Assembly (NCBI GenBank): GCA_016930085.1
Contig: JAFGHO010000040.1
Coordinates: 1-55,996, forward strand
DNA from: Spirochaetales bacterium
GTDB lineage: Bacteria > Spirochaetota > Spirochaetia > SZUA-6 > JAFGRV01
Reading direction: 5' to 3'
Length of the DNA: 55,996 nt
Part shown: positions 1-55,996 of the stretch, one piece after another
Layout: the number at the start of each line of letters is the position of its first letter
Numbering within the stretch: the stretch's first letter is position 1
Program-made: the position numbers and the translations under genes
The notes under the pieces: model-generated
Told to the model about the DNA's origin: nothing
Database searches by the model: none
The model's input: only the letters and a program-made list of their open reading frames with translations

Positions 1-188
1 TGTTATCTGTTTATTATAGAGTGACTTACATATTTAAGCCGGGTTTTGGCGCTTTTCTCAAAAAGCAAACTGTTTTTTGACATTTAAAGTAATTTTCTGT
101 ATTGAAACAAGTTAGTGATAATTAAAACCGTATGTGAGTAAACCGTATTTACGTGGTCACAAAAATCGCTGTTCAAGAGAAAATCCCG

Positions 189-428
189 CTAAAGCTGCAT
201 AACCTTTGTTTCGCCGCAAACGGAAATATTGACACTGTTCAACCAGCCGGGAAACCGCTGTTGCAGGATATTCGCGATTTTTACAACATTTTCATTGTCG
301 GTGGTATGAATCTTCAAATCATTTTCATTCCACTCGTAAAGGATGATCCTTAATCCGTTGTATGCCATCTTTCTGATCTGACTTGATATCCTCGCTTTGA
401 TTAAGCTTAAATCCCTCTCCTTTTGCAT
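189..428 (-). CDS. small conserved-looking hypothetical protein, 79 aa
   Basis: The function is not recognised. The start is well supported: ATG at 428 is preceded by GGGAGGAG five bases upstream, a strong ribosome binding site. The protein begins with a charged helix (about 1-25) followed by a beta-alpha segment with a PGW motif near residue 60. The second half faintly resembles a BON-type or ACT-like fold, but this is not enough to name it. No signal peptide or membrane segment is visible, so it is probably cytoplasmic. It follows the methyltransferase gene on the same strand, with a 155-nt gap that contains a perfect inverted repeat, so it probably has its own promoter. Confidence 0.6.
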   Translation of the reverse strand: MQKERDLSLIKARISSQIRKMAYNGLRIILYEWNENDLKIHTTDNENVVKIANILQQRFPGWLNSVNISVCGETKVMQL

Positions 429-504
429 GGTTTCTCCTCCCGCTTTATTCCCGCATTGAAAAGATAGGGAATTACATTGGGGAATTCAATGAATGGACCA
501 CGTA

Positions 505-528
505 TATACCTGGTATAAAACAGGTATA
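505..528. promoter_or_regulatory. perfect 8-bp inverted repeat, possible operator
   Basis: TATACCTG (505-512) and CAGGTATA (521-528) are exact reverse complements separated by 8 nt. The dyad lies about 77 nt upstream of the small gene at 428-189 and downstream of the methyltransferase stop at 584. The arms are too AT-rich, and lack a T-run, for a good terminator, so a repressor-binding site is the more likely reading. Confidence 0.4.
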
Positions 529-583
529 CATTGTTTAGCGATGTATTGAGTGCTATACCGGATAAGAAACTGAACGGATGCCG

Positions 584-1144
584 TTAAAAAAACAGAAAAT
601 ACCGTGGAATCTTTTCCATGAATTTTCTGTACGAATTTCCATACTGTTTGAGACAGGCCTCTTCTTCAGCAATGACTGATTGATGGAGGAAAACAAGTGA
701 AACCACAAACAGGAGAAAGGATACACCGCTTCCGATAATAAAACAAGTCCCCGTAAAAATAATCCAGATGGAAAAAATCTGGGGATTGCGGGATATCCTG
801 TATACACCTCCCGTGACCGGAGAATCCGGCGGTGTATCGGCATAAACGATAAGAGCGGCCGCAAGGCCGGTCAAGCCAATCGTCCATAACGCCACACCAA
901 TAATAAAGACATGGCAATTAAACCGGATCGGACTCAAACAGATCAGGATCAGGTTCGCGAAGGTAATGAGTTTCCCGGCGGTGGTTACTATGATCTGTTT
1001 TTTCGTCCAGAGGGACCTGTCGTATAACCGTTTACGTACTTCCTTTGAAAAACAGGATATGATGATGCCGAACACGGCAAGGTATACCGAAAATGGAATC
1101 CAACCATTTAGTAGGCCCAATCGAAAATCAGGAATAAAAACCAT
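584..1144 (-). CDS. isoprenylcysteine carboxyl methyltransferase-like membrane protein
   Basis: This is a 186-aa integral membrane protein of the ICMT/phospholipid-methyltransferase type, which uses S-adenosylmethionine to methylate small or lipid substrates in the membrane. Four or five hydrophobic segments are visible (about 14-30, 47-65, 76-98, 122-150). The family signature is in the C-terminal half: R-I-S-R-N-P-Q near residue 115, corresponding to the usual RHPxY cofactor-binding motif, and EEEACLKQYGNSYRKF near 165-180, corresponding to the conserved EE...YG..Y...Y motif. The ATG at 1144 has AGGAG eight bases upstream. Bacterial members rarely have a proven substrate, so no gene symbol is given. 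Confidence 0.75.
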   Translation of the reverse strand: MVFIPDFRLGLLNGWIPFSVYLAVFGIIISCFSKEVRKRLYDRSLWTKKQIIVTTAGKLITFANLILICLSPIRFNCHVFIIGVALWTIGLTGLAAALIVYADTPPDSPVTGGVYRISRNPQIFSIWIIFTGTCFIIGSGVSFLLFVVSLVFLHQSVIAEEEACLKQYGNSYRKFMEKIPRYFLFF

Positions 1145-1220
1145 ATGTTCAGCTCCTTTCGTGATCCGGCGGGAATATCCGATGTAATATTCGGCAATTA
1201 TATCCTAAACGCTCATACAG

Positions 1221-2453
1221 CTACCAGTCGAGCAGCCTTCGTTCGCCTTCGAGTGCCCTGATGTCCGTCACATCCTGCGAGACCTCGATAACCCCCCGGT
1301 ATACGTCCGCCTTATCATACAACGCGAAATATCTGATATGGATGAATCTGCCGTTTATGGTAAGCCAGAACTCGGCAACATCCTTTTCCTTTTTTTTGAA
1401 ACTTTCTATAATACGATCGACGATATGGACGCTTTTGGGCGGATGGCAGTTCTGAACGGCCCGTCCGATAATCGCCGGACTTCGGGGGAAAATACGGTCT
1501 TTCCCCTGTGAAAAATAGCGCACCCTGTCGTTTTCATCGACGAAGGTGACATCGACCGGCAGATGCTTTAAAAGCAGATTGATCTGATCGATCCGCACAT
1601 CACCTTCATCGAGATGAAAGGTTTCGTGGATTGCCTCAGCCCGCCCGGCAGCCGGTTCCGGCGTTGGTTTTCGCGGTTGCCTTTTCCGCTTTTGTCGGGC
1701 GATCGCCGTGTCCCAGAGGTTGCCCGGCCGTATCCACGCGTATCCGATTTCGGACTCTTCGTTTCGTATATCGATCCAGTCCGAGTCGGTGAGTTTGCGA
1801 AGGGCGGTTGGAAAGAGAATTTTTTCTTCCATAAATATCATTTTTTTTATCGCGGCAATGAGACGCTTCCCTGTATTTCCGACCGCGCCGGTATCGCCCG
1901 TCTGTAACGCTTTTTCGGTTTCTGAGAACATCGTTCTGATTTCATCGTGTTTGCCCCACATCACCCTGGTCGGACCGTAAAATCCCGCCTGTTCGAGTTT
2001 TGGAAAAAGTTGATTTTCCTTTCGCGTGAAATGTAGATTGATCCGCTTCAGTTCTTCGAGCCGGTTTTTCAACTCTTCAACGCCTGTTTCCTTTATTTTG
2101 TCTATTTTCTTTAAAAGCGGGGCGATGGATTTCAACAATTTCTCCGCCGCCCTGTTTTCTTCCATATAGGTGTGGAGGGGATGGCCGGGCATACGTCGCG
2201 GATTTTTGTACTTTTTGAGCCGGTCGTCAAAGACGGCTACATGAACTTCGCATAGCCGCTGGATTTGTACGGGCGGGAAACCTTCCCGGATCAGCGAGTT
2301 TTCCATGGCGGCTATTTCTTCCGGGCTTACGTCCTTTATCAGTGAGGCGAATTCCTTTTTTACCGCGTCCACGGATTTTCCTTCATGAAGCGACGTGATA
2401 ATGGATTTGAGTTTTTCCTGTTTCGCCTCGCCGTCGTGTAAATATTCACTCAT
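1221..2453 (-). CDS. DUF438 / hemerythrin / PAS domain protein
   Basis: This 410-aa cytoplasmic protein has the standard three-part architecture: an N-terminal DUF438 domain (about 8-75), a hemerythrin-like HHE domain (about 90-225) with histidines in HPLHTYMEEN, LHFTRKE and WGKHDE plus a MEEKILFP motif, and a C-terminal PAS domain (about 280-400) with the segment LKHLPVDVTFVDENDRVRYF. Hemerythrin-like domains bind a di-iron centre and PAS domains bind cofactors or ligands, so a redox, oxygen or NO-sensing role is likely but inferred. No output domain is visible. A single-cluster ferredoxin gene lies 52 nt upstream on the same strand, which suggests a small redox operon. Confidence 0.85.
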   Translation of the reverse strand: MSEYLHDGEAKQEKLKSIITSLHEGKSVDAVKKEFASLIKDVSPEEIAAMENSLIREGFPPVQIQRLCEVHVAVFDDRLKKYKNPRRMPGHPLHTYMEENRAAEKLLKSIAPLLKKIDKIKETGVEELKNRLEELKRINLHFTRKENQLFPKLEQAGFYGPTRVMWGKHDEIRTMFSETEKALQTGDTGAVGNTGKRLIAAIKKMIFMEEKILFPTALRKLTDSDWIDIRNEESEIGYAWIRPGNLWDTAIARQKRKRQPRKPTPEPAAGRAEAIHETFHLDEGDVRIDQINLLLKHLPVDVTFVDENDRVRYFSQGKDRIFPRSPAIIGRAVQNCHPPKSVHIVDRIIESFKKKEKDVAEFWLTINGRFIHIRYFALYDKADVYRGVIEVSQDVTDIRALEGERRLLDW

Positions 2454-2505
2454 TGTCGTCCCCCGTTTTTTTTGCTTTTTCCTTTACATTATCATATCGA
2501 TAAGT

Positions 2506-2694
2506 TCACATCTCATCGCCGTCATCACCGATCGCGCCGACAGGACAATATGTCATCGCTCTGATGACGGCTTTTTTTTCGTTGATCGTTCCGGGCTGTT
2601 TCGCGATAAAACCGAATCCTGAATCCGTATCGACCTTGAAACTTATAGGTGCGATTATCGTGCACATACCGCAGCAGATACAGCCCGAATTCAC
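2506..2694 (-). CDS. single-cluster ferredoxin
   Basis: This is a 62-aa ferredoxin, a small soluble electron carrier. Cys5, Cys8 and Cys11 form the C-x2-C-x2-C run inside GCICCGMC, and the last ligand is in the YCPVGAI motif near residue 51, together enough for one [4Fe-4S] cluster. An extra cysteine (Cys7) sits inside the binding loop, which is unusual. The start is GTG at 2694: an in-frame TAG lies two codons upstream, and GAGGG sits about 10 nt before the GTG. The C-terminus is acidic (DDGDEM), as in many ferredoxins. It is transcribed towards the DUF438/hemerythrin gene and may supply it, or an unlinked partner, with electrons. Confidence 0.75.
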   Translation of the reverse strand: MNSGCICCGMCTIIAPISFKVDTDSGFGFIAKQPGTINEKKAVIRAMTYCPVGAIGDDGDEM

Positions 2695-2806
2695 ACACTA
2701 TTTACCCTCGACATTGAATGGTGTTTTTTTATCGACATCCGCCATATATATATATGGTTGAGTCTATAGCAGAATTGAAAAGAATTCGGTAACCCGGGTT
2801 ACGAAA

Positions 2807-3110
2807 ATGGAAAAAATTCTGAAAATAATCGAAAAAATACCGTTTTTCAGGGGAATCGAAGACGATAGACTACTATCCGCTTTTACCGGTATCCGATACT
2901 ACGTTAAAAAATATGAGAAGGGTACCATTATCATTCTGCAGGGAGTGCCTGATAAAACCCTCTATCTGCTGACAACCGGCGATTGTATCTGTGAAATGAC
3001 TGATGAGGCGGGCAAGGTGTTGAAAATCGAGGATTTTAATGCACCGGACGCCCTGGCGAGTACACTGCTTTTTGCCGATGACCCCAGAATCCCGGTGACT
3101 GTCCGGGGAG
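2807..3110 (+). pseudogene. Crp/Fnr-type regulator, 5' fragment only
   Basis: The first 100 or so codons encode a cyclic-nucleotide-binding (cupin-like) domain: IPFFRGIEDDRLLSAF, then GTIIILQGVPDKTLYLLTTG, typical of Crp/Fnr proteins. After PVTVRG (about codon 100) the resemblance ends. The frame stays open to 3283, but there it reads antisense to a ResB fragment, so the dimerisation helix and the C-terminal helix-turn-helix are missing. No strong ribosome binding site precedes the ATG. The fragment is best read as the remnant left by a deletion that also removed the 3' part of the convergent ResB gene. Confidence 0.65.
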
Positions 3111-3559
3111 ATCCCTTCGTTCGGCAGCAGCCTGTATTCCTTCCCCGCTTCGTTTTCGAGGACGAGTTCGCCTTCGATCCGGCCGAAAAGGGAAATAACA
3201 GCGCTTGCGAGGAGAAGCATGATACCGATTTGAATGATATCGGGTCCGTAATGCATAGTCTTTTTCCTTATCATTTTCGTTGAGATGCGATGAATCGTGC
3301 AAGGAAGCAGATTGAGAAAAAATATGATAAGGGGGACGATGAACCAGCCTGATGTAAAGAAATGCATCACTCCCGGGGTTTTAAAAACGGTCGCAACAAA
3401 AGGCACGTCGTTCGTCTGCATCGTTTGAGTATCGGTAAGGTTCGGGATAAGCGTCGCGATCACAAGGGTAACGATAAAATAACCGATAAGTACCGCGCTA
3501 AGTTTCACGGACTGAAGAAAACGGACGAATCCCTGTAATGGTTTCTTTGTGGGAAAAAT
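3111..3559 (-). pseudogene. ResB-like cytochrome c biogenesis protein, fragment
   Basis: The minus strand encodes the N-terminal part of a ResB-family protein, a membrane component of system II cytochrome c maturation. Visible parts are FVRFLQSVKLSAVLIGYF, a second hydrophobic segment (FIVPLIIFFLNLLPCTIHRI), and a third (IIQIGIMLLLASAVISLFGRIEGEL). ResB proteins are normally some 300-600 aa; this one loses resemblance after about LLPNEGI, near 3110, where it meets the truncated Crp gene. The GTG at 3508 falls inside the conserved QSVKLSAV segment, and no ATG, GTG or TTG occurs in the open frame between 3508 and the stop at 3629, so the true 5' end also appears to be missing. Confidence 0.6.
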
Positions 3560-3671
3560 GAAAAAGAAATAAGGAATCGCGTAAGTGTCAATCGATTGAT
3601 GAATAGTGTAGCATTGACTTTTATAAAATTAAGTGTTTGAAAGAAATTGCGTTAAGTCAAGGAGGGATTGT

Positions 3672-3698
3672 CATTCGCGGAATTCAAATAAGCGAATG
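3672..3698. promoter_or_regulatory. inverted repeat upstream of the P-type ATPase
   Basis: CATTCGC (3672-3678) and GCGAATG (3692-3698) are exact reverse complements with a 13-nt loop, ending 27 nt before the ATPase start and just before its AGGAGG. The position in the leader fits an operator or an mRNA hairpin controlling the ATPase. Confidence 0.4.
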
Positions 3699-3725
3699 TC
3701 GTATATATAAAAGGAGGATACGGGA

Positions 3726-6155
3726 ATGAAAACGAAAGACGTGAAGGAAATGACGGTCGGGGAGGTCTATGAAAGACTTTCAAGCGGCGGGAACGGACTT
3801 TCGGATGCGGAAGCGAAAAAACGTCTTGAAACCTATGGGCCGAATCAAATCGAGGAAAAACGGGTCAATCCCGTGTTGAAATTTCTGGGATATTTCTGGG
3901 GACCGATTCCATGGATGATCGAGGTCGCGGCCGTTCTTTCGATTACGATCGCGCATTGGGAGGATTTCTGGATAATCACCGCCCTCCTTTTGCTGAACGC
4001 AATCGTCGCGTTCTGGCAGGAAAGCAAGGCAGGATCCGCCATCGATGCACTCAAGCGGAAACTGGCCCCCGAAGCAAAAGTGAAACGCGACGGGAAATGG
4101 ATAAAAATACCAGGACGTGATCTTGTCCCCGGAGATATCGTCCGTGTACGATCCGGCGACATTATCCCCGCGGATATCAAATTCATCGAAGGGGATTACG
4201 CTTCCGTCGACGAGTCGGCATTGACCGGGGAGTCGATGCCGGTCGACAAACATACGGGCGACCTTGGTTACGACGGCGCTGTTCTCATACAGGGTGAAAT
4301 GAACGGGATCGTCGTAACAACCGGAATGCAGACATATTTCGGCAAGACCGCCGGACTGGTCGAGAATGTGAAAGGGGAAAGCCATTTTCAGAAGGCGGTC
4401 GTTAAAATAGCGAATTACCTTATCGTTCTCGCGAGCATACTCGTCGTTATTATTTTTCTGGTGGGTATATTCAGGCACGAAAGCATATTGAAGATTGTGC
4501 AATTCGCCCTTGTTTTGACCGTCGCATCCATTCCCGTGGCTCTTCCGGCGGTGTTATCCGTTACCCTGGCGGTCGGCGCCATTGCTCTGGCCAAAAAAAA
4601 CGCCATTGTCAGCCGATTGACATCGATCGAAGAAATGGCGGGAATGGATATACTTTGTTCCGATAAAACGGGAACGATCACGACGAACAGGATCGTCGTC
4701 ACCGGGATTGTTCCGATGGGAACGTTCGGGAAGGCCGATGTCGTTAAATTCGCATGTATGGCGTCGAACGAGGAAAATCAGGACACGATCGACAATGCCA
4801 TATTCGCCAAAGCCGGAACGATGGATGAACTGAAAGATCTCAAAAAAACGTATTCGGTTATAAAATTCAAGCCCTTCGATCCGGTTTCCAAGCGTACCGA
4901 GGCCGATGTCGAGGTTTCGGGAGGCCGGATAAACGTCGCTAAAGGCGCAGCACAGGCTATTTTAGACCTCGTGAACGGCGGACCTGAGACGGAGCGGCAG
5001 GTCGGCGATACCGTTGCCGATTTCGCTCAAAAAGGATATCGCGCCCTGGCGGTCGCGGTTTCGGAAAAGAAAGATGAATGGAAACCGGCCGGAATTCTCG
5101 CCATGGAGGATCCGCCGCGCGGGGATTCCGCAGAAACGGTCAAATCCGCCCAGGAAATGGGAATTACCGTCAAAATGGTAACGGGCGACCGTATGGAGAT
5201 CGCGGCGAATATCGCAACGCAGGTCAATCTGGGCAATGACATCGTTCCATCGGAAGCGGTCAGTGAAAAATCGGACAGGGAAGCAATAAAGACAGTGGAA
5301 AAAGCCGATGGTTTCGCCCAGGTTTTTCCGGAGCATAAATACCATATTGTCGAACTCCTCCAGAAACACGATCATATCGTCGGGATGACGGGAGACGGCG
5401 TCAATGACGCGCCCGCGCTAAAAAAAGCGGACGTCGGTATTGCCGTCGAAGGGGCCACGGACGCCGCGAAATCGGCCGCCTCGATCGTCTTTACGAAACC
5501 CGGGCTTTCGGTCATCATCGACGCCGTCAAGCGGAGCCGTGAAATATTCCAGAGGATGACCCATTATTCCATTTACCGCATAACGGAAACGATACGAATT
5601 TTGTTGTTCGTGAGTCTTTCGATCCTTATTTTCAATTTTTATCCGGTCACTGCCCTTATGATCGTCCTTCTGGCCCTTCTCAACGACGCGCCGATAATGA
5701 CCATCGCATACGACAATGTCAGCTATTCCAGAACCCCGGATAAATGGAATATGAAAGAAATCCTCGGTATGGCGACTTTTCTCGGCGTCATCGGCGTTCT
5801 CGTTTCATTCCTGATCCTTTTTATCGGGAAGGAAGTCTTTCGCCTGAGTAATGAAGTGCTGCAGTCATTTATCTATCTCAAACTTTCGGTGTTCGGGCAT
5901 TTCACCGTTTTCGTGACCAGGACCAAAGGACATTTCTGGACATCCAGACCCGCGCTTCCCCTCGTCGCCGCGGTGATCCTCACCCAGCTTGCAGCGACAT
6001 TGATCGCGGTCTATGGTTTCCTCCTTCCCGCCATGGGATGGCAGCTCGCGGGATTTATCTGGGGAACTGGTGTTATCGTGTTTCTCCTTACGGATTTCAT
6101 CAAGGTATACCTTTTCAGGCTGCTCGATCACCGTGCGGTCAAGATGAAACGTTGA
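3726..6155 (+). CDS. plasma-membrane proton-efflux P-type ATPase (P3A type)
   Basis: This 809-aa ATP-driven ion pump is of the proton-exporting P3A type. It has an N-terminal cation-ATPase domain (about 5-65), the dephosphorylation loop TGES at 167-170, a PVALP motif in transmembrane helix M4, the phosphorylated aspartate in CSDKTGT (Asp313), the nucleotide-binding region (KGA near 405), and the hinge motif GDGVNDAPALKKADVGIAV near 555. About ten membrane segments are visible. The length matches the family, without the long C-terminal autoinhibitory extension of fungal and plant pumps. AGGAGG lies 7-8 nt before the ATG. The phosphorylation motif reads DKTGTIT rather than the usual DKTGTLT, a conservative change. 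A role in pH homeostasis or proton motive force generation is inferred. Confidence 0.9.
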   Translation: MKTKDVKEMTVGEVYERLSSGGNGLSDAEAKKRLETYGPNQIEEKRVNPVLKFLGYFWGPIPWMIEVAAVLSITIAHWEDFWIITALLLLNAIVAFWQESKAGSAIDALKRKLAPEAKVKRDGKWIKIPGRDLVPGDIVRVRSGDIIPADIKFIEGDYASVDESALTGESMPVDKHTGDLGYDGAVLIQGEMNGIVVTTGMQTYFGKTAGLVENVKGESHFQKAVVKIANYLIVLASILVVIIFLVGIFRHESILKIVQFALVLTVASIPVALPAVLSVTLAVGAIALAKKNAIVSRLTSIEEMAGMDILCSDKTGTITTNRIVVTGIVPMGTFGKADVVKFACMASNEENQDTIDNAIFAKAGTMDELKDLKKTYSVIKFKPFDPVSKRTEADVEVSGGRINVAKGAAQAILDLVNGGPETERQVGDTVADFAQKGYRALAVAVSEKKDEWKPAGILAMEDPPRGDSAETVKSAQEMGITVKMVTGDRMEIAANIATQVNLGNDIVPSEAVSEKSDREAIKTVEKADGFAQVFPEHKYHIVELLQKHDHIVGMTGDGVNDAPALKKADVGIAVEGATDAAKSAASIVFTKPGLSVIIDAVKRSREIFQRMTHYSIYRITETIRILLFVSLSILIFNFYPVTALMIVLLALLNDAPIMTIAYDNVSYSRTPDKWNMKEILGMATFLGVIGVLVSFLILFIGKEVFRLSNEVLQSFIYLKLSVFGHFTVFVTRTKGHFWTSRPALPLVAAVILTQLAATLIAVYGFLLPAMGWQLAGFIWGTGVIVFLLTDFIKVYLFRLLDHRAVKMKR

Positions 6156-6297
6156 ACGAAAACGAAGTATCGATATCTCACGGCTCGATATCGATCGCCG
6201 CATTGGCAAGGATGAAAACGGGAATATCGATATATTTTCGGAGGGGGATTGAAATGCATGCATGAACACCGAAATGCAGGGTGGAAAAAGGCGCCGG

Positions 6298-7161
6298 TTA
6301 TTCTTTCTTCCCCGATAAAGGCATTCGCTTTCCTGCCGCCACTGCGAACTCGTCTGCGTCCGGTGAAAATGCACTTCCCGCCACATCGGCAAAGTAGTCG
6401 TGAATGCAAAATCCCGCGTTCCCGAACTCTTCTTCGAGTGTGTTCCTGCTGAAGTATTGAAGCCAGTTGTAGATCGTCGATGTCCGCCTTTCCTCGACAA
6501 TGGTATATTTGTCGACCGTTACCTTTTCCCTTTCGTAGGTGAAGGTGTTGAGGAACTCGTAATACGGATGCGGGGTCCAGAAGCCGTTCGACGGGTGGTA
6601 CGAGTAAGAGGCGGCTTCATGTTTTTTCTCAAAGGCGGCGAACGAGCAGACATCGAGCAGGAGGCGGCCGTCCGGTTCAAGCGATGTATGGAATACAGCC
6701 GACAACCTCTTTCTTTGTTGCGGGCTCAAGGCGCAGTAATCGCAAAAGATCATGATGATGAGATCGAAGGTTTCATCGAGCCGCAGGTCGAGGTAATTTT
6801 CATTGATGTAGGTGATGTCGAGTGATTTCCGCTTTGCCGTTTGCCGGGCGTACCGCAGCGACCGTTCGGAAAAATCAATGCCCGTCACCGCCATTCCCTT
6901 TTCCGCAAGCCGGGTCGTATACAGGCCGGGGCCGCACCCGAAATCGGCGACCTTCGATCCCGCCTCGAGTCCGAAATGAGAAACGATCCACTCGACGGAA
7001 CGTTCGATGAATGATATGTTACGCGAAGAAATATCGACGGAACCGTCGAGGTGGTGTTCGAGCATCCGGCGTGAAATATAGCAGCCCGTCCATAATTCTT
7101 TTGCCGTGTAATATTCGAACGGTCCGGGCCGCGCGTTTATTGTGTTCAATTCCCCAAACAT
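6298..7161 (-). CDS. class I SAM-dependent methyltransferase
   Basis: The protein has a Rossmann-like methyltransferase fold: motif I is KVADFGCGPGLYTTRLAEKG (about residue 85), followed by an acidic motif GIDFSERSL and a motif IV-like DLIIMIFCDYCAL. It is soluble with no signal peptide. The substrate cannot be told from sequence. The start chosen is ATG at 7161, because AGTGAGG lies 8 nt upstream; a longer in-frame GTG start at 7185 would place that site inside the gene. It runs convergently with the P-type ATPase gene and is followed upstream by the tag and treS genes on the same strand. Confidence 0.8.
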   Translation of the reverse strand: MFGELNTINARPGPFEYYTAKELWTGCYISRRMLEHHLDGSVDISSRNISFIERSVEWIVSHFGLEAGSKVADFGCGPGLYTTRLAEKGMAVTGIDFSERSLRYARQTAKRKSLDITYINENYLDLRLDETFDLIIMIFCDYCALSPQQRKRLSAVFHTSLEPDGRLLLDVCSFAAFEKKHEAASYSYHPSNGFWTPHPYYEFLNTFTYEREKVTVDKYTIVEERRTSTIYNWLQYFSRNTLEEEFGNAGFCIHDYFADVAGSAFSPDADEFAVAAGKRMPLSGKKE

Positions 7162-7243
7162 AATATATTCCTCACTCTGTGTCACCGGGGGTGGCTTGCA
7201 GGTGTTTCAGCCCGTGCCGGTCGGGATGATCCCCCGGCCGTCG

Positions 7244-7801
7244 CTATATTTCACCGTAACGGAAACAGTAATTCAGATGATCGTTGACGATCCCGATCGC
7301 CTGCAGATGCGCGTAGACGGTAGTCGGACCCAGGAAGGAAAACCCCCGTTTTTTTAGATCGCGGCTTATCGTATCGGAAAGCGGTGTCGAAACGGGAATT
7401 TCAGAGAGGCTTTGAAAGTCGTGTTTGATCGTTTTACCGCCGGTAAAATGCCAGATATAGGTATCGAAACTGCCGTATTCGTTCCGAATCCGTAAGAACG
7501 CGCCTGCATTATTGATCGCCGATTCGATTTTTCGTCTGTTTCTGATGATGAGGTCGTTGTGAAGCAGACGGGTTACGTCTTTTCGTGTAAATTTCTCTAT
7601 GACGGCGGGATCGAATCCGGCAAACGCCTTTCTGAAGTTTTCACGTTTTTTGAGGATGGTCAGCCAGGAAAGACCCGCCTGGAAAGATTCGAGAAGAAGG
7701 AATTCGAAGTGTTTTATTTCGTCGTGTACGGGAACACCCCATTCGGTGTCGTGGTACGTTAAAAGCGCCTGATTGCCGTCCGCCCATTCACATCGTTTCA
7801 T
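7244..7801 (-). CDS. tag: DNA-3-methyladenine glycosylase I
   Basis: This helix-hairpin-helix-superfamily glycosylase excises 3-methyladenine from alkylated DNA in base excision repair. The family hallmarks are clear: MKRCEWADG at the N-terminus, YHDTEWGVPVHDEIKHFEFLLLESFQAGLSW, the NRRKIESAINNA segment, and the C-terminal FSFLGPTTVYAHLQAIGIVNDH. The zinc-binding cysteine and histidines of Tag (Cys4, His17 and C-terminal His/Cys) are present. The start is placed at ATG 7801, where the family always begins; the frame extends upstream to a TTG at 7855 that overlaps the treS stop codon. This arrangement suggests translational coupling with treS. Confidence 0.92.
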   Translation of the reverse strand: MKRCEWADGNQALLTYHDTEWGVPVHDEIKHFEFLLLESFQAGLSWLTILKKRENFRKAFAGFDPAVIEKFTRKDVTRLLHNDLIIRNRRKIESAINNAGAFLRIRNEYGSFDTYIWHFTGGKTIKHDFQSLSEIPVSTPLSDTISRDLKKRGFSFLGPTTVYAHLQAIGIVNDHLNYCFRYGEI

Positions 7802-7851
7802 GGCTGCATTGTATCCCTGAACGGTAGTGATGTTCAAGTCATAACGACCTG

Positions 7852-10800
7852 TCAATCATTTTCTGTTTCCGTAAGCGGTGAGCGGTTGTCGAGGATAAAC
7901 TGTATTCCCTTGAGGGGAATACGAATCCAGTCGGGCCGGTTGTTCAGTTCATACCCGAGTTCGTAGACGGCTTTTTCAAGCAAAAAAACTTCCAGAAGCA
8001 CATCGATGTCCTTTTTATTCGAGGGAATGAACGACGCATCGTTCGCGACCGCCATGTATGATGAAATAAAGTTACTGCTTACAAAATGATACCATCGTTC
8101 GATCCAGAACCCGAGATATTCCGTCTCTTCCGTCTGATTCATGAGACAGTGCGAATAACCGCTGTGGACCGCATAATGAAAGGAACGGACCATTCCCGCC
8201 ACATCCCTGAAAGGAGAACGTTTCAGCCGCCGTTCGCTCAATGGCCGAGCCGGTTCTCCTTCAAAATCGATGATCGTAAAATCCGATCCCGTAAAGAGTA
8301 CCTGGCCGAGATGGTAATCCCCGTGGATCCGAATTTTCTTTGCCGATATCTTTTTTCCGAGGATCCGGCCCAAAATACCGAGGATATCCTTTTCCGCCTG
8401 TAAAACGCCGGAAGCCGCCTGCCGGTCGTTTTCGCTTATCTTTGAGAGGTTCCGTTCCAGCGTCGAAAAGACATATTTGACGAGACTCTTCATCGATTGA
8501 TATACCGAACGCTGATAGAGTATTGAAAATGATTCGGGCGCGAACTCCTCGGATTCGACGTCGGAAGAAAGCGCATGATGCAGTTCGGCGGTGCGGCGGC
8601 CGAGCAGTGCCGTCATCTGCAGAAAAAACTCCCCGCATAATTCCGTCATAAGGTCATTCGTGATGTCTCCGGCTTCGGTGATCCGTTCCAGTTCATCCTT
8701 CCTGACGATGATCTGGTCCAGATAACGGCCGACATTATCGAGGGTATAGTGCCAGGCGTCTCCCTGGTTGGGAACGAAGCGCTGCAGAAACCCGGTAAAG
8801 ACGGTGCCGTCGGGCACCTCGTATTCGATGACTCCGGCGAAATCGGGAACATGCGGGAACCGCGCATGTTCGGTCAGAAATCTCACGATTTCCGGATCGG
8901 GATTGATGCCTTTTTCGAGTTTCCGAAACAGCTTGAGGATAAATGAGGATTCATAGATAATCGATGTATTGCTTTGTTCCTCCTTGAACACGCTTGTTTC
9001 AACGGGTACCCCTTCTTCCCTGATATTTTTTCGCAGAACGGACCCGGCCGAGGCTTTCAGGCAACCCCGAACCCCCCTGATTCTTTTCCTTGTCGTCATG
9101 AGGTTGAGAAGGGTTTTGTGAAGGCGCGGACTGAAAACACCGTCATACAGTATCCCCCTCCGGGTTTCCTTTTCTATTTCCGCCTGGACCGCCTCAGGAT
9201 GCTCGCGTTCGATATGGATGCTTTCCTTGTCCCACGCGATCGCCATCGCCAGCATGTATGTCTCCATCGGTCCTTCGTTATACGAAATCTCCGTCATGAT
9301 AAAGCGAAGGCCGTCCTCTTCTTTCGAGATCGGGATGTTCTCGATTATTCTTACCCTCCTGATATGTCTTCCCTTGCTGCTGAACCACCTGGCGGCCCGG
9401 AGAAACCGGGGGAGGATGACCGCTTCCATGATATCCCGGTTGTCCCCTTCGAGTATTTCTTCCGATCGCTTTGAGATGACAAGCCGGGGAAGCGCGGTCA
9501 TCGACTCCTCCGAAGACGCCTGTTCCTCCTTTTTCAGGAGAAACCAGAAATGACCGTGCGAACCGAGTGTGACCTGATAGATTTCTTCCTTTATTTTCGG
9601 AAATTTATTTTGGCTCAACAATTCGATCGGAACGTAATCGATATAGGGCGCGAGATTCAATTCGACCGACTGGGCAAAACGGGAAAGATTGATGACGACA
9701 AGGATTGTATCATCATCGTAGCAGCGAACGAAAACAAGAACTTTATGATTTTCCGGTGAAAGAAACTCGATGGTTCCCCTGCTGAACGCCTTGTACCGTT
9801 TATGCATGGCGATCATACGCTTCATCCAAAAGAGAAGCGATGAAAGGTTTTTTTCCTGGTTTTCGACATTGACCGCCTGATAGTGATATTCGGGATCGAT
9901 AATAAGGGGAAGAAAGAGTTGTTGCGGATTCGCCTTTGAAAAACCGGCGTTCCGGTCGGGCCCCCACTGCATGGGCGTTCTGACGCCGTCACGGTCGCCA
10001 AGGTAATAATTGTCGCCCATCCCGATTTCATCCCCGTAATAGAGAACGGGGGTGCCTGGGAGTGAAAAAAGGAGGATATTCATGAGTTCGATTTTCCGGC
10101 GATTGTTCCCCAAAAGAGGGGCAAGGCGGCGGCGAATGCCGAGGTTTATCTTCGCACGCGCTTCATTGGCAAAGACACGGTACATGTAGTCGCGTTCTTC
10201 ATCGGTTACCATTTCCAGCGTGAGTTCGTCGTGATTGCGGAGAAAAAGCGCCCACTGGCAGTTATCCGGAATCGAAAGCGAAGGGTCAAGAATGTCGGTG
10301 ATCGGGAATCTGTTTTCCATCTGAACCGCCATGAACATGCGGGGCATGACGGGGAAATTGAATGCCATGTGGCATTCATTGCCGTCACCGAAATATTCGA
10401 CCGCGTCTTCCGGCCACTGGTTTGCCTCCGCCAGCAGCATGCGGTTTGAGTATTTATGATCGATATGCGATCTCAATTTCACGAGAAACTCATGGGTCTG
10501 GGGAAGATTTTCACAATTGGTCCCTTCTTCTTCAAAAAGGTAGGGGACCGCATCCAGTCTCATTCCGTCCACGCCAAGGTCGAACCAGAAATCGATTACC
10601 CGAAAGATTTCTCTTTGTACACGGGGATTCGCGAAATTGAGATCGGGCTGGTGTGAAAAAAAGCGGTGCCAGTAATACGCTTTGGCGACAGGATCCCATG
10701 TCCAGTTGGAGGCCTCGAAATCCTTGAAAATGATCCGGGCGTCGGAATATTTTTCGGGCGAGTCGCTCCAGACATAAAAATCTCTGTAGGCGGAACCGGG

Positions 10801-11181
10801 CGGTGATTTTCGTGCGCGTTGAAACCAGCCGTGCTGGTCCGATGTATGATTGATGACCAGCTCGGTGATGATCCGGATTCCCTTTTTATGCGCCTGTTTG
10901 AGGAATTCACGGAAATCCTGTATTTTTCCGTAAGAAGCATGGATGTTGAAATAATCGGCGATATCATACCCGTCATCACGCAGCGGTGAAGGGTAGAAAG
11001 GAAGAAGCCAGACGGCGTCGATGCCAAGGCTTTGAAGATAATCGAGTTTTCGGATAAGTCCCTGAAAATCCCCGATCCCGTCGTCGTTGCTGTCGCAAAA
11101 CGACTTGACATGGAGTTCATAAATGACCGCATCCTTATACCAGAGAGGGTCGTCTTTCAGATATTCATTACGGTTCGGCAC
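7852..11181 (-). CDS. treS: trehalose synthase / maltokinase fusion
   Basis: The 1109-aa protein combines two enzymes of the trehalose-maltose-glycogen route. Residues 1-550 are a GH13 trehalose synthase, interconverting trehalose and maltose, with the segments YELHVKSFCDSNDDGIGDF, the nucleophile Asp210 in GMRLDAVPY, an acid/base Glu in LLAEANQWPED, and LRNHDEL. Residues about 590-1109 are a maltokinase (Pep2/Mak) domain with the catalytic HGDYHLGQVL and IIDFEGEPARPLSERR motifs. TreS-Mak fusions of about 1,100 aa are common. The product, maltose-1-phosphate, normally feeds GlgE; no glgE is in this window. The gene is divergent from the lipoprotein gene at 11405. A role in osmoprotection or glucan storage is inferred. 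Confidence 0.95.
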   Translation of the reverse strand: MPNRNEYLKDDPLWYKDAVIYELHVKSFCDSNDDGIGDFQGLIRKLDYLQSLGIDAVWLLPFYPSPLRDDGYDIADYFNIHASYGKIQDFREFLKQAHKKGIRIITELVINHTSDQHGWFQRARKSPPGSAYRDFYVWSDSPEKYSDARIIFKDFEASNWTWDPVAKAYYWHRFFSHQPDLNFANPRVQREIFRVIDFWFDLGVDGMRLDAVPYLFEEEGTNCENLPQTHEFLVKLRSHIDHKYSNRMLLAEANQWPEDAVEYFGDGNECHMAFNFPVMPRMFMAVQMENRFPITDILDPSLSIPDNCQWALFLRNHDELTLEMVTDEERDYMYRVFANEARAKINLGIRRRLAPLLGNNRRKIELMNILLFSLPGTPVLYYGDEIGMGDNYYLGDRDGVRTPMQWGPDRNAGFSKANPQQLFLPLIIDPEYHYQAVNVENQEKNLSSLLFWMKRMIAMHKRYKAFSRGTIEFLSPENHKVLVFVRCYDDDTILVVINLSRFAQSVELNLAPYIDYVPIELLSQNKFPKIKEEIYQVTLGSHGHFWFLLKKEEQASSEESMTALPRLVISKRSEEILEGDNRDIMEAVILPRFLRAARWFSSKGRHIRRVRIIENIPISKEEDGLRFIMTEISYNEGPMETYMLAMAIAWDKESIHIEREHPEAVQAEIEKETRRGILYDGVFSPRLHKTLLNLMTTRKRIRGVRGCLKASAGSVLRKNIREEGVPVETSVFKEEQSNTSIIYESSFILKLFRKLEKGINPDPEIVRFLTEHARFPHVPDFAGVIEYEVPDGTVFTGFLQRFVPNQGDAWHYTLDNVGRYLDQIIVRKDELERITEAGDITNDLMTELCGEFFLQMTALLGRRTAELHHALSSDVESEEFAPESFSILYQRSVYQSMKSLVKYVFSTLERNLSKISENDRQAASGVLQAEKDILGILGRILGKKISAKKIRIHGDYHLGQVLFTGSDFTIIDFEGEPARPLSERRLKRSPFRDVAGMVRSFHYAVHSGYSHCLMNQTEETEYLGFWIERWYHFVSSNFISSYMAVANDASFIPSNKKDIDVLLEVFLLEKAVYELGYELNNRPDWIRIPLKGIQFILDNRSPLTETEND

Positions 11182-11366
11182 GGCACCTCCTTAATTCAAA
11201 TAATAATGGAAATAGCGACGACACTCAAGGCAATATCGGGTCGGTGAAGGTGAAGGGGGTATCGCTTTCAATACCCGTACGGGCCGCCTGCGGCCGGAAA
11301 AGCCCCCGGCACGTTATTTCCGATGAAAGACGTTACAATCGCCGTGCATATTATGATCATTTTACC

Positions 11367-11394
11367 TTGATCGTGAACAGATTTCTTATATAAT
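11367..11394 (+). promoter_or_regulatory. sigma70-type promoter of the lipoprotein gene
   Basis: TTGATC (-35, 11367-11372) and TATAAT (-10, 11389-11394) are separated by 16 nt. The expected transcription start falls around 11401, only a few bases before ATG 11405, so the message would be almost leaderless. The rest of the 223-nt divergent spacer (11182-11404) contains a GC-rich palindrome near 11280 but no other clear signal. Confidence 0.5.
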
Positions 11395-11404
11395 ATATAT
11401 TGAA

Positions 11405-12631
11405 ATGATGACAGGCAGCAGCAAGTATTGCCGTTCATACGGGATTCCGGGAGTTTTCCCACTCGAATCCGCTTTGTGTTTTTGTCTCTTCGTTCTATTT
11501 CTTTTCTTTAACGCATCATGTGTTTCGTCCCGCGTCGATACCGGGTCAATGGAAAATATCATCAACGGAACGCGATCTATCGCCCCGGATTCACGGCAGG
11601 TTGCCGATTTTGAAAGGCGCATCACAGAAAATCCCGTTATTTCTTTTGATGAAGAGGGCCCCCCCCCGAATGAAGCATCACCGCTTATGAAATTGCTGTA
11701 TACCTGCCATCGGGACGCTTATGTGTTAATCGACCGGACACGATCGATACTCGAAAGAGAGGAAAAAAGCGGGGGATCGGGTATCCTGACTCAATCGGTG
11801 CGGACGTTTATCGATTTCCTGCCGTCACCGGAAACGATGCTGCAGCAAAGCCCCGGCCTGCTGACCGCCGTTCACGAGATCAACCACGGGTATACCCGGC
11901 TTTATGCTTCGAACGTTATTCCGCATCAGCACATGCCTGCGGCTTCACGGAGGTACATGTGTTATTTCCTGACACGGGAGAAAACCGCCGTCATTCGCGT
12001 TTCGAACGCGGATGAAACGCCGCGTTACGCAATGCTTGAAACCGTCATCCCCGCGGAGCTGAGAACGAAACGATTCGATACCTATGTGGCGGGCGATGAG
12101 GGAAGCAAATCGGGCGTGTATACCCTGCTTGACGAATACAATGCCTATTTCCAGTCGTTCCGCACTGCTTTTTCCCTTGTTCCGTATTTCAAAAAAGAAA
12201 GGCCGCGGGACGACGGGAACTGGCTGACGTGGGCGGGTAAACTCTACAGCGATTACTTTGCCTATTTTGAGTTCCGATACTGGATACTGACCTACCTCCT
12301 TCATCTCCGGCGAATCGATCAGCCGCGTTTTGAGGCCGTCATCAAAACAAAGGGGTTCCGGATGGCCTTCTCATGGATCGATTCGGAGTATTCGAAGCTC
12401 GCGGCATCGTTCGATGATACCGTCACCGATCTGGTCTCGTTTGTGCTGCGAGAGGGCGGTGAGGCCGGCTATGAATCCGCAGGCGATGACGACCCGTGGA
12501 AGGGAATGCTGCTTACGATCGGCGGCAGCGGCATCGAGATGGATATGATCGAACGGGATCTGCTGGCGCCTCTTTTCGAACGCCCCGAATACAAAGAGCT
12601 GCTTGATATACTGCATGACCGGACCGGATGA
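11405..12631 (+). CDS. putative lipoprotein with an HExxH motif
   Basis: The family is not recognised. The N-terminus has a hydrophobic stretch ending in FFNASC (Cys39), a lipobox-like site, so a lipid-anchored exported protein is likely. Residues 157-161 read HEINH, which matches the HExxH zinc-binding motif of metallopeptidases, within AVHEINHGYTRLY. About 80 residues later is LLDEYNAYFQSF, a Glu-containing helix of the kind that supplies the third zinc ligand in gluzincins. The C-terminal half is helical with many aromatic residues. A zinc hydrolase function is therefore possible but unproven. The gene converges with the chemotaxis receptor remnant and shares a hairpin with it. Confidence 0.6.
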   Translation: MMTGSSKYCRSYGIPGVFPLESALCFCLFVLFLFFNASCVSSRVDTGSMENIINGTRSIAPDSRQVADFERRITENPVISFDEEGPPPNEASPLMKLLYTCHRDAYVLIDRTRSILEREEKSGGSGILTQSVRTFIDFLPSPETMLQQSPGLLTAVHEINHGYTRLYASNVIPHQHMPAASRRYMCYFLTREKTAVIRVSNADETPRYAMLETVIPAELRTKRFDTYVAGDEGSKSGVYTLLDEYNAYFQSFRTAFSLVPYFKKERPRDDGNWLTWAGKLYSDYFAYFEFRYWILTYLLHLRRIDQPRFEAVIKTKGFRMAFSWIDSEYSKLAASFDDTVTDLVSFVLREGGEAGYESAGDDDPWKGMLLTIGGSGIEMDMIERDLLAPLFERPEYKELLDILHDRTG

Positions 12632-12638
12632 CGCACTC

Positions 12639-12685
12639 AGGCCCGGGCACGCCACATATTTTCCCGATGCGCCATGCCCGGGCCT
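12639..12685. terminator. bidirectional hairpin between convergent genes
   Basis: AGGCCCGGGCA (12639-12649) and TGCCCGGGCCT (12675-12685) are perfect 11-bp reverse complements with a 25-nt loop. The hairpin fills the gap between the lipoprotein gene and the convergent chemotaxis receptor gene. There is no T-run, so it may terminate weakly or protect the 3' ends. Confidence 0.55.
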
Positions 12686-14164
12686 CATGATTGCTCCTTC
12701 AATCGGTGCAGGTCGGCTTTCCATTGTTCGATCGCTTTTTTTGTATGTAATCCTACGTGATGGACCGATTTGATTTCATCGACGATAATTGAAAAATCTC
12801 CCAGAATTTTCTCGACCCTCGTTTTTATCGTCGTCGATGTATCGTAGACCGAATTGATACTTTTGTTGCTTTTCCGGATCACCTCATCGACATCGTTCAT
12901 GGCCTGACCGATCTGCTGGGATTTCGTGACCATGTCTGTGACGGTGAGGATGATCTCCTTGGATGCAGATGAAACCTCGTGCATCCCGTTCACAAGTTCT
13001 TCCATCAGTTTTTCGACATCGAGTACCTCGGTGTTTATTTTCTGAAAACAGGAGCCGGTTTTTTCGATAAGCCGCGTCGCGTTCAGTATATTCTGCTTGT
13101 TCGTATTGAGTGTGTCGGTTATCAGCCTGGAGTTCGTATTCGTGTTTTCCGCGAGTTTTCTGATTTCATCGGCAACCACCGCGAATCCTTTTCCGTATTC
13201 TCCCGCGTGGGCTGCCTCGATGGCGGCGTTCATGGCAAGGAGGTTCGTCCGGCTTGAAATACTGCTGATCACATCGATAATTTCGAAGATCTCTTCGGAG
13301 GTGCTTTCGAGGACTCCTATCGCCTCGACCGCAGCGTTCATCTCTTCAAAGCCGGCAGTGATGACGTCGGCGAGGTTTCGGACGGTCGTTTTTTTGTTCA
13401 TCGTGGAAAGGGTGATACTTTCGATCGGAGCCGATATTTCCTCGATCGAGACCGAGGTTTCGGATATGGAGGAGTTTGTTTCCAGAATCACTTCCTTGAC
13501 ATGACCGGTCAGATCGAGGACCGATTTGTTGACCTGCCCGGAAACCTCGACTTCCGAATTCTGGCTTTCCATTTCCGAGTTGATCGAGTTTACATTGTTT
13601 TGTATCCTGACAAAGTGGTCCTGGGCTTTTTCCGTCGAATCGATCAGCCGATTGCCGATGTCCATGCTTTGTCTGGTCGTCATAAGGATTTCTTCGATTT
13701 CCCGCGCCTTCTGCCTGCTTTTCACCGCTTTTGATTCGGATTCCTCCAGAATCGATCCGGTGATTCTGAAGATGATGCAGGAGAAAAGGCCGAAAATGCC
13801 GAGAAGGATCGACGCGACGATATAGTTCTGAACAAGTTAGGCGTTTTCCGTTCCAGGTAGTGGAGGGCCTCCTGGGTGAAGATAAAAACCGTGACAATGA
13901 ACAATACGGCGGCAATAAGCAGGTTAAACGCGATGCCGTATTTTCCGGTTTTTATCAGAGAGAGGATGAACATATAAAAGAAAAAAAGAAAGACGACCGC
14001 TATAAAAACGGGCAGTTAATAATACCGAAAAAATAAAGCGGCAGCGAGAAAATATCCATCATAATGATGATGGCGATAACGGTAAAAAGCATTCCTGCTT
14101 TCCGCTGGATGATAACCGACTCTTTATTATATATGGAGAGAAAATAGCTTGTTATTTTTTTCAT
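12685..14164 (-). pseudogene. methyl-accepting chemotaxis protein, disrupted by two frameshifts
   Basis: The C-terminal 346 codons (13725-12685) are a chemotaxis receptor signalling domain with the hairpin-tip sequence [19 protein letters not shown] followed by [16 protein letters not shown]. The reading frame continues upstream of 13725 through a membrane helix ([18 protein letters not shown]) to a stop at 13837. A different frame then carries more membrane segments (MFILSLIKTGKYGIAFNLLIAAVLF, 13973-13840), and a third frame holds the true start (ATG at 14164, MKKITSYFLSIYNKES, with GGAG eight bases upstream). Two single-base shifts, near 13840 and near 14020, would restore one gene of about 490 codons. 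They may be real decay or sequencing errors in homopolymers. Confidence 0.75.
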
Positions 14165-14179
14165 CGTTCATTCTCCATG

Positions 14180-14588
14180 TTACAGCGGTCCTATGAATTT
14201 CGCCCATAGATCGAGCATGAAAAGCGTCAGCATACCGGCGGCCAGCGCCGCGCAGATTGTTTTGACGATTCCCCAGTTGTCATCTTTTTTCTCGTCGATG
14301 AAATAAAACAGGGGAAAACTCGCTATGAAAAAACTGGAATAGAGAATCGAACCGAATATCAGCATCCTGTTCTGTTCTTTGTAGTAAAAATTATCCCGAA
14401 GCATCGGATTGGCCATGATCAATGTTTCAAGCCATGCCCAGAAATATGCGGCCGCGATGACGATGACGGGGAAAAGGGCTTTCATGAAAGGAATTTTTGA
14501 TGTTGTGATGCGGCGGATGACGACGACCGAAAGGGCCATGGCCGCCATCCAGATCGGGGAACAAATAATAAAAAATTTTTAGCCCCAT
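14180..14588 (-). pseudogene. membrane protein gene with a homopolymer frameshift near its start
   Basis: From 14548 the frame encodes four hydrophobic segments (ALSVVVIRR..., LFPVIVIAAAYFWAWLETLIM, ILYSSFFIASFPLFYFI, ICAALAAGMLTLFMLDLW). The frame runs upstream to KFFIICSPIW and then a stop at 14579. Removing one T from the T6 run (minus strand, near 14570) joins it to ATG 14588, giving a protein beginning MGLKIFIICSPIWMAAMAL. The stop lies 15 nt before the chemotaxis receptor start, so the two genes form an operon and share the same kind of damage. The function is unknown; it may partner the receptor in the membrane. Confidence 0.5.
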
Positions 14589-14946
14589 GCTTTGTCCGGA
14601 TTCACGGAAAACCAGGTTCCCCCGGTTTTCGCTTTCTTCCCGGCAGGTATTGGATCCGACATTCTGAATACCCTCTTTATACCAGCGTATGTGCGTTTCG
14701 TCCCGGCATGTTCGAATATACCGGAACGCAGTGACCGCCGTTACACAGTATTATTATAGTGAAGCCCCACCAAAATAACAAATAAAAAACCTGATACGAT
14801 ACCTTGTTTAGCGTGAAAAAACAATAATAAATGTATGAGAGCGATATCCCGGCCTCCGGGCGCCGCCGCCATATATATGAAAGTGTTGACTTTTTTATCA
14901 GGGAATGGCATAGTTATATACCGAAAACAGATTGAAGATGTAAACT
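14589..14946 (+). promoter_or_regulatory. intergenic region with a possible promoter for the first hybrid kinase
   Basis: This 358-nt spacer has no supported gene. TTGACT at 14886-14891 is a good -35 element; the best -10 candidates (CATAGT at 17-nt spacing, or TAGTTA at 19) are weak. A very similar stretch, TGTTGACTTTT, occurs at 20697-20707 upstream of the GH5 gene, which may mark a shared regulatory site. Confidence 0.35.
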
Positions 14947-17802
14947 ATGAAAAAAATGCGATCCCGAAAATCCTTCCGCAGGGTTGGTGTCTTTACGGCC
15001 TGGTTTTACGGGCATTACCAGCTGGAACTCATCTCCGGCATTGAAGAGGCGGCCGGGCGCCATAACGTGCAGGTGGTCTACTTTTCGGGCCGCGCCCTGC
15101 ATTCACCCGTCCCGTATGAAAACGATCATAACATCATTTATGATACAGCCCTGAATGCATCGCTTGACGGGCTTATTATCATGTCGCTTCTGGCCAATTA
15201 TTGCGATGATTATGCCTTGACGGAATTCATAGCCCGATATAAAGACATTCCGATCATTACCGTCAATTTCCGTTCCCTCATCGGCAACGCGATTCTTACC
15301 AACAATAAAAAGGGATTCAGCGCTTTGATGAACCACCTTATCGACCAACACGGCTACAGAAAACTCGCATTTGTCAAAGGACCGGAACATAATCGGGATG
15401 CAATGGAACGTTATACAGTGTACAAATCCGCTCTTTCCGGGAACGGAATCGATTACAATCCCGCACTCGTCACCGGAACCTGTTATACCTTCCGGGCGGG
15501 CCAGGAAGCGGTTAATGTGTACCTGGACGAACGCCGGTTGCGGCCCGGCAGGGACATCGAAGCGGTTGTCTGTGCCAACGACGCAATCGCGTTGGGCGTG
15601 ATCGATGCTCTTTATGAACGCGGTTTGCGCGTACCCCGGGATGTCGCGGTCACCGGATTCGATAACATGAATGCGTCGATTTTCCCCAAATTCCCGCTTA
15701 CCAGCGTCAAACAGCATCTTCGCGAAATCGGGAACATGGCAATGTGCAATCTTCTTGATTATCAACCTCACCGGGAGCCCATTTTTTTCGACACGGAACT
15801 CGTTATCCGCGATTCATGCGGGTGCATTAAACCGGAAGAAAAATCATCATCTCTCCCGGATATAAACAGAGAACGGGCGTCTTCCTGTGGAATGGATTCA
15901 GATGTATATAAAAAGGATCTGGAGTTCATCTATTACGAAATCACCAGGATCATCGACAATTTGAAGGATTTGCAGAAGATGACGGAATTTTCCGCATGGA
16001 TGCAGGGGAATTTCCCTGATCTGGGAATAGAAAGCGCCTGGATTTTGCTCTTTACAGAGGTCAATTCGGACGTCCGCACTTACAGACTGCTTGCCGGATT
16101 CGATCAGCGCCAACCGGAAGGAACGGAATTGAAGGATACCGTAGCGGAAACCGTGATCTTTGACCATATCCTTACCTGGCGGCCCGGCCGCTCCTACTGC
16201 ATGCTTCCGCTTCTCTCCAAGGGGGAAAAGTATGGCCTTCTTGTCATGGAAGTGAATCTATATACTTCCCTCGTATTCGATACGTTGAGCAGCCATATCG
16301 GAAGCAGCATCAGGAACATGCTTCTCGGCGAAGAAGTGATAGCGATGAACCGGCAGCTCATACAGGCCGATGAACAAAAAACCCGGTTTTTCATTAATGT
16401 GGCGCACGAAACAAAAACCCCGCTGACACTCATCAGGAATTACCTCGCGCTTTACATGGAAGAGCATGAACCCGACGAGAAGCTTGTCATCATGAAGCAG
16501 CATATCGATCTTCTGCTTGCCAATATGCTCAATTTTCTCGACGCTGAAAGACTTCAAAAAGAGGAATTGATCTACCGGCATGATGAGCTTGTGAATGTAT
16601 CGGCATACGCACGCGGAAAAAGCGACCTTTTCCGGGCCGTAGCTTCCAGAAAAAATATCCGCATAACCTTGACCGCGGATGACCGTGTCGTCATCAGGAT
16701 CGATCCCCTCGCACTGGAGCGTATTTTTAATAATCTCTTGGACAATGCGGTGAGATATATACAGTCCGGAGGACGGATACATCTCAATGTCCGGAAAACG
16801 AACGGCAAGGCAATACTCCGTATCAGCGACAACGGGCCCGGTCTGCCCGCCGACCGGTGGGGGCATCTTTTCGAACCCTATTACCTGCTTTCGAAGAAAC
16901 GAGACGGACGGCAGGGCATTGGTGTGGGACTTTCAATCGTGAAGAAGATCGTCGACGGACTCGGGGCTTCGATCAAGGCGGAGAAAGGAAGGAGGGGAGG
17001 AACATCCTTTACCATCACGTTCACGGATGAAAGCGGCGCGGCGGAACCGGAACAGCTTCAGGAAATACTCACAGCCGCATCGCCCATTGGCCCGGTTCAG
17101 GATGTTAATATCAAGGAAGGAAGGATTTCGGCCGACAGATCCTCGCTTTTCGTTATTGACGACAATATACATCTTCTGAAATTCATTCAAACCGCCTTTT
17201 CGGAATCGTACAACGTGTTCATGGCCCGGAGCACGGAGGAGGCTTTACTCAGACTCAAGGTGATACCCCGTCCGGATGTCATCATCTCCGACGTCATGAT
17301 GGACGGTGAAGACGGATTTCAGCTGCTTTACGCCATTTCGGAAAAGGACGGATACAACGACATTCCTTTTATCTTCCTTACCGCTTTGGGCGGTGAAACG
17401 GCAAAACTGAAGGGTCTCGATCTCGGGGCGGTCGACTATATCGAAAAACCCTTTTCCATCGCCACCCTGAGGGCCAAAATCGAATCGATCATCGGATTAC
17501 GCGGGCGGCAGGTGAAACAGGACCGCGAACGCATCCGCTACAGCATCGACGGACTGTTATCCGGTTCGGGCACCGACGCCGCGGAACCGGTGAAATCCGG
17601 GTTCGAATTGCACTGCGAGAAATTCGGCATCGTCGGCCGGGAAAAGGAGATCATCCGGATGATAATGGGGGGCCTGGTGAATAAGGAGATCGCTTCATGC
17701 ATGCATGTCTCTCAGCGCACGGTGGAGTACCACATCACCAAAATATATAAAAAATGCGGCGTAAACAACAAATACAATCTTCTGAAAAAATTCAGGGAGT
17801 GA
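14947..17802 (+). CDS. hybrid sensor: LacI-type sugar-binding domain, histidine kinase, receiver, LuxR-type HTH
   Basis: This 951-aa protein has no signal peptide or membrane segment, so it should be cytoplasmic. Domains in order: a LacI/periplasmic-binding-protein-like sensor (about 10-300) that lacks the usual LacI N-terminal HTH and ends in RDSCGC; a GAF-like region (about 330-460); a HisKA domain with His487 in NVAHETKTPL; an ATPase domain with NNLLDNAVRY, SDNGPGLP and GIGVGLSIVKKI; a receiver domain with phospho-acceptor Asp782 in ISDVMMDG; and a C-terminal LuxR-type helix-turn-helix (about 885-951; VNKEIASCMHVSQRTVEYHI). It could sense an intracellular sugar and control transcription in a single polypeptide. 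It lies 309 nt upstream of the first dockerin esterase gene; a paralogue is at 23466. Confidence 0.9.
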   Translation: MKKMRSRKSFRRVGVFTAWFYGHYQLELISGIEEAAGRHNVQVVYFSGRALHSPVPYENDHNIIYDTALNASLDGLIIMSLLANYCDDYALTEFIARYKDIPIITVNFRSLIGNAILTNNKKGFSALMNHLIDQHGYRKLAFVKGPEHNRDAMERYTVYKSALSGNGIDYNPALVTGTCYTFRAGQEAVNVYLDERRLRPGRDIEAVVCANDAIALGVIDALYERGLRVPRDVAVTGFDNMNASIFPKFPLTSVKQHLREIGNMAMCNLLDYQPHREPIFFDTELVIRDSCGCIKPEEKSSSLPDINRERASSCGMDSDVYKKDLEFIYYEITRIIDNLKDLQKMTEFSAWMQGNFPDLGIESAWILLFTEVNSDVRTYRLLAGFDQRQPEGTELKDTVAETVIFDHILTWRPGRSYCMLPLLSKGEKYGLLVMEVNLYTSLVFDTLSSHIGSSIRNMLLGEEVIAMNRQLIQADEQKTRFFINVAHETKTPLTLIRNYLALYMEEHEPDEKLVIMKQHIDLLLANMLNFLDAERLQKEELIYRHDELVNVSAYARGKSDLFRAVASRKNIRITLTADDRVVIRIDPLALERIFNNLLDNAVRYIQSGGRIHLNVRKTNGKAILRISDNGPGLPADRWGHLFEPYYLLSKKRDGRQGIGVGLSIVKKIVDGLGASIKAEKGRRGGTSFTITFTDESGAAEPEQLQEILTAASPIGPVQDVNIKEGRISADRSSLFVIDDNIHLLKFIQTAFSESYNVFMARSTEEALLRLKVIPRPDVIISDVMMDGEDGFQLLYAISEKDGYNDIPFIFLTALGGETAKLKGLDLGAVDYIEKPFSIATLRAKIESIIGLRGRQVKQDRERIRYSIDGLLSGSGTDAAEPVKSGFELHCEKFGIVGREKEIIRMIMGGLVNKEIASCMHVSQRTVEYHITKIYKKCGVNNKYNLLKKFRE

Positions 17803-18110
17803 GATGATTCGCAAAAACCGGCACCCAGTGTCCGGTAAAAAGACATCCATTTATTGTTTCAATCCTTGTCTTTCTTGTCCCTGTCACAATGAAACCCCCG
17901 CCCTTTTTCAGTTTTTTTGCGTCATTTTTACGGAAAACCCCTAAACCGGAAAAAAAACATATAAGGTATAATTTGTTCCGGCAGTGAAGCTTTTCTGCAT
18001 ATCCGTCTCCAACTCTTTCGGATATGTTTTGTTAAGCCGGCGGGCCTGTCGGTTCCGCCCCACTGAAACAATGAGTAAATCTTCGTTACTAAAAAACAGG
18101 AGGATCAATG
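17803..18110 (+). promoter_or_regulatory. leader region of the dockerin esterase gene
   Basis: This 308-nt spacer holds no supported gene. GGTATAATT at 17965-17973 contains a consensus -10 hexamer (17967-17972) without a convincing -35, which would give a leader of roughly 130 nt. AGGAGG is at 18098-18103. Confidence 0.35.
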
Positions 18111-19067
18111 ATGAAAAAAGGAAACGCAAGAACAAAAACCGAATGTCTGGTTTTCATGTTGTTTTTGTTATGTTTGAGCAATGTCTTCGGGGCTGCGTGC
18201 GGCGATGTCAATTCGAGCGGGACGATCGACATCGTGGACGCACTCGTCATCGCCCAGTACTATGTCGGTCTGAATCCGGGAAATTTCGACTCGAGTGCGG
18301 CGGACACCAACGGGGACGGTTCGATCAATATCGTCGACGCGCTCCGTGTGGCGCAATACTACGTGGGACTCGTGTCGGAACTGGCCTGTCCCGGCGCGAC
18401 GAATCCGCCAACGGTGACGAACCCTCCCGCGAGCACGACCATAAAAGGGAGTGAGGTGCTTGTGATCGGTGAATCCTTCATCGCTATGTCGCACGAGATC
18501 ACGCGAAACCTCGAACAGCTCGCGAGGAACGCAGGGATTCTTCCTTCGAACGAAAGTTTCCGCGACAATTCAGTGAGTGGGACGAGGCTTTCCGGAGGAA
18601 GTTCCCCGACGATACCGGAACAATACAGAAACGGTGTCCAGCAGGGTCCGGTGAAATGGGTGATCATGGACGGCGGCGGAAACGACTGCCTCCAGGGAAG
18701 CTGTTCGAATCCACCGACCTCAAGCTGCACCGATCTGCAGAACGCGGTCAATGCGGCACGGAACCTTCTCCAGCAGATGGGGAATGACGGGGTGATAAAC
18801 GTGGTCTATTTTTTCTACCCCGATCCGCTTTCCGACTACGGCGGGCTCAAGGCGAAGCTCGATGTGTTGCGGCCCCTCATTCAGAACGTGGTAAACTCGA
18901 GCACGAAGCCGAAGTGCTACTGGCTCGATTTACGGACCGTATTCGCCGGTCACGACAGCGAGTATACAAACTCGGACGGTATCCATCCCTCATCCGCCGG
19001 GTGCCAGGCGACCGCGAACGCGATCTGGAACATCATCCGGCAGAACAATTTTTTCGGCACGAATTAA
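18111..19067 (+). CDS. secreted SGNH/GDSL-type esterase with N-terminal dockerin-like domain
   Basis: A signal peptide (about 1-28, ending NVFGA) is followed by two calcium-binding dockerin-like repeats (about 30-92: GDVNSSGTIDIVDALVIAQYY and DTNGDGSINIVDALRVAQYY), a Pro/Thr linker, and an SGNH hydrolase domain (about 110-318). The nucleophile block reads VIGESF instead of GDSL, the glycine-asparagine block is GGGND, and the C-terminal Asp-His pair is in SDGIHPSSAG. Such enzymes deacetylate plant polysaccharides; the substrate here is inferred. Cysteines sit directly before the first repeat and just after the second. Two adjacent ATGs (18108 and 18111) follow AGGAGG; 18111 has the better 7-nt spacing. 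It is convergent with the GH5 gene. Confidence 0.85.
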   Translation: MKKGNARTKTECLVFMLFLLCLSNVFGAACGDVNSSGTIDIVDALVIAQYYVGLNPGNFDSSAADTNGDGSINIVDALRVAQYYVGLVSELACPGATNPPTVTNPPASTTIKGSEVLVIGESFIAMSHEITRNLEQLARNAGILPSNESFRDNSVSGTRLSGGSSPTIPEQYRNGVQQGPVKWVIMDGGGNDCLQGSCSNPPTSSCTDLQNAVNAARNLLQQMGNDGVINVVYFFYPDPLSDYGGLKAKLDVLRPLIQNVVNSSTKPKCYWLDLRTVFAGHDSEYTNSDGIHPSSAGCQATANAIWNIIRQNNFFGTN

Positions 19068-19171
19068 TAAAGGCATATGAATGCCGAAGAGGCCCTTGAT
19101 ACAATCCCTCCGGATTTTCAATGAGGAAATCGTATGTCCGGGGATTCGGCGTTCGGGTGTATAGAAAAAAC

Positions 19172-19212
19172 CGGCAGGTCCTGATAAGAAAACTTACTTT
19201 CCGGTCCTGCCG
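19172..19212. terminator. bidirectional terminator between esterase and GH5 genes
   Basis: CGGCAGG (19172-19178) pairs with CCTGCCG (19206-19212), with a 27-nt loop that can pair further. Read on the minus strand the stem is followed by GGTTTTTTC, a good T-run for ending the GH5 transcript; on the plus strand only TTTA follows. Confidence 0.6.
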
Positions 19213-19225
19213 TTTATGTGGTTGC

Positions 19226-20527
19226 CTAACAAAAGGAATCGACCAGGCCGACGTAATACCGGGCGATGATTAACGCGTCGACGATGTTTATCGACGAATC
19301 GCAATTGACGTCCGCGTTTGCCCGGTTAAAGCCGGATGGGTTGAGACCCACGTAAAACTGGGCGACTAAAAGCGCGTCGACGATATTAATGGCGCCGTCT
19401 TCATTGACATCCCCCATGTCGTCCGACTGTGGGGGCGGTGTTGCTTCCGGGGACGGATACACAAGATCAGGGTAGTTATTGTAAAAGTTAGTCAGCGCGG
19501 CGCCGAGTCCGGAATCGAGGTTTCCGTTCGAATCGACGCCATTGGATGTCCATGGCATGAGACCCTGAAGGCCGTTCGAGTATCCGTTCATATAACAGTC
19601 GGTAATATTGACGCCGCCGACCCCGTTTGCGGGAAGTTCGCCGATGACGACCGGTTTGTCCGTAAGGCCGTATTCAGATACCTTTGTCGAAGCCATCGGA
19701 TTCCCGAACCAGTCGGTCACCCAGTCGTAAAAATGGGGGGAATAAAAATCCAGATATACATTGGCATTGTTGTATTGCGCCCTCAACCGGTCGTCCGAAA
19801 ACTGGTTGCCCTCGTTGTTCTGGTAGACATCGGTCTGCCATTTCATGCTTACCCCGACCGTCGCGAGAACATCGCTGTTCGCGTGAACTGCCGCGACCAC
19901 CCTGGCGCAAAAGTACTGCAGCGTGCTCCACGGCAGCTGCGCGTTGTTCGAATCCTGATTCACCCATTCGATCTCATTGCAGGGTTCGACGGCAAATAGA
20001 TAGGGATTGTCCTTGAAGCGGTTGACGAAGGGAACCACATAGTTGGCGGCAAAAGAATCGATGTTGGCGCTGCTTGCATACATGTTACGCCAGGACTGGT
20101 AGGTGTTGTATGTATTCTTCGTGTGATCGAAAGAGATGAGGGTGGCAAGGATATATATTTGGTTGGACCGGGCGAGTTGGAACATGTCCGCAAGATCGTC
20201 CCAGTGGTCCTGCGTCGCACCGGAGACACGTCCGCTTGAATCGATATTGATTCCGACCTCGCCGCTGCATGTTATCCATATCCTGGTGGCGTTTCCCCCG
20301 GCATTCTTGATACGTTTGAACTCGTTATCCCACCAGGAGGAATTGTAGCTTCCGCCGAAATCGTTCCAGTTGTTCCACGGGGTATTGGCCCCGTTTATAA
20401 AAACGGGGTTTCCGTTCACTTTAAAGGCGGCATTCTCAACATAAATCCGCTGGGCAACGGCATCTTCGATAAAAAAAGTCGTCGCACACACCATGCACAA
20501 GAGCATACAGATCAATTTATTTTTCAT
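19226..20527 (-). CDS. GH5-type mannanase/glucanase with C-terminal dockerin-like domain
   Basis: The protein has a signal peptide (about 1-26), a GH5-like (beta/alpha)8 domain (about 27-360) and a C-terminal dockerin pair (about 374-433). Likely catalytic residues are the acid/base Glu in EPCNEIEW and the nucleophile Glu in VVIGELPANG; the opening VNGNPVFINGANTPWNNW is typical of GH5 mannanase-like enzymes. Substrate (mannan or other beta-glycan) is inferred. The start ATG at 20527 is preceded by GGGAGG five bases upstream; an in-frame ATG 13 codons earlier would put this site inside the gene. The dockerin has Cys in DVNC of repeat 2 and a terminal Cys. It lies downstream of the AraC-type regulator on the same strand. 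Confidence 0.85.
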   Translation of the reverse strand: MKNKLICMLLCMVCATTFFIEDAVAQRIYVENAAFKVNGNPVFINGANTPWNNWNDFGGSYNSSWWDNEFKRIKNAGGNATRIWITCSGEVGINIDSSGRVSGATQDHWDDLADMFQLARSNQIYILATLISFDHTKNTYNTYQSWRNMYASSANIDSFAANYVVPFVNRFKDNPYLFAVEPCNEIEWVNQDSNNAQLPWSTLQYFCARVVAAVHANSDVLATVGVSMKWQTDVYQNNEGNQFSDDRLRAQYNNANVYLDFYSPHFYDWVTDWFGNPMASTKVSEYGLTDKPVVIGELPANGVGGVNITDCYMNGYSNGLQGLMPWTSNGVDSNGNLDSGLGAALTNFYNNYPDLVYPSPEATPPPQSDDMGDVNEDGAINIVDALLVAQFYVGLNPSGFNRANADVNCDSSINIVDALIIARYYVGLVDSFC

Positions 20528-20759
20528 AACAACCTCCCTGAATATATTTTTTATTACATGTGACATTTCACATTGAAAGCGCCGCGACCGCAGCGCATAT
20601 CGTGAAACGGTTTCCGACGGAAACCAGGCCCTGTCGGTAACTTACCGTATTCTACTATGAGGAAATAATGCAAGCGATGAATTTTCCGATAAAAATGTTG
20701 ACTTTTACGATAAAAGAAGTTTTTTATGACAATACCACACTTTCCGGGATAACCGGTGT

Positions 20760-21908
20760 TCAGGCGTGTTCTTTTCTGAAATCGCTGGGTGAGATACCCT
20801 CGTTTTTTAGAAAAACCTTATAAAAATACGATCTGTCGTTATACCCGACGGCAAAAGCGATATCGATTATCTGCCTGTCCGTTTCCGCCAAAAGACGCTT
20901 TGCTTCCGTGAGTCTGATTTTATTCAGCATCTGCTTGAAAGAAAGCCCGAATTCCCTTTTTACGAGAAACGAAATACGGGTCGGCGAAAGGCCGAGGTCG
21001 TGACCCATCTTCACCAATGAAATATCCGGATCGGTATACGATGTCTTGAAAAAACCGATGATTTTTCTCAAATCCATATCCTTGTGACTTTCCAGCGCCA
21101 GTCGTTTGTATGCGATCATTGCGGCGGGTCCTTTTTCTATTATCAGTAGCCGCCTTCGTTTATTTACCCGCAAAATAATAAAAAGCAGAAAATAATATAA
21201 AACCGCGCTTAATCCGATCAGGCTGTAATGAAATAAATGTGACCTGTAAAGCGAGATGGTTTTTATCGTCATACTGCTTTCCCGGTTCACCTGAAGTGAG
21301 GAATCATCCGGCGGGCTTTCTCCCTGAGAACTGTCGACGAGCAGGAAACAGCCGTTTTTCAAGGTATCCCGCCCGATGCCGATTCTGCCGGGATTATAAT
21401 CCCTCGTCCACCAGAACGGATCGCGAAAATCGGAAAGGGGACAGATATATCCGGTCTGATTTTCTTTTATCGGGACATTGTAGCCCAGATGCCGGAAAGA
21501 AGCCGAATCATTCATATTCGTAATGCCCGGAACAAAAAGCTTTATGATAACCGTGCATGCTTCGATATTGTTCGCCGTCAGGTCGATAAATATATGCGAA
21601 TAGGGAGAAAAATCAAAGAAATCGCCATATTCGGCAAGATTTATTCCGATTCCGGCAAAGGATCCTGGTTTCTCGTGAATGAATGTAAAAACGATATTGT
21701 CTTTCTTCACGCGAAAATCAATGATCGCCGATTTTTCCGGATCATTGTATGTCCAGACAGCCGTTTCACCTGTATTACCGCAGGGAAAGATGAAAAACGG
21801 TTTTTCCAGTGAATATTGCGCCAGCGGGATGAGGAGGAAGAAAGGCGGGAGTATCGCTATGATGAAGAAAAAATTTATTTTTTTTATTTTGTCCATAAAT
21901 AAGCACAT
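20760..21908 (-). CDS. membrane-anchored AraC-family regulator
   Basis: This 382-aa protein has one hydrophobic segment near the N-terminus (FFFIIAILPPFFLLIPLA), an extracytoplasmic domain (about 32-225) rich in beta-strands with the look of a carbohydrate-binding jelly roll (GSFAGIGINLAEYGDFFDF), a second membrane segment (about 230-248, SLIGLSAVLYYFLLFIILRV), and a cytoplasmic AraC-type double helix-turn-helix (about 285-380; RLLAETDRQIIDIAFAVGYND). The layout suggests direct sensing of an external ligand and DNA binding at the membrane. It sits between the GH16 and GH5 genes, all on the minus strand, so those are likely targets. A second in-frame ATG is at 21896; neither has a strong ribosome binding site. 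Confidence 0.85.
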   Translation of the reverse strand: MCLFMDKIKKINFFFIIAILPPFFLLIPLAQYSLEKPFFIFPCGNTGETAVWTYNDPEKSAIIDFRVKKDNIVFTFIHEKPGSFAGIGINLAEYGDFFDFSPYSHIFIDLTANNIEACTVIIKLFVPGITNMNDSASFRHLGYNVPIKENQTGYICPLSDFRDPFWWTRDYNPGRIGIGRDTLKNGCFLLVDSSQGESPPDDSSLQVNRESSMTIKTISLYRSHLFHYSLIGLSAVLYYFLLFIILRVNKRRRLLIIEKGPAAMIAYKRLALESHKDMDLRKIIGFFKTSYTDPDISLVKMGHDLGLSPTRISFLVKREFGLSFKQMLNKIRLTEAKRLLAETDRQIIDIAFAVGYNDRSYFYKVFLKNEGISPSDFRKEHA

Positions 21909-22163
21909 ATGCCGGTCTCGAATATCATCTTATGTTATCATATCACCTTTACAGGGTATGAGTATAGAGAATTCGGGATATGGAATCCAGTGCCTGATCG
22001 CCATAACCGGCCCTTTCAAAGGAATACACCGGCACCGATTTTCATCGCCTATTGCCCGTGTTCCCGGTCGATATGTGTCACTGTTATTCCCGATATATCG
22101 CAAGGAGTACGGATTTTATAATTGAGGTTGACAGTTATTCATGATATCGGATTGTGCGGGACA

Positions 22164-22217
22164 AATGCCGGTTTTGGCGCAGGCATCCCCAAAAAGCCCG
22201 CGTCAAAACCCGGCATT
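22164..22217. terminator. long imperfect hairpin downstream of GH16
   Basis: AATGCCGGTTTTGGCGC (22164-22180) is nearly the reverse complement of the segment ending CAAAACCCGGCATT (22204-22217), giving a stem of about 16 bp with one bulge and one mismatch. It lies about 105 nt beyond the GH16 stop. No T-run follows, so it may be an RNA-stabilising or transcription-attenuating structure. The remaining 21909-22323 spacer shows no gene. Confidence 0.45.
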
Positions 22218-22323
22218 ACCATGCAAATCGGTAAATGATTAGCAGTTGCCCCGTATGGCGGCAAAAAATGAAGCCTGGGTGAAAAATTCCGGTCAATCGA
22301 TTCCGCCTTTCCTGGAATCCCCC

Positions 22324-23304
22324 TTAGCAAAACCGATTTATAAGCCCGACGTAATACTGGGCGATTAATAAGGCGTCGACGATATCGATTGTGCCGTTAC
22401 AGTTCGTATCGGCGTTTTCCATATTGAAGCCGCCGGGATTGAGCCCGACATAGTATTGTGCCACCATAAGGGCATCGACAATGTCGATCGTGCCCGAGGA
22501 ATTGACATCACCCCGTAAACCAGGCGGGTTCGTAATGGTCGGGGCAACGGTCGGGGTGGGGTCCGGAGTTGTGCCTGTGTACGGATTGGTCTTCAGATAC
22601 CGTATCCAGTCGTAGTATATCGATTGCGGGACCTGTTGATCGAAGTTTCCAAGCCATCCCGTCACCGATGAATCGCCGTTCCAGTAATTAATCATACACA
22701 TGCTCGATGTTACCGGAAACTCCTGTCCGTTATTATTAATTGTATGAACAAGGACGCCGTCGATGTACCATTTGATGAACGAAGACTGCCATTCGAAACC
22801 GTAATTATGAAAACCGGCGGACGAATCGAAGCCCAGGTCGACCATATGTTCATGGCCGCCCTTACTGTCCGCGAAATAATTGCATTGCACCTGCCGGGGG
22901 TTTTTCCCCAGGATCTCGATGTCGATCTCGTCCCAGATCGTGTCATGGGAGGGGCCCGTGTAAAGGAAAAGTGAACTCACCGTACCCTGGTGGTTCGACG
23001 CTTTCATCCTGCATTCGAAGAAGCCGTACCGGTAGGTTTCGTTCGACCTGTATTCACCGGATTTCCACGGCGGGCTGCCGGTATACGAATCAAGCGTTAT
23101 GGCAAGCTGCCCTCCGGAAAATGTAATCTGTGTATCGCGCCAGTAACAATTGAAGGGGGAGCCGTTCGTCCAGCCGTCCGCTTTTGTCCATCGGCCGGTA
23201 TCGTAATTGTCCAGGTTGTCGGTAAACTCGGATTGTGCGAAAACAAAGGGGAATACCCCGGCCAAAAGAACACAGACGGCGATGCATCTCATCATATTTT
23301 TCAT
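22324..23304 (-). CDS. GH16 beta-glucanase (lichenase-like) with C-terminal dockerin-like domain
   Basis: The protein has a signal peptide (1-23, ending VFAQ), a GH16 jelly-roll domain (about 25-238) and a dockerin pair (about 264-326). The catalytic signature is DEIDIEILG (about residue 130), matching the E-x-D-x-(x)-E motif of retaining GH16 endoglucanases that cut beta-1,3-1,4 or beta-1,3 glucans. CNYFADSKGGHEH and YGFEWQSSFIKWYIDG are typical of lichenases. AGGAG lies about 9 nt before ATG 23304. Dockerin cysteines are in DTNC and at the very C-terminus (NRFC). It is transcribed divergently from the second hybrid kinase and towards the AraC regulator. Confidence 0.92.
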   Translation of the reverse strand: MKNMMRCIAVCVLLAGVFPFVFAQSEFTDNLDNYDTGRWTKADGWTNGSPFNCYWRDTQITFSGGQLAITLDSYTGSPPWKSGEYRSNETYRYGFFECRMKASNHQGTVSSLFLYTGPSHDTIWDEIDIEILGKNPRQVQCNYFADSKGGHEHMVDLGFDSSAGFHNYGFEWQSSFIKWYIDGVLVHTINNNGQEFPVTSSMCMINYWNGDSSVTGWLGNFDQQVPQSIYYDWIRYLKTNPYTGTTPDPTPTVAPTITNPPGLRGDVNSSGTIDIVDALMVAQYYVGLNPGGFNMENADTNCNGTIDIVDALLIAQYYVGLINRFC

Positions 23305-23424
23305 TTTTTCATACTCCTTTTCCGTTATTTTGTACTACTTGATTTCGATAATATAACGAATGGCGGGGATTTGATACTGTGGCGTTCCGCAGTAATTCCA
23401 CAGGATGCAACATGTGCGGTGAAC

Positions 23425-23454
23425 TTGTACAGTGATATGGTTATCGGCTATACT
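23425..23454 (+). promoter_or_regulatory. possible promoter of the second hybrid kinase
   Basis: TTGTAC (23425-23430) and TATACT (23449-23454) are 18 nt apart and would start transcription around 23461, a few bases from ATG 23466. The 161-nt divergent spacer must also hold the GH16 promoter, so the two genes may be co-regulated. Confidence 0.4.
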
Positions 23455-23465
23455 GATCGTGCACT

Positions 23466-26381
23466 ATGAAAAAAGGAATGCATGGTAATGACAACAGGAT
23501 TTTTTGCGTGATAAGTACCTGGTTCAGGGGACAATACCAGTACGACTTGATATCGGGTATCGAATATGAAGCGGCGATAACGGGGACGAGGATAGTATAT
23601 CCGGCCGGCAGATGTCTCGATTCACCCGTATTATACGAGAAGTATATGAATATCGTTTATGATATTATCCCGCATATCCGTTTTGACGGCTTTATTATTT
23701 CAGGGTTGTTGGCAAATTACTGTAACCACAGGAGCATGGATGATTTCATAAAAAGATATTCGGACCGGCCGGTTGTAACAATCGATTACAAGGGAGAAAA
23801 CATCCCCGGAATTCTCCTGCACAACAGTTCCGGATTCAGGCAACTCATCACCCACCTTATCGAAGATCATGGATATAAAAAAATCGCGTTTATCGGAGGC
23901 ACGGAAGGAAGCCGTGATGCTCAGGAACGGCTGGACATATACAGGAACACATTGACGTCATACGGACGCCCTGTCGTCGATTCGATCATCGTAAAAGGCG
24001 ATTTCTCATACCTTTCAGGCCGGAAAGCGGTAAAAACATTGCTTTTCGACCGGAAATTGAAACCTGTTTTGGATTTTGACGCCATTGCGGCCTCCAATGA
24101 CCTGGCGGCATTGGGGGCTATCGATGAATTACGGATGCATGATATCGATGTGCCCGGTGACATCGCGGTAACCGGTTTTGATGATTCCCTCGATGCGGGT
24201 GATCCCTCTCATCATCTTACGACGGTAAGGCAGCCGGTATTTGCCATGGGAAGACAGGCGGTAAAGGTCCTGCTCGATTATCCGTCTGCAAAAGGCGACG
24301 TTTTTTTTCCGACACAGCTGGTTAAAAGAACCTCCTGCGGGTGCCCTGAACATATCGAACCGGCAATCCATTGTGTTACCGGCGATGCCGTCAACGCGGG
24401 GGAGAAAGCCGGGGATTATCTCAGGGCAGTCGAATATGTGACGCAGACACGACATAAAAAGATTCCCGAATATTACATGTATCAGCTTGTTTATGTCAGT
24501 GATGCCTTGAAGCAATTGATGTCAATCGATGAACTCGAATCCTGGATGGAAAGGGGTTTTTCGAGTCTTGGCATCGAGGAATGTTATCTGTTTCTCTACG
24601 AGGATTCCGGAGACCCCCCCCGTTTGTATTCGCTTGTTGCCGGGTATTCGGGAAAGGGAGCAATACCCAATGCGGAAAAAAGGGTGTATTCCGCGGATTC
24701 GCTTTTTATGTCGTTTTTATCGGACGGCCGCCATTCGTTCTGTATGCTTCCGGTATTGTTCAGGGATGAGCAGTTCGGATTTTTGCTTGCGGAAGTGAAC
24801 ATGGATGCATGGATCGCGTATGAGACGATCCGCAGCCAGGTATCGGCAAGTCTTAAAAATATGTTTTTCATCAATGAAATAAAGAAAATTAACAAATGTC
24901 TCGCGAAAGCGAATAAAAAACTGCAACAGGCGGAAAAGCAGAAAACCCGTTTCTTCATCAACATCGCGCACGAAACGAAAACACCGCTTACCCTCATTAA
25001 AAATTACCTTGAAAAATATCTGAAAAACCATGAACACGACGGGGATCTTCTTGTTATCAAGCGAAATATCGACATCCTCCTTGAGAACATGGTCAATTTC
25101 CTGGATGCCGAAAAGCTTGAAATGGGAAGGATTCTTTACAACCACAATCAGACCGTTTATCTTTCCCGGATAATCGAGAATAAGGCGGCTATTTTCAGGG
25201 AAATCGCCGTAAAGAAAAATATCCGTATTATGAGCGCGATCGAAGAAAACGTGTACGTCCGTGCCGATCCATGGGCAATCGACCGGATACTCAACAACCT
25301 GCTCGACAATGCGGTCAAGTATACACAGCACGACGGAGATATCCGCATGAAACTTGAAAGAAAAAAAGGCAGGGTCGTTCTCAGCGTATCGGACAATGGC
25401 CCGGGTATTGCGAAAGACAACATAAGCGATATTTTCAAACCCTGCTACCAGCTGTCGCAGCACATGACAGGTAATCAGGGAATCGGAATGGGGCTTTATA
25501 TCGTAAAGAAAATAGCGGATGAACTCGGTGCATCGATCGGGGTGAAAAGCGGGGAGGGAAGAGGAACATCGTTTACCATTTCGATGGGTGAAAGCACGGA
25601 AACGGAGACGGGGGTGAAATCGGATATTCCGCATCTTTCGGGACCGCCGGAAGGAGTGTATGCCCCGGTCCCTTTGAAAGAAGAAAGAATAGTAAAAGAA
25701 AAATCGACCATCCTTATCGTCGACGACAACAGCGATATGCTTTTTTTCCTGCAATCGGCACTGAAAGAAGCTTATAACGTATGTATGGCTGACAATGTAA
25801 AAAACGCTCTGGTTAAGCTCGAAAAAATACCGAAGCCCGACCTGATTATATCGGACATCATGATGGACGGGATGGACGGTCATGAGTTCCTGCGGACAAT
25901 TTCATCCGACAGTGAATATTCCGATATTCCCTTTATTTTCCTCACGGCAAAGCACACGGAAGCGGAAAAGCTGCATGGTTTGTCCGGGGGGGCGGTCGAT
26001 TTTATCGAAAAACCATTTTCCGTTTCGGCATTGGAAAAGAAGATCGAATCGATCGTGTCGTTGAGAAAAAAACAAAGAAAACATGAGCTTTCAAGGATAA
26101 AGAAGAAAATTGAATTGCTGCTTTCAGATACCGGAGAGCCCGGAATTTTAACGAAATATGACCGGCTGGAAGAGATGTGTGCGGCGAATAAAATCACCGG
26201 CAGGGAAAAGGATGTCATCGCATGTATCCTGAAAGGCCTGGTCAACAAGGAAATTGCCGCGTTACTGAACCTCACGCAGCGTACGGTGGAATTTCATATT
26301 ACCAATATTTACAAAAAATGCGGCGTACGGGACAGATTCGGACTCATGGCGTTATTCGGGGGCCCTTATCCCGAACCTTGA
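23466..26381 (+). CDS. hybrid sensor: LacI-type sugar-binding domain, histidine kinase, receiver, LuxR-type HTH (paralogue)
   Basis: This 971-aa protein has the same architecture as the one at 14947. It starts with a LacI-like sugar-binding domain (about 8-300, STWFRGQYQYDLISGIEYEA to RTSCGC), then a GAF-like region, HisKA with His502 in NIAHETKTPL, an ATPase domain (NNLLDNAVKYTQ, SDNGPGIAKD, GIGMGLYIVKKIADEL), a receiver with Asp797 in ISDIMMDG, and a LuxR-type HTH (VNKEIAALLNLTQRTVEFHI). No membrane segment is present. Its ligand-binding domain differs clearly from the paralogue, which implies a different sugar. It lies between the divergent GH16 gene and the convergent deiminase gene, and probably controls nearby dockerin enzymes. 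Confidence 0.9.
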   Translation: MKKGMHGNDNRIFCVISTWFRGQYQYDLISGIEYEAAITGTRIVYPAGRCLDSPVLYEKYMNIVYDIIPHIRFDGFIISGLLANYCNHRSMDDFIKRYSDRPVVTIDYKGENIPGILLHNSSGFRQLITHLIEDHGYKKIAFIGGTEGSRDAQERLDIYRNTLTSYGRPVVDSIIVKGDFSYLSGRKAVKTLLFDRKLKPVLDFDAIAASNDLAALGAIDELRMHDIDVPGDIAVTGFDDSLDAGDPSHHLTTVRQPVFAMGRQAVKVLLDYPSAKGDVFFPTQLVKRTSCGCPEHIEPAIHCVTGDAVNAGEKAGDYLRAVEYVTQTRHKKIPEYYMYQLVYVSDALKQLMSIDELESWMERGFSSLGIEECYLFLYEDSGDPPRLYSLVAGYSGKGAIPNAEKRVYSADSLFMSFLSDGRHSFCMLPVLFRDEQFGFLLAEVNMDAWIAYETIRSQVSASLKNMFFINEIKKINKCLAKANKKLQQAEKQKTRFFINIAHETKTPLTLIKNYLEKYLKNHEHDGDLLVIKRNIDILLENMVNFLDAEKLEMGRILYNHNQTVYLSRIIENKAAIFREIAVKKNIRIMSAIEENVYVRADPWAIDRILNNLLDNAVKYTQHDGDIRMKLERKKGRVVLSVSDNGPGIAKDNISDIFKPCYQLSQHMTGNQGIGMGLYIVKKIADELGASIGVKSGEGRGTSFTISMGESTETETGVKSDIPHLSGPPEGVYAPVPLKEERIVKEKSTILIVDDNSDMLFFLQSALKEAYNVCMADNVKNALVKLEKIPKPDLIISDIMMDGMDGHEFLRTISSDSEYSDIPFIFLTAKHTEAEKLHGLSGGAVDFIEKPFSVSALEKKIESIVSLRKKQRKHELSRIKKKIELLLSDTGEPGILTKYDRLEEMCAANKITGREKDVIACILKGLVNKEIAALLNLTQRTVEFHITNIYKKCGVRDRFGLMALFGGPYPEP

Positions 26382-26445
26382 CAAGTAATGTGTCCGTGCG
26401 GTTTTAACGGCCTGTTCCGGTAAACTTCTCACAGCCGCGTATGGT

Positions 26446-28071
26446 TCATCGGCAAAAGCCTGTAATCAGACCGACATACAATTGTGCTATCAATAACGCA
26501 TCGACAATATCCACGCCATTATCACAATCGGTGTCGGCTTTTGATTTGTCGAACCCGGCCGGATCGAGACCGACATAGTATTGAGCCGTCAACAAGGCGT
26601 CGACGATATTGACCGCCCCGTTCGAATCAACGTCCCCCCGTATCGTACCTATATCCGGGGTCGGCGCCGGTCCTTCGACAATAAACCGGAACGGGTCGCC
26701 TTCCCCGATGTACGGCAGCCGGTACGTCCTTCCCGATGCATCGGCAGCGCTTATATAGTAAGAGACTTCCCTTTCGGTTGTTCGCGGTATTGTTCCCCTG
26801 TAGGTATTGCCGCCGGCATACTGCATTGTCGTCGAAGTAAATGAACCGTCATCTTTTTTATAAAATATCTTTACATCATCCGCATAAATGACTTCGCCGG
26901 CACATGAGACAATATCCGCTTCTATCGGATACGCCGATGCCTCGTCCTGTGTTCCCAAAAGCGGCATATGGCGTATGTCAATCATGTTTCTGTCGGGAAT
27001 CCCCTTGGTGCGGCAGTGCAGGGCATCGCCGGACAACCACGAATTGCGATTCGCCGTAATGCCGAATACCCGGTAGCCGGGCATTGCTCCGGCGTATGTC
27101 CGGACGGCCGCATCATCGTTAGGCGAACCGGTACAGGGGACAAATACCTTGTTGTTGATGATAAGGGAATTGGTATAGGGCTCGTCATTTGGCGTGTCGA
27201 TTCTTACGATTGTATACGGCGTCCCGTATGAAGATGTCGCATGCAGAAAATATGTTGCCGTATTTTCGATTTTTTGATATTGGGGATCTGACGGGGGTAC
27301 TTTTCGGATAAGGATGGTATCAACCGATAAAAATTTCCCCCAGCAGTCGATATGATCGATATAGGTCGAATTGGGATCTTCCACGATATGATAGGTGGAA
27401 ATGTTCAAATAATCGGCGGCAAGCCGCTTGATCGATGTTTCGTCCAGATCGGGGTTATCGTCGAGCAAAAGACGTGTGGAGGCGGCGACTCCCATGCCGT
27501 CGGACATATAATTCCCTCCCTGGATTGCCATATCCATGTAATAACAATCGACACCCAGCACCTCGCTCATTTTCGCAGGAATTGCATTGTCGTTCGGACG
27601 GAGGTATGAATAGAATATATCCACAATCGATATCCTGTTCAGATTATCCTCTATATAAAAAGGCCCGTAATCCCTGGTCCAGTAGGTATCCACCGGTGCC
27701 TGTACAAAGCTGCAGTTGGACAGCACCACATTATTCGAACTATAGTTCGATCGTACGATAGATTCGTCGGATGCATTTCCGACAATAGTCATCACCATAA
27801 CATCCTTTGATAATTCCGCGATCAAAGAATACGGAATCCCGAAATCTCCGGGATATGCGATAAGCACTCCTTCCATGGGTTCGAATTCGGCAATACTGCG
27901 AACCGGCGGTACGGGCGGTCCCGACACCGCCGGCATGGATTTTATTATCCCGGGATTGATAACATCATCGGGTGTCAGTTCATGGGTGAATCCATTGTTT
28001 TGTGCCGTCAGAACGTACGGGAAAACGGAATAAATGACAGCCATTATCATAATGAGCACTTGTTTTTTCAT
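26446..28071 (-). CDS. secreted peptidylarginine/agmatine deiminase-type enzyme with C-terminal dockerin
   Basis: The 541-aa protein has a signal peptide (1-23, ending VLTAQ), a PAD_porph-type pentein domain (about 60-385), an Ig-like beta-domain (about 390-465) and a dockerin pair (about 478-540). Guanidino-modifying active-site motifs are complete: YWTRDYGPF, IQGGNYMSDG, HIDCWGKFL, and the nucleophilic Cys in DALHCRTKGIPD. The layout of catalytic plus Ig-like domain resembles the secreted Porphyromonas PPAD, while agmatine deiminases are normally cytoplasmic and lack it. It would convert arginine residues or free guanidines to citrulline-type products and ammonia. The link to a dockerin is unusual. 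A paralogue is at 49448. Confidence 0.85.
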   Translation of the reverse strand: MKKQVLIMIMAVIYSVFPYVLTAQNNGFTHELTPDDVINPGIIKSMPAVSGPPVPPVRSIAEFEPMEGVLIAYPGDFGIPYSLIAELSKDVMVMTIVGNASDESIVRSNYSSNNVVLSNCSFVQAPVDTYWTRDYGPFYIEDNLNRISIVDIFYSYLRPNDNAIPAKMSEVLGVDCYYMDMAIQGGNYMSDGMGVAASTRLLLDDNPDLDETSIKRLAADYLNISTYHIVEDPNSTYIDHIDCWGKFLSVDTILIRKVPPSDPQYQKIENTATYFLHATSSYGTPYTIVRIDTPNDEPYTNSLIINNKVFVPCTGSPNDDAAVRTYAGAMPGYRVFGITANRNSWLSGDALHCRTKGIPDRNMIDIRHMPLLGTQDEASAYPIEADIVSCAGEVIYADDVKIFYKKDDGSFTSTTMQYAGGNTYRGTIPRTTEREVSYYISAADASGRTYRLPYIGEGDPFRFIVEGPAPTPDIGTIRGDVDSNGAVNIVDALLTAQYYVGLDPAGFDKSKADTDCDNGVDIVDALLIAQLYVGLITGFCR

Positions 28072-28416
28072 ACTGCCTCCGCCTTATTCGTTTTTTTTCG
28101 TAACAAAACACAATCGAGGTTGTAACAGCCTCAATTATATCAAAATAAACTATACATGCAGAATATGTCCATTTTATGTAAAGTATGTGTTTTTTGAATG
28201 GGGACCATAGATCCTTCGGGGCAAGGCATTTCCAGAAAAAACGGCGGGAGATTCGCTTCTCGATGAGTATCAGGTATTGATGCAACTGTCTCTTGTTTTC
28301 ATATGATACACATAGCCGTAACGCGAAAGGGGATGCGGTAAAAATTGACAGGAGACTGAATACATGATATTGTTAAAAAAAAACAACGTACCTGAAAAAG
28401 AAAAGGGAGTAAAAAA
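28072..28416. other. divergent spacer without a gene
   Basis: This 345-nt AT-rich stretch separates the divergent deiminase and GH30 genes and must contain both promoters. No convincing -35/-10 pair and no copy of the GTTAAC operator was found. A GGGAG ribosome binding site precedes the GH30 start. Confidence 0.4.
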
Positions 28417-29133
28417 ATGAAGTTTGAAAAACGTTTTTTCATTTCGAAGAAGTCTGTTTTTATGTTACTTGCAGTCATGACGTTTATCGCAGCCGTCGCG
28501 GCGGCCGAAACCGGCGGCGTCGATACCGGTGAAGTCTACCAGGAGTTGGAGGGGTTTGGTGCTTCCCATGTCTGGTCGGGCGGGACACTCGTATCGTTGG
28601 GCGACAACAATCCGGAGATTTGCGACGTACTCTTCGCGGACCTGGGGCTCGATATCATCCGCCTGAGAAACAATTACGCCGACGGCGACGAGTTCGATTA
28701 TGATTACATAGCAAATTGCGAGCACGCGATAACAAACGGACGGGACCGGACGGGAAGGCCGCTGAAAATCATGATTTCCTCCTGGTCGCCTCCTGCCTCC
28801 CTTAGAAGCAACAATGACATATTCGGCGGCGGCGAGGCGACACTCGCAAAAAGCGGCGGCGGGTACGTATATTCCGATTTTGGCGTATGGTGGGCGGACA
28901 GTGTGGAACAATACGCAGCTCAAGGTATGATGGCCGACTATATCAGTATTCAGAACGAACCAGATTGGGATCCGAGCGATTACGAATCCTGCCGGTTCGA
29001 ACCATCGGAAACCTCAAACATCGCCGGTTACGACCCCGAGGTGGCGGACACCAATTGTGACGGGAGTATCAATATTGTCGATGCGCTTTTAGCGGCTAAG
29101 TATTATGTGGGCCTGATTGAAGCCTTTTGCTGA
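28417..29133 (+). pseudogene. GH30 xylanase remnant fused in frame to half a dockerin
   Basis: The open frame of 238 codons has a signal peptide (about 1-30), then the first half of a GH30 domain (YQELEGFGASHVW, ISSWSPPASLRSN, and the acid/base Glu in ISIQNEPDWDPS). Resemblance stops at SNIAGYD (about residue 203), and the next residues are [18 protein letters not shown], the second repeat only of a dockerin, ending in a terminal Cys. GH30 domains are about twice this length, and the nucleophile Glu and remaining barrel strands are absent. An internal in-frame deletion best explains this. The product should be catalytically dead, although it might still bind substrate or a cohesin weakly. Confidence 0.75.
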
Positions 29134-29172
29134 CGATGTGAAGATGGTCCGGCAAATATGTGAAGAAAATAC

Positions 29173-29201
29173 TTGTGCGTTAACGTTACTCATGATATAA
29201 T
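29173..29201 (+). promoter_or_regulatory. promoter with embedded LacI-type operator, upstream of CE1 gene
   Basis: TTGTGC (-35, 29173-29178) and TATAAT (-10, 29196-29201) are exactly 17 nt apart. The spacer and the -35 contain TGCGTTAACGTTAC, palindromic around GTTAAC. The same arrangement occurs at 38477-38505, which makes both highly credible. A repressor bound here would block RNA polymerase. Confidence 0.75.
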
Positions 29202-29272
29202 GATCCCGCCGTTGTACTTTGACGGGGATAGTCAACTTGAAAACGGCATGTGTATTGTTTATTGTTCAATAA

Positions 29273-30974
<1,702 letters not shown>

Positions 30975-31111
30975 GGAAATCCGGGAAGAAATTATCAGGC
31001 TGTATGCATGGAATCGGCCGGGAAGCGGGAGTGCAAATAAAGAGAATGCCGTCGCATTCCGGTATTCCAGGGAAATACCTTTAAAAAATGTAATAAGGAA
31101 AGGGGAAAAAA

Positions 31112-32860
31112 ATGAAAAAATTATATTTCATCCTTGCGGGGCTTGTATTGCTGCCCGCATTTTTAATGTCGCAGACCTCTTCATGTTCCCTCATGGGAGA
31201 CGTGAACGGGAGCGGGGCTATCGACATCGTTGATGCTCTTCTCGTAGCGCAGGCGTATGTGGGCTTGAATCCGTCTGCTTACAATGCCGATTGTGCGGAT
31301 ACGAATTGCAGCGGTTCAGTCGACATTGTCGACGCGCTTCTCATAGCCCAGCTGTACGTGGGACTCATTTCGAGCTTCCCGTGCGAGGCGACGCCGAAGC
31401 CGACCACGGGCGGGTCAATCTCAATCGCTTGCGGGAGTTCATCGGCCGTGGGAAGTTTCCAGGCCGATGAGTACTACTCCGGGGGGAGTACCTACAACAA
31501 CAGCAACTCCGTCGATGTCTCGCAGATCGTCAATAGTTCGCCCCCGGCCGCACTCTTCAACAACGAGCGGTACGGGGAGATGAGCTACACGATTCCGGGC
31601 TTCGCGGCGGGTGGAACGTATGCCGTAACGCTGTACTTTGCCGAGACCTACCTGACGTCCTCAGGGGGCCGGGTGTTCAACGTGTCCGTCAACGGCACCA
31701 CGGTACTCTCCAACTTCGACATCTACGCAGCCGCGGGAGGCCAGGATATGGCCATCGACCGGGCATTCACGGCCACGGCCACTTCAAGCGGGCAGATCGT
31801 CATTCAGTTCAGCCCGGTAACCGAAAATCCGAAGGTCAACGGTATCAGTGTTCGGCCCGGTGAAGCCCCGACTCCGGGACCGACACCGACTCCGACGGTT
31901 GAACCGGCATCGACGGTCGAACCGACGCCGACAACGCCCGGCTCAACGTGCACTCTTCCTTCGACGTTCAGGTGGACATCGACGGGCCCGCTCGCGCAGC
32001 CGAAATCGGGATGGGTCTCGCTCAAGGACTTCACCAACGTTGTCTATAATGGGCAGCACCTCGTCTACGCGACATATCACGACACGGGATCGACATGGGG
32101 TTCCATGAACTTCGGCCTCTTCAGTGACTGGTCCCAGATGGGCTCTGCCTCCCAGAACGGGATGTCGAGTGGTACAGTAGCCCCAACGCTCTTCTACTTC
32201 GCCCCCAAGGACATCTGGGTACTCGCCTACCAGTGGTGCTCGTCCGCCTTCTGCTACAAAACATCGTCTAACCCTGCCAACGCGAACGGATGGTCGGGCG
32301 CGAACGCGCTTTTCACCGGAAGCATTTCCGGTTCGAGCACGGGGCCGATCGACCAGACGGTGATATGCGACAGCTCGAACTGCTACCTGTTCTTCGCCGG
32401 GGACAATGGAAACATCTACCGGTCCAGTATGCCGATCGGAAACTTCCCGGGAAGCTTCGGCAGTTCCTACACGACCATAATGAGCGGCAGCACAAACGAC
32501 CTGTTCGAGGGCGTGCAGGTCTACACAGTCAAGGGGGCGAACCAGTACCTCATGCTCATCGAGTCGATCGGGAGCGGCGGGAGATACTATCGCGCGTACA
32601 CTGCGACAAGTCTCGGCGGTTCGTGGACGGCATTGGCCGCATCCGAAAGCAACCCCTTTGCCGGCAGGAACAACGTGACGTTCAGCGGCAGCGCCTGGAC
32701 CAACGACATCAGCCACGGGGATCTGGTTCGAGAAAATCCCGACCAGACCTTTACCATCGACCCGTGCAATCTGCAGTTCCTCTACCAGGGACGCGATCCC
32801 GGTTCGGGTGGTGACTACGGCCTGCTGCCGTACCGGCCGGGCCTGCTCACGCTCCAGTAA
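31112..32860 (+). CDS. GH62 alpha-L-arabinofuranosidase with N-terminal dockerin and malectin-like domain
   Basis: This 582-aa secreted protein has a signal peptide (about 1-20), a dockerin pair (about 29-93), a malectin/di-glucose-binding-like beta domain (about 103-250, [19 protein letters not shown] to [12 protein letters not shown]), a Pro/Thr linker, and a C-terminal GH62 domain (about 280-582). GH62 is shown by [39 protein letters not shown] and the end [16 protein letters not shown]62 enzymes remove arabinose side chains from arabinoxylan. The family is mostly fungal and actinobacterial, and the GH62 part here is visibly richer in G/C-ending codons than its neighbours. A strong GC hairpin without a T-run follows the gene. 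Together these suggest the catalytic part was acquired by transfer. Confidence 0.9.
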
Positions 32861-32901
32861 CACCATCGTGTTGACATAGCCGGTCAAAATATCGACATCT
32901 C

Positions 32902-32933
32902 GTCCGCGCACGGCCTCTCCGCCGTGCGCGGAC
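32902..32933 (+). terminator. GC-rich hairpin after the GH62 gene
   Basis: GTCCGCGCACGGC (32902-32914) and GCCGTGCGCGGAC (32921-32933) are perfect 13-bp reverse complements with a 6-nt loop. The absence of a T-run is like terminators of high-GC actinobacteria and unlike the T-tailed terminator at 49269. Confidence 0.7.
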
Positions 32934-33094
32934 AACGATGTTGCAAGCCTATGATGCTGAGTCTGTTGTTGCCGGAGCGATGGCGGCTGAGGAATACGCG
33001 TTTCAAAACATCTATACGGAATCAAGGCCGTCTATCGGATTTTTACAAGGCGTGGTTTCGAAGAAAAATTTCTCATACAAAGGTAAAACAGGTA

Positions 33095-33103
33095 TGGTAT
33101 AAT
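33095..33103 (+). promoter_or_regulatory. extended -10 promoter element before GH105
   Basis: TGGTATAAT is an extended -10 (TGn plus TATAAT, hexamer at 33098-33103) with no clear -35. It lies about 120 nt upstream of the GH105 start in the 361-nt spacer after GH62, which otherwise contains only the GC hairpin. Confidence 0.45.
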
Positions 33104-33209
33104 ACATAGTGTCACGGCGGTGTTTTTACGGGTTTGATTGCATATGGTTGTCAGTATGTACATTCCGAACGGGAAAATGGATGAGAGGTTTATATATGTA
33201 TTAAAAAAA

Positions 33210-33505
33210 AGGAGAAAACCAATGGGAAAAAGCAAGGTAATTACAACAATAATGCTGGTACTGCTTGCATGCTGTTCGTATGAACTCTGTGCGGCATCGT
33301 GCGGGGATGTCAATGCAAACGGAAACGTCGACATCGTCGATGCCCTTCTCATCGCCCAGTACTATGTCGGTTTGAATCCGGCGAATTTCGATGACACCGC
33401 GGCAAATGCGAACGGGGACAGTACGATTAATATCGTCGATGCCCTTCTCGTGGCCCGGTTTTACGTCGGTCTCATATCGGCATTGTCCTGCCCGGATGAA
33501 ACGCC
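33210..33505 (+). repeat. leader / signal peptide / dockerin module, copy 1 of 2
   Basis: From the ribosome binding site through codon 95 this DNA is collinear, without gaps, with 37329-37624. Shared stretches include the GCAAGGT after the start codon and CGGCATTGTCCTGCCCGGAT at the end. The duplication placed the same secretion and docking unit in front of two unrelated catalytic domains. Confidence 0.7.
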
Positions 33506-35075
33506 TCCCCAGACGGATCCTGTCTGGAGTGGCGGACCATATACACTCAACGGCACAAGCGACTATGTGGACCTCCCGGACGGGATAACCGGCGATCTGG
33601 ACGATTTTTCGGTTGCCTGCTGGGTAAGACTGAACTCGCTCGATACCTGGTCGCGGATATTCGACTTCGGGGTGGACACGAATGTCTTCATGATGCTCAC
33701 ACCGGCTTCGGGAGATACGGGGTACCCGTATTTCTGTATTACCACTTCGGGTAATAGCGGAGAACAGGGTATCAATGGAACCGGCAGAATGTCGACGGGT
33801 TCCTGGCAGCACCTCGCAGTGGTTATGAGCGGGAACACCGGGATCCTTTACATCAACACACAGGAAGCGGGGAGAAATACCGGCATAACGTTAAATCCTT
33901 CAGACCTGGGGAATACCACGAACAACTATATTGGACGATCCCAGTGGTCCGATGATCCCTACCTGAACGCCGGTATCGATGACTTCGTTGTCTATGACAG
34001 GGCCTTGAGCGCTTCGGAAGTTTCAGCTCTTGGAAGTACCCCGCCTGCGGATATAACACCGGAGCCGACGGCAGTAACGACTCCCGTACCGACCGGGGCC
34101 GGGAATATCGATCCCGCGGTATGCGATTCGGCCGGGAACGTCGCAAACCGTATTGCGTACAACACGCTCAACCGGGGTCCGACCGACACCTATTATGCAG
34201 TAGCCTGTGTCTGGTACGGGACATTGGTCTATGCCGGATTGACACAGGATTCGACCCTGATAAACGGGAGTGTGAACCTGTATCCCGGTTCCCGGCCCAC
34301 CGGAAGCGTGGATGATAATATTTTCGGGATATGGGCCCTGGAGTTGTACCGGCAGACGAATACTTCACGTTACCGCGACGACGGCGTGTATCTTGCAGAT
34401 GAGGAGTTTAATCCACCGAACAGTAACGGATTATGCAAATATACGAGATACTGGGTAGATGATTTATGGATGATCTGCTCCCTGCAAACACAGGCTTATA
34501 AAGCAACCGGGGATACGAAATACCTCGACCGTTGCAGGCTTCAGTTTGAAGCCTATTTCAACACACTGCAGCAATCCAACGGGCTTTTCCACCATACGCG
34601 AAATGCGCCGTATTTCTGGGGCAGGGGTAATGGCTGGGCAGCTTCTGCAATGACAGAAATATTAATGGTCATGCCGCAAAGTCATTCCGGCTACACTCCC
34701 ATCATGAATGCATATACCAGGATGATGTCGGCACTGGCCGGTTACCAGGATTCCGGCGGTATGTGGCATCAAGTTATTACCGAGTCCTCCAGTTATCTCG
34801 AAACCTCCTGTACGGGCATGTTCCTTTTTGCCATATCCACGGGTATCCGCATGGGCTGGCTCTCGGAGAGTGAATACCTGCCCGTTGTGGAGCGGGGTTT
34901 CAGGGCCCTTGCCGGTTATGTTAATGCAAACGGCGAAGTAAGCAATATCTGTATAGGAACCGGTGAAGGTTCCAGCCTTCAATTCTACTTTGACCGCCCG
35001 AGAAGCACAGGCGACTATCATGGTCAGGCCGCGGTGATCTGGGCGGCGACAGGAGTTATGCAGTTATGTGACTGA
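33222..35075 (+). CDS. GH105-type unsaturated glycuronyl hydrolase with N-terminal dockerin and LamG-like domain
   Basis: The start is ATG 33222, preceded by AAAAGGAG about 6 nt upstream; an upstream in-frame ATG would put that site inside the gene. Domains: signal peptide (about 1-25), dockerin pair (about 28-91), LamG-like domain (about 100-277), Pro/Thr linker, and a C-terminal alpha/alpha-barrel (about 300-617) of the GH88/GH105 type, with DDLWMICSLQTQAYK, FWGRGNGWAASAM and a C-terminal DYHGQAAVIWAATG. These enzymes hydrolyse unsaturated uronyl residues left by polysaccharide lyases, typically from rhamnogalacturonan. They are often cytoplasmic, so a secreted dockerin form is notable. The signal-peptide/dockerin part is nearly identical to that of the GH43 gene at 37341. 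Confidence 0.85.
   Translation: MGKSKVITTIMLVLLACCSYELCAASCGDVNANGNVDIVDALLIAQYYVGLNPANFDDTAANANGDSTINIVDALLVARFYVGLISALSCPDETPPQTDPVWSGGPYTLNGTSDYVDLPDGITGDLDDFSVACWVRLNSLDTWSRIFDFGVDTNVFMMLTPASGDTGYPYFCITTSGNSGEQGINGTGRMSTGSWQHLAVVMSGNTGILYINTQEAGRNTGITLNPSDLGNTTNNYIGRSQWSDDPYLNAGIDDFVVYDRALSASEVSALGSTPPADITPEPTAVTTPVPTGAGNIDPAVCDSAGNVANRIAYNTLNRGPTDTYYAVACVWYGTLVYAGLTQDSTLINGSVNLYPGSRPTGSVDDNIFGIWALELYRQTNTSRYRDDGVYLADEEFNPPNSNGLCKYTRYWVDDLWMICSLQTQAYKATGDTKYLDRCRLQFEAYFNTLQQSNGLFHHTRNAPYFWGRGNGWAASAMTEILMVMPQSHSGYTPIMNAYTRMMSALAGYQDSGGMWHQVITESSSYLETSCTGMFLFAISTGIRMGWLSESEYLPVVERGFRALAGYVNANGEVSNICIGTGEGSSLQFYFDRPRSTGDYHGQAAVIWAATGVMQLCD
33525..34052 (+). repeat. LamG-like module, copy 2 of 3
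   Basis: Closely similar at DNA level to 30240-30768 and 36539-37068. The encoded domain differs by a small number of substitutions, for example GVDTN in place of GGDTN. Confidence 0.7.
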
Positions 35076-35170
35076 ATATGATACTCCCGGGATGAATTAC
35101 ATTAACAGGATAATCGTAAAAAGTCGGATTAATAGTTCATATTATATAAAAAAAGGAAAGGAAAAAAGAT

Positions 35171-37276
35171 ATGAAAAAAATAATCGGTCTTTTATTTATT
35201 GTTTTTTTATCTGTTTCCGCTTTCAGCCAGATTATTCAGTTTAATGACAATGGCGCCTGGTGCTGGTACCAGGACGAACGGGCCGTCATCGATACCGGGG
35301 GAGGCAAGCTGGTTGTCGGTTCCGTCAGAAGCAGCGGAGAGATTCAGGTAGTTATTTATGATCTTGAGTCCGGACAATCCCAGCGGTCTACCCTCAGCAC
35401 CCGTTTCAGCTGTGATGACCACAATGCCCCCGCAATTCTGGTCCTCCCGAACGGCAACTATCTTGCAGCGTATGCGGGCCACAACAACGATCGCTTTACC
35501 TATTGGCGGATTTACAGTAACGGCAGCTGGGGTGCCGAACGGAGCTTCAACTGGAACAACATCTCCGGGGGCACCGATTATGATGTCACGTATAATAATC
35601 TATGGTACCTCTCATCGGAAGGCAAAATCTACAACTTTGTCAGAAACTTTGCACGGAGTCCGAATATGCTGGTTTCCACGGACCAGGGACAAAACTGGTC
35701 ATACGGAGGACTCCTGACGGAACCGGATCAGAGCGTCGGGTATGTCAACGGTTATTTCAAGTACTGCGGCAATGGAGTTGACCGTATTGATTTTATCGGA
35801 ACGGAGCATCACCCGAGGGATTATAATACAAGTATTTATCACGGTTATATCAGGGGCGGCAAAAGTTACAATTCCACCGGAAACGTCATGGACAGCGATA
35901 TTACGGATAAAAACGCACCGATACCCGCCGGTTTTACACGGGTGTTCGCCGCCGATACGAATATGGGCGGTGTTCCCGTATCTCACTGCTGGATGTCGGA
36001 TATCCAGACGTACGGCAGCAATAGCATCGCTGTTATATTTTCAGGCCGCGCCAATAATTCCGAACAGGACCACCGTTACATATATGCCCGCTTTAACGGA
36101 TCGAGCTGGTCGAATCATTACCTCTGCAAAGCAGGACCGAAAATGTACTCGAGCGAGGAAGATTACGTGGGATTGGCGGCAATCGACCCGGGCAATCCGG
36201 ATGTCATTTATGTTTCAACGCCTGTCGACCCACGGAACGACAGTACAAACCTTGGGATTCGTGAGATTTTCAAAGGGGAGACCTCCAACCAGGGAGCAAG
36301 CTGGACATGGACACCGGTGACGGAGAACTCTTCTCGTGATAATTTCCGCCCTATTGTGCCAAAATGGGACGGCCAGCACACCGCCCTTTTGTGGTGGAGG
36401 GGAACGTACAGTTCGGCACAAAACTATAATGCGGAAGTTGTCGGGATAATTTCCGGTTCTTCCGGGGATTCAACACCCACTCCGACATCACCCCCGGATG
36501 AAACCCCGCTTCCTACAACGCCACCGAATCAGAATCCGATCTGGAGCGGCGGACCGTATACGCTCGACGGTTCGAACTCAAGCTATGTTGACCTCCCGGA
36601 CGGGCTTGCCAGCGACCTTTATAATTTTTCGATTGCCTGCTGGGTAAAACTGAACTCGCTCGATACCTGGTCGAGAATCTTCGACTTTGGGGGCGATACG
36701 AATGTCTTCATGATGCTCACCCCGGCATCCGGCAATACGGGGTATCCTTATTTCTGTATCACCACCTCGGGCAATGACGGGGAACAGGGCATAAACGGAA
36801 CAGGCGCCCTGTCTGCGGGTTCCTGGCAGCATCTGGCGGTCACCAGGAGCGGGAACACCGGTATCCTTTACATCAACACAAAGGAAGTGGGGAGGAATAC
36901 CGGTATGACATTAAGTCCTGCCGATCTGGGGAATACCACGAACAACTATATAGGAAGATCTCAATGGTCGAACGATCCCTACCTGAATGCCGAGATCGAC
37001 GGTTTCGTCGTGTACAACAGGGCATTGAGTGCTTCGGAAGTTTCGACTCTCGGAAACACCCCGCCCGGTGGGGGGAATGGTGCTTTAGGGGATGCAAACG
37101 GTGACGGGACGATCAACATCGTGGACGCCCTTCTGGTCGCCCGGTACTATGTGGGGCTCGAACCGGCCGGATTCATTCCCGGAAACGCGGACACCAATTG
37201 CGACGGGAGCATCAATATCGTGGACGCCCTCCTGGTTGCCCGATATTATGTAGGCCTGATTACAGGCTTTTGTTGA
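35171..37276 (+). CDS. BNR-4 repeat protein with LamG-like and C-terminal dockerin domains
   Basis: This is a 701-aa secreted protein with a signal peptide (1-19, ending SAFS), a BNR-4/neuraminidase-like beta-propeller (about 22-430), a LamG-like domain (about 455-630) and a dockerin pair (about 640-701). Hallmarks of the propeller are GAWCWYQDERAVID at the start, DDHNAPAILVLPNGNYLAAYAGHNND, and SMLVSTDQGQNW-like Asp-box elements. BNR-4 domains occur in some polysaccharide lyases such as ulvan or rhamnogalacturonan-type lyases, with a catalytic His in such a DDHN...H region, so a lyase supplying substrate to the adjacent GH105 is a reasonable inference. The dockerin carries Cys in DTNC and at the end (TGFC). 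Confidence 0.8.
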   Translation: MKKIIGLLFIVFLSVSAFSQIIQFNDNGAWCWYQDERAVIDTGGGKLVVGSVRSSGEIQVVIYDLESGQSQRSTLSTRFSCDDHNAPAILVLPNGNYLAAYAGHNNDRFTYWRIYSNGSWGAERSFNWNNISGGTDYDVTYNNLWYLSSEGKIYNFVRNFARSPNMLVSTDQGQNWSYGGLLTEPDQSVGYVNGYFKYCGNGVDRIDFIGTEHHPRDYNTSIYHGYIRGGKSYNSTGNVMDSDITDKNAPIPAGFTRVFAADTNMGGVPVSHCWMSDIQTYGSNSIAVIFSGRANNSEQDHRYIYARFNGSSWSNHYLCKAGPKMYSSEEDYVGLAAIDPGNPDVIYVSTPVDPRNDSTNLGIREIFKGETSNQGASWTWTPVTENSSRDNFRPIVPKWDGQHTALLWWRGTYSSAQNYNAEVVGIISGSSGDSTPTPTSPPDETPLPTTPPNQNPIWSGGPYTLDGSNSSYVDLPDGLASDLYNFSIACWVKLNSLDTWSRIFDFGGDTNVFMMLTPASGNTGYPYFCITTSGNDGEQGINGTGALSAGSWQHLAVTRSGNTGILYINTKEVGRNTGMTLSPADLGNTTNNYIGRSQWSNDPYLNAEIDGFVVYNRALSASEVSTLGNTPPGGGNGALGDANGDGTINIVDALLVARYYVGLEPAGFIPGNADTNCDGSINIVDALLVARYYVGLITGFC
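36539..37068 (+). repeat. LamG-like module, copy 3 of 3
   Basis: Closely similar at DNA level to 30240-30768 and 33525-34052; in protein it is nearest to the copy in the CE1 gene ([16 protein letters not shown]). Confidence 0.7.
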
Positions 37277-37328
37277 GGTCGACGTTGTGAAAGAGGTATC
37301 ATATGGTCGTGTGTTTTAAAAAGAAAAA

Positions 37329-37624
37329 AGGAGAAAAACAATGGAAAAAAGCAAGGTGATCAGGACGATAATCCTGGTGCCGTTTATATGGTGTTTGTAT
37401 CTTCTATGTGCGGCGACCTGCGGGGATGTCAATGCGAACGGAAACATCGACATCGTCGACGCACTTCTCATCGCCCGGTACTATGTCGGTTTGAATCCGG
37501 AAAATTTCGATGCCACAGCGGCAGATGTGAACGCAGACAGCGGTATCAATATCACCGATGCCCTTCTTGTGGCCCGGTTCTACGTCGGTCTCATATCGGC
37601 ATTGTCCTGCCCGGATGAAACTCC
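37329..37624 (+). repeat. leader / signal peptide / dockerin module, copy 2 of 2
   Basis: Collinear copy of 33210-33505, including the ribosome binding site, signal peptide, dockerin and the ALSCPDE junction. Confidence 0.7.
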
Positions 37625-38465
37625 CTCACCGACAGCGATACCCGGTTCCGGTCCGTATGTCGCCTATCTTCTGGCCTATTTCCGTAATGAGAATGAAAAG
37701 CTTCATTATGCCGTCAGCACCGATCCGGATGCACGGTCGTTTACCGCGCTAAACGGAGACAATCCGGTGATGCAGCAATTCGTAAGGGACCCCTATATCC
37801 ACCGTCTGCAAAACGGCACATTCGCTTTTGTTCATACCACGGCCATGTCGGGCAGGACAATAGCCGTTTGGAGATCGGGTGATTTGATCAATTGGAACGG
37901 CGGTACCGTCGACATCATGACGCATACGGATACGGATAAATGCTGGGCCCCCGAATTTGTCTGGTGCCGGGAAGAAAACCTGTATTATATATTCTGGGCG
38001 TCCAATACGAGTGCCAGGAGTTATAATGTCATTTGGCGTTCGACGACGGCCGATTTTATCAATGTGAGCACTCCATCCATGTGGTATGATATCGGTGATT
38101 ATGACATCGATCTGACCATATTATATTTTAATGGTGAGTATATAGGGTTTCATAAAGTGGGGTTGCTTGACGATTACAACAGGCTGAGCCGGACAAGCCG
38201 TCTGAGTCAGGGATTTCCGTCAGGACAGGAAGTCTTTACCGACGGCCAGCTGCCGACCGAAGGCCCTGAAGCATTTCAATTGATCGGGCAGACTAAATGG
38301 CACGTGATAGTCGATCCTTTCGATTATGCCATGGAAGTCCATGAAACGACCGATTTTCAAAACTTTACGAGAATTCAGGTAACGTTTCCTTCCAATGCAA
38401 AACATTGCAGTGTCGTACAAATTACACAATCCGAGTTGGACGCCTTGCGTGCACGATATCCTTAG
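37341..38465 (+). CDS. GH43-type arabinosidase/xylosidase with N-terminal dockerin
   Basis: The 374-aa protein has a signal peptide (about 1-25), a dockerin pair (about 28-91) and a five-bladed propeller of the GH43 type (about 100-370). Inverting glycosidase features are VRDPYIHRLQNGTF (catalytic base Asp), DLINWNGG, KCWAPEFVW, a pKa-modulating Asp in DIDLTILYFNG, and an acid Glu in PTEGPEAF. It would remove arabinose or xylose side groups. The second dockerin repeat reads GINITDALL, the only repeat in the set with Thr where the others have Val. AAAAGGAG precedes the ATG. The first 95 codons duplicate those of the gene at 33222. It lies 63 nt after the BNR-4 gene and is probably co-transcribed with it. 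Confidence 0.85.
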   Translation: MEKSKVIRTIILVPFIWCLYLLCAATCGDVNANGNIDIVDALLIARYYVGLNPENFDATAADVNADSGINITDALLVARFYVGLISALSCPDETPSPTAIPGSGPYVAYLLAYFRNENEKLHYAVSTDPDARSFTALNGDNPVMQQFVRDPYIHRLQNGTFAFVHTTAMSGRTIAVWRSGDLINWNGGTVDIMTHTDTDKCWAPEFVWCREENLYYIFWASNTSARSYNVIWRSTTADFINVSTPSMWYDIGDYDIDLTILYFNGEYIGFHKVGLLDDYNRLSRTSRLSQGFPSGQEVFTDGQLPTEGPEAFQLIGQTKWHVIVDPFDYAMEVHETTDFQNFTRIQVTFPSNAKHCSVVQITQSELDALRARYP

Positions 38466-38476
38466 AAAGAAATTAC

Positions 38477-38505
38477 TTGTGCGTTAACGTTGCTTATGAT
38501 AGAAT
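38477..38505 (+). promoter_or_regulatory. promoter with embedded LacI-type operator, upstream of GH43-CBM6
   Basis: TTGTGC (-35, 38477-38482) and TAGAAT (-10, 38500-38505) are 17 nt apart, and GTGCGTTAACGTTGC occupies the -35 and spacer. The stretch ACTTGTGCGTTAACGTT is identical to that in the promoter at 29173. Confidence 0.75.
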
Positions 38506-38580
38506 TACCCTGTCCCGGTTTGGAAAAATGACGGGGATTATTGTTTTGGCTATCTTATTTAAAGAAAAGGAAATGTCATT

Positions 38581-40179
38581 ATGAAAAAAGAAATGTTTTC
38601 GAAGCATCTCTCCCGGAGGATAGAGCCATGTATGGTACTCGTATCCGTTTTTCTCTTCGCCGCCGTTTTATCCGTTTATGCGGACAATCCCCTGGTCTCC
38701 CATGTCTATACGGCAGATCCCTCCGCTTATATTGTGGACGGACGAATGTATGTCGTTTGCACCCATGACCAGGATACGCAGTCGGATTACAGCCAGCTCT
38801 GGAATTATTACGTGTTTTCTTCCTCCGATCTCATTAACTGGCAGGATCACGGTATTGTGTTCGACGCCCGTACGGATTCTTCCTGGGCGAATCTGGCGTA
38901 CGCCCCCTCCATGATATACCGCAACGGGTATTACTACCTGTATTACCCGGACGGCGCCAGCGCCATCGGGGTTGCCGGAAGCACCTCGCCGTCGGGCCCG
39001 TTTAGCGATGTTTTGGGAAGGGCCATGATTACAAAGAGTATGCCCAATTGTAATGTCGAATGGCTTTTCGATCCCTGTATTTTTGTCGATACCGACGGCC
39101 AGGCATATATCTATTTCGGGGGCGGCGGCCCCGGAAATGCGCGCGTCATGCGCGTCAACAGCGATATGACCAGTGTGAGCGGCGATGCGGTCACCATCGA
39201 TGCCCCGAATTTCTTTGAGGCCGCCTTTATGCATAAAAGGAACGGGATTTATTATTTTTCGTACTCGACCGATTCCTCGAGCGGACTCAAAATAGATTAT
39301 ATGACCAGTTCGAATCCCATGACCGGTTTCCAGCACAGGGGGACCGTCCTTGGAAATCCATGGAGCAATAACAGCAATAACAATCATCACTCCATTATCG
39401 AATACAATGGACAGTGGTATATTTTTTACCATAACAGGGCGGTGGCGAATGAGCGGGGGGCTTCTTCATATCAGCGTTCGATCTGTCTTGACCGGCTCTA
39501 TTACAACAGCGATGGTACTATCCAGAGCGTGAATGCATCGGAGGCGGGTGTCCCCGCATTGGGTAATGTGGATGCCTTTACACTGATTGAGGCCGAAACC
39601 ATCGACAATGAATCCGGCATAGAGACGGAGCATTGCTCTGAAGGGACGACAAACCTTACCAGTCTCGGCAATGGCGACTGGGTGAAAATATCGAATGTGG
39701 ATTTCGGGGCGGGCGCGAACGGGTTCGAGGCACGTGTTGCGTCAAACAGCGGTGGAGGAACCATTCAGGTGATCCTTGATAATGTCTCCGGCCAGGCGGC
39801 GGTAAATGTCAATGTGGGTAATACCGGCGGATTGCAGAACTGGCAGACGGTATCGGCATCGATAAACACAATTACCGGTCTGCACGATCTGTTTTTAAAA
39901 TTCACGGGGAGCGGCGGCGAGAGCCTTTTCAATGTCAACTGGTACAGATTCACGGGCGGCGGAACACAGACACCGGTTCCCGGAAATCCGGGGGACGTCA
40001 ATAACGACAATACCATCAATATCGTCGATGCGCTTTTGGTCGCACAGTATTACGTCGGCCTCGACCCTGCAAATTTCGATACCTCCATGGCGGATACGAA
40101 TTGTAACGGAAATATTGACATCGTCGATGCCTTGCTGATCGCCCAGTACTATGTCGGCCTCATCAACGGTTTTTGCTGA
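38581..40179 (+). CDS. GH43 arabinofuranosidase/xylosidase with CBM6-like and C-terminal dockerin domains
   Basis: This 532-aa secreted protein has a signal peptide (about 1-35, ending VYA), a GH43 propeller (about 38-325), a CBM6-like domain (about 335-460, TLIEAETIDNESGIETE to NVNWYRFTG) and a dockerin pair (about 470-532). Catalytic residues fit GH43: base Asp in YTADPSAYIVDGRMY, modulating Asp in WLFDPCIFVD, acid Glu in FFEAAFMHKRNG. The GH43-CBM6 pairing is common in arabinoxylan arabinofuranohydrolases. It has its own operator-containing promoter and is therefore probably induced with the CE1 esterase gene and the sugar importer. The dockerin ends NGFC with the partner Cys in DTNC. Confidence 0.9.
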   Translation: MKKEMFSKHLSRRIEPCMVLVSVFLFAAVLSVYADNPLVSHVYTADPSAYIVDGRMYVVCTHDQDTQSDYSQLWNYYVFSSSDLINWQDHGIVFDARTDSSWANLAYAPSMIYRNGYYYLYYPDGASAIGVAGSTSPSGPFSDVLGRAMITKSMPNCNVEWLFDPCIFVDTDGQAYIYFGGGGPGNARVMRVNSDMTSVSGDAVTIDAPNFFEAAFMHKRNGIYYFSYSTDSSSGLKIDYMTSSNPMTGFQHRGTVLGNPWSNNSNNNHHSIIEYNGQWYIFYHNRAVANERGASSYQRSICLDRLYYNSDGTIQSVNASEAGVPALGNVDAFTLIEAETIDNESGIETEHCSEGTTNLTSLGNGDWVKISNVDFGAGANGFEARVASNSGGGTIQVILDNVSGQAAVNVNVGNTGGLQNWQTVSASINTITGLHDLFLKFTGSGGESLFNVNWYRFTGGGTQTPVPGNPGDVNNDNTINIVDALLVAQYYVGLDPANFDTSMADTNCNGNIDIVDALLIAQYYVGLINGFC

Positions 40180-40310
40180 TTGACTAACATATGCAAGCCG
40201 CCTCCTTCTGAGACGGAATATATGACCCCGGGGAAATCTCCTTCTCAGTCCGGATGTTATTCACGAAGCCGGATCAACGGTACAACGCCGCGGGCATTCA
40301 TATCATAAAA

Positions 40311-40344
40311 ACAATGGAACCCGAGTTATCTCGGGTCCCATTGT
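40311..40344 (-). terminator. rho-independent terminator of the sugar importer operon
   Basis: ACAATGGAACCCGAG (40311-40325) pairs with CTCGGGTCCCATTGT (40330-40344) with one mismatch and a 4-nt loop. On the minus strand it is followed by TTTTTATG. It lies 22-55 nt beyond the binding-protein stop, exactly where the operon should end. Confidence 0.8.
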
Positions 40345-40365
40345 TGATGTCATAGAAAAATGTGG

Positions 40366-41949
40366 TTATTTTCCGAATATCTCTTCGTATTTGGCTCTGC
40401 GTTCGTCGATGATGGCCTGACCGCCCGAGTTCAGGTAATCTTTCATACCGGCGTCGTATACCGCGTCGAATTGATCCGGTTTTGAGATAACCGCTTTGGT
40501 CAGAAGGGTGTCGCGTTTTTCTTTGAGTGCCGGGCCCATCCCTTCTTCAGCTTTGATATCGCCGACATTGAAATTGGGAGTAATCCGCGAATCGTGTTTC
40601 ATTATCGTGTAGGATTTTTCCAGATAGCTCTTGTCGACGCCCGGGTAGGCCAGGGCGAGTGATTTGATATTCAGATCCTGATCGCCCAGATCCAGACCGT
40701 TGATGATAATGGTATAATCGATGTTGTTCGGGGAGTTCATGATCTTGTCACCTGTGGCGGCGATGGCTTTCACCGAGCCGTCAGCCTGTTTCTCATGGTT
40801 GACTCCCTCTTCGCCGATCTGGAGGAATCTGCGGTTTTCAAGCGTGGCAAGCCACTCGAGATACATCAGCGAGGAGACCGGATCTTTGTTGGTGGCGGGG
40901 AAGAAGACCTTGCGGTCGATAGGCGCGCTGAGATACTTCCTGTACTTGCCCGCGTCGTTTTTGAACGGCTCGATCGCGATATATGCGGCGTCCGGTCCGA
41001 CCAGCTTCTTCAGATTTGCCTGAATACCATTTTCCTGGTCGCGGTAGGGCAAATCCCAGTTGCCGAAATAGGCGCCCACGTAACCCGCTTTCTGCAGATT
41101 GCCTTCGGTCGTGTCACTGTAGGAATAAAGCGGAAAATCCTTCCAGATAAGCCCCTCGTTATACCATTTGTTAAGCACCCGGAATCCTTCCTTGATACCG
41201 GGCCACAAGAGCCGTCTGTCGTCGAAACCATTGATCCACATCTCTTTATCCGAGATATTGTCGGGAACGAAGGATGTCGAAAGCGGATCCGCCCGCCAGC
41301 CGACATCGATACTCAAGGAGAAAGGAATCATTTTGTCCGCATTCGAACCGAGGAGGGTTTTTGCGTTATCCCTGAAGGCGACAAGCATAGCTTCGAATTC
41401 CTCGAGGGTGGTGGGTTCTGTGATGTTCAGTTTTTTAAGCCAATCCTCGCGGACGAAAACGCTGTTACGCATATTATTAAACAGTAGTGCTTCGATGCAC
41501 CATACCGTACCGGCTTTAGGATCCCTGTCCCAGTAAATGTTCCGGTCGCCCAGGAGTTTCCATAAGTTGGGCAGCTTGTTTTTATATTTTTTCAGATAGG
41601 GAGCCATGTCCAATACGCCGCCCATATTGGCATAGGTCAGGATCGTCGGATAGCTGTAGGTGACACAGATATCGGGTGCCTCATTGGCGGCAAGCAGGTT
41701 GTTGAGCACCTCGACCTCGGTCCAACGGGGTACGGGTTTGAATGTGACCTGGACATTGTAGGTGTCGAGCATTCCTTTTTTGATGAACTCGGTAAAGAAG
41801 TTGTCTTCCGGTTTGGAGCCGCCGGGGTTACCGCGATCGTATATCTCGACGGTAATGGCGCCTGGCTTTTTTTCTTGCTGTGCACATCCCGATAGCAGGA
41901 CAAGCGCTATCAGGGTAATACAAAGAAGAAGTGGCAAAGCTTTTTTCAT
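40366..41949 (-). CDS. extracellular solute-binding lipoprotein of an LplA-type sugar ABC importer
   Basis: The 527-aa protein starts at ATG 41949, with AGGAGG six bases upstream; the longer frame to 41991 is unlikely. It has a lipoprotein signal (MKKALPLLLCITLIALVLLSGC, lipobox LSGC), so it is anchored to the outer face of the cytoplasmic membrane. The body is a family-1 binding protein of the LplA type, about 500 aa, with NNLLAANEAPDICVTYSYP and FVREDWLKKLNI segments. It delivers oligosaccharides to the permeases encoded upstream. Because the operon carries the same operator as arabinoxylan enzymes, a xylo- or arabino-oligosaccharide ligand is inferred. Confidence 0.88.
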   Translation of the reverse strand: MKKALPLLLCITLIALVLLSGCAQQEKKPGAITVEIYDRGNPGGSKPEDNFFTEFIKKGMLDTYNVQVTFKPVPRWTEVEVLNNLLAANEAPDICVTYSYPTILTYANMGGVLDMAPYLKKYKNKLPNLWKLLGDRNIYWDRDPKAGTVWCIEALLFNNMRNSVFVREDWLKKLNITEPTTLEEFEAMLVAFRDNAKTLLGSNADKMIPFSLSIDVGWRADPLSTSFVPDNISDKEMWINGFDDRRLLWPGIKEGFRVLNKWYNEGLIWKDFPLYSYSDTTEGNLQKAGYVGAYFGNWDLPYRDQENGIQANLKKLVGPDAAYIAIEPFKNDAGKYRKYLSAPIDRKVFFPATNKDPVSSLMYLEWLATLENRRFLQIGEEGVNHEKQADGSVKAIAATGDKIMNSPNNIDYTIIINGLDLGDQDLNIKSLALAYPGVDKSYLEKSYTIMKHDSRITPNFNVGDIKAEEGMGPALKEKRDTLLTKAVISKPDQFDAVYDAGMKDYLNSGGQAIIDERRAKYEEIFGK

Positions 41950-41998
41950 ATCAATCCTCCTTAAATATATTGATAGACACAACGTGTCCATGGATCCG

Positions 41999-42868
41999 TT
42001 ATTCCTTGATTGCGCCCAGGGTAGCGCCTGTGATAAAGTATCGTTGCAGCCAGGGATACACTACCAGGATCGGCACGGTGGCGAAGATGATCGTTGCCGC
42101 CTTGAGCGACTCCGAAAGTCCCGGGGGCGAGAAACCTTCCTGTGTCGTGATTTCTATATCGGAGATGGAGTTGATTATATTGTACAACAGCAACTGGATG
42201 GGATAGTAAAATCTGTCGTTCATGAACATCAGCGCGTCCGAAAAGCCGTTCCATCGTCCGACGGCGTAGAAGAGACAGAGGGTGGCGATCACCGGGGCGG
42301 ACAGCGGCAGATAGATACTGAAGAGTATCCGGATGGGCCCCGCGCCGTCGATCTCCGCGGATTCGCGCAGGCTGTCGGGGATTTGTGAAAGGAAACTGCG
42401 CATGATGATCATATAGAAGACGTTAAGGCAGTACGGAATGATAAGCACTACCGGCTTGTTGAGCATTTTCAAATCACCGAGCAGCAAATACATCGGGATC
42501 GTACCCGCCGAGAAGTACATGGTGAATATGATAAAAGCGCTGAAGAACCGGCGTCCTTTGAGTTTTTTGTAGGTAAGCGGGTAGGCACAGATCGTGGTCA
42601 TAAAAAGGGATACGACGACACAAATGACCGTCAATATCGCGGTCCAGGCAAGGGACCAGGTGTATTTGGTATCGCTGAGTACCAGGCGGTAGGCCTCAAA
42701 GTTGAACCCTTTTGGTAAAAGCATCACATCGTTGCGGATTATCGCCTCCGAAGCACTCAACGAACGGGCTAAAATGTTTAAAAGCGGAAGCAGACAGATC
42801 AGAATAAGAAGGACGCAGATAAAAACGACAATCCAGTCACCGATTATCGATTTTTTCGATGCTACCAT
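41999..42868 (-). CDS. sugar ABC transporter permease, LplC type
   Basis: This is a 289-aa inner membrane permease with about six transmembrane helices. The conserved cytoplasmic EAA loop is ESAEIDGAGPIRILFSIYLPLSAP, which docks the ATPase. The C-terminal YFITGATLGAIKE ending is typical of LplC/CUT1 partners. It lies 15 nt downstream of the LplB gene and 49 nt upstream of the binding protein. No ATPase gene is in the operon, so an unlinked shared MsmX-type ATPase is expected. Confidence 0.88.
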   Translation of the reverse strand: MVASKKSIIGDWIVVFICVLLILICLLPLLNILARSLSASEAIIRNDVMLLPKGFNFEAYRLVLSDTKYTWSLAWTAILTVICVVVSLFMTTICAYPLTYKKLKGRRFFSAFIIFTMYFSAGTIPMYLLLGDLKMLNKPVVLIIPYCLNVFYMIIMRSFLSQIPDSLRESAEIDGAGPIRILFSIYLPLSAPVIATLCLFYAVGRWNGFSDALMFMNDRFYYPIQLLLYNIINSISDIEITTQEGFSPPGLSESLKAATIIFATVPILVVYPWLQRYFITGATLGAIKE

Positions 42869-42883
42869 GATGAATGCCCTCCT

Positions 42884-43843
42884 TTATACAATGCCCTGCT
42901 CACCGATTCTTTTGGCCAGCCCGTTTGCAATGAAGAGGAAAATAACGCATACCACGGACTGGAACATCCCGACCGCCGTCGTCAGCGAGAACTGGAGTCC
43001 CCGGATACCATAGGTATAGACGAACGTGGCGATAACATTGGAGACGTCTTTTACCAGAGCGTTCCCAAGTGCATACGGCCGGTCGAACTCGCTGCCGAGA
43101 ATGCGCCCGAGACTCAAAATAAGCAGAACGACGATCGTGGGACGCAGCCCCGGCAATGTTATATGCCACATCTTTTTGATGCGGCCCGCACCGTCCATCG
43201 AAGCGGCCTCATAGAGCTCGGGATTGATGGCCGTTATCGCCGCAAGGTAGATAATGGTGTTCCAGCCGACATCCCGCCAGATTCCCAAAAACACGTAGGT
43301 ACCCACCCAGTACGTTGAATCATTCAAAAAAGGAATGGATTTAATACCCATACGGTTAAGCACGATGTTGACGAGACCGGAAGTGGGAGCTAGAAGCTGG
43401 ACCGCCATGCCATAGATGATGATCCATGACAGAAAGTGCGGCAGGTAGGCGATCGTCTGGGTAACCCGTTTGAACCATCGTATCCTCAACTCATTGAGCA
43501 GCAACGCCAGCATGATGGGAGCGGGAAAACCCGTTACCAGGTCGAGCAGATTGAGCATGATGGTATTCCGCAGCGCGTAGAGGAAGTCACGGTTGGAGAA
43601 GGCCTTGATGAAGTATTCGAAGCCGCCGTTGTCCGCCCAGGGCATTTCCCAGGGACTTTTGATGATGGTGTACTTTTTAAAGGCGACCTGGATATAGGTC
43701 ATAGGGATATATTTAAAAATAACAAAGTAGGTGAGCGGCAGAATCATCAGCAAATAAAGCACGCCGTAACGGTGGAAATAGGTGCCCAGTTTCTGCAGCT
43801 TTTCAGGCACGGATATCGATTGAGTTGACAAAGCAACCTTCAC
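42884..43843 (-). CDS. sugar ABC transporter permease, LplB type
   Basis: This is a permease of about 320 aa with an N-terminal extension and six membrane segments. The EAA loop reads EAASMDGAGRIKKMWHITLPGLRP. It is the first gene of an LplB-LplC-LplA operon. Two GTG codons are possible starts; GTG 43843 has GAGGAG at proper 9-nt spacing, whereas GTG 43849 would be only 3 nt from it. A GTTAAC operator lies about 120 nt upstream. Confidence 0.87.
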   Translation of the reverse strand: MKVALSTQSISVPEKLQKLGTYFHRYGVLYLLMILPLTYFVIFKYIPMTYIQVAFKKYTIIKSPWEMPWADNGGFEYFIKAFSNRDFLYALRNTIMLNLLDLVTGFPAPIMLALLLNELRIRWFKRVTQTIAYLPHFLSWIIIYGMAVQLLAPTSGLVNIVLNRMGIKSIPFLNDSTYWVGTYVFLGIWRDVGWNTIIYLAAITAINPELYEAASMDGAGRIKKMWHITLPGLRPTIVVLLILSLGRILGSEFDRPYALGNALVKDVSNVIATFVYTYGIRGLQFSLTTAVGMFQSVVCVIFLFIANGLAKRIGEQGIV

Positions 43844-43963
43844 TCTCACTGTCTCCTCTATGGTTCAATCTTCGATTCAAACCATGTTGTACCACGTCGG
43901 AAATCATCGGGGATAACATATTCTCATGTGACGATATTGTCCCGACAGGCTTTTTGATTCGCC

Positions 43964-43977
43964 TACGTTAACGTTAC
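43964..43977 (-). promoter_or_regulatory. LacI-type operator upstream of the sugar importer
   Basis: TACGTTAACGTTAC matches the operators at 29177 and 38481 in the ACGTTAACGTTAC-like core around GTTAAC. It lies in the 562-nt divergent spacer (43844-44405) between the importer operon and GH9. The spacer has no other supported gene. GH9 has an AGGAG eight bases before its start and an AT-rich region (TATATATATAATAAAG, from 44357) as a possible promoter. Confidence 0.6.
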
Positions 43978-44405
43978 TTAAAAAATTATGTTAATTGAAA
44001 TGAAAAGTACTGTCAAGCAGGTTAAGGCGGAATGATTTATAAATGACGGGAAAATGTATAATGCATGAAAAATCCTTTCATGGAAACGAGAATGACAAAA
44101 CCGATTCGAAGGAACGCCGGAAGGATCTGCATTATTATCCTTGACCGGAGCATTGATTTCATGTACAATAAGCATACATTCGATAATCCCTGCCGGATAA
44201 TATCCGATACCCGGCCAAGGGTTTTGTGGATTTTTTATTGGGGATGTTGATGCAAATTCGATACTTATCACCACGAACATTATACCAATACCGCCTGAAA
44301 TGAATCGGGATGCAGTTTGTTTTCATGCTATTTGATTTGCCTGGACATTTGAGGTATATATATAATAAAGATTAAAAGCAAAATCAATAAAAAGGAGTTG
44401 ATGAA

Positions 44406-46742
44406 ATGAATAAAAAAAGCATGCTATTGATGCTGTGTTTTTGTTGCTGTGTCTTGTTTCCCCTGACCTCCCAGTCATTCTATGTCAATTATGCGGAAGC
44501 CCTCCAGAAATCGATCTATTTTTACGATGCGGAAAAATGCGGTTTCACGGGGACGAACAGACTCGAATGGAGGGGGCCGTGCCACCTGGAAGACTCGGCG
44601 ATCCCGCTCGATCCGGAGCACACGAATCTTTCAGCCTCATTTATATCGGCCAACAGGAGTATCCTCGATCCTGACGGCGACGGTACGATGAACCTGATCG
44701 GCGGGTATCACGACGCCGGGGACCATGTTCAATTCGGTTTACCCCAGGGGTATTCCGCTTCGACTCTCGCATGGGGACTTATCGAGTTCAAACAGGCATT
44801 TATCGATACGGGGAACTACGATCATATGGTCGAAGTACTCAAATATTTTACGGATTTTTTCCTACGGTGTACCTTCAAGGACTCGAGCGGCAATGTCGTC
44901 GCCTATTGTTACCAGACTGGCGACGGTTCCGTCGATCATGCCTTCTGGGGCCCGCCTGAACTACAGGACCCCGAGGGGCTGAAAGTTATCGGACAATCCG
45001 GGGTCACGTATCCCCGGCCGGCCTGGTTTGCATACCCGGAAAAACCGGGGAGTGACGTATGCGCCCAGGCGGCCGCTTCCCTTGCGGCCATGTCTCTCAT
45101 CATGAGTGATTCGGACCCCGCTTATGCGGATAGCTGCCTGGAGAACGCCCGCGCACTCTATGAGTTTGCCGTCCAATACCGGGGTACGGCCGATTCAGGG
45201 GGGTATTACGGTTCCGATTACGATTATGATGAACTGTCATGGGCAGCCACCTGGCTGTACGAAGCCACGGGAGAGATGTCCTACATCGACGATATTTCTG
45301 CGCAGGATGCCAACGGCAATTATACCGGCTATCTGGAACGTATACTCAGATATCCGGGGGATACCTGGGTCAATATCTGGGTGCACTGCTGGGACGCGGT
45401 CTGGAGCGGGATGTTTGTCAGATTATCCGTCCTTTTCCCGGATAATGACGATTTCGACGGCTGGGCGCGCTGGAACCTCGAGTTCTGGTCGGGCGGTGAG
45501 GTGCCGCATAAGGACGAAAGCATGGGGGGCGGTTACCTGGGGTACTCACCCGGCGGTTTTGGTGTGATCAACACATGGGGATCCGCGCGGTATAATACGG
45601 CAGCGCAGCTGTGCGCCCTTATCTATGGGAAACATCACGACAGGACGGATTTTACCGCATGGGCCAGGGGGCAAATGGATTACATCATGGGCGACAATCC
45701 CCTGGATCTATCTTACATCGTGGGTTATGGAGATACCTATGTCCGGCACCCGCACCACAGGGCGGCCCACGGTTCCTTTACCAACAGCATGGTCGATCCG
45801 GAGGAGCACAGGCACACCCTCTGGGGCGCCCTTGCCAGCGGACCGGATAAAGACGACAAACATATCGATCTCGTGAGCGAATATGCGTATAATGAAGTGG
45901 CCATCGATTACAATGCCGGTTTTGTAGGGGCCCTGGCGGGCCTGTACGATATTTACGGCAGAGCGGAAGGTCATGAACCGGTAGCCGGTTTTCCTCCCCC
46001 CGAACCGGATACGGCGAAGCAGTTCTGGATGGAGGGTAAGATCGAACAGGAAAATGATGAACGCACCCAGGTAACGCTGCGGCTTCACGCAATTCCGATT
46101 CACTTGCCCAAACCTGTTGAAGGAATCAGTTGCCGTTACTATTTCGATATCAGTGAACAGATAGAAGCAGGGCAGACGATAGACGACATCAACATGCAGA
46201 TATATTATGACGAACAGGCATCCCGCTACGGGGGGTCTGTGACGGCAAATGGACCTTTTGAATCGGGCGGTAATGAATATTATTACGAGTTCTCCTGGAA
46301 CGGCGGTGTGATTGGAGCGAGGGAGCTTCAGTTCGGTTTGTTTCCGGATATCGCATCGGACAATATCGCCCATTGGGACCCGACGAACGATTATTCCAGA
46401 CAGGGCCTTACAAAAGAATACACTGACGAACAGTACGTACCCATCTATCATGACGGTGAGCTGGTATACGGCCGGGGACCGGAAGGAGGAGACGGAACTC
46501 CATCACCGACAACTCCGGGAACTCCCACCCCGACGCCGACGGGAGGCGTGCTTACAGGCGATGTGAATGGTGACGGTACGATCAACATCGTGGATGCTCT
46601 TCTTATCGCCCAATATTATGTGGGACTCGAGCCCGCCGGCTTTAATCCCGATGCGGGTGATACAAACCAGGACGGGAATATCAATATCGTCGACGCGTTG
46701 CGTGTTGCGCAATATTACGTGGGATCGATCCCGTCTTTATAG
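44406..46742 (+). CDS. GH9 endoglucanase with CBM3-like and C-terminal dockerin domains
   Basis: This is a 778-aa secreted cellulase. It has a signal peptide (about 1-25), a GH9 (alpha/alpha)6 barrel (about 27-520), a CBM3c-like beta-sandwich (about 537-680), a Pro/Thr linker and a dockerin pair (about 713-778). GH9 signatures are GGYHDAGDHVQFGLP (catalytic base Asp pair), VRHPHHRAAHG and EYAYNEVAIDYNAGFVGALAGL (acid Glu). GH9-CBM3c enzymes are typical processive endoglucanases of cellulosomes. The dockerin differs from the other C-terminal ones by lacking both cysteines (DTNQDG in repeat 2, and no terminal Cys). AGGAG lies eight bases before ATG 44406. Confidence 0.93.
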   Translation: MNKKSMLLMLCFCCCVLFPLTSQSFYVNYAEALQKSIYFYDAEKCGFTGTNRLEWRGPCHLEDSAIPLDPEHTNLSASFISANRSILDPDGDGTMNLIGGYHDAGDHVQFGLPQGYSASTLAWGLIEFKQAFIDTGNYDHMVEVLKYFTDFFLRCTFKDSSGNVVAYCYQTGDGSVDHAFWGPPELQDPEGLKVIGQSGVTYPRPAWFAYPEKPGSDVCAQAAASLAAMSLIMSDSDPAYADSCLENARALYEFAVQYRGTADSGGYYGSDYDYDELSWAATWLYEATGEMSYIDDISAQDANGNYTGYLERILRYPGDTWVNIWVHCWDAVWSGMFVRLSVLFPDNDDFDGWARWNLEFWSGGEVPHKDESMGGGYLGYSPGGFGVINTWGSARYNTAAQLCALIYGKHHDRTDFTAWARGQMDYIMGDNPLDLSYIVGYGDTYVRHPHHRAAHGSFTNSMVDPEEHRHTLWGALASGPDKDDKHIDLVSEYAYNEVAIDYNAGFVGALAGLYDIYGRAEGHEPVAGFPPPEPDTAKQFWMEGKIEQENDERTQVTLRLHAIPIHLPKPVEGISCRYYFDISEQIEAGQTIDDINMQIYYDEQASRYGGSVTANGPFESGGNEYYYEFSWNGGVIGARELQFGLFPDIASDNIAHWDPTNDYSRQGLTKEYTDEQYVPIYHDGELVYGRGPEGGDGTPSPTTPGTPTPTPTGGVLTGDVNGDGTINIVDALLIAQYYVGLEPAGFNPDAGDTNQDGNINIVDALRVAQYYVGSIPSL

Positions 46743-46903
46743 GAAACACGACTATCGTTTACGTATATAAGCGGAGGTCCTTTTATGGGGGCCTCCCTGT
46801 TGAAACCGGAATTGTTGAAGGTATAAGATTATCGGGTCCGGCGGTTTTTATTTCGGTTGAAAAATAATTGTGTGAAGCGGGTGTGGTTGGTATGTGTATT
46901 CGA

Positions 46904-47446
46904 TTAAAGCCGAAGTATCCAAAATGGTGAAAAATGATTCGTATACATGGAAATCAATCTATTTGACCCCGGTAGATGTTGGATTATTTTCAACAATTGT
47001 CGTAATTTCCTTCGAGTGGTTAACTTTAAACTCTTCTCCTCAATATTCCATAGCTTAAAACTTTTCTCAAATTCTTCAATTACCTTATTTCCATATTTCT
47101 CCACCATCACTAAAAACAACTCCAACAACAACCTTAAAAGCTGGGCGATACTAAAAAAATTCAAATCGGCATGCAGCAGTTTTATCTTTCGATACACATC
47201 CTCGGGGAAATACACATGGACGTGTTTCCGGCTTTCATCCGGATGGCGTGATACCGGTAGATAACGACTCATTCGTTGCCTTCCCCATATATGCTCTTTG
47301 ATAATTAATGGATCGACAAGCTCCATGATCCCTACAATGACACCGGATAATGTTCTCCACGGTCCGAATAATTTCAGATTTTGTAGTTTTTCTTTTATTT
47401 TTTCTGTTATAACAAAATGGAATTCATGCACGTCTGATTGTAACAT
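46904..47446 (-). CDS. hypothetical protein, 180 aa
   Basis: The function is not recognised. The protein is soluble, basic and helical; a central stretch (SRKHVHVYFPEDVYRKIKLLHADLNFFSIAQLLRLL) has the strand-helix-helix look of a ribbon-helix-helix-like DNA-binding region, but this is only a suggestion. ATG 47446 is chosen because AAGGAG lies six bases upstream; the frame extends to an ATG at 47479. It is more AT-rich than the flanking enzyme genes and is the only non-enzyme between GH9 and the GH5 gene, which hints at a later insertion. Confidence 0.55.
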   Translation of the reverse strand: MLQSDVHEFHFVITEKIKEKLQNLKLFGPWRTLSGVIVGIMELVDPLIIKEHIWGRQRMSRYLPVSRHPDESRKHVHVYFPEDVYRKIKLLHADLNFFSIAQLLRLLLELFLVMVEKYGNKVIEEFEKSFKLWNIEEKSLKLTTRRKLRQLLKIIQHLPGSNRLISMYTNHFSPFWILRL

Positions 47447-47479
47447 GCCATACTCCTTGTATTGTTCATTCTCATACAT

Positions 47480-47892
47480 TGTATAACGTATAAAAAGTGC
47501 ATCCTGCTTTGATTTACTCTGAAATATGTGAAAATAAACCCGGCTGATTTTGTATTATCGTTTCCCGTAATTACCTATATGTCCCTTGAAGTCGATGTAA
47601 AAATAAATCGAAACAATATCCACATGACGATGTTAATACATGATTTTTGATAGACTGCTATAAATACTGCTCTCAGCTCAAATTTATATCCGGTATAGCG
47701 GTTCAGCCGGCCATTTATATATATTTCCAACCGAAATTGAGACAATTATGCGTAAAAGTAAGAAAATATATTTTTTAATTGATAGTTTCCGGGGTTCATG
47801 TGTGCATAAAATGATTATATACTGCTTGATGGCTTTAAACCTTTCGATCATGCTCCGATCGCGGGTATTTTAAAAATTATCAGGAGGAAAAA
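47480..47892 (+). other. AT-rich spacer before the GH5 endoglucanase
   Basis: This 413-nt AT-rich stretch lies between divergent genes and must hold both promoters. No operator of the GTTAAC type and no clear -35/-10 pair is visible. CAGGAGG precedes the downstream start codon. Confidence 0.4.
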
Positions 47893-49245
47893 ATGAAAAG
47901 AAAAAAAATAATGTTACATCTTCTGTTTATCCTTGCCTTACTCTCATTTTCAAATGTGACGGCGACGGGACAGGCGGCGTTGTGCGGTGATGTCAATGAC
48001 GACGGTGCCGTCAATATCGTCGATGCCCTCCTTACCGCGCAATGTTACGTCGGTCTTGCCGCGTGCGCCGATGAAGCGGTCGGCGACGTTAATTGCGACA
48101 GCCAGATCAATATCGTCGATGCATTGCTGATTGCCCAGTTGTATGTCGGTTCGATTACGGGATTACAGTGCTGTAATACGACGGCGACACCGACGCCGAC
48201 ACCGAATACCACACCGCGGCCGGGATCGAACGCCGTCGAGTTTTCGAGGCAAATGGGTGCGGGCTGGAACCTGGGGAATTCGATGGAGTCCATGGGACCC
48301 GGCAACGAAACGGCATGGGGTAATCCAAAGGTAACTCAATCGTTCGTCAACGCGGTCAAGGCGGCCGGTTTCGACACCCTGCGTATTCCGGTGGCATGGA
48401 GTGTTTTTACCGACCAGGCGAATTACATTATCGATACCGCCTGGCTGAACCGCGTCGAGGAAGTCGTCAATTACGGTTTGAACGCGGGTATGTATGTCAT
48501 TATCAATGAGCACTGGGACGGCGGCTGGTTGAATCATCCTTTCTACTCCAACCGTGATTCCCTGAACCACCGTCTTGCCGTTATGTGGGAACAGATCGCC
48601 GATCATTTCCGCGCTTACGACAATCGCCTTCTTTTTGCCGGAACCAACGAGGTCATGAATGACGGCGATTACAGTACGCCGACACAGGAATACGTGGATG
48701 TACAAAACAGTTTTAACCAGACCTTTGTCACCACCGTGCGTGGCACGGGCGGCAACAACGCGGATCGCTACCTGATCGTCCAGGGCTTTAATACCAATAT
48801 CGATCATACCGTCGAGTTCGCGGTAATTCCGAACGATACGGTCACCGGCCGGCTGATGATGGAAGTGCATTACTATGATCCCTACAACTTTACATTGAAC
48901 ACCTCGAGTAACATAAACGAGTGGCCGAGTTCGGAAGAAACCTGGGCGAACGAAGCCTGGTGCGACGGGCAGATGGAGAAGATGAGGATACATTTCGTCG
49001 ACCGGGGTATTGCTGTGATTCTCGGCGAGTACGGCGTGGCCTCACGGCAGGGCGTTTCCGGCTTCGAAACCTCACGGGTCCGCTGGAACAGGTACGTCAC
49101 CGAAGCTGCGGCTGCCAATGATATCGTCCCGATTTATTGGGACAACGGCGTTACCGGTGATACCGGATTGGGCCTCTTCGACAGGAACAGCGGCGCCATC
49201 GTGTATCCCAATATCGTCAATGCCATTGTCAACTCGGTTGACTAA
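47893..49245 (+). CDS. GH5 endoglucanase with N-terminal dockerin
   Basis: This is a 450-aa secreted protein with signal peptide (about 1-28), dockerin pair (about 31-94), a Thr/Pro linker (TATPTPTPNTTPRP) and a GH5 domain (about 113-450) resembling subfamily 4. Family features: GAGWNLGNSMES at the start, TLRIPVAWSVF, the acid/base Glu in AGTNEVMND, HYYDPYNFT, and the nucleophile Glu in VILGEYGVASR. Likely substrates are cellulose, mixed-linkage glucan or xyloglucan. The dockerin has several extra cysteines (AQCYVG, AAC, DVNC, LQCC), more than any other in the set. A strong terminator follows the gene. Confidence 0.92.
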   Translation: MKRKKIMLHLLFILALLSFSNVTATGQAALCGDVNDDGAVNIVDALLTAQCYVGLAACADEAVGDVNCDSQINIVDALLIAQLYVGSITGLQCCNTTATPTPTPNTTPRPGSNAVEFSRQMGAGWNLGNSMESMGPGNETAWGNPKVTQSFVNAVKAAGFDTLRIPVAWSVFTDQANYIIDTAWLNRVEEVVNYGLNAGMYVIINEHWDGGWLNHPFYSNRDSLNHRLAVMWEQIADHFRAYDNRLLFAGTNEVMNDGDYSTPTQEYVDVQNSFNQTFVTTVRGTGGNNADRYLIVQGFNTNIDHTVEFAVIPNDTVTGRLMMEVHYYDPYNFTLNTSSNINEWPSSEETWANEAWCDGQMEKMRIHFVDRGIAVILGEYGVASRQGVSGFETSRVRWNRYVTEAAAANDIVPIYWDNGVTGDTGLGLFDRNSGAIVYPNIVNAIVNSVD

Positions 49246-49268
49246 AGCGTACATCAACGCCTCATGAA

Positions 49269-49309
49269 TGCAGCGGACGGCGAACCGCCTGTCCGCTGCA
49301 TTTTTTTTA
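49269..49309 (+). terminator. rho-independent terminator after the GH5 endoglucanase
   Basis: TGCAGCGGAC (49269-49278) pairs with GTCCGCTGCA (49291-49300), extended by GGC/GCC with a small bulge, and is followed directly by T8. Confidence 0.9.
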
Positions 49310-49447
49310 TCGTGCTCCCGTCCCGAACACACGAAATTTCCCGGAAAAAGACACGTACAGGACACAAACCCGATGCACTGTAGCTGTATACTATTAATAT
49401 AGGGTTTATATTTTTTGGCGGTTTATGTGCATGCAATCGGAGGCGGT

Positions 49448-51031
49448 ATGAAAAAGCAATGTCTTGTTTTGCCGATGTTTTTTTGTATGTCCGTCTGTCC
49501 CTTCTTTTTGATTGCTCAAAGCGGAGCCCCGCGAACCGGACCACCCGGGCCGCCGGTACGCAGTATTTCCGAATTCGAACCCATGGAAGGGGTCCTTATC
49601 GCGTATCCCGGGGATTTCGGCGTTCCCTTCGATTTGATCGCCGAAATGTCAACGGATGTGATCGTTACGACAATTGTCGAAAACTCTTCCGATGAAGCCA
49701 TCGTGAAATCCCAATACAGTTCCAATAATGTGATCCTCTCCAATTGCAGATTCATACAAGCACCGGTGGATACCTACTATACCAGGGATTACGGTCCTTT
49801 TATTATCGCGGACAATCTGAACGAAATCGCGATTGTGGATATGTCGGTGTTTTACTCTCCGAACGATAATTCGATCCCGCAAACGATAAGCGATGTGCTG
49901 GGCGTCGGTTATTATTACATGGATATGGTCATCCAGGGGGGGAATTATATGACCGACGGTATGGGAGTCGCCGCTTCCACCAGCCTTGTGTTTGAAGACA
50001 ACCCGTTGCTGAATGAAGATGCGATCAGGAAGCTATCCGCCGACTATTTGAATATAACAACCTGGCATATTGTGGAAGACCCGAATTCGACGCACATCGA
50101 TCATATAGACTGCTGGGGAAAATTCTTGTCCGTTGATACTATCCTTATACGGGAAGTGTCCCCCTCGGATCCCCAATATCAGGATATTGAAGAAACGGCG
50201 GCGTATTTCGGGAATGAAACCTCGTCGTACGGAACGCCCTATAACATCGTGAGAATCGATACATCCAATGACGAACCCTATACCAATTCCCTTATCCTCA
50301 ACGACAAAGTCTTTGTGCCCGTTACCGGTTCGCCCAATGATGATAAGGCCATTCGGACATATTCGACGGCAATGCCGGGCTACCGTGTATTCGGTATCGC
50401 GGCAAATCATAATTCGTGGGACGCAAGCGACGCCATTCATTGCCGTATCAAGGGCATCCCGGACAGAAACATGATTTATATACACCATATCCCCCTGTCG
50501 GGAACACTCACCGCCGCATCCGAATATCGGATAGAGGCCGATATTATCTCATATGCCGGAGAGGTCATTTATACCGATGATGTGAGGCTTTATTACAAAC
50601 AGGATAACGGTTCGTTCACCGACACGATCATGCGGAATACCGGCGGTACGACCTACAGCGGCACAATCACCCGTACAACCGGTACGGAGATTGCCTACTA
50701 CATCAGCACAACGAATGCCCCGGGAAGAACCTACACGCTGCCGTACATCGGGGAAGCTGATCCCTTCCGGTTCACCGTTGCGGCTTCCGCGCCCACTTCC
50801 ACCCCGATACCGTCGCCGACGCCATATCCGGGTGCGGAAAGGGGGGATGTCAATGCAGACGGGGCGGTCAATATCGTCGATGCACTGTTGACGGCCCAAT
50901 TTTATGTGGGACTGAATCCCGCGGGGTTCGATATTTCCCGAGCGGATGCCGATTGCGATGGAAACATCGGTATCGTCGACGCCCTTATCATCGCACGGTA
51001 TTATATCGGGCTGGTAACCGGGTTTTGCTGA
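49448..51031 (+). CDS. secreted peptidylarginine/agmatine deiminase-type enzyme with C-terminal dockerin (paralogue)
   Basis: The protein starts at ATG 49448 (GGAGG five bases before). It has a signal peptide (about 1-22), a PAD_porph-type pentein domain (about 40-360), an Ig-like domain (about 365-440) and a dockerin pair (about 463-527). Active-site motifs are YYTRDYGPF, IQGGNYMTDG, HIDCWGKFL and the nucleophilic Cys in DAIHCRIKGIPD, all matching the copy at 26446. It lacks the approximately 25-residue insert after the signal peptide that the other copy has. In the second dockerin repeat, GNIGIVDALIIARYYIGL departs slightly from consensus. Secreted guanidino-modifying activity is inferred; the protein target is unknown. 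Confidence 0.85.
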   Translation: MKKQCLVLPMFFCMSVCPFFLIAQSGAPRTGPPGPPVRSISEFEPMEGVLIAYPGDFGVPFDLIAEMSTDVIVTTIVENSSDEAIVKSQYSSNNVILSNCRFIQAPVDTYYTRDYGPFIIADNLNEIAIVDMSVFYSPNDNSIPQTISDVLGVGYYYMDMVIQGGNYMTDGMGVAASTSLVFEDNPLLNEDAIRKLSADYLNITTWHIVEDPNSTHIDHIDCWGKFLSVDTILIREVSPSDPQYQDIEETAAYFGNETSSYGTPYNIVRIDTSNDEPYTNSLILNDKVFVPVTGSPNDDKAIRTYSTAMPGYRVFGIAANHNSWDASDAIHCRIKGIPDRNMIYIHHIPLSGTLTAASEYRIEADIISYAGEVIYTDDVRLYYKQDNGSFTDTIMRNTGGTTYSGTITRTTGTEIAYYISTTNAPGRTYTLPYIGEADPFRFTVAASAPTSTPIPSPTPYPGAERGDVNADGAVNIVDALLTAQFYVGLNPAGFDISRADADCDGNIGIVDALIIARYYIGLVTGFC

Positions 51032-51107
51032 ACGAGAAGGGGAAACCTATTTTTCCGCCTCTTCATGCTACGGCCACGTAATCGGCAGCCGCATTCTTCG
51101 CCCTCTC

Positions 51108-52166
51108 TCAATCGCTTATCACAAGATTTTTCCCCGCTTTTTTGGCTTCGTACAGGCGTTTGTCGGCCAGCTTTAAAAGCCGGTAAATATTCGACTCTTC
51201 CTCGAAACAGGCAAACCCGATGCTGACGGTCATATGTTTTACCGGAGTTTTCGTATCGATACAGAAGGGGTGGTCTTCGACGAGTTTCCGGATTTTTTCG
51301 ATCGCCGTAATGGAGCCCTCCCGTGATGTGGAGGTGAATAAAATCACGAACTCCTCCCCCCCGTAACGGCAGAGAATATCCCGCTCGAAGAGCGCGTCTT
51401 TTATAACGGCGACAAATTCGATAAGGATCTGATCACCCATGAGGTGCCCGTAGCGGTCATTTATTTCCTTAAAATTGTCCAGGTCCAGCATCGCGATCCC
51501 GAAATTGACCTCGCCCCGGAGTTTGTATCTGATCTGACTCATATTGCGCCGGATTTCGATATCGAGATATTTGTTGAAAAATCGTCTGTTGTACGCTCCG
51601 GTTAAAATATCGATTTCGGACATTTCCTTCAGCCGGTTTTGGAGGGTTTCGTTTTCGATAAAATTTCGGAACGACATAAACAGCAAAGTAAACATCACGG
51701 TCACAATGTTGAGAAGACCGACGGCTTTGAGAATTCCCCGATCGACGGTTGATATACGACCGCCGTCCCCGGTTATGATAAACAAGGCGATAAAAAAACC
51801 CGCCGTTAGTGTCACTTCGGCAATTTTCCAGGGTAATTTTATGGTAAACGAATTGGCGATCAAGACCATGGCCGCGATCAAATAGAGGGCGGCATAACAC
51901 TCCCAGCCCAGAATGTATGTTGCCGTGATCGAATATAGAACGATATCGCCGATCGCAAGCTGGATGGACAGGCCGTAGTACTTTCTTTTAAGAAGAAAAA
52001 AGTTGAACAGAAAGATGCAGCAGCCGGCTATATTGAAGACACAGAGGATAAATATGCGGAGATATACAAAGAGTCCGAACAATATAACATGGACGGACGC
52101 ACCCAAAATGAAAAAAAGCCTGAGCAAAACATGTATTCTCTGACTAATGATATCGCTGTCTTTCAT
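51108..52166 (-). CDS. membrane-bound diguanylate cyclase
   Basis: This 352-aa protein makes the second messenger cyclic di-GMP. The N-terminal half has about six membrane helices (18-165), followed by a short coiled linker and a GGDEF domain (about 190-350). The active site is RYGGEEFVILF, and the substrate-binding DLDNFKEINDRYGHLMGD is intact, so it should be active. The product-inhibition I-site (RxxD, five residues upstream) reads FERD, with Phe where Arg is needed, so feedback inhibition is probably lost. The PilZ protein gene at 53298, on the same strand and 1.1 kb upstream, is a possible downstream effector. Confidence 0.9.
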   Translation of the reverse strand: MKDSDIISQRIHVLLRLFFILGASVHVILFGLFVYLRIFILCVFNIAGCCIFLFNFFLLKRKYYGLSIQLAIGDIVLYSITATYILGWECYAALYLIAAMVLIANSFTIKLPWKIAEVTLTAGFFIALFIITGDGGRISTVDRGILKAVGLLNIVTVMFTLLFMSFRNFIENETLQNRLKEMSEIDILTGAYNRRFFNKYLDIEIRRNMSQIRYKLRGEVNFGIAMLDLDNFKEINDRYGHLMGDQILIEFVAVIKDALFERDILCRYGGEEFVILFTSTSREGSITAIEKIRKLVEDHPFCIDTKTPVKHMTVSIGFACFEEESNIYRLLKLADKRLYEAKKAGKNLVISD

Positions 52167-52327
52167 GAACGGTCCTGATCAGCACAACGGGATATGCATG
52201 ACACACACATTTATTTTTAGTATAATTTATCGAACACCCTTTTTTCAAAGGGAAATGGGCTGATTGGATAAAAAATATAGTCCGATAGAATCGGGTGAAA
52301 CCCGGCTATCGACGGGGCAGGTGTACC

Positions 52328-53248
52328 ATGGAATACAGGGATTATTACAAAATACTGGGGGTATCAAAGTCGGCAACCACGGATGAAATAAAACGGCAGT
52401 ATCGCAAACTGGCGCGCAAATATCATCCGGATGTCAATCCGGGAGACAACAAGGCGGCCGCCCGTTTTGCCGAAATCAATGAAGCGCATGAGGTCCTCTC
52501 GGATCCCGAAAAAAGAAAAAAATACGATACACTCGGTTCGAACTGGGAACAGTACGAAAACGTCGGGCAGGATTCACCCTTTACGAACAGGAAAGCATAC
52601 GGGAATGGTTCCGGGTATACGGTTTTCGAAGGCGACATGGACGACCTGTTCGGCGGTGCGGGATTTTCCGATTTTTTCAAGACCTTTTTCGGTGATACCT
52701 TTTCGGGCTTCCGGTCTCATTCAAAAAGTTATTCGTCAAAGGGTCATGATTATAAGGCCGAGCTTGAGATTTCACTGGAGGAGGCCTATTCCGGATGTGT
52801 TAAGGTCATCCAGGTGAATAACCAAACATTGCGTATTACCCTCGAACCCGGCATCATGGACGGCCGGACTATCAAACTGAAAGGAAAGGGTGGCGCCGGG
52901 GCAAACGGCGGCAAAAAAGGCGATCTGTATATCACGATCCGCATTCCCCCCCACCCATTATATAAACGCGTGGATAACGATCTTTATATCGAGGTTCCCG
53001 TGAGTATGTACACGATGCTTTTGGGCGGTGAAAAAGAGATCAATGCGCTTTCCGGCCGATTCAAAATAAAGATACCGCCCGAAACCGAAAACGGTACCGC
53101 CTTCCGCCTTAAGGGGAAGGGTTTCCCGGCCGATAAAAAGTCCGTAAGCTGCGGTGACCTTTATGTGAAAGTGATGATGGAAACCCCAAAAAATCTCTCC
53201 GACAGGGAAAAGAGTCTGATCCGGGAGTTGGCCCGGATGAGATCATAA
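52328..53248 (+). CDS. DnaJ/CbpA-type co-chaperone without zinc finger
   Basis: The J domain (about 3-68) holds YYKILGVSKSATTDEIKRQY and the essential HPD triad in KYHPDVNPGD. It stimulates the ATPase of DnaK. A Gly/Phe-rich region (about 70-130) follows, and then the two C-terminal substrate-binding domains (about 150-300). The zinc-finger CxxCxGxG repeats of classical DnaJ are absent, so it is CbpA-like. The length (306 aa) is typical. The start is ATG 52328, where the family begins (MEYRDYY); the open frame extends upstream without support. Confidence 0.92.
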   Translation: MEYRDYYKILGVSKSATTDEIKRQYRKLARKYHPDVNPGDNKAAARFAEINEAHEVLSDPEKRKKYDTLGSNWEQYENVGQDSPFTNRKAYGNGSGYTVFEGDMDDLFGGAGFSDFFKTFFGDTFSGFRSHSKSYSSKGHDYKAELEISLEEAYSGCVKVIQVNNQTLRITLEPGIMDGRTIKLKGKGGAGANGGKKGDLYITIRIPPHPLYKRVDNDLYIEVPVSMYTMLLGGEKEINALSGRFKIKIPPETENGTAFRLKGKGFPADKKSVSCGDLYVKVMMETPKNLSDREKSLIRELARMRS

Positions 53249-53254
53249 AAAAGC

Positions 53255-53279
53255 AAGGTATCGGGATCATTCATACCTT
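53255..53279. terminator. weak hairpin between dnaJ-like and PilZ genes
   Basis: AAGGTAT (53255-53261) pairs with ATACCTT (53273-53279) in the 49-nt convergent gap. There is an A-run before it, giving a T-run on the minus strand for the PilZ gene. Confidence 0.5.
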
Positions 53280-53297
53280 ACTTTGCAGTATCTATGT

Positions 53298-54296
53298 TTA
53301 CCGCTTTAACCTATACGGCATGCCTTTTTGAATAAAACCGACAAGACGATCCCTGTCTCTGTTTGTTATATGACCGAATTTGATATGAAGAATTTTATTA
53401 TTTCCGGACACTCGTACTACTTCACCATAGAGATGGAACCTGTTCTCTGCTTCTTTATGAAAAAATAGAGATAAATCGTCGTCTTTTACATATTTTTTCC
53501 CGGGATTCGTAACACAAAGTCCTCCGGCACTCAGATCACGGATATCTGCACGATCAGGTTCTTCTTTGGAATCTATCCGACGCAATAATATGGGAAGTAC
53601 TATATTTTTTCTGAAATATTCCCTGTGTTGAGTCCTTACAATATTTTTGGATTGAGCTGCAAAAATTGTTTTATTTTCAGCTTTCAAGATCCTTGTTTTA
53701 AAGACGTAAAGACCGGTATAATTATGGGTGACCAGAAAAACCTCATCATCGTTCGTAAATCCAATAAAGCTATTCAAAGATTCGAACACTATTGCATCCG
53801 GCAGCTGCCTGGTGACAAATCCGTTTATAATAATCTTCTTGTCCTTGCTGATCAGTTTCGCAGGGGATCCTTCGGCGATATCATTACTTGAATCCGGAAC
53901 TCTATAGGGATCGAAACGGCTGAAACCGAGTTTTTTGAAAATCGACAACTGAATTTTTTTATCCGATTCTTCCCGGCTTGCTAACAAATGAAAACAGGTA
54001 TTGAACGTATGGGAATTTGTAAGAAGAAGATATTTTTTCAAAGGATTTTTTAGAAACCGGGACATTCGATCGAGCAAGTCAATTTCGGGCTTTGTAAGTG
54101 AATACTTGACTGCATATTTTTCAAATCTTGAATTTACAGCTAAAGTAAATTTATTCCGATCTATAATCCATTTGATGATACCCAGAATCGTGATCAATCC
54201 GACAATAGAAAGAATAATACTTATAAAAACAAGTATTTCTTGCGGTGTCCTATTGAAACTTTCTGCAATCTCTCTGAGAAATTCATTATTATTCAT
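53298..54296 (-). CDS. membrane-anchored PilZ-domain protein
   Basis: This 332-aa protein has one N-terminal membrane segment (about 20-44, LVFISIILSIVGLITILGIIKW), a middle domain with no recognised name, and a C-terminal PilZ domain (about 215-325). The cyclic di-GMP-binding motifs are both present: RxxxR in QHREYFRKN and D-x-S-x-x-G in IRDLSAGGL. It is likely a c-di-GMP effector for motility or surface properties, similar in layout to PilZ proteins of spirochaetes. The nearby diguanylate cyclase gene fits this role. AGGAG lies some 20 nt before the ATG, farther than usual. Confidence 0.82.
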   Translation of the reverse strand: MNNNEFLREIAESFNRTPQEILVFISIILSIVGLITILGIIKWIIDRNKFTLAVNSRFEKYAVKYSLTKPEIDLLDRMSRFLKNPLKKYLLLTNSHTFNTCFHLLASREESDKKIQLSIFKKLGFSRFDPYRVPDSSNDIAEGSPAKLISKDKKIIINGFVTRQLPDAIVFESLNSFIGFTNDDEVFLVTHNYTGLYVFKTRILKAENKTIFAAQSKNIVRTQHREYFRKNIVLPILLRRIDSKEEPDRADIRDLSAGGLCVTNPGKKYVKDDDLSLFFHKEAENRFHLYGEVVRVSGNNKILHIKFGHITNRDRDRLVGFIQKGMPYRLKR

Positions 54297-54445
54297 TTTA
54301 ATTTATTTATATTTTCTCCTTTAAAAATCATAATATTTCCTCCTCATAGTAAACGTAAAAAAAAATATGATTTCTTTTTACGTATCCTATAATGGCAAAT
54401 AATAATTATTCCATTACCGCCCATAAAATACATTGCTCGTCATTT

Positions 54446-54756
54446 TTAACAGGGTAAATGAGTTATCCCCATTTTTAATAAGATGTAAACCTGTTGATAG
54501 GCTTCCCTTTTTTCTAATTTTATTTTTCCCTTTATTTGAAAATATTTAATCGAACCCCAGATTATACCGGCGACAAGGAGAATAAAAACTCCAATCCACT
54601 ATTGTATTCCCAATAAATAAAACGCTAAACTAAAAATGCCAAAAAGCGCACCAGTCGCAACAACATGAAAAATCCACCATACCCATATAGGTTTATCTGA
54701 GAGAAAGGTAGCGACTTTTTCAGGACAATATTTTCTGTTTCTTTATGATTACTCAT
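54446..54756 (-). pseudogene. small two-helix membrane protein, decayed
   Basis: ATG 54756 is preceded by AGGAGG at 5-nt spacing, a strong start. The frame begins MSNHKETENIVLKK and then shifts. Adding one A to the A5 run (about codon 13-14) restores VATFLSDKPIWVWWIFHVVATGALFGIFSLAFYLLG. An in-frame TAG then interrupts the gene (GIQ-stop-WIGVF), after which the same frame continues with a second membrane helix (VFILLVAGIIWGSIKYF) and a charged tail to the stop at 54446. So one frameshift and one nonsense codon inactivate a protein of about 100 aa of unknown function. Confidence 0.55.
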
Positions 54757-54899
54757 AAAACCCTCCTTATATTCTATTATCATAATTATTATCCATGATT
54801 ATCCTGGTATATTCTTCATTATTGTACAAGTTTTTGCAATTACCCCTTCCAATGTTACAAGCGCTAATAAGAATCCGTATTATACGAGAACATGTTTTT

Positions 54900-55304
54900 C
54901 TATGTAACGTTGTGCTGTTTTACTTTGGCGATAATCTGAGCATCGGTCATCTTGTCTGCACTTTCAATCTCTTCCAAATGCCCGTTTATTTTGTGCTTAT
55001 TAATATGTTTCAACAGCTCGTGCTTTGCTTCTCCCGGACCGAATATTAAGATAGATTCAGTATCACCAATATGTGAAATCACTTTATCAAAGTATTTATT
55101 AATTTGCCCGGTAAAATGTCTTTCCTGTCTGTCCTCTGCTTTTACCATTTGAGATTCGAACGGCGTGGTCGATCGTTTACCATGAATACGGCCGGAATGT
55201 TTTTCTGCGTTTGACTCGATTATTTTTTTTTCGACATTTGTGCCATTAATGAAAACCATAATACATTTTCTATGATCAATCCATAATCCCACTTTATTTT
55301 TCAA
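54900..55304 (-). CDS. eRF1-like domain protein (bacterial release-factor-related family)
   Basis: This is a 134-aa soluble protein. It begins VGLWIDHRKCIMVFING and ends with ESILIFGPGEAKHELLKHI and ADKMTDAQIIAKVKQH, features I associate with small bacterial proteins related to archaeo-eukaryotic release factor domains. Their biochemical function is not established. The start is TTG 55304: GGAAGG lies 8 nt upstream and no better in-frame codon follows before the conserved N-terminus. A central RSTTPFESQMVKAEDRQER is also typical. A role linked to ribosome rescue or stress is only a guess. Confidence 0.6.
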   Translation of the reverse strand: MKNKVGLWIDHRKCIMVFINGTNVEKKIIESNAEKHSGRIHGKRSTTPFESQMVKAEDRQERHFTGQINKYFDKVISHIGDTESILIFGPGEAKHELLKHINKHKINGHLEEIESADKMTDAQIIAKVKQHNVT

Positions 55305-55339
55305 TTTTTAGTCCTTCCTTTCGTATCCTCTGCGTTATA

Positions 55340-55422
55340 TTCATTAACATAAGGAAACGACTTCCAATGGAAGTTTATCCTTTGGAGGTGGTCCATAATA
55401 CTTATAACCTTATTTCGATAAA
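55340..55422. repeat. 83-bp direct repeat, copy 1
   Basis: This 83-nt stretch differs from 55914-55996 at only two positions (55348 C/T and one A/C in the AGTTTATCC segment). It includes the imperfect palindrome ACTTCCAATGGAAGT. The copies are 574 nt apart. Confidence 0.85.
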
Positions 55423-55585
55423 GGCTATGCCTTTGAATTTCCCGGTATGTTTTGGTAGCAATGCCACCGCCGTTCGGAGAACGGACTTTGCAGGTGGATT
55501 TTTACTTCAATCCGCTGATGAATCGCCACGACTCGGTATTAAGGCTTCGAACACTCTATCGTCGTACTCCCCAGGTTTCTGTTGA
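55367..55585 (+). CDS. possible small ORF starting inside the direct repeat
   Basis: The 72-codon frame begins MEVYPLEVVHNTYNLISI within the repeat. The second copy starts the same way with Ser for Tyr and remains open to the window edge. No clear ribosome binding site is present and no family is recognised. It may be coding, or may be just an open frame through a repeated element. Confidence 0.25.
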   Translation: MEVYPLEVVHNTYNLISIKAMPLNFPVCFGSNATAVRRTDFAGGFLLQSADESPRLGIKASNTLSSYSPGFC

Positions 55586-55913
55586 GCCGTAATTATATTA
55601 ATCACCTCTTCATAAAGTATAACAATTTTAATGCAATCAATACAAAGGGGACTTTCCGCTTTCTATTGATATTTTTCATTTTATATAAGCGGTGATTAGT
55701 ATATCTATATAATTCAGAATCATCTCATGGTATCGAGGTTAATATACGATTTTTAAAAAAGGGAAATTGGTCTGTATTAAACTGATTTAAAGCATTTGAT
55801 ATCTTAACTATCTGTTTTATAGTCAATGGTCTCATTTATATAGAAACATCGGTGATTGACATTATTTTTTGATTATCACCAGGTAAAGAGGCTGTTAGCC
55901 TGATCGGTCCGGG
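55586..55913. other. AT-rich spacer between the direct repeats
   Basis: This 328-nt stretch has no convincing gene, hairpin or promoter. Its composition is more AT-rich than the rest of the window. Confidence 0.4.
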
Positions 55914-55996
55914 TTCATTAATATAAGGAAACGACTTCCAATGGAAGTTTCTCCTTTGGAGGTGGTCCATAATACTTATAACCTTATTTCGATAAA
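55914..55996. repeat. 83-bp direct repeat, copy 2, cut by window edge
   Basis: This copy matches 55340-55422 with two mismatches and runs to the last base of the window, so the true repeat may be longer. Confidence 0.85.

Follow-up and report, generated by a model that had tools for sequence, protein, structure and literature searches.

A predicted cytoplasmic hybrid two-component regulator with a LacI-type sensor core and its dockerin-gene neighbours in a spirochaete

The window analysed here, 55,996 nt of contig JAFGHO010000040.1 from a Spirochaetales bacterium (GCA_016930085.1), carries at positions 14947 to 17802 the gene of a regulator, called kinase 1 below, that joins a LacI-type ligand-binding core to a histidine kinase, a receiver and a LuxR-type DNA-binding domain (the last three together abbreviated HK-REC-LuxR). 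The features of this gene are the following:

14886..14914 (+), TTGACT-17-CATAGT, by consensus match only a possible sigma-70 promoter for kinase 1
14947..17802 (+), kinase 1, LacI-type/GAF/HisKA/HATPase/REC/LuxR hybrid regulator; complete ORF of 951 aa with an ATG start
14980..15819 (+), LacI-type ligand-binding core, residues 12-291, without helix-turn-helix (HTH); Pfam and structure matches
15814..15825 (+), SCGC, residues 290-293, tail of the RxSCGC signature of fused LacI cores
15892..16326 (+), GAF-fold domain, residues 316-460; AlphaFold2 and Foldseek
16375..16557 (+), HisKA dimerisation and phospho-acceptor domain, residues 477-537; Pfam 5.2e-6
16405..16407 (+), codon of His487, phospho-acceptor (AHETKTPL)
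16702..17025 (+), HATPase_c, residues 586-693; Pfam 2.4e-23
17149..17484 (+), receiver (Response_reg), residues 735-846; Pfam 3.8e-19
17290..17292 (+), codon of Asp782, phospho-acceptor (ISDVMMDG)
17638..17781 (+), LuxR/GerE HTH, residues 898-945; Pfam GerE 3.6e-13

Domain layout and cellular location

From the N to the C terminus, the order is LacI core, GAF, HisKA, HATPase, REC and LuxR. Within the ligand core, Pfam places Peripla_BP_3 at residues 130-291 (2.7e-23) and Peripla_BP_1 at residues 26-270, while the LacI HTH (PF00356), which the genome's two true LacI proteins do have, is unmatched in kinase 1. The sequence-only reading had described a LacI-like ligand domain without its DNA-binding part, followed by HisKA with His487, an ATPase, a receiver with Asp782 and a LuxR-type HTH, and Pfam finds each of them where it was named. 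In the kinase part, H487 and the residues of the N-box and G-box are conserved. Both His487 and Asp782 are invariant in the three HK-REC-LuxR paralogues of this genome, and His487 is also invariant in an alignment of eight rows that includes relatives from other genomes. As for the output end, the receiver followed by a C-terminal GerE HTH is, by Pfam, the arrangement of NarL/FixJ-type response regulators. The word phosphorelay, used in the earlier reading, has to be dropped: no HPt domain appears in the Pfam scan of kinase 1, and a single HisKA and a single receiver leave one His and one Asp site, so that a multistep relay is ruled out and the protein is a one-step hybrid two-component protein.

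Where in the cell does this protein work? By Kyte-Doolittle hydropathy, kinase 1 has neither a membrane segment nor a signal peptide. Its best 19-residue mean is 1.62, reached in a single window inside the folded core, and the best mean within the first 40 residues is 0.62, against 2.3-3.1 for the secreted and membrane proteins of the same window that served as controls. The export signal of type I periplasmic binding proteins was likewise not found. Hydropathy thus rules out a membrane anchor or export, as the sequence-only reading had held for the anchor, and domains and hydropathy together support a soluble two-component regulator with a LacI-type sensor in a single polypeptide.

Another part of the protein, the stretch from 316 to 460, matches no Pfam family. 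AlphaFold2, run on eight relatives, gives it a confident fold (pLDDT 83), and the best Foldseek matches in the PDB are GAF domains (E 8e-5 to 1e-3), among them those of PtsP proteins and NtrC-like regulators. Similarity in this linker extends to fusions with other outputs (query residues 337-482 and 338-467). The model of the full-length protein contains a long helix at 441-506; it is of middling quality (pLDDT 73, pTM 0.49), and the relative placement of the domains is therefore not to be read from it.

The LacI core and its many outputs

The ligand core offers the most direct hint of what is sensed. Residues R155, N211, D239 and Q256 of kinase 1 match R197, N246, D274 and Q291 of LacI, residues that contact its inducer; the profile match of the E. 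coli LacI sequence used in this mapping (7.9e-38) is consistent with the LacI entries of the PDB. Among the 24 proteins of this genome in which such a core is fused to another domain, the arginine is kept in 24, the asparagine in 22, the aspartate in 24 and the glutamine in 21, and the position of LacI W220 is aromatic in 22. The nearest solved structures, from Foldseek and structure matches, are an ecLacI ancestor with fucose, RbsR with ribose and CelR with cellobiose. Because the inducer contacts of LacI are kept as R155, N211 and D239, the ligand is likely a sugar, that is, a small carbohydrate; this follows from the LacI core only, since the kinase, receiver and HTH part is common to proteins with other sensors.

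Two other accounts of the core have to be weighed. PurR and CcpA are also among the nearest solved structures, and like them the core might sense another intracellular metabolite (a nucleobase, a sugar phosphate or a cell-wall fragment) and report the general carbon or energy state. The 24 fusions are not alike in the N-lobe positions of the pocket and so probably have different ligands, and a second ligand, a metabolic one, might bind to the GAF-fold domain. We nevertheless consider this account unlikely, as the conserved R, N and D of the pocket are sugar contacts in LacI and, compared with the other fusions, those with the HK-REC-LuxR output much more often adjoin dockerin enzyme genes (see below). 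The second account makes the core a mere dimerisation platform that binds no ligand, with the GAF domain or a partner protein as the real sensor. LacI cores dimerise strongly, one kind of core is joined here to a variety of outputs, as could be expected of a scaffold, and a GAF-fold domain is at hand. A pure scaffold, however, would not be expected to retain pocket residues, and the retention of R155, N211, D239 and Q256 in nearly all of the 24 paralogues, against variation at many other positions, suggests selection on a ligand site; we find this account very improbable, and return to a core that likely binds sugar.

Kinase 1 is one of many such proteins. Of the 26 Peripla_BP_3 proteins in the genome, two are ordinary HTH-bearing LacI repressors and 24 are fusions. 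Their outputs are HK-REC-LuxR (3), HisKA_3 kinases with PAS (4), HisKA/HATPase or HATPase only (3), HK-REC (1), HK-REC-GGDEF (1), GGDEF (2), PAS-GGDEF-EAL (3, in tandem), HD-GYP (4), SpoIIE (2) and MCP (1). All 24 are without the LacI HTH, their ligand core begins within the first 23 residues, and hydropathy finds a clear membrane segment in none of them. Nearly all fused cores end in RxSCGC (variants SCSC, SC-C, SCGS, SCGT), a signature that the genome's two ordinary LacI proteins do not have; its two cysteines, as a pair, might serve in redox chemistry or bind a metal. Kinase 1 belongs to this group of fused LacI-type sensors, a grouping defined in this analysis, as it has an HTH-less LacI core, the RxSCGC end and a C-terminal signalling output. 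In a tree made by a quick method without bootstrap, the fused cores stand apart from ten canonical LacI cores (SH-aLRT 99). The GAF-fold domain, two further HK-REC-LuxR copies and the 21 remaining fusions all go beyond the earlier reading.

At E<=1e-55, 17 of 149 Spirochaetota genomes contain relatives. Outside the phylum, WP_015231178.1 of Deinococcus peraridilitoris, annotated as LacI-GGDEF-EAL, clusters in the tree with the spirochaete fusions and is separate from the canonical LacI repressors. Like kinase 1, it has an HTH-less N-terminal LacI core and a C-terminal signalling output; it differs in that the output serves c-di-GMP turnover and the signature reads RQSCGT instead of RxSCGC. Periplas_BP domains with GGDEF, EAL or HD-GYP have been listed as putative sensors of a function not known (PMC8846402), and our literature search found no papers on LacI-sensor kinases. 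The LacI-type sensor is thus a plug-in module for many outputs, an existing but unstudied kind; the parts of kinase 1 are of known kinds, and their combination is new.

Two other members of the group deserve mention. At L033:4152-15146, the three LacI-PAS-GGDEF-EAL genes lie in tandem on one strand and adjoin a true LacI repressor gene. At L030:4819-7071, a LacI core is followed by an MCP signalling domain without any membrane segment, possibly a cytoplasmic sugar chemoreceptor.

How widespread is the LuxR form itself? Full-length LacI-HK-REC-LuxR proteins are present in 4 of the 5 genomes of one family, f1. In 21 other genomes of the order, a strict threshold gave no full-length HK-REC-LuxR fusion, and a shallow search of a 296-genome sample of the phylum, which covered the two top candidates of each genome, gave none either. 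No full-length plasmid homologue covering 80% of the query was found. A scan of named genomes, which relied on two short peptide patterns, returned as full-length matches Spirochaetales MAGs from Zodletone spring and one short contig binned as Acidobacteria. The latter (L047, JAFGBY010000120.1) is 4.8 kb long and carries the regulator with a dockerin gene; it is likely mis-binned, since its LacI core groups with a spirochaete copy. The HK-REC-LuxR form has been found only in one spirochaete family, as far as searched; the fusion of a LacI core to an output is not unique, being widespread in Spirochaetota and known also from Deinococcus.

On the tree of LacI cores, the HK-REC-LuxR output label has to change at least three times: in the clade with both copies of the window, in a clade next to a SpoIIE fusion, and at L163, which lies among GGDEF-EAL fusions. 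The simplest reading is that this form was assembled at least three times within the family. One further copy, in genome G004 (L156, 7995-8900), is interrupted by TAA after the LacI core and is either a decaying gene or an assembly error.

Dockerin genes and a promoter-like element

The surroundings of kinase 1 contain these features:

17912..17948 (+), TTTTTTGCGTCATTTTTACGGAAAACCCCTAAACCGG, conserved element and candidate for an activator site; also present in genomes G002 and G003
17967..17972 (+), TATAAT, whose distance to the element is nearly constant (32-33 nt); a recognisable -35 box is lacking
18108..19067 (+), dockerin-bearing GDSL-type esterase, located after the conserved element and presumed to be the target
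22324..23304 (-), GH16-dockerin gene, divergently oriented relative to the second regulator copy
23466..26381 (+), second regulator copy, 971 aa, 42% identical overall, same architecture by Pfam
26446..28071 (-), PAD_porph-dockerin gene, oriented convergently to the second copy

The second copy therefore has dockerin genes on both flanks, and a third lies elsewhere in the same genome (G000:C82). Across genomes, an immediate dockerin neighbour is found for 12 of 18 HK-REC-LuxR fusions, compared with 3 of the 21 other LacI fusions of this genome (Fisher p=0.001). Within this genome alone the figures are 3/3 and 3/21 (p=0.01), and none of five other-output fusions in sister genomes has such a neighbour. 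Of the six HK-REC-LuxR fusions without one, four have lost one side at a contig end. Were the background chance of a dockerin neighbour 6-15%, the binomial probability of 12/18 would be 3e-11 to 1e-6, with the caveat that related genomes do not supply fully independent copies; separate assemblies that still came to lie beside dockerin genes argue against mere inheritance.

Do these neighbours tell what the regulator controls? This genome abounds in dockerin genes, with at least 148 matches, and they are clustered, so that neighbourhood alone is no proof of regulation. The regulator might repress, or act elsewhere, with the adjacency reflecting only the density of dockerin genes; this abundance would fit such a view, as would the six fusions without a dockerin neighbour, four of them cut by a contig end, and the lack of clear enrichment of the relaxed element given below. 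Against it, 12 of 18 is very unlikely at that background and the 21 control fusions stay near it, and the TATAAT that follows the conserved element has no -35 box, as in activator-dependent promoters. We give this alternative little credence, and favour activation of the neighbouring genes.

The element, whose core is TTTTTACGG, sits in the stretch that separates kinase 1 from the GDSL-dockerin gene next to it. Four loci, spread over three genomes, carry it, and TATAAT follows at the same spacing; the ungapped HSP scores are 27-32, whereas shuffles reach 15 at most. Of the G003 copies, one immediately follows the kinase 1 orthologue (L048) and the other is at a contig end (L202); the G002 copy (L151) precedes a dockerin gene that is two genes away from a clade-B kinase. 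Hence two of the four loci are directly 3' of orthologous kinases, and these two are not independent of each other, while one copy adjoins a kinase of the other LacI clade. Genome-wide, the relaxed element gave 14 matches, versus 9 for the reversed control, and is not clearly enriched; the strict form (3 mismatches) gave 7 matches in five genomes, versus 3. A genome-wide regulon is therefore unsupported, and the element would at most serve as an operator for its own locus. Upstream of the kinases and their neighbours, no shared dyad operator rose above shuffles, and the sigma-70-like match ahead of kinase 1 showed no enrichment over them. A tie to dockerin genes was merely hinted at in the sequence-only reading, and the neighbourhood and the conserved element now back it; from the position of the element, we infer that the LuxR HTH may bind there.

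The same genome holds other dockerin-related features. At G000:C104:60685-64512(-), L171 is an ORF of 1724 aa with four cohesin matches and a dockerin, a candidate scaffoldin; together with the dockerin matches counted above, it makes the genome a candidate for a cellulosome-like system in a spirochaete. In a 2024 survey of cellulosome bacteria, the word "spirochaete" is absent from the main text (PMC11557425).

Proposed mechanism and known systems

The reading that we regard as fairly probable is that kinase 1 is a cytoplasmic hybrid two-component activator, which senses an imported sugar and switches on the neighbouring dockerin genes; our confidence in any exact ligand is lower. An imported small carbohydrate, probably a breakdown product of plant polysaccharides, would bind in the LacI-type cleft. 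The dimeric core would then close and pass the signal through the GAF-fold domain and the long helix to the HisKA dimer, which would become phosphorylated on His487. In one step, the phosphoryl group would move to Asp782 of the same polypeptide, and the phosphorylated receiver would free the LuxR-type HTH to bind near the adjoining dockerin-enzyme genes, with the element upstream of TATAAT as the candidate site.

The regulators of polysaccharide degradation studied so far (hybrid two-component systems, HTCS; ECF sigma/anti-sigma pairs; RsgI) mostly sense outside the cytoplasm. The HTCS of Bacteroides resemble kinase 1 in having histidine kinase, receiver and HTH in one polypeptide, and they use an AraC HTH. 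The contrast drawn earlier with these membrane-spanning, AraC-output systems stands, as kinase 1 has a LuxR/GerE HTH, no HTH_18 match and no hydrophobic segment. HTCS include types with a LacI/RbsB-like periplasmic sensor, and three Bacteroidales hybrid kinases (L063, L065, L073) are weakly similar in the LacI core. They control polysaccharide-degradation genes and sense an external stimulus through a membrane protein (PMC10766802).

Similar to kinase 1 in their input are the LacI-family repressors that control plant-sugar genes (GlyR2/GlyR3, CelR, AraR, XylR), with the same ligand core and probably the same type of ligand. Such repressors bind DNA by their own HTH and let go on ligand binding; in kinase 1, unlike them, the LacI HTH is missing and the signal would run via His-Asp phosphotransfer. 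The chassis has its own relatives, the 7TM-HK-REC-LuxR kinases of the Bacteroidota Cnuella takakiae (L056) and Rhodocytophaga aerolata (L066), 34-35% identical over residues 457-951, and L041 and L045 of this genome; their sensor, unlike that of kinase 1, is a multi-pass membrane domain. As for targets, XydS/XydR of Ruminiclostridium cellulolyticum is encoded upstream of the xyl-doc cluster that it controls (PMC3572039), and XydS/XydR and XygS/XygR are cases of two-component control of dockerin or polysaccharide-degradation genes (PMC3572039, PMC11557425). These clostridial systems differ from kinase 1 in having a separate kinase and regulator, and they are not reported to have a LacI core.

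A regulator of this kind, usually beside enzyme genes probably under its control, suggests that plant sugars are read after import and not at the membrane. Tentatively, the picture may be extended to a cellulosome-type spirochaete lineage that reads plant polysaccharides from inside, with the HTH-less LacI module as input for nearly every output (24 proteins in one genome) and a LuxR hybrid assembled at least three times, whose two main lines lie beside dockerin clusters that are maybe controlled via dedicated local promoters. If this is true, a soluble hybrid kinase with a LacI core senses the imported product, and as no membrane is needed it could be studied as a single protein. Paralogues with the same core and different outputs would be a natural set for learning how a LacI-type cleft drives a kinase, a cyclase or a phosphodiesterase, and the adjoining promoter-like element makes the question of the target directly testable.

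Two last points concern the surrounding cluster. The dockerin downstream of the second copy is carried by PAD_porph, of the peptidyl-arginine/agmatine deiminase family, an unusual cargo for a cellulosome-like system. At positions 19226-21908 of the window, the gene of a membrane-anchored AraC regulator is followed by a dockerin gene; the order is kept in a related genome (L053, 4772-7291), where the pair is also near a kinase 1 relative, and this regulator may be a second, classical sensing route on the same cluster.
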